Below, in pieces: positions 1-32,040 of a stretch of 32,040 nucleotides of DNA. The position numbers and the translations under genes are program-made. The number at the start of each line of letters is the position of its first letter. Position 1 is the stretch's first letter. The notes beneath the pieces were generated by a model. That model was not told where the DNA came from and did not search any database. It saw nothing but the letters and a program-made list of their open reading frames with translations. The stretch is from Herpetosiphonaceae bacterium (GTDB lineage: Bacteria > Chloroflexota > Chloroflexia > Chloroflexales > Herpetosiphonaceae), in NCBI GenBank assembly GCA_013813565.1, contig JACCRK010000300.1, forward strand, positions 1-32,040. The letters run 5' to 3'.

Positions 1-94
1 CTGGTACGATCCGGCGACCTTGCAGCGGCTGCCGCTGGCCGCTGGCTCAGGCGATGCCTTTGCGCTGGCCGAGATTGAGGTTGTCGAGCGCTAA
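1..94 (+). CDS. 3' end of an unidentified protein (partial)
   Basis: An open frame enters from the left edge and ends at a TAA at 92-94, giving a 30-residue C-terminal tail that finishes AEIEVVER. No family can be recognised from so short a tail. It is kept because its codon use is GC3-rich like its neighbours and because a hairpin directly follows the stop. The gene converges with the minus-strand nucleotidase ending at 210. Confidence 0.5.
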   Translation, partial: WYDPATLQRLPLAAGSGDAFALAEIEVVER

Positions 95-100
95 AACAGC

Positions 101-133
101 CCGGCGGCGCCTCGACCATCGAAGCACCGCCGG
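101..133 (+). terminator. Stem-loop after the partial gene
   Basis: CCGGCGG-c-GC at 101-110 pairs with GC-a-CCGCCGG at 124-133 around a 13-nt loop, 6 nt after the stop codon. No T-run follows, so it is a weak intrinsic-terminator candidate or a 3'-end stabilising hairpin. Confidence 0.35.
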
Positions 134-138
134 GTGAG

Positions 139-201
139 GATTAGACAGCGTAGTTAGCGCATTAGCCTAATCCCTAATCCCTATCCCCTAATCCCTCCAC
201 A
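139..201. repeat. Heptanucleotide tandem repeat (CTAATCC type)
   Basis: The sequence between the two convergent genes has a 7-nt period. Units are gattaga, cagcgta, gttagcg, cattagc, ctaatcc, ctaatcc, ctatccc, ctaatcc and ctccaca. The last five or six units are close copies and the left ones are degenerate. Similar period-7 arrays occur at 2507-2596, 15973-16000 and 30944-30978. The layout resembles the short tandemly repeated heptamers known from cyanobacterial genomes. Confidence 0.75.
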
Positions 202-209
202 CAAGCACG

Positions 210-2396
210 CTACTGCTTGACGATCCGATTCTCAATCGAGGCGCTGAACGGCTGCGGGAGCTTCTCAACATAGTTGATCAGCGCATCAAGATCGGTTGGA
301 CCGACCACCCGATCGGTGCCCTGGATCAGGATGGTAAACGCATCGCCGCCAGCCGCCAGGAAGCTGTTGACCGTGACGGTGTAGGTCGCGGCCCGGCTAA
401 TCGGCTGGCCATCGGCGCCGCGCACCTCGACAACCTTCTGGCCAACGGGGTTCGCGTCGCTCCAGGTGTAGGCAAGCCCCGAGATCTGCAGGAAGCGCGT
501 GCGGACTGAGCCATCGGACTGTGGCTGCCACTGCTGGTTGAGCAGCGTGTAGACCTGCTCGCCGCTCAGGCTCAGCTTGACCACATCATTGCTAAACGGC
601 TGCACCGAGTACAGCTCGCCCCAGGTCACGTCGCCGGCGTCGATCGGCGCCCGAATGCCACCAGGGTTCATAAAGGCGAACTGGCTCCCCATCTGCGCCC
701 GCTGGGCGTCGGCGATGAGATTGCCCAGCGCCGATTCGCCGGCCGCATTTTGCTCGGCGGTGATGGTGGTGGCGGCCACGCCAACCTTGCGGTTGACCTT
801 GGGGGCCACCTGATCCTCATAGGCCTTGACCATGGCGGCAATTTCCGGGTCGGGCGTCATGCCCTCGTGGAAAGTGGTCACAATAGTGGCTTTTTTGCTG
901 ACGATATCGCGCTTGGCGCGGTCAATCGTCAGGTCGATATTGCCAAAGGCGGTGCTGTACGAGAGCGCCTGGGTCACCAGCTTGCCATCGATCATCGCAT
1001 TGATGCTGGTGTGGGTGTGGCCGCTGACCACCACGTCAACATCGTCATCCATCGCTTCGGTGATACCAACGATTGGGCCGGTCACCACCCCGGTCTGGGT
1101 GTTCTGGGTGCCGCCTTCGTGGACCAGGGCCACAATCGCGTGCACCCCTTGTTTGTTCAACTCAGCCACCGCCGCGTTGATGCTGGCGGCCTCATCGCGG
1201 AACTCCAGGTTGGTCACGGCGCTGGGGATGACAATCTCCGCCGTGCCCTTCAGCACCACGCCGATAAAGCCAATCCGCGCCCCGGCCACATTGATAATTG
1301 TGTAGGCCGGCAGAATGGTCTTGTTGGTGCGCTTGTCGATCACATTCGCGGCCAGCATCGGGAAGTCGACGCCGTCCCAGCAGCCCGCCACCGGGTGGCA
1401 GCCGCCGTTGAGCACGCGCATCAGCTCCTCAAAGCCGTCATCGAACTCGTGATTGCCGATCGTGCCGACATCAAAGCCGATCCGGTTCATAAAATCCAGC
1501 GTCGGCTGATCTTGCAGCAGCGCCGAGCTGGGGCCGCTGGCGCCAATCGCATCGCCGGCGTGAACCGTCAGCGAGTAGCGGGTCTTGGCGCGCTCCTGCT
1601 TGAAGTAGGCGGCCAGAATAGCCGCGCCGCCGACATCTTTATTGCTGACCTTGCGCCCGGTGGAGATCTGGCCGTGGAAGTCGTTGACCGTCAGCAGCTT
1701 CATATCCAGCGGCACCAGCATCACGCCCAGCCGCGTCAGCAGGATCTCGCCGCCGCCTTTGCCGCTGGCGTGGAGTTCAATCCGCGCCCGCTCGAAGTGC
1801 TGGGTCAGCACCTCGTCGCCATCGACATTGATCTCGGTCATCGGGGCCGACAGCGGCAGCCCCCAGAGCGCCAGCGACTCGCGGAAGCTCACGCCACCGT
1901 CGCCCATATCCAGGCCCTGCGATCGCCAGTAGCGCAAAAACTCGCCGCAGGCGCTCTGGCCGGTCTCGTCAAAACGAACACAGTCGCCGGCTGGGGTTGC
2001 CAACGGGAAGGCGCGCCAGTTGCGCCCCTCGCGCCCCAGCACCTCATCGTTGATCCGGCCAAGCAGAATCATGAACGGGGCAGCTTTTTCAGGATGATAC
2101 TCCAGCCGCTGGCGTTCAAAATACTGGACCAGGAACGATCCCTCCGGGGTTTGCTCCTGGCGCGCCGGGGTCTGGGGATAGCCAAACACTGGCAGGCCGC
2201 CGTTGCTCTGCCAGAATTCGCGGAACTCAGGCGCCACACAGTCAAACACGCCTGGCTGATTAAAGCATAGCTCTTCAGCCGCCTGGGCCGGCTGCACCCG
2301 CCCAACCATCGTCATTAACAGGGCTGTTAGCAGAAACAACGCTGTTGTGCGAACCATCACCTTTCGTTGCAGGCCGACAGTATTACGAGCGTCCAT
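210..2396 (-). CDS. Secreted 5'-nucleotidase / 2',3'-cyclic phosphodiesterase family protein
   Basis: Predicted exported metallophosphoesterase that dephosphorylates nucleotides outside the membrane. Start: the ATG at 2396 has AAGGAG five bases upstream; a TTG one codon earlier is too close to that site. This gives 728 aa. Residues 1-40 form a signal peptide ending AQA. Residues about 42-225 hold two copies of a roughly 90-aa module (FREFWQSNGGLPVFGYP; later EFLRYWRSQG) common ahead of enzymes in Chloroflexota. The calcineurin-like domain follows, with metal ligands D239-x-H241 (NDFHGQ), D282 (GDAIGAS), N315-H316 (GNHEFDDG), H428 and H460-x-H462 (SGHTHTS). The 5_nucleotid_C domain spans about 535-710 (ALGNLIADA, NPGGIRAPI). 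Length fits the family plus the extra N-terminal modules. The exact substrate cannot be told from sequence; UDP-sugar hydrolase or 2',3'-cNMP phosphodiesterase activity is possible. Confidence 0.9.
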   Translation of the reverse strand: MDARNTVGLQRKVMVRTTALFLLTALLMTMVGRVQPAQAAEELCFNQPGVFDCVAPEFREFWQSNGGLPVFGYPQTPARQEQTPEGSFLVQYFERQRLEYHPEKAAPFMILLGRINDEVLGREGRNWRAFPLATPAGDCVRFDETGQSACGEFLRYWRSQGLDMGDGGVSFRESLALWGLPLSAPMTEINVDGDEVLTQHFERARIELHASGKGGGEILLTRLGVMLVPLDMKLLTVNDFHGQISTGRKVSNKDVGGAAILAAYFKQERAKTRYSLTVHAGDAIGASGPSSALLQDQPTLDFMNRIGFDVGTIGNHEFDDGFEELMRVLNGGCHPVAGCWDGVDFPMLAANVIDKRTNKTILPAYTIINVAGARIGFIGVVLKGTAEIVIPSAVTNLEFRDEAASINAAVAELNKQGVHAIVALVHEGGTQNTQTGVVTGPIVGITEAMDDDVDVVVSGHTHTSINAMIDGKLVTQALSYSTAFGNIDLTIDRAKRDIVSKKATIVTTFHEGMTPDPEIAAMVKAYEDQVAPKVNRKVGVAATTITAEQNAAGESALGNLIADAQRAQMGSQFAFMNPGGIRAPIDAGDVTWGELYSVQPFSNDVVKLSLSGEQVYTLLNQQWQPQSDGSVRTRFLQISGLAYTWSDANPVGQKVVEVRGADGQPISRAATYTVTVNSFLAAGGDAFTILIQGTDRVVGPTDLDALINYVEKLPQPFSASIENRIVKQ

Positions 2397-2467
2397 CAAA
2401 TCTCCTTAAGATAAAAGGTTCCTCACAACATCATACCCAGAGGCCGGTGGGAAGTTTGTTGAGGTTT

Positions 2468-2490
2468 GTGCTGCACACGTGATGTAGCAC
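2468..2490. promoter_or_regulatory. Inverted repeat upstream of the nucleotidase gene
   Basis: GTGCTGCA (2468-2475) and TGTAGCAC (2483-2490) form an 8-bp dyad with one G-T mismatch around a CACGTG-containing centre, about 75 nt upstream of the nucleotidase start. It could be an operator, but nothing identifies the regulator. A TATGAT hexamer on the minus strand about 2425-2430 is a possible -10. Confidence 0.25.
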
Positions 2491-2506
2491 CAACAATCGT
2501 GCCAGG

Positions 2507-2596
2507 AGTCAGCAGCTAGCAGCGAGTAGATAGTATTTAGCCCATCAGGGAGGCCTAAATACTATCTACCAGCTACGAGCTGCCAGCTGCTAGTAC
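2507..2596. repeat. Period-7 repeat arranged as a large inverted repeat
   Basis: Units on the left are agtcagc, agctagc, agcgagt, agatagt, atttagc. On the right they are ctaaata, ctatcta, ccagcta, cgagctg, ccagctg, ctagtac. The centre is a perfect 15-bp stem: 2526-2540 (GTAGATAGTATTTAG) against 2555-2569, with a 14-nt loop. It lies just after alkA and overlaps its TAG stop at 2590-2592, so it may end alkA transcripts. There is no T-run on the minus strand after the stem. Confidence 0.75.
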
Positions 2597-3465
2597 GTCC
2601 ACAGATAGATCGCGGCGTAGGCCCGCCACGGGCGCCAGGCCTCGGCCAGCGCGAGGATGCGCTTTGCATCCATCGGCCGCTCGATCTTCTCCAGCGCCCG
2701 CAGCAGCCCGAGGTCGCTGGCGGGAAAGGCGTCCGGCTCGTGGAAGGCGCGCATGGCAATGTACTCGGCGGTCCAGGCGCCAATGCCCGGCAGACGACAC
2801 AGGCGCTCGACGGTGGCCTGGAGCGAGGTCGCCGGCTGCAGCACGGACGGGTCGGCGGCAGCCGCCGCAGCCAGGGAGCCGATCCAGCTGGCCCGTGAGC
2901 GCGTAATCCCCAGCCCGGACAGATCCGCTGCGGCGAGCACCTCCGGGCGCGGAAAGATCCAGCGCAGCCCGGCGTCCGCCCAGGCCGGATCGGCGCCGGC
3001 AAACGGCTTGCCAAAGGCCGCCGCCAGCCGCCCGGCCAGCGTCGTCGCGGCCGCCACGCTGATCTGCTGGCCCAGAATGGTGCGCACCGCCAGCTCGAAC
3101 GGGTCCCAGGTGCCCAGCACCCGCAGTCCCGGCAGCGCCGCCACCGCCGCGGCCAGGTAGCGGTCGCGCCCCAAATGGGCCATCATCGCCCCAACATCGC
3201 AATCCAGGTCGAAGATCTGGCGCAGCCGCGCCTCAACGCTCGGCAGCACCGCTGGATCGGCCACATCGACTATCGCCACCAGATGATCGTGGCCGCTGGC
3301 CGGGCGCACCTCGACCGCGCCGTGGACACCACCCAGCGCAAAGGTGCGCCGATAATACTCCGGGCCAACCGCCTCAACCCCGGCGGTCGCCCGGCGGGCC
3401 AGCGCTGGAAGCTGGGCCGCCCAGTTGTAGGGCGGCGTAAAGGGCAGAATTAGACGTGTTTTCAT
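2590..3465 (-). CDS. alkA: DNA-3-methyladenine glycosylase II (AlkA family)
   Basis: Base-excision repair enzyme that removes alkylated purines from DNA. The protein has 291 aa, the size of E. coli AlkA (282 aa). Residues about 1-110 resemble the AlkA N-terminal domain. Residues 120-290 are the HhH-GPD fold: LAVRTILGQQIS at 126-136, the hairpin LPGIGAWTAEYIAMRA at 225-240, and catalytic Asp251 in FPASDLGL. No Fe-S cysteine cluster is present at the C terminus, which argues against endonuclease III or MutY. No Ada methyltransferase domain is fused. The start ATG has AAGGGGAG just upstream. The gene is divergent from the membrane protein at 3577, so about 110 bp hold both promoters. A heptamer-repeat hairpin overlaps its stop codon. 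Confidence 0.9.
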   Translation of the reverse strand: MKTRLILPFTPPYNWAAQLPALARRATAGVEAVGPEYYRRTFALGGVHGAVEVRPASGHDHLVAIVDVADPAVLPSVEARLRQIFDLDCDVGAMMAHLGRDRYLAAAVAALPGLRVLGTWDPFELAVRTILGQQISVAAATTLAGRLAAAFGKPFAGADPAWADAGLRWIFPRPEVLAAADLSGLGITRSRASWIGSLAAAAAADPSVLQPATSLQATVERLCRLPGIGAWTAEYIAMRAFHEPDAFPASDLGLLRALEKIERPMDAKRILALAEAWRPWRAYAAIYLWTY

Positions 3466-3576
3466 AGCTCCCCTTGTGTGAAAAAATACACCCTCAGCTG
3501 TCTCGTTAGATACATATCTTGTGCAGCCGCAGGCAGTATACTGAGCGCAGCAACCTCAACAATCAAGGAGACGACC

Positions 3577-4368
3577 ATGGACCACTATCGACGGCCAAGC
3601 CTGACCAAATTTATTGGGGTCGGCCTGCTGCTGACATTTCTGCTGCTGCTGGTCTTTGGGATGACGCGCTGGTTTGATGTGCCCGCTGGCAGCTTTGTCG
3701 ACTGGATCATTGGCATCGCCAGCGCCTGGTGGCTGCTGGTGGTGGTGACGATCCCGTGGAATGTGTATTTCCAGGCCCGCGCGATTGTTGCCGATGCCGC
3801 CCAGTCGATCGACGACAAGATTACCGTTCAGCCCGGCCAGATTGCCTATGCCCGGCGCTGGGTCAAACGGTCGCTTGGCGGCGCAATCGTGCTGCACGGG
3901 CTATCGGCCGCCGGGCTGTACTGGGTGGCGGCCAGCGGCATCAGCGCGGTCGGCTATGCCAGCGCCGGCGCAGCCCTGCTGCTGACCGGCCTGCGCCCGG
4001 CCTTGCGTGGCTATGAGTATGTTGCCACACGCCTGGGCCAGATCCAGCAGGAGATTCGCTATCCGCGTGAGGATGTGAACACGCTCCGGGGTGAGGTTGA
4101 GGAGATGAAACGAACCATCGAGGGGCTGCAGTCAACGCTCGACGGCGAGCAGTCCGATTCCTGGGCCGCCCAACAGCTCGCCACCGACGAGCGCCTTCGT
4201 GGCCAGATCGAGCGCGTGCAGATTCAGATCAATGAGCTGAGCATCAGCAATAAGACCGAGCATCGGCAGCTGGTGCGCGATATGGAGCACGCGGTGGCGC
4301 AGATCAGCACCGATGGCAAAGTGCTGGAGCATGCCCGCGAGCTGGTCCGCTTCATCAAACAGGCCTGA
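3577..4368 (+). CDS. Membrane protein with C-terminal coiled coil, function unknown
   Basis: No family recognised. The chosen ATG at 3577 has AAGGAG six bases upstream; an open frame extends 33 codons further but has no ribosome site. The 263-aa product has hydrophobic segments at about 12-30 and 41-62, and a third stretch at about 100-140 that could form one or two helices. A charged helical region at about 150-245 has heptad-like spacing and is a likely cytoplasmic coiled coil. A TATACT hexamer at 3537-3542 could serve as the -10, about 35 nt ahead of the start. The gene stands alone between alkA (divergent) and a convergent HEAT gene. The architecture would suit a scaffold or envelope-associated protein, but that is inference. 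Confidence 0.8.
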   Translation: MDHYRRPSLTKFIGVGLLLTFLLLLVFGMTRWFDVPAGSFVDWIIGIASAWWLLVVVTIPWNVYFQARAIVADAAQSIDDKITVQPGQIAYARRWVKRSLGGAIVLHGLSAAGLYWVAASGISAVGYASAGAALLLTGLRPALRGYEYVATRLGQIQQEIRYPREDVNTLRGEVEEMKRTIEGLQSTLDGEQSDSWAAQQLATDERLRGQIERVQIQINELSISNKTEHRQLVRDMEHAVAQISTDGKVLEHARELVRFIKQA

Positions 4369-4410
4369 TCCCCTCAGCGGCGGCGACACGATGCGCTCCG
4401 GCGACCAGGA

Positions 4411-5088
4411 TTACTCCAGCGTCGCGGAGTCATCGTGTTCGTGTTTAAGCTTGTCGAGAATCGGCCCAAGCTGATCGAGATCGGCCATAAATGAACGCTC
4501 GCTCGGCGTCGCTGTTTCGACGATCGCCCGCAGCAACGCTTCGGCCACCGAGCCGCCCCAGGAGGTGGTATCGCTCTCGGTGGCCAGCGCCTCCTCCAGC
4601 AAACCTACCGCCTCAGGCTGATGCAGCTGGCCCAGCGCCAGCGCCGCCTCGTAGCGAACATCGGCCTCGGGGTGATGCAGCGCCGCCAGCAAGGGATGAA
4701 ACGCCCGCGGATCGCCGATCTTGCCCAGCGAGCGGGCCGAGCGGGCCGCAATCTCGGGATCAAAATCGGTCAGCGCCACAAACAGATGGTTGATCGCCCG
4801 CGCCTCGCCAATCACGCCCAGAATGCGAATTGCCTCAATCCGCAGCTGGCGAAAGGGCTGTTCCAGCAGCACCAGCAGCCCTGGAATCGCCGGGCCGCCG
4901 ATCACGCCGAGGGTCCAGGCGGCGCGCAGGCGAATATCACGTGCTGGAGAGCTCAGCAGCGGCAACAGACCTGGGACAGCCGGCTCGCCCATTATTCCGA
5001 GGGCAAAGGCCGCCTGTGAGCGCACAAACTCATCCTCATGCTGCAGATCAGCAACAAGTTTACTGATAACTTCCGGGGTACGTTCCAT
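4411..5088 (-). CDS. HEAT-repeat protein
   Basis: The ATG at 5088 follows GAGGAGGT by five bases, giving 225 aa. Five HEAT (PBS-lyase-like) units of about 31 aa cover residues 10-170, each with the pattern VRxxAAxALGxxGxPxAxxxLxxLL (for example QAAFALGIMGEPAVPGLL and EAALALGQLHQPEAVGLL). The C-terminal 50 residues are acidic and likely helical. HEAT repeats of this kind bind proteins or act as lyase-like scaffolds for bilins. No catalytic residue is visible, so a protein-binding adaptor is the safest reading. The first 29 nt overlap the 3' end of the upstream SDR gene, which implies translational coupling in the rnc operon. Confidence 0.85.
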   Translation of the reverse strand: MERTPEVISKLVADLQHEDEFVRSQAAFALGIMGEPAVPGLLPLLSSPARDIRLRAAWTLGVIGGPAIPGLLVLLEQPFRQLRIEAIRILGVIGEARAINHLFVALTDFDPEIAARSARSLGKIGDPRAFHPLLAALHHPEADVRYEAALALGQLHQPEAVGLLEEALATESDTTSWGGSVAEALLRAIVETATPSERSFMADLDQLGPILDKLKHEHDDSATLE

Positions 5089-5956
5089 GAACGACCTCCT
5101 CTGCCATAACTTCTTCCACGCCACGCAGCCGCGAGTGTAACCGCATCCGGGTTCGCGTATTCGTGACAATCACCTGTGAGGGCCGCCGCACGCCGCTGGC
5201 GGACGTGGAGCCAGCCGGCAGCCCGCTCGGGTCGCCAGCGTGCCAGCGCACCAGCGCAGCCCCAAAATCGTAGCGGCTCAGCGCCTGGCCGCCCACGCAA
5301 TGAAAAACCCCGGCCAGGTCCAGCTGGGCCAGCTCCAGCAGCGCCCGCGCCAGATCATCAACGAAAATCGGACAGCGGGTCTCGTCGGTAAATAAAAAAC
5401 CGCTCCGCTGCCCCTGGAGCATCTCGAATGCCATCACCGTATTCGGGTCTGGCGGCTGCCAGCCGTAGATCAGCGACGTTCGAGCGATCGCCGCCTGGGG
5501 GTGCAGCGCCTGAACCAGCGCCTCCGCCGCCGCCTTGGAGGCGCCATAGGGCGTGATTGGCGCGGGCACATCGGCCTCGGTGTAGGCGGCATCGCGGCCG
5601 CCCCAGATTGCGTCCGAGGAGACGTGGACCAGTCGCGTGTTGGTGCGGGCGGCCCACTGCGCCAGCGCGGCCGTGCCCTGCACATTGACCTGCCACAGCG
5701 CCTGGTTGGTCATCGCGCTGCCGAGCGCCGGACTGACCGCGGCGGTGTGAATAATCGTCTGGGGCCGCAGCTCGGTCAGGGCGGAATCCAGCGCCTGCGG
5801 ATCGCTCAGATCCAGCGCCAGACCCGCGCCGGTCGCCAGCGGCGTGCGATGGTACGTGCCAACCACCTGCGACCAGGCGCCCGACTCGGCGGCCAACGCC
5901 AGCACCCGCCGTCCGAGATAGCCAGCGCCGCCGGTTACCAGCAGCGGGCCGCTCAC
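5060..5956 (-). CDS. RmlD-like extended SDR (NAD(P)-dependent sugar epimerase/reductase family)
   Basis: Short-chain dehydrogenase of the dTDP-4-dehydrorhamnose reductase type, 298 aa. A Rossmann motif TGGAGYLG is at 8-15, an HTAAVSP segment at 70-76, an active-site Ser/Asp in HVSSDAIWGG at 111-120, and the catalytic Tyr137-x3-Lys141 in PYGASK. The C-terminal RPSQV segment matches the substrate-binding part of RmlD proteins. The start is GTG and shares the four bases GTGA with the rnc stop (5953-5956). The next gene (HEAT) begins inside its last 29 nt. There is no rml cluster nearby, so a dTDP-rhamnose role is unproven; it could act on another nucleotide sugar or a small molecule. Confidence 0.8.
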   Translation of the reverse strand: MSGPLLVTGGAGYLGRRVLALAAESGAWSQVVGTYHRTPLATGAGLALDLSDPQALDSALTELRPQTIIHTAAVSPALGSAMTNQALWQVNVQGTAALAQWAARTNTRLVHVSSDAIWGGRDAAYTEADVPAPITPYGASKAAAEALVQALHPQAAIARTSLIYGWQPPDPNTVMAFEMLQGQRSGFLFTDETRCPIFVDDLARALLELAQLDLAGVFHCVGGQALSRYDFGAALVRWHAGDPSGLPAGSTSASGVRRPSQVIVTNTRTRMRLHSRLRGVEEVMAEEVVHGTYPGSYQ

Positions 5957-6672
5957 TTGTCGCTCTCCAGCAGCGGCAGCAGGGCCGAGTTAGCCTCATC
6001 GAGCGCCTCAAGCGCCACGCGGGCGGCCTCCTGCGAGGCCATTGGCTTGGAGGCGCCCTGGCCAACCCCCAGCAGGACCGTATCCGCCCACACCTCAATC
6101 GTCCACTGGCGCTCGTGGTCCGGCCCGGTCACCATCCGCTCGCGATACGACGGCGTGACATTGACCGCTCCCTGCACCCGATGCTGGAGCGCCGATTTAT
6201 AGTCGATGCGCTCGGCCACCCCATTCTCCATCTCGGCCCGCAGCAGGGGCAGCACCCAGTCGCGAGCCGCCTCCCAGCCGCCATCAAGCGCGATCGCCGC
6301 CAGCACCGCCTCGAAGGTGTCGGCCAGCAGATTATCGCGCTGGCGGGCCCTGGCCCGCTCCTCACCTTTGCTGATGCGCACATAGTCGCCCAGATCGAAG
6401 CTGCGGGCAAATTTCGCCAGCGTGCGGGTCTGGACCAGCGCCGAGCGGGTGGTCGTGAGCTGGCCTTCGCCAAGATCGGGGTAGGTGTGGTACAAAAATG
6501 AGCCGGTGATGAAATTAAGCAGCGCATCACCTAAAAACTCCAGCCGCTCATTCGAGGATAGAGCCGAGCTGGCGTTCTCGTGAATATAGGAGCGATGCAG
6601 CAGCGCAGCTTCAAGCACGGCGGGGTCGCGGAAGCTGTAGCCGAGCGCTGTGTGGAGTTTTGAAAGATCCAT
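5953..6672 (-). CDS. rnc: Ribonuclease III
   Basis: Double-strand-specific endoribonuclease that processes rRNA precursors and structured mRNAs in the cytoplasm. The 239-aa protein has the RNase III signature NERLEFLGDA at 41-50 with acidic residues E45 and D49, and the second metal-binding pair D118 and E121 in ADTFEAVLAA. A dsRNA-binding domain follows at about 160-230 (DYKSALQHRVQG, SKPMASQEAARVALEAL). It lies just downstream of fabF, as in many bacteria where fabF and rnc are adjacent. A 4-nt GTGA overlap couples it to the SDR gene. Confidence 0.96.
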   Translation of the reverse strand: MDLSKLHTALGYSFRDPAVLEAALLHRSYIHENASSALSSNERLEFLGDALLNFITGSFLYHTYPDLGEGQLTTTRSALVQTRTLAKFARSFDLGDYVRISKGEERARARQRDNLLADTFEAVLAAIALDGGWEAARDWVLPLLRAEMENGVAERIDYKSALQHRVQGAVNVTPSYRERMVTGPDHERQWTIEVWADTVLLGVGQGASKPMASQEAARVALEALDEANSALLPLLESDK

Positions 6673-6743
6673 AACCCTATTTAAAGAAGGCCACGCTGGG
6701 GCGTGATGCCTCGTCGCACGCCCAGCGCTGGCCCTCCGACACG

Positions 6744-7985
6744 TTACTCGCTGAATTTGCGAAATAACAGGCTGACGTTGTGACCGCCGAAGCCGAACGA
6801 ATTGCTCATAAATGAGTCAAAGGCCGCCGCCCGCGGCGTATTTGGCACATAGTCGAGATCGCACTCGGGGTCGGGGGTGCTGTAGTTAATCGTGGCCGGA
6901 ATCAGCCCTTCGTTCATTCCGCGAATGCTGACCACTGCCTCCAGGGCTCCGCCAGCGCCCAGGGTATGCCCAAACTGCGATTTGTTCGAGCTCACCGGCA
7001 GCTTGTAGGCGTATTCGCCAAAGACGGTTTTGATCGCGATGGTTTCGGTGCGGTCGTTGGCCGGGGTCGAGGTGCCGTGGGCGTTGAGGTAGCCCAGCTC
7101 GTGGGCCTGCATGCCCGCCATCCGCAGCGCCATGTTCATCGCCTTGACCGCGCCGACGCCATTTTCGGCGGGCATCGTCACGTGGTAGGCATCGGTGCTG
7201 ACGCCGTAGCCAACGATCTCGGCCACGATGTTCGCGCCGCGGCTGATCGCATGCTCGTAATCCTCCAGCACCAGGATTCCGGCGCCCTCGCCCATCACAA
7301 AGCCTTCGCGGGTGGCATCGAAGGGCCGTGAGGCTGTGGCGGGATCGTCGTTGCGGGTTGAGAGCGCCCGCGCGCTGGCAAACGCGGCGATCCCAATCTC
7401 GGTGATGGCCGCCTCGGTGCCGCCGGCCACAATAACCTTGGCGTCGCCACGGCGGATGATGTGCATGGCCTCGCCGATCGCGTTGCCGGCGGTGGCACAG
7501 GCGGAGACCGGGCAGAAGTTCGGGCCACGGGCGCCGATCTCAATCGAGACAAAGCCACCGGCCATGTCCACAATCATCATCGGGATCAGAAACGGGCTGA
7601 CCCGATCGGGGCCTTTGGCCTCCATCACCCGGAACTGGCTGGAGAAGTTCTCCATGCCGCCAATGCCTGAGCCAATAATCACGCCAACATCATCGGCGTT
7701 CTCATCGGTGATGGTGAAATCGGCCGAGCGCAGGGCCTCTTTGGTGGCAGCGACCGCCAGCTGCACAAAGCGCGAGTTGCGCCGGGCCTCTTTTTTATCC
7801 ATATAGTTGGCGGGCTCGAAGCCTTTGACCTCGGCCGCAATCTGACAGGCAAACTTCGTCGGATCAAACTGGGTGATGCGCCCAATCGCCGAGCGAGCCT
7901 CAACGATGCCTTCCCACAGTGACGGCACGTCTAGGCCCAGTGGGCTGATAGCGCCCATACCTGTGACAACGACACGTCGATTCAT
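6744..7985 (-). CDS. fabF: 3-oxoacyl-[acyl-carrier-protein] synthase II
   Basis: Condensing enzyme of fatty-acid elongation: malonyl-ACP plus acyl-ACP gives 3-oxoacyl-ACP. The ATG at 7985 has AGGAGG upstream and gives 413 aa, the normal FabF length; the frame is open 51 codons further but those codons include the promoter region. The catalytic triad is Cys163 (VSACATAGNA), His303 (NAHGTSTPAND) and His340 (FGHTLGAGG), with Lys335 in SSNKSQFGH. A TATAAT box sits about 31 nt upstream of the start. rnc follows 71 nt downstream. acpP, often just upstream of fabF, is absent; riboflavin genes occupy that side. Confidence 0.96.
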   Translation of the reverse strand: MNRRVVVTGMGAISPLGLDVPSLWEGIVEARSAIGRITQFDPTKFACQIAAEVKGFEPANYMDKKEARRNSRFVQLAVAATKEALRSADFTITDENADDVGVIIGSGIGGMENFSSQFRVMEAKGPDRVSPFLIPMMIVDMAGGFVSIEIGARGPNFCPVSACATAGNAIGEAMHIIRRGDAKVIVAGGTEAAITEIGIAAFASARALSTRNDDPATASRPFDATREGFVMGEGAGILVLEDYEHAISRGANIVAEIVGYGVSTDAYHVTMPAENGVGAVKAMNMALRMAGMQAHELGYLNAHGTSTPANDRTETIAIKTVFGEYAYKLPVSSNKSQFGHTLGAGGALEAVVSIRGMNEGLIPATINYSTPDPECDLDYVPNTPRAAAFDSFMSNSFGFGGHNVSLLFRKFSE

Positions 7986-8015
7986 AAAATCCTCCTGAGG
8001 TTGAATTATTGGTTC

Positions 8016-8021
8016 ATTATA
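8016..8021 (-). promoter_or_regulatory. -10 box (TATAAT) of the fabF operon
   Basis: A perfect TATAAT on the minus strand lies 31 nt before the fabF ATG and 17 nt before its AGGAGG. No good TTGACA-like hexamer stands at 16-18 nt upstream. Confidence 0.55.
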
Positions 8022-8091
8022 CACCACCACAACGCGCAATCCGGCGTTCTGAGCGTTACGCAGTGCGGCGAAAACGCAGCCAGATAGCACT

Positions 8092-8127
8092 GCGGGGTTG
8101 GCGCATGGTGTCACGCGCCAACCCCGC
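8092..8127 (-). terminator. Stem-loop after ribH
   Basis: GCGGGGTTGGCGC (8092-8104) and its perfect reverse complement (8115-8127) form a 13-bp GC-rich stem with a 10-nt loop, 31 nt past the ribH stop. On the minus strand no T-run follows, so it may act as a weak terminator or RNA stabiliser at the end of the rib cluster. It separates rib transcription from the fabF promoter. Confidence 0.5.
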
Positions 8128-8157
8128 TGCTTGCTCACGATCCGGCCCGGGCTGCGG

Positions 8158-8625
8158 CTAGGTAGCCAGCGCTTTGAGCAGGTTCACCATCTCGATCGCG
8201 GCGACGGCACACTCGGCGCCTTTGTTGCCGGCCTTGGTGCCCGCCCGCTCGATCGCCTGCTCGATGGTGTCGGTGGTCAGCACGCCGAACAGAATCGGCA
8301 CGCCGGTCTCATTCATCGCGCTGGCGATCCCACTGGCTACGCCGCCGGCCACAATGTCGTAGTGCGAGGTCGCGCCGCGAATCACCGCGCCAAGCGTGAT
8401 CACCGCGTCGTAGCGGCCTGAGGCGGCCATGCGCTTGGCGATCAGCGGAATCTCGAACGAGCCGGGGCACCAGGCCACGCCGATATCGTCCTCGGCCACG
8501 CCGTGGCGACGCAGGGAGTCAAGCGCTCCCGCCAGCAGATTGCCGCCGATAAAATCATTCCAGCGGGCGATCACAATCCCGACCCGCAGCCCGCTGCCAA
8601 GCAAATTCCCCTCGTAGGTGTGCAT
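8158..8625 (-). CDS. ribH: 6,7-dimethyl-8-ribityllumazine synthase
   Basis: Penultimate enzyme of riboflavin synthesis; condenses 5-amino-6-ribitylaminouracil with 3,4-dihydroxy-2-butanone-4-phosphate, usually as a large hollow assembly. The ATG at 8625 with AAGGG five bases upstream gives 155 aa, the usual size; a TTG seven codons earlier has only a weak site. Visible family motifs are ARWNDFI near the N terminus, [10 protein letters not shown], the [12 protein letters not shown] loop and [10 protein letters not shown]. It is the last gene of the rib cluster, 36 nt after ribBA, and is followed by a stem-loop. Confidence 0.95.
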
Positions 8626-8661
8626 CGTTACCCTTTCAACATTCAATCCTGGAGTGTCTCG

Positions 8662-9870
8662 TTACTCTTCGGTCAGCACCAGCGTGTGGCCCATGCGGTC
8701 CTGCTTGGTGCGCAGGTAGGCCAGATTCTCGGCGTTCGGCTCGATCAGCAGGGGCAGTTGCTCGACCACGCTCAGGCCGTAGCCCTCGAAGCCGATAATC
8801 TTTTTAGGATTGTTGGTCAGCAGCCGCAGGTCGCGCAGGCCCAGGTCGGCCAGAATCTGGGCGCCGATGCCGTAGTCGCGCAGGTCGGCGGGGAAGCCCA
8901 GCTTCTCATTGGCCTCGATCGTGTCCATACCCTCGTCCTGCAGCATGTAGGCGCGAATTTTGTTGGGCAGCCCGATGCCGCGGCCCTCCTGGCGCAGATA
9001 CAGCAGCACGCCCCGGCCCTCGGCGGCGATCCGGGTCATCGCCTGGTCGAGCTGCGGGCCACAGTCGCAACGCAGCGAGCCAAACGCATCGCCGGTCAGA
9101 CACTCGGAGTGGACGCGCACCAGGACGGGATCCTCGGTGCTGATATCGCCCATCACCAGCGCGACCGCCTCCTTGAGCTCAAGATTGCTCTCGTAGGACA
9201 TAATCTTGAACTCGCCGTAGCGGGTCGGCAGGCGGGCCTCGGCGGTGCGGCGAACCAGGATCTCGCGCTCGCGGCGATGGCGAATCAGCTGCTCGACGCT
9301 GATAATCTTCAGATCGTGCTTGGCGGCGAAGATCTCCAGCTCTGGCAGGCGGGCCATCGTGCCGTCATCGTTCATAATCTCGCAGATCACACCCGCCGGA
9401 TAGAGCCCGGCCAGCTTGGCCAGATCCACCGAGGCCTCGGTCTGCCCGGCCCGGCGCAGCACGCCGCCCTCGACCGCCCGCAGCGGAAAGACATGGCCGG
9501 GGCGGGCGATATCGGTCGGGGTCGAGGCCGGGTTCAGCACCGTCTGAATGGTGTAGGCCCGGTCGGCGGCCGAGATGCCGGTGGTCACACCCTGGGCGGC
9601 CTCGATCGAGACGGTGAAGTTGGTGCCGAACTTGGAGTTGTTCGAGCCAACCATCATCGGGATCTCCAGCTCGTCCAGGCGCTGCCCGGTGATCGCCAGA
9701 CAGATCAGGCCACGGCCCTCTTTGGCCATAAAGTTAATCGCCTGCGGGGTGACGAACTGCGCCGCACAGACCAGATCGCCCTCATTCTCACGATCCTCAT
9801 CGTCAACGATAATCACCATCTTGCCGGCGGCGTAGTCCAGAATCGCGTCTTCCACAGTTGCCAGTGCCAT
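8662..9870 (-). CDS. ribBA: Bifunctional 3,4-dihydroxy-2-butanone-4-phosphate synthase / GTP cyclohydrolase II
   Basis: Supplies both precursors of riboflavin: the RibB half makes the four-carbon unit from ribulose-5-phosphate and the RibA half opens GTP. The protein has 402 aa, normal for the fusion. The RibB domain (about 1-200) has [10 protein letters not shown] at 23-32 and [10 protein letters not shown] at 123-132. The RibA domain (about 205-400) has zinc ligands C257, C268 and C270 in [18 protein letters not shown] and the catalytic segment [10 protein letters not shown] at 291-300. GGAG lies seven bases upstream of the ATG. Both halves look intact. Confidence 0.96.
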
Positions 9871-9922
9871 AACAAAACTCCATTAAAAATATCAAGAACA
9901 AAGGATTTTCGGCCTGCATCCC

Positions 9923-10666
9923 TCATATTTTGCGACAGACCCACAGCCAGCGATGGCAGTTAGGGGCCGGGTCAGTAAAGATAAAACAGTCGTACAGTGC
10001 CTCGATGGTAAAATCGGCCGCGGTTAGCAGCCGGCGCAGATCGGCCTCAGCGTAGCCCCGCTCGGCGTGGTGCTCGACGAAGCGTTCGTAGCGGCCATCG
10101 GGCTGCCGGGCAAAACCGGTCAGCGAGAGCGTTGAGAGACAGCGCTCGGGGTGGAAGGTTGTCTGCATGACGTGGGCGTAGTCATCACGCTCCTCCACCT
10201 CGACCGGCTGCCAGACGTGCTCCAGAAAGTACGGCGTGTTGATGTCGAAGATCCACACGCCGCCGGGCTTCAGCGCCGCCCAGACCGCCGCAAAGGTCGC
10301 CTGCAGGTCGGCCTCCTCTAGCAGGTAGTTGAGGCTGTCGTAGCAGCACGTCACCACATCGACCGGCTCGGCGACCGTCCAGTCGCGCATATCGGCGCGC
10401 CGAAAGCGAATCGAGCGCTCGATTCCAGCGCTGTGGCGGGCTTTGCGCTGGGCCTCGCGGAGCATGCCGCGGGCCATGTCAATGCCCAGCACATCCCAGC
10501 CGCTGTCGGCCAGCATCATGGCCAGGGTTCCGGTGCCACAGGCCAGGTCAATCAGGCTCCGCCCTGGTGGCTCGTGCAGCTTCAGCACATCCTGCAAATA
10601 ATCGTACATCAATACGCTGAAGTGAAACTGACCTTCATCGTAGTGGCGGGCGTAATCTGTATACAT
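9923..10666 (-). CDS. Class I SAM-dependent methyltransferase within the riboflavin cluster
   Basis: A 247-aa Rossmann-type methyltransferase. Motif I is LIDLACGTGTLAMML at 38-52, the acidic GIDMARGML follows, a CYDSLNYL segment lies near motif IV, and LKPGGVWIFDINTPYF is the post-II strand. It resembles the Methyltransf_25 group with a C-terminal beta-rich region seen in many uncharacterised enzymes; the substrate cannot be inferred. A stop codon two codons upstream fixes the start at or after the ATG. No Shine-Dalgarno is visible. It sits between ribE and ribBA in the same orientation, with gaps of 104 and 52 nt, so it is probably co-transcribed. The location suggests, but does not show, a flavin-related role. 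Confidence 0.85.
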   Translation of the reverse strand: MYTDYARHYDEGQFHFSVLMYDYLQDVLKLHEPPGRSLIDLACGTGTLAMMLADSGWDVLGIDMARGMLREAQRKARHSAGIERSIRFRRADMRDWTVAEPVDVVTCCYDSLNYLLEEADLQATFAAVWAALKPGGVWIFDINTPYFLEHVWQPVEVEERDDYAHVMQTTFHPERCLSTLSLTGFARQPDGRYERFVEHHAERGYAEADLRRLLTAADFTIEALYDCFIFTDPAPNCHRWLWVCRKI

Positions 10667-10770
10667 ATATTAATCAGCAGTCAGCGCGCGTCTACCCACC
10701 TATTGGCCGAGGATCGGCTGGCTGTTGGCGGGCGTTGGCTGACGATCAGCGGGCCTTATCCAAAACAACA

Positions 10771-11364
10771 TCACTTAAAGCGGACGATATTCTCAACATA
10801 CTTGGCCAGAATATCAACCTCCAGATTGACCGTAGCGCCGACCTGCTGCCGCCCGATCACGGCCCACTCCTGAGTGTGGGCGATAATCGCCAGGCTGAAG
10901 GTGTCATCGGTCGTCGCGGTGATCGTCAGGCTGGTGCCGTCGACGGCGATAAAGCCCTTCTCGACGATGTAGCGCATCAGCTCGCGCGGGACCTGAATGG
11001 TGAAGACCTTGGACTCGCCCTCGGGACGAATACCGACGATCGTGCCGGTCGCATCGACGTGGCCCTGCACATAGTGGCCGCCCATCCGCTGGCCGACCGC
11101 TAGCGCCCGCTCCAGATTGACCGGGCTGCCCGCCGCCAGCTGGCCCAGGTTGGTGCGGCGCAGGGTCTCGGGGGCCAGGCCAACCGTAAACCAGTCGGCG
11201 CCAAACGCGGTGACGGTCAGACACACGCCGTTGACCGCAATGCTGTCGCCGATGTGCGCATCGCTGGTCGCGAGCTTGCAGCCGATCACCAGCGTGTTAT
11301 CGCGCTCGTGGCCGGTATTTGCGCTGCGAATAGTCCCAATTTCTTCCACAATTCCTGTGAACAT
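10771..11364 (-). CDS. ribE: Riboflavin synthase, alpha subunit
   Basis: Dismutates two molecules of 6,7-dimethyl-8-ribityllumazine to riboflavin, the final step of the pathway. The 197-aa protein begins with the diagnostic MFTGIVEEIGTI and has two lumazine-binding beta-barrel repeats, about residues 1-97 and 98-197. Each carries the SIAVNGVCLTV or FIAVDGTSLTI substrate loop. YVQGHVDATGTI starts the second repeat. GAGGTGTT precedes the ATG. The gene lies 103 nt downstream of ribD. Confidence 0.95.
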   Translation of the reverse strand: MFTGIVEEIGTIRSANTGHERDNTLVIGCKLATSDAHIGDSIAVNGVCLTVTAFGADWFTVGLAPETLRRTNLGQLAAGSPVNLERALAVGQRMGGHYVQGHVDATGTIVGIRPEGESKVFTIQVPRELMRYIVEKGFIAVDGTSLTITATTDDTFSLAIIAHTQEWAVIGRQQVGATVNLEVDILAKYVENIVRFK

Positions 11365-11467
11365 AACACCTCAACATAGGCCGGTGAATCGCGTCTGATA
11401 CTGTTCAGCGCTGGACGATGATACCGTGTATTCTATCACTATCCCGCTGCCCAACCAGAGACCTGAA

Positions 11468-12589
11468 TTAGCCCTCGTCGCGCAGTGGATAGACGGTCAG
11501 CAGAAGATCCGCGCCGAGCTGCTCAACCGAGCGCAGGGCGAACTGGGCGGCATCAGCCATGCGGGCAACGCCGGCCCCGCCAACTGGCGAGGGCGCCCCG
11601 GCCCCGCCGACAATTTTGGGCGCAATAAAGGTCAGCAGCTTATCGATCATGCGCGTCTCCACAAAGCCAGCGATGATCTCGCTGCCGCCTTCAACCAGCA
11701 GCGAGGTTATGTCACGCTGGCCAAGCTCAATCAGAAGCGTGTGCAGATCGACCCGGCCCTCGTCATTGGTCGGCAGCAGCAGCACCTCGTGGGGATCCAG
11801 GGCCGCACGCCACTCCGGCGTCGAGGCGGCGGTGGTAGCGATCAGCGTGCGGCCGGGCACATCGGGCTGGAGCATCGCCGCCGAAAGCGGGGTGCGCCCC
11901 CGCGAGTCGAGGATGATCCGCAGTGGGTGGCGGACCGGACGCCAGTGGTTATCAATGCGGGTGGTCAGCAGCGGATCGTCGGCGAGCACCGTGCCAACGC
12001 CAACCAGAATCGCATCGGTGCGGTCGCGCAGCTCGTGGACCGCCTGGCGGGCGATCGGGCCGGTCACCCAGCGGGCATCATTGGTGCGGGCGGCAATTTT
12101 GCCATCGAGCGTCATCGCATACTTCACGATCACAAACGGGCGCCGGGTGGTGATCCAGCGGCGGAACGCCTCGGTCTGCTGGATGGCGATCGGCTCAGCC
12201 GCCGGATCAAAGGCCACCTCAACGCCGGCCGCCGCCAGCACAGTGGCGGCATCGCGCTCAAAGCGTGGGTTGGGATCGCGCGAGGCGATAAAGACCCGGC
12301 GAACCCCGGCGGCGATAATCGCCTCGGTGCAGGGCGGCGTGCGTCCGTGGATCGTACAGGGTTCGAGGGTAACATAAAGGTCGGCCCCGCGAGCCAGCTC
12401 ACCGGCTGACTGAAGGGCGACAATCTCGGCGTGCGGCCCGCCAGGCGGCTGGGTCCAGCCGCGCCCGACAATGGCGCCAGCCTGAACAACGACCGCCCCG
12501 ACCGGGGGATTGGGGCTGGTACGACCAAGCGCGAAGGTAGCCTGATCGAGGGCGGACTGCATTAGCGGATCGAATTTTGCTACTTCCAT
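11468..12589 (-). CDS. ribD: Bifunctional riboflavin biosynthesis deaminase/reductase
   Basis: Carries out the second and third steps of riboflavin synthesis: deamination of the pyrimidine and reduction of the ribosyl side chain. From the ATG at 12589 it is 373 aa; a TTG two codons earlier is possible. The N-terminal zinc deaminase has H53-A-E55 (GGPHAEIVAL) and C78 and C87 in EPCTIHGRTPPC. The C-terminal DHFR-like reductase starts near FVIVKYAMTLDGKIA and ends with LLVEGGSEI and ADLLLTVYP segments. It is the first gene of the rib cluster. A TATACT box lies six bases before the ATG, too close for a leader. Confidence 0.95.
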   Translation of the reverse strand: MEVAKFDPLMQSALDQATFALGRTSPNPPVGAVVVQAGAIVGRGWTQPPGGPHAEIVALQSAGELARGADLYVTLEPCTIHGRTPPCTEAIIAAGVRRVFIASRDPNPRFERDAATVLAAAGVEVAFDPAAEPIAIQQTEAFRRWITTRRPFVIVKYAMTLDGKIAARTNDARWVTGPIARQAVHELRDRTDAILVGVGTVLADDPLLTTRIDNHWRPVRHPLRIILDSRGRTPLSAAMLQPDVPGRTLIATTAASTPEWRAALDPHEVLLLPTNDEGRVDLHTLLIELGQRDITSLLVEGGSEIIAGFVETRMIDKLLTFIAPKIVGGAGAPSPVGGAGVARMADAAQFALRSVEQLGADLLLTVYPLRDEG

Positions 12590-12595
12590 AGCCAA

Positions 12596-12604
12596 AGTAT
12601 AGCA
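12596..12604 (-). promoter_or_regulatory. Extended -10 promoter of ribD (leaderless start)
   Basis: On the minus strand the bases TGCTATACT end only six bases before the ribD ATG, so transcription should begin at or within a base or two of the start codon. The TGn element compensates for a poor -35 (TTCATT at 18 nt spacing). No ribosome-binding site or riboswitch fits in this space. Confidence 0.55.
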
Positions 12605-12663
12605 CGGCCCGATCTAGATAATGAACGTCCGGTGAGAGCACCAAATTGTTAATAATTTTTTCC

Positions 12664-12692
12664 TTGACTCAGCTGGGGTGGATTGGTAGGAT
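12664..12692 (+). promoter_or_regulatory. Sigma-70-type promoter of the CBM48 gene
   Basis: TTGACT (12664-12669) and TAGGAT (12687-12692) are separated by exactly 17 bases. They lie about 50 nt upstream of the ATG at 12745. An AT-rich stretch (12645-12661) directly upstream may act as an UP element. Confidence 0.65.
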
Positions 12693-12744
12693 GGTTTTAC
12701 GGATTAGGGTAGCAACGAGGATGTTGCAGCACAAAGGAGTGCAT

Positions 12745-13032
12745 ATGTTACAGAAACGGGTCAATGGTCGCGCGGTGCGCGTGACATTCCGTATCCCCGC
12801 ACCGCTCAAAGCGCAGTCGATCACGCTGGTTGGTGAGTTCAACGGCTGGAATACCACCGAAATGCCGCTGACTGCCTCCACCGATGGCTGGGCAACTACA
12901 ATCGATCTGCCAGCCGGACAGGAATTTGAGTACCGCTATCTTGCCGATGGCCGAACCTGGCTCAACGACTGGAGCGCCGACCGCTACGTGCCCAACGAGC
13001 TCGGCGGTGATAACTCGGTCGTCCGAACCTGA
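12745..13032 (+). CDS. Small stand-alone glycogen-binding domain protein (CBM48 / isoamylase N-terminal-like)
   Basis: The ATG at 12745 follows AAGGAG by five bases and gives a 95-aa protein; the open frame upstream overlaps the promoter. The whole protein is one early-set beta-sandwich: VRVTFRIPAP, then LVGEFNGWN at 28-36, then DLPAGQEFEYRYLADGRTW at 54-72, and a C-terminal DRYVPNELGGDNS. This is the carbohydrate-binding fold found at the N terminus of glycogen-branching enzymes and in AMPK beta subunits. No catalytic domain is attached. It has its own promoter and strong terminator, so it is a single-gene transcript. A glycogen-bound adaptor is a reasonable but unproven role. Confidence 0.85.
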   Translation: MLQKRVNGRAVRVTFRIPAPLKAQSITLVGEFNGWNTTEMPLTASTDGWATTIDLPAGQEFEYRYLADGRTWLNDWSADRYVPNELGGDNSVVRT

Positions 13033-13050
13033 ACTTGAGACAGCCTAAGA

Positions 13051-13087
13051 AACGCGCCATCAATGACGATGGCGCGTTTTTATTTTT
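13051..13087 (+). terminator. Rho-independent terminator of the CBM48 gene
   Basis: AACGCGCCATC (13051-13061) and GATGGCGCGTT (13068-13078) form a perfect 11-bp stem with a 6-nt loop, followed by TTTTATTTTT. It begins 18 nt after the stop codon. Confidence 0.95.
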
Positions 13088-13171
13088 AGGATGCCTGGAT
13101 TGCGTGATAGCCGGTTTTGTGGCACGATACGCAGACCCTGAAGAGTCTGCAGGTGAAATGCTAGAGGCGTT

Positions 13172-13792
13172 ATGACTGAACTCCAAACCGACCGCCGAAT
13201 TGGCGAAGTGATCGAGGCCAGCAGCACGATGTGGGTCACCGGCGCCTACCAGCTGCTGGATGCGCCGGCGTTTGGCTCGCTGGTCCGCGCCAGCTGCCAC
13301 GCCAACGATCTGTGTATCTACGGCCTGGTCTACGATATTCGAACCGGCAGCCGTGAGCCTGGTGGCCGGGCGATGGTCCGCGGTGGCAAGCGCTACGATG
13401 GCGTGGAATTCTACGACGAGCAGATCTACAGCGAGCATCCCGACCTGGCCGCGGTGCTGCAGACCGAGTGCAGCGCCTTAATTGTTGGCTACGAGCGCGA
13501 CGGCCGGATCATCCACTATCTGCCGCCACAGCCGCCGACGGTCCACTACAGCGTCTATGAGTGCGACGAGGCCGCCGTGCGCCGCTTCACCTTCAACTGC
13601 GACTTCTTTCGGATTGTCTTGAACACCAACCTGGCCCCCGCCGACGATCTGCTGGGCACCGCCATTCGCAATGCGGCGGCGCTCCACGCCAACCGGCGCG
13701 AGTACGAGCTGTGCGCCGGGCGCGAGCTGGCCCGCCTGATGCGCGACAACTACGACCGCCTGCGCACGATCGTTGGCATGCTGACTGCCTGA
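13172..13792 (+). CDS. HAS-barrel-like domain protein, function unknown
   Basis: A 206-aa protein whose first 50 residues, with IGEVIEASSTMWVTGAYQL and a following PAFGSLVRA, look like the HAS barrel found at the N terminus of HerA-type and F1 ATPases. The ATPase itself is absent. The rest (residues 50-206) is mixed, with an HYLPPQPP turn near 112-120 and a helical C terminus. I recall similar stand-alone proteins in Cyanobacteria and Chloroflexota, without known function. GAGG lies ahead of the ATG. Thiamine pyrophosphokinase starts nine bases after its stop, so the two are surely co-transcribed. The HAS assignment rests on pattern recognition only. Confidence 0.75.
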   Translation: MTELQTDRRIGEVIEASSTMWVTGAYQLLDAPAFGSLVRASCHANDLCIYGLVYDIRTGSREPGGRAMVRGGKRYDGVEFYDEQIYSEHPDLAAVLQTECSALIVGYERDGRIIHYLPPQPPTVHYSVYECDEAAVRRFTFNCDFFRIVLNTNLAPADDLLGTAIRNAAALHANRREYELCAGRELARLMRDNYDRLRTIVGMLTA

Positions 13793-13801
13793 GGAGCCGC
13801 T

Positions 13802-14446
13802 ATGCTCGCCGTGATTGTTGCCGATGCGCCGAATGTCGATCTCACCCCGTATCTGCCGCTGCTCGCCAGCGCCGACCTGCTGATCGGGGCCGATGGTGGG
13901 GCTCGCCATTTTGTGCGCCACGGACTGCAACCACAGGTGGTGCTGGGCGACCTCGACTCACTGGAGCCGGAGTTTATCGCCCGCTTCCAGGCGCAGCAGG
14001 TTGAGATCCAGCGCTTTCCCGTCGCCAAGGACGAGACCGATCTGGAGCTGGGCCTGCTGCTGGCGCTGGAGCGGGGTGCCACCAGGATTCGGGTGCTGGG
14101 CGCGCTGGGCGGACGCCCGGACATGCATCTGGCCAACCACCTGCTGCTGGCCCACCCGCTGCTGAAGCGCTGCGATGTCGCCCTGCTGGACGCCGGATGG
14201 CAGGTGCGGGTGATCTTCGACGCGATCACGCTGCACGGCACCCCCGGCCAGCGGGTCTCGCTGCTGCCGCTGGGCGATGCCGGCGGGATCACGACCAGCG
14301 GACTGCGCTACCCGCTGCGCGACGAGCCGCTGCTGCTTGGCCCGGCCCGCGGGGTCAGCAACGAGTTTATCAGCGCCGCCGCCAGCGTGATGGTCCGCAG
14401 CGGCCTGCTGGTCGTCATGAACGAGGGCGAAACCGTGGTGCGCTAG
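13802..14446 (+). CDS. Thiamine pyrophosphokinase
   Basis: Transfers pyrophosphate from ATP to thiamine to make the cofactor TPP. The 214-aa protein has the family's acidic motifs: GADGGARH (29-36), GDLDS (49-53) and KDETDLELGLLLAL (76-89). LGALGGRPDMHLANHLL follows, where most relatives have GGRxDH. The C-terminal thiamin-binding domain includes SLLPLGDAGGITTSGLRYPL. A GAGGAG site five bases ahead of the ATG overlaps the stop of the HAS-barrel gene. The gene is often called thiN or tpk. No TPP riboswitch is visible upstream. Confidence 0.93.
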   Translation: MLAVIVADAPNVDLTPYLPLLASADLLIGADGGARHFVRHGLQPQVVLGDLDSLEPEFIARFQAQQVEIQRFPVAKDETDLELGLLLALERGATRIRVLGALGGRPDMHLANHLLLAHPLLKRCDVALLDAGWQVRVIFDAITLHGTPGQRVSLLPLGDAGGITTSGLRYPLRDEPLLLGPARGVSNEFISAAASVMVRSGLLVVMNEGETVVR

Positions 14447-14485
14447 CCAGAGAATGCTGGCACCCACGCCACGAGCTTTGGGCAA

Positions 14486-14518
14486 CAAAAAGCCCCGCCC
14501 ATTAGCATGGGTAGGGCT
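14486..14518 (-). terminator. Rho-independent terminator of the response-regulator gene
   Basis: Read on the minus strand, AGCCCTACCCAT pairs with ATGGGCGGGGCT across a GCTA loop (14491-14518), with one mismatch and one wobble, and is followed by a T5 tract (14486-14490). It lies 19 nt beyond the response-regulator stop. It may also stop readthrough from the convergent thiamine gene. Confidence 0.85.
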
Positions 14519-14537
14519 GAAGAAGAGCGAATGGATC

Positions 14538-14921
14538 CTAGCGTTTAATATATTCCTCATCATCAAGGATTGTGCTGATGAGGTTGATCAGCTCATCGAC
14601 CTCAAACGGCTTCTGCATAATCACGGCACCCTCATCCTCAAGCTCGCTGAACCACGGCTTACGATTCAGGGCGGTCAGAATCAGGATTGGAATCCCCTCG
14701 TCCTGCAGGCGCTCGCGCAGCCGACCAAAGGTCTCCACGCCATCCATCTGTGGCATCATAATATCGGAAATAATCAGGGCTGGCGTGATTGTTTCCAATA
14801 GCTTCAGACCATCAGCCCCGTTGTTAGCCAGGACCACATCGTAGCCGGCCTCACGGAGCGCAATCTCTAGCACCATTTGCAGGGCTAAATCGTCGTCCAT
14901 TACAACAATAGTTTTTGACAT
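14538..14921 (-). CDS. Single-domain response regulator (CheY-like)
   Basis: A 127-aa receiver domain with no output domain. The acidic pocket is D9-D10-D11 (VMDDDLAL), the phosphoacceptor is D53 in ISDIMMPQMDG, and the switch residues are T83 (ILTALN) and K104 (MQKPFEVDEL). It should relay a phosphoryl group from a histidine kinase not encoded in this window, acting on a partner protein. AAGGGGA precedes the ATG. Its promoter carries a dyad abutting the -10 box and a clear terminator follows, so it is a monocistronic unit. Confidence 0.93.
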   Translation of the reverse strand: MSKTIVVMDDDLALQMVLEIALREAGYDVVLANNGADGLKLLETITPALIISDIMMPQMDGVETFGRLRERLQDEGIPILILTALNRKPWFSELEDEGAVIMQKPFEVDELINLISTILDDEEYIKR

Positions 14922-14955
14922 ACGCTGTCCCCTTACTCTGGCCGCGATGCCGCCT

Positions 14956-14977
14956 ATTATACCATGGCGTCCATGGT
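14956..14977 (-). promoter_or_regulatory. Extended -10 promoter with abutting palindrome (response regulator)
   Basis: On the minus strand, TGGTATAAT ends 34 nt before the ATG. The bases ACCATGG-n3-CCATGGT (14961-14977) form a perfect 7-bp inverted repeat overlapping the TGn element and the -10/-35 spacer. This position is typical for a repressor site, but the binding protein is unknown. Confidence 0.55.
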
Positions 14978-15010
14978 GTTTCGGCAGCTGGCCGGGTTCA
15001 CAACATGAGA

Positions 15011-15943
15011 TCAGGCGCTGGCATGGAGCGCCGCTGAGATGGCGTCCAGGGTCTGGGCGGCGTGGGCGGGCCAGTCGGGCTGGTCGGTCAGCGTCTGGGC
15101 CAGCCCGATCAGATCGGCGCTGCCATCGGCGAGGATGCTTTCGGCCAGCTCAGCATCGCCAAGGGTGCCATTGGCGATCAGCGGCACATCGACCACGCCG
15201 CGAATCGACTCGACGAGCGGGATCTGCCAGCCGGGAAAGTAGGCGATCAGCTGGTCGGGATCGGTTGGGACCACCACATCCAGCAGATTGATCCCGGCGG
15301 AGACGAGCTGGCGGGCGCCGACCCGGCTCTCGTGCAGCGTAATCCCATCGGGCCGCAGCTCATCAACCACCAGGCGATAGCCGATCAGGAACTGCGGGCC
15401 AAGCCAGCGGCGAATCGCCGCGACAATCTCAGTCGCCAGCCGCAGCCGCCCGAGCCCGCCGTACTCATCAGCCCGCTGATTGACCAGGGGCGAGTGCAGC
15501 TGATGCAGCAGCGAGCCAGCGGCACCATCCAGCATGACCCCCCGGCAGCCAGCCGCGTGGGCGCGCCAGGCCGCCGCCACAAACAGCTCACAGATATCCG
15601 CCAGCGGCTGGGTCTGGACTGTGGCCCACTCCAGCGGGGCGTGGCTGAGCAAGGGCAGCAGCGGCGTGTTGTGCGCCGCCAGCGGCTGGACAATCTGGGC
15701 CAGATCCGGGGTCAGCAGATCGTCATAGAGTCCGGCGCTGCCCGGCTCCGTCACCGGGTGGACATGGAGCGGCTCGGAGATAACCAGGCCAACTCCGCCC
15801 GCCGCCCAGCTCAGGTAGTGCTGTAGCAACGCTGGAGTGGTAAAGCCACCGGCCGCCGCAACCCCAATAGCCGCTGGCGACCGAACAATCCGGTTGCGGA
15901 CGGTGAGCGGGCCAATCGCGAACGGCGAGAATAGATGATACAT
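15011..15943 (-). CDS. Old yellow enzyme-family TIM-barrel protein with altered active site
   Basis: A 310-aa FMN-type (beta/alpha)8 barrel related to NADH:flavin oxidoreductases. The start LFSPFAIGPLTVRNRIVRSP and the LLHQLHSPLVNQRADEYGG segment (145-163) are diagnostic of the family. The usual substrate-binding pair H-x2-H/N and following Tyr in IHxAHGYL are here D139, A142 and S144. The QLxHAGR strand reads LLSHAPL. The FMN-phosphate end (ANGTLGDAE, DLIGLAQTL) looks better kept. This suggests loss or change of ene-reductase activity, although flavin binding may persist. It is the usual length of short OYE-like barrels without the extra Fe-S domains. The gene is monocistronic; a heptamer repeat lies upstream. 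Confidence 0.8.
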   Translation of the reverse strand: MYHLFSPFAIGPLTVRNRIVRSPAAIGVAAAGGFTTPALLQHYLSWAAGGVGLVISEPLHVHPVTEPGSAGLYDDLLTPDLAQIVQPLAAHNTPLLPLLSHAPLEWATVQTQPLADICELFVAAAWRAHAAGCRGVMLDGAAGSLLHQLHSPLVNQRADEYGGLGRLRLATEIVAAIRRWLGPQFLIGYRLVVDELRPDGITLHESRVGARQLVSAGINLLDVVVPTDPDQLIAYFPGWQIPLVESIRGVVDVPLIANGTLGDAELAESILADGSADLIGLAQTLTDQPDWPAHAAQTLDAISAALHASA

Positions 15944-15972
15944 ACAAACCTCAACAATGGGTGGCGTAGAAC

Positions 15973-16000
15973 CATCAGCTACGACCTACGAGCCACGCAC
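15973..16000. repeat. Short period-7 repeat
   Basis: Units catcagc, tacgacc, tacgagc and cacgcac lie in the divergent gap between the OYE-like gene and the NACHT-HEAT gene. The CAGCTAC/GAGCTAC core is shared with the right half of the 2507-2596 repeat. Confidence 0.5.
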
Positions 16001-16151
16001 TGTTATTTTCCTCAGTTTGCCCCTCCGTTGCAACGCGAATACAGGTTTTTTTGAGCAAAAACCCCCTGGTGTCAGCAAACTGTAACCTCATTGAGTTGTT
16101 CCGACAGGGGCGCTGGACTACCTTTAGGACAGGCACTTCAAGGAGCAGATT

Positions 16152-19100
16152 ATGGCTATTGCACCGTTTGATCGTCTTCTTCTTCCCCGCATTCGACAGG
16201 CGCAGCGGCAGCGCACGTATGCCCGTCATGTGATCGCGGAATGGGAAGCAAGTTTACCTGGGCGTTTGCTGCCCATGCTGGCAGCCCTCCCGCTGCCGAT
16301 CTATTCCCGTTCGCCCCGGCCCGACGCTGCTCAGGCCGGCACCCTGGGTGCAGCGCTGGCCCTCAGCCCACGGCTACGCCTGGTTGGCGGCGTTGGCAGC
16401 GGGCGATCGCTGGCAATTCAGCAGCTGGTGCTGGCCTGGGCACATGGAACGCAGACCCTGCCGGCGGTCTACCCGCTGATTCTCCATCTTCCCACCGCCG
16501 TGATCCAGCCCGATGAGGCGCTCCAGAGCTGCATCCGCGCGGCCGGGTTCGACAATGCCAAGCTGGTCGTCGAGCGTGGCCTGGCCTCGGGCCAGTGGTG
16601 CCTGATTCTGGATGACTGGGACGGGCTGGACAATCCCAACCGCGCAATCTGGAAAGAGTGGCTGCTGGATATCGCCGAGCGCTATCCGGCGCTGCCAGCG
16701 GTGATCACCACCGATGACGATGAGAGCCTGTGGCCCGACTTTGACACCTGGGCGATGGCACCGATTACGCCGGCGCTGCTGGAACAGTGGCTGCGCATTC
16801 TCCTGCCTGGTGAGGAGCCGACGCTGCTGCTGGGGCCGCTGACCAACGACGAGCGGGTGCGGCTGGTTGGCGAGCATCTGGCCGATCTGGTGGTGCTGGC
16901 CCAAACCTATGCCAACAGCGGCTTTCCGTCCAATCGCGGGCGTCTGTATGCGACAGCGCTGGACCGTATTCTGCGTCCGGTGGCCGGCGGCGATCTGCCG
17001 CGCACGCGCACGGCCCTGGCGGCGCTGGGCTATCACTGGATGACCCAGCCAACCGCGCCAACCGCCCCGGCCGCCCTGCGGCCAATTCTAGAGCATCTGA
17101 ATGGCTTGATTCTGCTTGAGCCAAACGGCCGAGTCCAGTTTAAAGTTCCGCTTTTTGCCATGTTCTGCGCCGCGCTGCATGTCGCCGCCAACCAGACCTG
17201 GGCCGAGTGCGATCCGGCGACTCCGCTGTGGAAAGCGACCATCCCCATCATCGCTGGCCTCATGACCGACCCCGAGGCGCTGTATGTGGCGGTGCGGGGC
17301 GCCGGCCGGCCCGATGCGCAGCGCACGCTGCTGCTGGGCGCCTGTCTCCGTGAGCATCACGTTCCCCTGCCAGGCTGGAGCACCGCAATTCTGGGGTCGC
17401 TGGCCCAGCTGGCGAAGGCCGAGCCCGGCCATGCGGCCGAGGTCTGGCGCTTGTTCGACAATATGCCCAATGTCGTGGCCGCGACAATTGCTGAGCAGCT
17501 GATGAGCGGCGCCAGCGGCGAGCGCTGGACGATCGCGTTTCTGCGTATTCTGCCCCCGCTGCTGGCCGCGCCGTATCTGCTGGATATTGTCGGCGATAGC
17601 CGTCTGCTGCGCTCGACCAGGCGCGTGGCGGCACTCCAGCTCCAGAGCATCAGCGAAAATGCCGTGGTGCAGCCACTGGCGCGGCTGGCTGAGCGCCCGC
17701 TGGATAACACCGGACGCATCTTAACTACCCAGCTCCTTGCGACAAGTGGCCCGGTTGGCCGCCGCTACATTGCCGACCTCATTCGTGCGGGCCGGATCAT
17801 GTTTCCCCGGCCTGACGATGGCACCGATGCCCGGGCGATTGTCACAACAGCGGCGGCCCTGCTGGCCGATCAGAGCCTGGATATGGCGGCCCATACGGCG
17901 GCCTCGGTGGCGCTGAACGGCTGCGTCAACGAGATTACCGCGCCCAGTCTGCTGAGCGCGTGTACTGCCGCCGCCGCACCCCTGCGCGAGGCCGCCCGCC
18001 GCGCCCTGCTGACCGGGGATCACTCGCTGGCCTTGCGGGCATTTGGCCGACTGGTGCTGGGCGATGATGTCCACTGGGCCGCCCGCTACGAGGCGCTGCA
18101 AACGCTGATGAGCCTGCCATCCGCCGGATCAAGTGCGCTGCTGGCCCGTTTGCTCAAGTCCGATATCCCGCTGGCGGCCCGGATTGAGGCCGCCCGAGCG
18201 CTGATGGGCCGCGATAGCGAAAGCGGGGAGCGCCTGGCGATGGTCATGCGAGACGAACAGGCCGCGCCCAGCCTGCGGGCGGCAATTGCCCTGCTTGGCA
18301 CTGGCACGCGTTCAACAGCCATGACCAGCATCTTGCTGAAGATCTGCTGTGAGCCAGCCCCGGCGCCGCTGCGGGCCAGCGTCGTTCGGGCGATGCAGAC
18401 CTGCCCCGCCGATGAAGTCTTGGCGATCCTGTCCGGCATTGTCGAGCACGAGCGCGATGATTTAGAGACGCTGGATGCCGCGATTGAAACCCTGGGCGCG
18501 ATCGGCGATGAAGGTGGGATCTGGGGGCTGCGCACAATTCTGCTGGGGCCGCTGACGGCCCAGCTCCACAGCGGCTGGCAGCAGCTCATCGCGCCCAGCG
18601 AAATAGATACGCCGCCGATCACCTGGAATATCAACGCGCTGCCGGTGTACTTTCAATGGCGCTGGGGTGTCGCCCTCTCCGCCGGCAACACCAGCGCCGA
18701 TCCGCCGACCAGCTTAAACGAGCTGGTGGCGCGCGAGGTTCAGGGTCTGCGGGGCCAGGCGGCGGCCGCGTTGAGCGCCATTGGCGGCACCGCCGCCAGG
18801 CAGGTGCTGCGCGAGGCCCTGCTTTCCAACAGCATCAACGATGGGTTTGGCCCAGCGCCAGTGGTCGCCGCCGAGCTAGCGCGCTTTGATGCCGGTCTGG
18901 ACCTGATCGAGACCCTCAACTCATCGGTTGCGCCGGCGATTCGCTGGGTGGCCGCCCACGCCTTGCAGAATGTGAATGCATCGTTCCCAACCTTACGTCA
19001 AGCGCTGCACGGAACGGAAGCCGATCTACAGTCACGCAGCGCGATGCTGCTGGCACTTGGCAACGATCCGCAGATTATCCCGATGCTGGAGACGATGATT

Positions 19101-20027
19101 GTCGATGATCACGCGCCGCTGCATCTGCGGGCCGATGCCGTGCGGGCCCTGGGCCAGATGGGGCTGCCCCACGTTGAGGGGCTGCTGCTGGCGCTGCTGG
19201 CCTCGGTTGGCCACGAGCCATCGCTGCAGATCGGCGCGCTGGATATTCTCCAGCCACCGCTGAGCCTGACAACCCTCACGGCGGTGCGCCAGATCCTGCG
19301 CGATCCACGGCCGCCAGTTGATGTGGCGGCGGCGGCGCTGCGCTGTCTGGTACGGGCGGGCGATAGCGAGTCGCTGGCGCTGTTCCTGCGCTATGCCCAG
19401 CACGATAGCCCGACCCTGGCCGTCCCAGCCATTGATGGCCTAAGCCTGCTGCACGACGGCACCGCTACGGCGCTGCTCAGCCGGCTGGCCCACACCAGCG
19501 GCAAAAGCACGCGCATTCGGCTGCACGCCACCGGCGCACTGCTCAAAATCGAGGGCAATCTGCACCTGCCGCTGGTGCGCCAGCTGGTGGAGACTGGCTC
19601 GATCAGCACCCGGCTGCTGGCCCTGGATATTCTGCTCGACGCGCTGCCCGACCCGACCACCCTGATCGAATACCTGGAGCCGTCCACGCCAACCGCGCTC
19701 CGTCTGCGCCTGGCGAACGCGCTGGCGGCCCACGGTGGCCCCGAGGCGCTGGCTGAGCTGCTCCATATGCTCGAAGAGCCAACCGAGAGCCTGGCCCTGC
19801 GCTGTCTGGCAACCGAAACGCTGTGTGTGGCGCACTACAGCGCGGTGCTCCCGCTGATTGAAACCATCGCCCGTGACGAAGAAACCCTGCTGCCACTCCG
19901 CCGCCGGGCGATCAGCGGGCTACGCCACTGGCGCAATGAACCGACAACCCTGCTGGCCTTAAGTGCGCTCGCTGATGATCCGACGCCATATATCCGTTCG
20001 TGGGCGTTGCAGTCCTTGCTCTCCTGA
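16152..20027 (+). CDS. NACHT-like STAND NTPase with long HEAT-repeat C terminus
   Basis: A 1291-aa cytoplasmic-looking protein. Start: AAGGAG lies six bases ahead of the ATG. Residues about 1-70 are a helical leader. The P-loop region LVGGVGSGRSLA (77-88) matches a Walker A except that the invariant Lys is Arg85. The Walker B is CLILDDWDGL at 150-159. PAVITTDDD near 195 is at the sensor-1 position, and a winged-helix-like segment follows to about 330. From about 480 to the end the protein is an array of HEAT-type repeats (for example RYEALQTLMSLP, LRADAVRALGQMGLPHVEGLL, RSWALQSLLS). STAND NTPases act as ligand-triggered switches in signalling and antiphage defence. No effector domain (nuclease, TIR, protease) is visible, so output may go through the co-transcribed regulator 19 nt downstream. 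Confidence 0.85.
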   Translation: MAIAPFDRLLLPRIRQAQRQRTYARHVIAEWEASLPGRLLPMLAALPLPIYSRSPRPDAAQAGTLGAALALSPRLRLVGGVGSGRSLAIQQLVLAWAHGTQTLPAVYPLILHLPTAVIQPDEALQSCIRAAGFDNAKLVVERGLASGQWCLILDDWDGLDNPNRAIWKEWLLDIAERYPALPAVITTDDDESLWPDFDTWAMAPITPALLEQWLRILLPGEEPTLLLGPLTNDERVRLVGEHLADLVVLAQTYANSGFPSNRGRLYATALDRILRPVAGGDLPRTRTALAALGYHWMTQPTAPTAPAALRPILEHLNGLILLEPNGRVQFKVPLFAMFCAALHVAANQTWAECDPATPLWKATIPIIAGLMTDPEALYVAVRGAGRPDAQRTLLLGACLREHHVPLPGWSTAILGSLAQLAKAEPGHAAEVWRLFDNMPNVVAATIAEQLMSGASGERWTIAFLRILPPLLAAPYLLDIVGDSRLLRSTRRVAALQLQSISENAVVQPLARLAERPLDNTGRILTTQLLATSGPVGRRYIADLIRAGRIMFPRPDDGTDARAIVTTAAALLADQSLDMAAHTAASVALNGCVNEITAPSLLSACTAAAAPLREAARRALLTGDHSLALRAFGRLVLGDDVHWAARYEALQTLMSLPSAGSSALLARLLKSDIPLAARIEAARALMGRDSESGERLAMVMRDEQAAPSLRAAIALLGTGTRSTAMTSILLKICCEPAPAPLRASVVRAMQTCPADEVLAILSGIVEHERDDLETLDAAIETLGAIGDEGGIWGLRTILLGPLTAQLHSGWQQLIAPSEIDTPPITWNINALPVYFQWRWGVALSAGNTSADPPTSLNELVAREVQGLRGQAAAALSAIGGTAARQVLREALLSNSINDGFGPAPVVAAELARFDAGLDLIETLNSSVAPAIRWVAAHALQNVNASFPTLRQALHGTEADLQSRSAMLLALGNDPQIIPMLETMIVDDHAPLHLRADAVRALGQMGLPHVEGLLLALLASVGHEPSLQIGALDILQPPLSLTTLTAVRQILRDPRPPVDVAAAALRCLVRAGDSESLALFLRYAQHDSPTLAVPAIDGLSLLHDGTATALLSRLAHTSGKSTRIRLHATGALLKIEGNLHLPLVRQLVETGSISTRLLALDILLDALPDPTTLIEYLEPSTPTALRLRLANALAAHGGPEALAELLHMLEEPTESLALRCLATETLCVAHYSAVLPLIETIARDEETLLPLRRRAISGLRHWRNEPTTLLALSALADDPTPYIRSWALQSLLS

Positions 20028-20046
20028 ACAGGGCTGGGGAGGAATT

Positions 20047-20838
20047 ATGGACACAACTATCGCAACCAGACCGGTAGTCCTGGTCGTAGAGGACGAACCA
20101 GCGATTGCCCGCCTGCTTGAGTTCCAACTGCGCGAGGCTGGCTGGGAGCCGGTCATCGCCCCTGACGGTTTGACGGCCCTGCGGCTGTGGAGCGATCTCG
20201 CCCCGACGCTGGTGCTGCTTGATGTGATGCTGCCTGACCTGAGCGGCTGGGAGATCTGTGCCGCTCTGCGCAGTGAAAGCAATGTGCCAATCATTATGCT
20301 GACCGCCAAAGCCTCGGACTGTGATGTTGTCCACGGGCTCAATCTGGGCGCTGACGACTATCTGGCCAAGCCGTTTAGCAACGCTCAGCTGCTGGCCAGA
20401 ATTGCGGCGGTGCTGCGCCGGGCGCACCTCAGCCCTAAGCTAGCCCTTGATGTCACGCCGCTCCAGCCGCATGCCGATCCGCCGCTGACCATACCAGCGA
20501 CCGACCAGGAGCCGTCGCAGTCCGGGGCGCTGCTGCTTCGTGAGGCGCGCCAGATCGCTGGCATGTCGTTGTATGCCGTTGAGCGGCAGCTGGGGATTCG
20601 CTGGGACTATGTACAGGCGCTTGAGCAGGGCACATTCAGCGCTATTCCCCGCCCGCTGCTCAAAAATACGATGCTGCGCTACTGCGAGTTTCTCAATGTC
20701 GATGCCCGTCCGGTGTTTGCCCAGGCGCAGCGCATGCTGCTGGCCCACCCAGAAACCCGCCGCAGCATCCGGCCCTCGATGCTGATCCTCAGCGCGACGA
20801 TTATTCTGCTGATTATTTTGCCGTTTTTCTTCCGCTAG
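20047..20838 (+). CDS. Membrane-anchored response regulator: receiver - RodZ-type HTH - transmembrane tail
   Basis: GGGAGG precedes the ATG at 20047 (263 aa); the frame is open further upstream but overlaps the NTPase gene. Residues 8-125 are a complete receiver domain: E15-D16, phosphoacceptor D59 in LLDVMLPD, T86, K108 in DDYLAKPF. A linker rich in Pro and Asp follows. Residues 158-230 match the RodZ/HTH_25 domain (LLREARQIAGMSLYAVERQL, WDYVQALEQGTFSAIPRP, LRYCEFLNV). Residues 243-262 are one hydrophobic helix, and the chain ends one residue after it. In RodZ this HTH binds MreB and precedes a membrane span and a periplasmic domain; here the periplasmic part is missing. The protein may tether a phosphorylation switch at the inner membrane. 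It is co-transcribed with the NACHT-HEAT gene. Confidence 0.9.
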   Translation: MDTTIATRPVVLVVEDEPAIARLLEFQLREAGWEPVIAPDGLTALRLWSDLAPTLVLLDVMLPDLSGWEICAALRSESNVPIIMLTAKASDCDVVHGLNLGADDYLAKPFSNAQLLARIAAVLRRAHLSPKLALDVTPLQPHADPPLTIPATDQEPSQSGALLLREARQIAGMSLYAVERQLGIRWDYVQALEQGTFSAIPRPLLKNTMLRYCEFLNVDARPVFAQAQRMLLAHPETRRSIRPSMLILSATIILLIILPFFFR

Positions 20839-20876
20839 CCAGGCTTCTGCCCCGCCTGCAACGCACTTTTTAAAGC

Positions 20877-20921
20877 GCATCCGCCCCCAGGATTTAATCT
20901 TCCTGGGGGCGGATGCAGTTT
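20877..20921. terminator. Strong stem-loop between convergent genes
   Basis: A perfect 16-bp stem (20877-20892 with 20901-20916) and an 8-nt loop lie 39 nt after the response-regulator stop, followed on the plus strand by AGTTTTA. On the minus strand an interrupted T-run follows, so it probably serves both directions. Confidence 0.85.
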
Positions 20922-20981
20922 TAGACGAGCGGTTGCAATCAACGAATTACAGCAATCGAGTGGGCTACTCCCGATCCCCGT

Positions 20982-21920
20982 TTACGGCACCGGCACGCTG
21001 GAGACGCTAAAAGGCAGCTCGGGCGTTGTGCCTGGCGCACGCTTGTCGAACTGCGAGTTGACCACCAGCATGCGCCCCGCGCCAATCGCGATGGTTGTCG
21101 GGTACTTGAAACGCTCATCGGTGGTGCTGGAGATCACGGTGCCGCTGGAGAGATCGTTGCTCAGCGCAATCTTGACGATCAGCTCCTGCCGATTGCGGGC
21201 CACGTACAACGTCCGGCCCTTGAGCAAGATCCCATCACCATTGGCCACCGTCTCACCGCCAAGGTTAATCTCGCTGACCACTTTGGTGGCGATGTCGATC
21301 CGAAACAGTTTGCCGGTGTTGGACTGGACCACCACCAGGTACTGGCCATTGTTGACGGCGGCGATCCCGTTGACGTTGAAGCCAGCCTGGTACACCAGCG
21401 CGGTACCGGTGAAATCGATAAAGGTCTCCAGGGTCCAGCCGCCCGCCCCATTCTGGGCGACTTTATAGATCAACGGGTTGACCGAGTCGGTCACGTAGGC
21501 CGCGCCATCGGCGCCAATCGCCACATCGTTCAGGAACGTGGGAGATTTGCCGATATTGAACGAGCGAATCAGCCCGCCAGTGGCGGTATTGTAGATAAAG
21601 ATCATGCCGGTTGCGCCGCCGGCAACAAACAGCCGGCCCCGATCATCGACCTTGAGACCAACTGCGGTAGTCCGGCCATCGGCGCCGCCGGGTAGAAAGA
21701 TCTCGGCAGTATCCTCACGGGTGCTGCCCCGAAAAATAGTGCCGTCGGTGGTGCTGCTCACGTAGAAGTAGCTCGTGCCACGCTGAAAGGCGATCCCCTC
21801 GGGAAACACCTGATCGCCCGGCAGGGCATACTCGATTGGCCGTTGCACCGCCTGAGCCGGCTGGCCTGCGGCCAAGATACTCAGCCCAAACACCATCATC
21901 ACCATCGCCACTCGTTTCAT
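20982..21920 (-). CDS. Secreted beta-propeller protein (SMP-30/NHL-like)
   Basis: The ATG at 21920 has AAGGAGGT upstream; a TTG five codons earlier overlaps that site. The 312-aa product starts with a typical signal peptide (basic MKRV, hydrophobic core, AxA cut near residue 24). The rest shows repeated four-strand propeller blades such as PEGIAFQRGTSYFYVSS, GLKVDDRGRLFVAGG, DVAIGADGAAYVTDS and GIAAVNNGQYLVVVQ. This suggests an SMP-30/gluconolactonase-like or NHL-type six-bladed propeller in the extracytoplasmic space. Enzymatic activity is uncertain; it may only bind ligands. The gene is monocistronic. Confidence 0.85.
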   Translation of the reverse strand: MKRVAMVMMVFGLSILAAGQPAQAVQRPIEYALPGDQVFPEGIAFQRGTSYFYVSSTTDGTIFRGSTREDTAEIFLPGGADGRTTAVGLKVDDRGRLFVAGGATGMIFIYNTATGGLIRSFNIGKSPTFLNDVAIGADGAAYVTDSVNPLIYKVAQNGAGGWTLETFIDFTGTALVYQAGFNVNGIAAVNNGQYLVVVQSNTGKLFRIDIATKVVSEINLGGETVANGDGILLKGRTLYVARNRQELIVKIALSNDLSSGTVISSTTDERFKYPTTIAIGAGRMLVVNSQFDKRAPGTTPELPFSVSSVPVP

Positions 21921-22030
21921 GGAAACCTCCTTCAATTTGTGTTAGACGTTGTACGGGCACAAGCTATGCCGTGGATGGCAGGCATGTGCGCTGATCGGCC
22001 AGAATTTGGCTATGCGCTTTAGGCAATGTT

Positions 22031-22039
22031 TGGTACAAT
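22031..22039 (+). promoter_or_regulatory. Extended -10 element (TGGTACAAT)
   Basis: A TGn-TACAAT element lies 40 nt before the ATG of the FAD oxidoreductase gene. No good -35 hexamer is present at the expected distance, which is common for extended -10 promoters. Confidence 0.4.
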
Positions 22040-22079
22040 GGCGCCACAGCGTAGCAGCCACACAAGGAGACCGATAGAT

Positions 22080-23237
22080 ATGCCTGAGTCAGCACGGATT
22101 GTTATAGTCGGGGCGGGCATTATTGGGGCCTCGATTGCCTATCACCTGGCCAGCCGAGGCTGTACCGATATCGTTATTTTGGAAAAAGAGCCGGTTGAAA
22201 TCAGCGGCTCCACCGCTCGCTCCGCCGCCGGGGTGCGCCATCAATTTTCCTCGCGGACCAATATTTTATTGTCCCAATATAGTATCGAACGCTTCAAACG
22301 CTTCACTGAAGAAGTCGGTGGCTACGCCGAGCTGCATCAGGATGGCTATCTCTTCTTATTTAACGATGCCGCCCAGTGGGCCAGCTACCAGGACGTTATC
22401 GCCCAGCAGCGGGAGCTGAATGTGCCGGTTCAGGTGCTGACGCCACCTGAGGCCGCCAGATTTGTGCCGGAGATGAATATCAGCGACCTGGTTGGGGCAA
22501 CCTACTGCGCCGAGGACGGTTTTGTCGACCCGCACGGCGTGGCGATGGGCTACCTCAATCGGGCTCGTGAGCTTGGGGTTCAGCTGCTGCGTGAGGCGCC
22601 TGCCACCGGATTTGTCATTGCTGACGGTCAGGTGCGGGCGGTCGAGACGCCGCAGGGGACGATCGCCTGCGAGATTGCCGTCAACGCGGCTGGGCCGTAT
22701 GCCGGTGATGTCGGCAACCTGGCCGGGCTAGAGGTGCCGATCAAGCCCTATCGGCGCAATATCTATGTCACCGAGCCATTTCCCACCATTCCCCGCTCAA
22801 TCCCGCTGACGGTCGACGTTGGCACCGGCGCCTACATGCGCAAGGAGCACGAGAGCCTGCTGATTGGACTTAGCCGCCCCGATGAGCCGTCGTCACATTC
22901 TATTGTGGTCGACTGGGACTGGCTGGATACGGTGCTGGAGGCCGTGCTCAACCGCTTCCCAATTTTAGAGCGGGCCGGACTCTCCGAGCGCCAGTCCTGG
23001 GCGGGATCCTACGAGATCACCCCCGACCACCTGCCGATTCTGGGCCGGATGCCCGGCCTGACCAACTGGGTCAACGCGGCCGGCTTCAGTGGTCACGGGG
23101 TTATGCACGCTCCAGCGACAGGCTTGCTGATCGCCGAGGAGATCCTCGATGGTCGGGCGCAGACCATCAATATCGATGAGCTACGCATCGAGCGCTTCAC
23201 CACTGGCGCCCTTCACGGCGAAAGAAACGTCATTTAA
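22080..23237 (+). CDS. FAD-dependent oxidoreductase (DAO family, sarcosine oxidase beta/glycine oxidase-like)
   Basis: The start ATG at 22080 follows AAGGAG at 9-nt spacing, giving 385 aa. The FAD-binding Rossmann motif IVIVGAGIIGASIAYHL is at 7-23 with E35 closing the ADP site. STARSAAGVRHQF at about 43-56 matches the flavin-proximal loop of this family. VNAAGPYAGDV lies mid-protein and ITPDHLPILG...GFSGHGVMHAP near the C terminus holds the second FAD-contacting segment. Such enzymes oxidise secondary amines or amino acids (sarcosine, glycine, proline). The substrate cannot be chosen here, as no partner subunits or folate genes lie nearby. The STAND operon begins 91 nt downstream with no terminator between, so readthrough is possible. 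Confidence 0.88.
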   Translation: MPESARIVIVGAGIIGASIAYHLASRGCTDIVILEKEPVEISGSTARSAAGVRHQFSSRTNILLSQYSIERFKRFTEEVGGYAELHQDGYLFLFNDAAQWASYQDVIAQQRELNVPVQVLTPPEAARFVPEMNISDLVGATYCAEDGFVDPHGVAMGYLNRARELGVQLLREAPATGFVIADGQVRAVETPQGTIACEIAVNAAGPYAGDVGNLAGLEVPIKPYRRNIYVTEPFPTIPRSIPLTVDVGTGAYMRKEHESLLIGLSRPDEPSSHSIVVDWDWLDTVLEAVLNRFPILERAGLSERQSWAGSYEITPDHLPILGRMPGLTNWVNAAGFSGHGVMHAPATGLLIAEEILDGRAQTINIDELRIERFTTGALHGERNVI

Positions 23238-23328
23238 AAGTCAGAGCTCACCGATCGAATTGTTGCAGGCCCGCTACCCGGCCGCTTGCGCTTTGATCGC
23301 TGGGTTTTGATTTTCTGCCAGGTACTGT

Positions 23329-24219
23329 ATGTCAAATATTGTCAAGCTGTTTGTCAATCGAGAGAAACAGACTGCTGGCTTCATCAAAATGATGGAGGGC
23401 GGTACACCCAAGCGGGTCATGATTATTGAGGCGGGCGGTGGCCTGGGCAAGTCATGGGCGATCGAATACATGCGTGAGGAATGTCAGCGCCGCAAAGTGC
23501 CCAATGTCGAGGTCGATTTTGCCGATGGGGTGATCTACGATTTCCTGGCGGTGCTCCGGCGCGCCCGCGACAGCTTTGGCGCCTCGGCATTTAATGCCTT
23601 CACCCAGACGATCAATCAAGTCACCCAGCCGACCCTGCGCATTGAAAACGTCGGCAGCTCATCCAGCAACATCACCCTGGGCGAAGCCAACAATCTGGCC
23701 GGGGCCAATGTGACAGTTGGCGATGTGGCCGGCGGCAACATCATTAAGGATAACTCGTTTGTGATCAACGCCGATAGCGCGGTAGTCCGTCAGGCGCTGC
23801 AGGATCGGCTGACCGTCGCTTTCTTCGAGTGTCTGGAGCAGCTGACGGCGCAGGGCCCGGTCTGCTTTTTCTTCGATACCTACGATAAAGTCACCATCGA
23901 GGCCGAAAGCTGGCTGCTCACCCAGCTGCTGCCTCGGCTTCGCGAGCGACAGCTAACCAATGTGGTGGTGGTGATTGCTGGGCGCAGCGCCCCCAAGCTC
24001 GACAACGCCTGGGACAGCATTATCGCCCGCACCGGGCTGGATCTCTTCAAGGTGGAGCACGCCACCGAATACCTGGTGCAGCGCTGTGGACTCAAGGATG
24101 AGGCCAGCGTGATCAATGCACTTTTTCAGGCCAGCACCGGCCTGCCGCAGCTCCTGGCCATGTTGGCCGAAAATATTTTGCGCTCCCAAGATACCGGAGG
24201 CCAAGATGATTGGCTCTGA
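23329..24219 (+). CDS. Small P-loop STAND-type NTPase (partner of the next gene)
   Basis: A 296-aa protein that is essentially an NTPase core. After FVNREKQT (a typical STAND lead-in) comes Walker A EAGGGLGKSWA (34-44, Lys41), Walker B CFFFDTYDK (179-187, Asp183) and a sensor-1 strand VVVVIAGRSAP with Arg219. STGLPQLLAMLAENI (269-283) matches the GLP motif at the end of the nucleotide-binding domain. Between Walker A and B, residues 104-148 are a Gly/Asn/Ser-rich insertion (NITLGEANNL, NVTVGDVAGGNII). No winged helix or repeat arm follows in this chain. Those parts occur in the next gene, whose start overlaps this one by 14 nt in another frame. The ribosome site is weak (AGG). Confidence 0.85.
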   Translation: MSNIVKLFVNREKQTAGFIKMMEGGTPKRVMIIEAGGGLGKSWAIEYMREECQRRKVPNVEVDFADGVIYDFLAVLRRARDSFGASAFNAFTQTINQVTQPTLRIENVGSSSSNITLGEANNLAGANVTVGDVAGGNIIKDNSFVINADSAVVRQALQDRLTVAFFECLEQLTAQGPVCFFFDTYDKVTIEAESWLLTQLLPRLRERQLTNVVVVIAGRSAPKLDNAWDSIIARTGLDLFKVEHATEYLVQRCGLKDEASVINALFQASTGLPQLLAMLAENILRSQDTGGQDDWL

Positions 24220-31671: not shown

Positions 31672-32040
31672 TCGCCGATCCCCCGGAGCGCGATGTCGCG
31701 GCGCAGTTGCATTCCAGCGAACTGAACCTGGTCGACGGCGCGGTAGGCCAGCGCGCGCGCCGCCGGCAGGTCAGGGGCGGTGGCGGTGATGCCAAGCACC
31801 CGCCCGCCAGCGGTGACAAGCTGGCCGCTGGCGTCCAGGGCGGTTCCGGCGTGGAAGGCCAGCACCTCGGACGGCAGCGCATCGAGGCCCGTGATCTGGT
31901 CGCCGGCGCGGGGCTGGCCGGGATAGTTGGCGGCGGCCAGGACGACACACACCGCCGCGCCAGCGTGCCACTCCAGGGCAACATCGCGGAGATCGCCGGT
32001 CGCCGCCCGCCACATGACATCAAGCAGATCGGTCTTGAGC
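31668..32040 (-). CDS. purD: Phosphoribosylamine--glycine ligase, C-terminal part (partial)
   Basis: The frame runs off the right edge of the window, so only the last roughly 123 residues are present. They begin LKTDLLDVMWRAATGDL and match the end of the PurD ATP-grasp domain. The C-terminal domain follows (CVVLAAANYPGQPRAGD, VTAGGRVLGITATAPDL, AYRAVDQVQFAGMQLRRDI). PurD ligates glycine to phosphoribosylamine, the step just before PurN in the pathway. The TGA stop overlaps the purN start. Confidence 0.93.
   Translation of the reverse strand, partial: LKTDLLDVMWRAATGDLRDVALEWHAGAAVCVVLAAANYPGQPRAGDQITGLDALPSEVLAFHAGTALDASGQLVTAGGRVLGITATAPDLPAARALAYRAVDQVQFAGMQLRRDIALRGIGE

Follow-up and report, generated by a model that had tools for sequence, protein, structure and literature searches.

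A tail-anchored response regulator with a RodZ-type helix-turn-helix domain and a linked HEAT-repeat gene in Chloroflexales

Introduction

What does a response regulator act upon when its receiver is followed not by a winged helix but by a RodZ-type helix-turn-helix (HTH) domain and a terminal membrane helix? The question is raised by one gene in a contig of a Herpetosiphonaceae bacterium, whose 32,040 nucleotides (the window, i.e., the whole stretch of DNA analysed) had previously been interpreted from the letters alone. That sequence-only reading described a receiver in front of a RodZ module and proposed either that MreB-linked cell shape is placed under two-component control or that the protein is a membrane-tethered DNA-binding regulator. 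The reading preferred here, held with a confidence slightly short of even, is that the protein is a phosphorylation-switched orphan response regulator at the inner face of the membrane, acting together with a HEAT-repeat partner on a protein target.

The features on which the argument draws are listed in Table 1. Added to the earlier description are a co-conserved upstream gene (16152-20027), a second paralogue with receiver (REC), HTH_25 and transmembrane (TM) parts, and a conserved upstream site.

Table 1. Features of the regulator locus (positions in the window)
Feature	Position	Strand	Details and basis
Tail-anchored response regulator	20047..20838	+	263 aa; ORF list, Pfam, orthologue alignment
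Receiver domain, OmpR/PhoB type, residues 11-119, phospho-acceptor D59	20077..20403	+	Pfam 5e-26
HTH_25 (RodZ-type) domain, residues 163-223	20533..20715	+	Pfam 5.3e-12
Predicted C-terminal transmembrane helix (tail anchor), residues 236-262	20752..20832	+	Kyte-Doolittle, AlphaFold2
Shine-Dalgarno-like GGGGAGGA, 3 bp 5' of ATG	20036..20043	+	Sequence reading
Strong hairpin 3' of regulator	20870..20924	+	-42.6 kcal/mol, z -9.4 vs shuffles
Partner gene, 1291-aa HEAT-repeat protein, degenerate NACHT-like N-terminal domain	16152..20027	+	Pfam
Direct repeat GTGTCAGCAAACTGTAAC, two TGTMA half-sites 11 bp apart	16069..16086	+	Upstream alignment

Domain architecture and distribution of the regulator

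The coordinates, length and domain assignments given for this gene by the sequence-only reading agree with the open reading frame, its translation and Pfam, in which the receiver scores 91.5 bits against a cut-off of 30.2 and the RodZ-type HTH is matched as HTH_25 at 45.8 bits against 24.6. The residues from which a complete, phosphorylatable receiver had been deduced (D59, T86, and K108) never vary in 23 aligned orthologues, and D16 and P109 are likewise invariant; the domain thereby carries the acidic pair, phospho-acceptor Asp, Thr/Ser, and Lys by which response regulators are recognised. Its best partial NCBIfam matches are MtrA, RpaB, and PhoB, none of the listed NCBIfam cut-offs being reached, and its best structural matches are the receivers of YycF, VicR, BaeR, and PhoB. 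With all catalytic residues present, the receiver thus resembles those of OmpR/PhoB/MtrA-type regulators, from which the protein differs in having HTH_25 and a tail anchor as its output instead of a winged helix; no Trans_reg_C match was returned by Pfam.

The last 28 residues form a single hydrophobic helix, in keeping with the one terminal transmembrane helix originally described; at a Kyte-Doolittle value of 2.62 in a 19-residue window, with 1 residue after, it is classed as membrane. Of the two outcomes by which the sequence-only reading would have been refuted, a missing HTH_25 match and a non-membrane final helix, neither was obtained. AlphaFold2, run on the single sequence of the regulator, models this anchor helix with a pLDDT of about 90 and the HTH as five helices (residues 160-233, pLDDT mostly 80-91), while the receiver part of the model (pLDDT mostly 30-70) was left out of the argument. 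Beyond the scored helix window, only 0-7 residues precede the C-terminus in 30 of 30 orthologues inspected, which upholds the claim that a periplasmic domain is missing, and basic residues stand N-terminal to the helix in most orthologues of the HTH alignment. By its single terminal helix, the regulator qualifies as a tail-anchored membrane protein, its N-terminal side presumably lying in the cytoplasm. The ATG at 20047 is preferred as the start over a 291-codon frame from 19963 because of the Shine-Dalgarno-like sequence in front of it. The hairpin behind the gene is likely the operon terminator; it was not among the matches of a consensus terminator scan.

Orthologues were detected in 44 of 100 near relatives by a protein search combined with a profile of the HTH plus anchor, which excludes a chance ORF; their identity to the regulator is 57-61% in its own family and about 36-48% elsewhere. 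Within a 400-genome sample of the phylum, all matches that count as strong, 25 with E no higher than 2.3e-29, belong to the same order as the window; the next one (2e-16) comes from another gene that shares the domain. Judged by these homology searches, conservation of the predicted protein is established order-wide. A whole-protein scan of the genome contigs was dominated by ordinary receivers, and the one apparently full-length match in it (L065) was rejected as a plain OmpR-type regulator beside a kinase.

The HEAT-repeat partner gene

Directly upstream of the regulator lies a gene in whose product Pfam detects HEAT_2 in nine stretches (9.4e-28) and NACHT just under its cut-off (2.6e-5); most of the PDB entries that it matches are designed HEAT-like proteins. 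The Walker A lysine is replaced by arginine (GxxSGRS), as it is in most domain-bearing orthologues (GxxSGR[ST]), and the NACHT-like domain is missing altogether from a group of orthologues of 984-991 aa; HEAT scaffolding is therefore the conserved part of the partner. Like the NACHT/STAND NTPases with HEAT repeats, the partner combines an N-terminal NACHT-like domain with a long array of HEAT repeats, but it departs from them in the replaced lysine and in the loss of the domain from some orthologues. A role in defence was considered and rejected, since neither the partner nor the regulator matches the PADLOC defence library.

The two genes are closely linked: in 42 of the 44 genomes with a regulator, it lies directly 3' of the HEAT gene, at a short distance and in the same orientation on a shared contig; in the other two it is found close to the start of one contig and the HEAT gene on a different one. 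When 20 loci were compared with the window, the stop of the HEAT gene and the start of the regulator usually overlapped, and the pair was constant while its outer neighbours differed between genera. No histidine kinase gene lies within the pair. The HEAT gene also occurs in 14 genomes in which no regulator was detected; in three of these cases, the end of a contig or a disrupted reading frame accounts for the absence, and the remaining 11 come from two genera in which the regulator has seemingly been lost, so the partner can act without it. In one of the 42 linked genomes (G043; L210 4401-6362, minus strand), the N-terminal part of the partner is fused in frame to HTH_25 and the anchor, with neither the receiver nor most of the HEAT repeats; this may be a genuine fusion, or it may have arisen by deletion or misassembly.

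Comparison with RodZ and MreB

The genome of the window also has a normal rodZ and mreB, a point that the sequence-only reading had left to be checked: canonical RodZ is encoded by a separate gene (L001) on contig C275, and MreB, with 450 bits, on contig C316. HTH_25 is matched four times in this genome, namely in L001, in the regulator, in L002 (a second REC-HTH_25-TM protein, whose outer tail is Pro/Thr-rich), and weakly in an unrelated protein. A true RodZ and a paralogue of the L002 type are present in the other genomes of the order checked as well. The outer tail of this second class is short or Pro/Thr-rich (L002 1111-2160, minus strand; L153-L162; L197-L200), and many of its members have Glu, or some other change, at the position of the phospho-acceptor Asp, suggesting a pseudo-receiver.

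All canonical RodZ proteins in the HTH alignment keep a YxRGF or VxRGF motif in helix 4, which aligns at the position of F60 and Y64 of E. coli RodZ, both required for MreB binding (PMC4047632). In 30 of 30 orthologues of the regulator, both aromatics are replaced and helix 4 is one residue shorter; the aromatics are likewise missing from the second REC-HTH_25-TM class in the genomes checked. The regulator shares with RodZ a five-helix HTH_25 domain, cytoplasmic and followed by one membrane helix, but differs from it by an N-terminal receiver and by the absence of both a periplasmic domain and the MreB-contact aromatics.

Searched against the PDB, the HTH profile of the family gave its best matches to 3fym (6e-9) and Chlamydia CT009 4gqm (8e-6), both RodZ-type, followed by 2ewt (4e-4), and it also matches 2wus; of these, 3fym and 2wus are taken here to be the RodZ proteins of S. 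aureus and T. maritima, and 2ewt the DNA-binding BldD. The net charge of the HTH averages +2 in the regulators, whereas the RodZ proteins of the order average -1.4. The alignments further show an invariant A191 and a fixed D/E at 187, two positions at which classical Cro/cI proteins read bases, and W186, Q190, and E193 are invariant as well; by the comparison at 191 and 187, the predicted recognition helix of the regulator is RodZ-like.

The upstream direct-repeat site

The direct repeat GTGTCAGCAAACTGTAAC, which lies 65 bp 5' of the HEAT gene start, has its sole match in the window at this place, where 0.08 would be expected, and the pattern is rare genome-wide. Among 21 regulator-bearing loci, 16 have the site with 11-13 of the 13 fixed positions matching (equalled by 0 of 100 shuffles in each), and four further ones have a weaker variant. 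At five loci that have the HEAT gene and no regulator, and at which the genomic setting differs, the site scores no better than shuffles.

The 11-bp direct-repeat geometry is presumed to be that of OmpR/PhoB/WalR-type sites, and the site appears to match the core of the E. coli Pho box. Membership in a Pho regulon was nonetheless rejected, as the genes behind the other copies included none recognisable as pst or pho, and the site is therefore named only by its OmpR/PhoB/WalR-type direct repeat. In genomes without the regulator (G015 and G021) it also precedes other genes, and in genomes outside the family of the window, some of them regulator-free, it stands 5' of a gene for a membrane protein of roughly 310 aa. 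Since the site occurs in genomes without the regulator, the case for autoregulation through it is weakened. The protein that binds it is more likely a separate winged-helix regulator. In the family of the window, the same site is found 5' of a gene for a coiled-coil membrane protein of roughly 240 aa (L221, L222, and L241-L247), suggesting a small common regulon.

Discussion

Sequence comparison establishes an intact phospho-acceptor site, a predicted five-helix RodZ-type HTH, a predicted tail anchor, the linkage of two genes, and the loss of the putative MreB contacts. A mechanism that accommodates them would begin with a histidine kinase encoded elsewhere, which would phosphorylate D59; receivers of the OmpR type would pair once phosphorylated, and the flexible Pro-rich linker would let two HTH domains meet at the membrane, thereby altering their grip on the target. 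The likeliest target would be a protein, and in the first place the HEAT partner, which the regulator may draw to the membrane or set free from it; the main alternative would be DNA. A protein target is favoured by the RodZ-like recognition helix (A191 and D/E187) and by the RodZ-type proteins among the best structural matches, and the choice of the HEAT partner by the 42/44 linkage, by the constancy of the pair amid changing flanks, and by the single frame of G043. Against this adaptor role stand the mildly basic HTH and BldD as third-best relative, both of which fit DNA binding, together with the survival of the HEAT gene alone in 11 genomes, the possible artefact in G043, and the want of a kinase in the pair.

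DNA as the target leads to the half of the sequence-only interpretation that is kept as a rival, a membrane-tethered transcription regulator whose HTHs, paired by phosphorylation, would bind operator DNA, possibly at its own promoter; this is a serious contender, although its probability is put well under one half. The HTH_25 and HTH_19 matches of the regulator belong to the Cro/cI fold, the HTH is net positive with a relative in BldD, and the tested loci that have no regulator also lack the site conserved 5' of the operon. Among known transmembrane transcription regulators, moreover, no non-DNA-binding domain is more frequent than the receiver (9.2%; PMC10269533). However, the residues fixed at 191 and 187 in the recognition helix argue against base reading, and the upstream site is a direct repeat of the OmpR/PhoB/WalR kind, whereas Cro/cI dimers usually bind inverted repeats; the site also stands before other genes in regulator-free genomes (G015 and G021). 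Furthermore, the HTH of E. coli RodZ does not bind DNA (PMC6946637).

The half that the sequence-only reading itself favoured, a RodZ-like cell-shape adaptor binding MreB under two-component control, has become very unlikely. Its attraction lies in the RodZ-like order of HTH_25 and one transmembrane helix in a genome that has MreB, but that genome also has a separate canonical RodZ, and the helix-4 residues lost from the regulator are intact in the RodZ of the same genomes, so that control of MreB is unlikely; neither the missing periplasmic domain nor a linked gene that encodes a HEAT protein instead of an elongasome component fits such a role. It is also improbable, though less so, that the two genes are mere neighbours in a housekeeping operon and that the targets of the regulator are unrelated to the HEAT protein: the HEAT gene does survive alone in 11 genomes of two genera, but the persistence of the pair in 42 of 44 genomes, in variable surroundings and with a stop that often overlaps the next start, speaks against coincidence.

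With respect to known systems, membrane-bound regulators with receivers have already been recognised as a class (PMC10269533). The regulator resembles these hybrid transmembrane transcription regulators in that a single chain carries receiver, HTH, and membrane helix; it differs from them in having no extracytoplasmic part, and its DNA binding is putative. The text of PMC10269533 contains no mention of RodZ, HTH_25 or Chloroflexi, and among the open-access papers searched none was found on HTH_25 response regulators or on the term "membrane-anchored response regulator", nor any study of tail-anchored response regulators or of a receiver-RodZ-HTH protein with a HEAT partner. The locus may thus represent an order-specific pair in which a RodZ-type HTH serves as a non-DNA output of a response regulator and exerts membrane-localised, phosphorylation-switched control over a HEAT scaffold, a proposal advanced with reserve and at rather less than even probability. 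A true RodZ accompanied by two receiver-RodZ-HTH-membrane paralogues, the second of them tail-anchored, would mean that a cytoskeleton adaptor domain has moved into two-component signalling, and the constant HEAT partner offers a direct, testable candidate for the output of the regulator.

Other genes in the window

A stand-alone receiver (14538-14921) and an FMN oxidoreductase-like protein (15011-15943), both on the minus strand, are encoded divergently from the HEAT gene and are kept beside it in its own family only. Farther along the window, on the plus strand, the overlapping ORFs 23329-24219 and 24116-27445 encode a P-loop-like product and then a zinc ribbon with TPR and membrane helices; the start of the second resembles an out-of-frame reading of the first, so the two may be one frameshifted gene, or the second may have a later true start.
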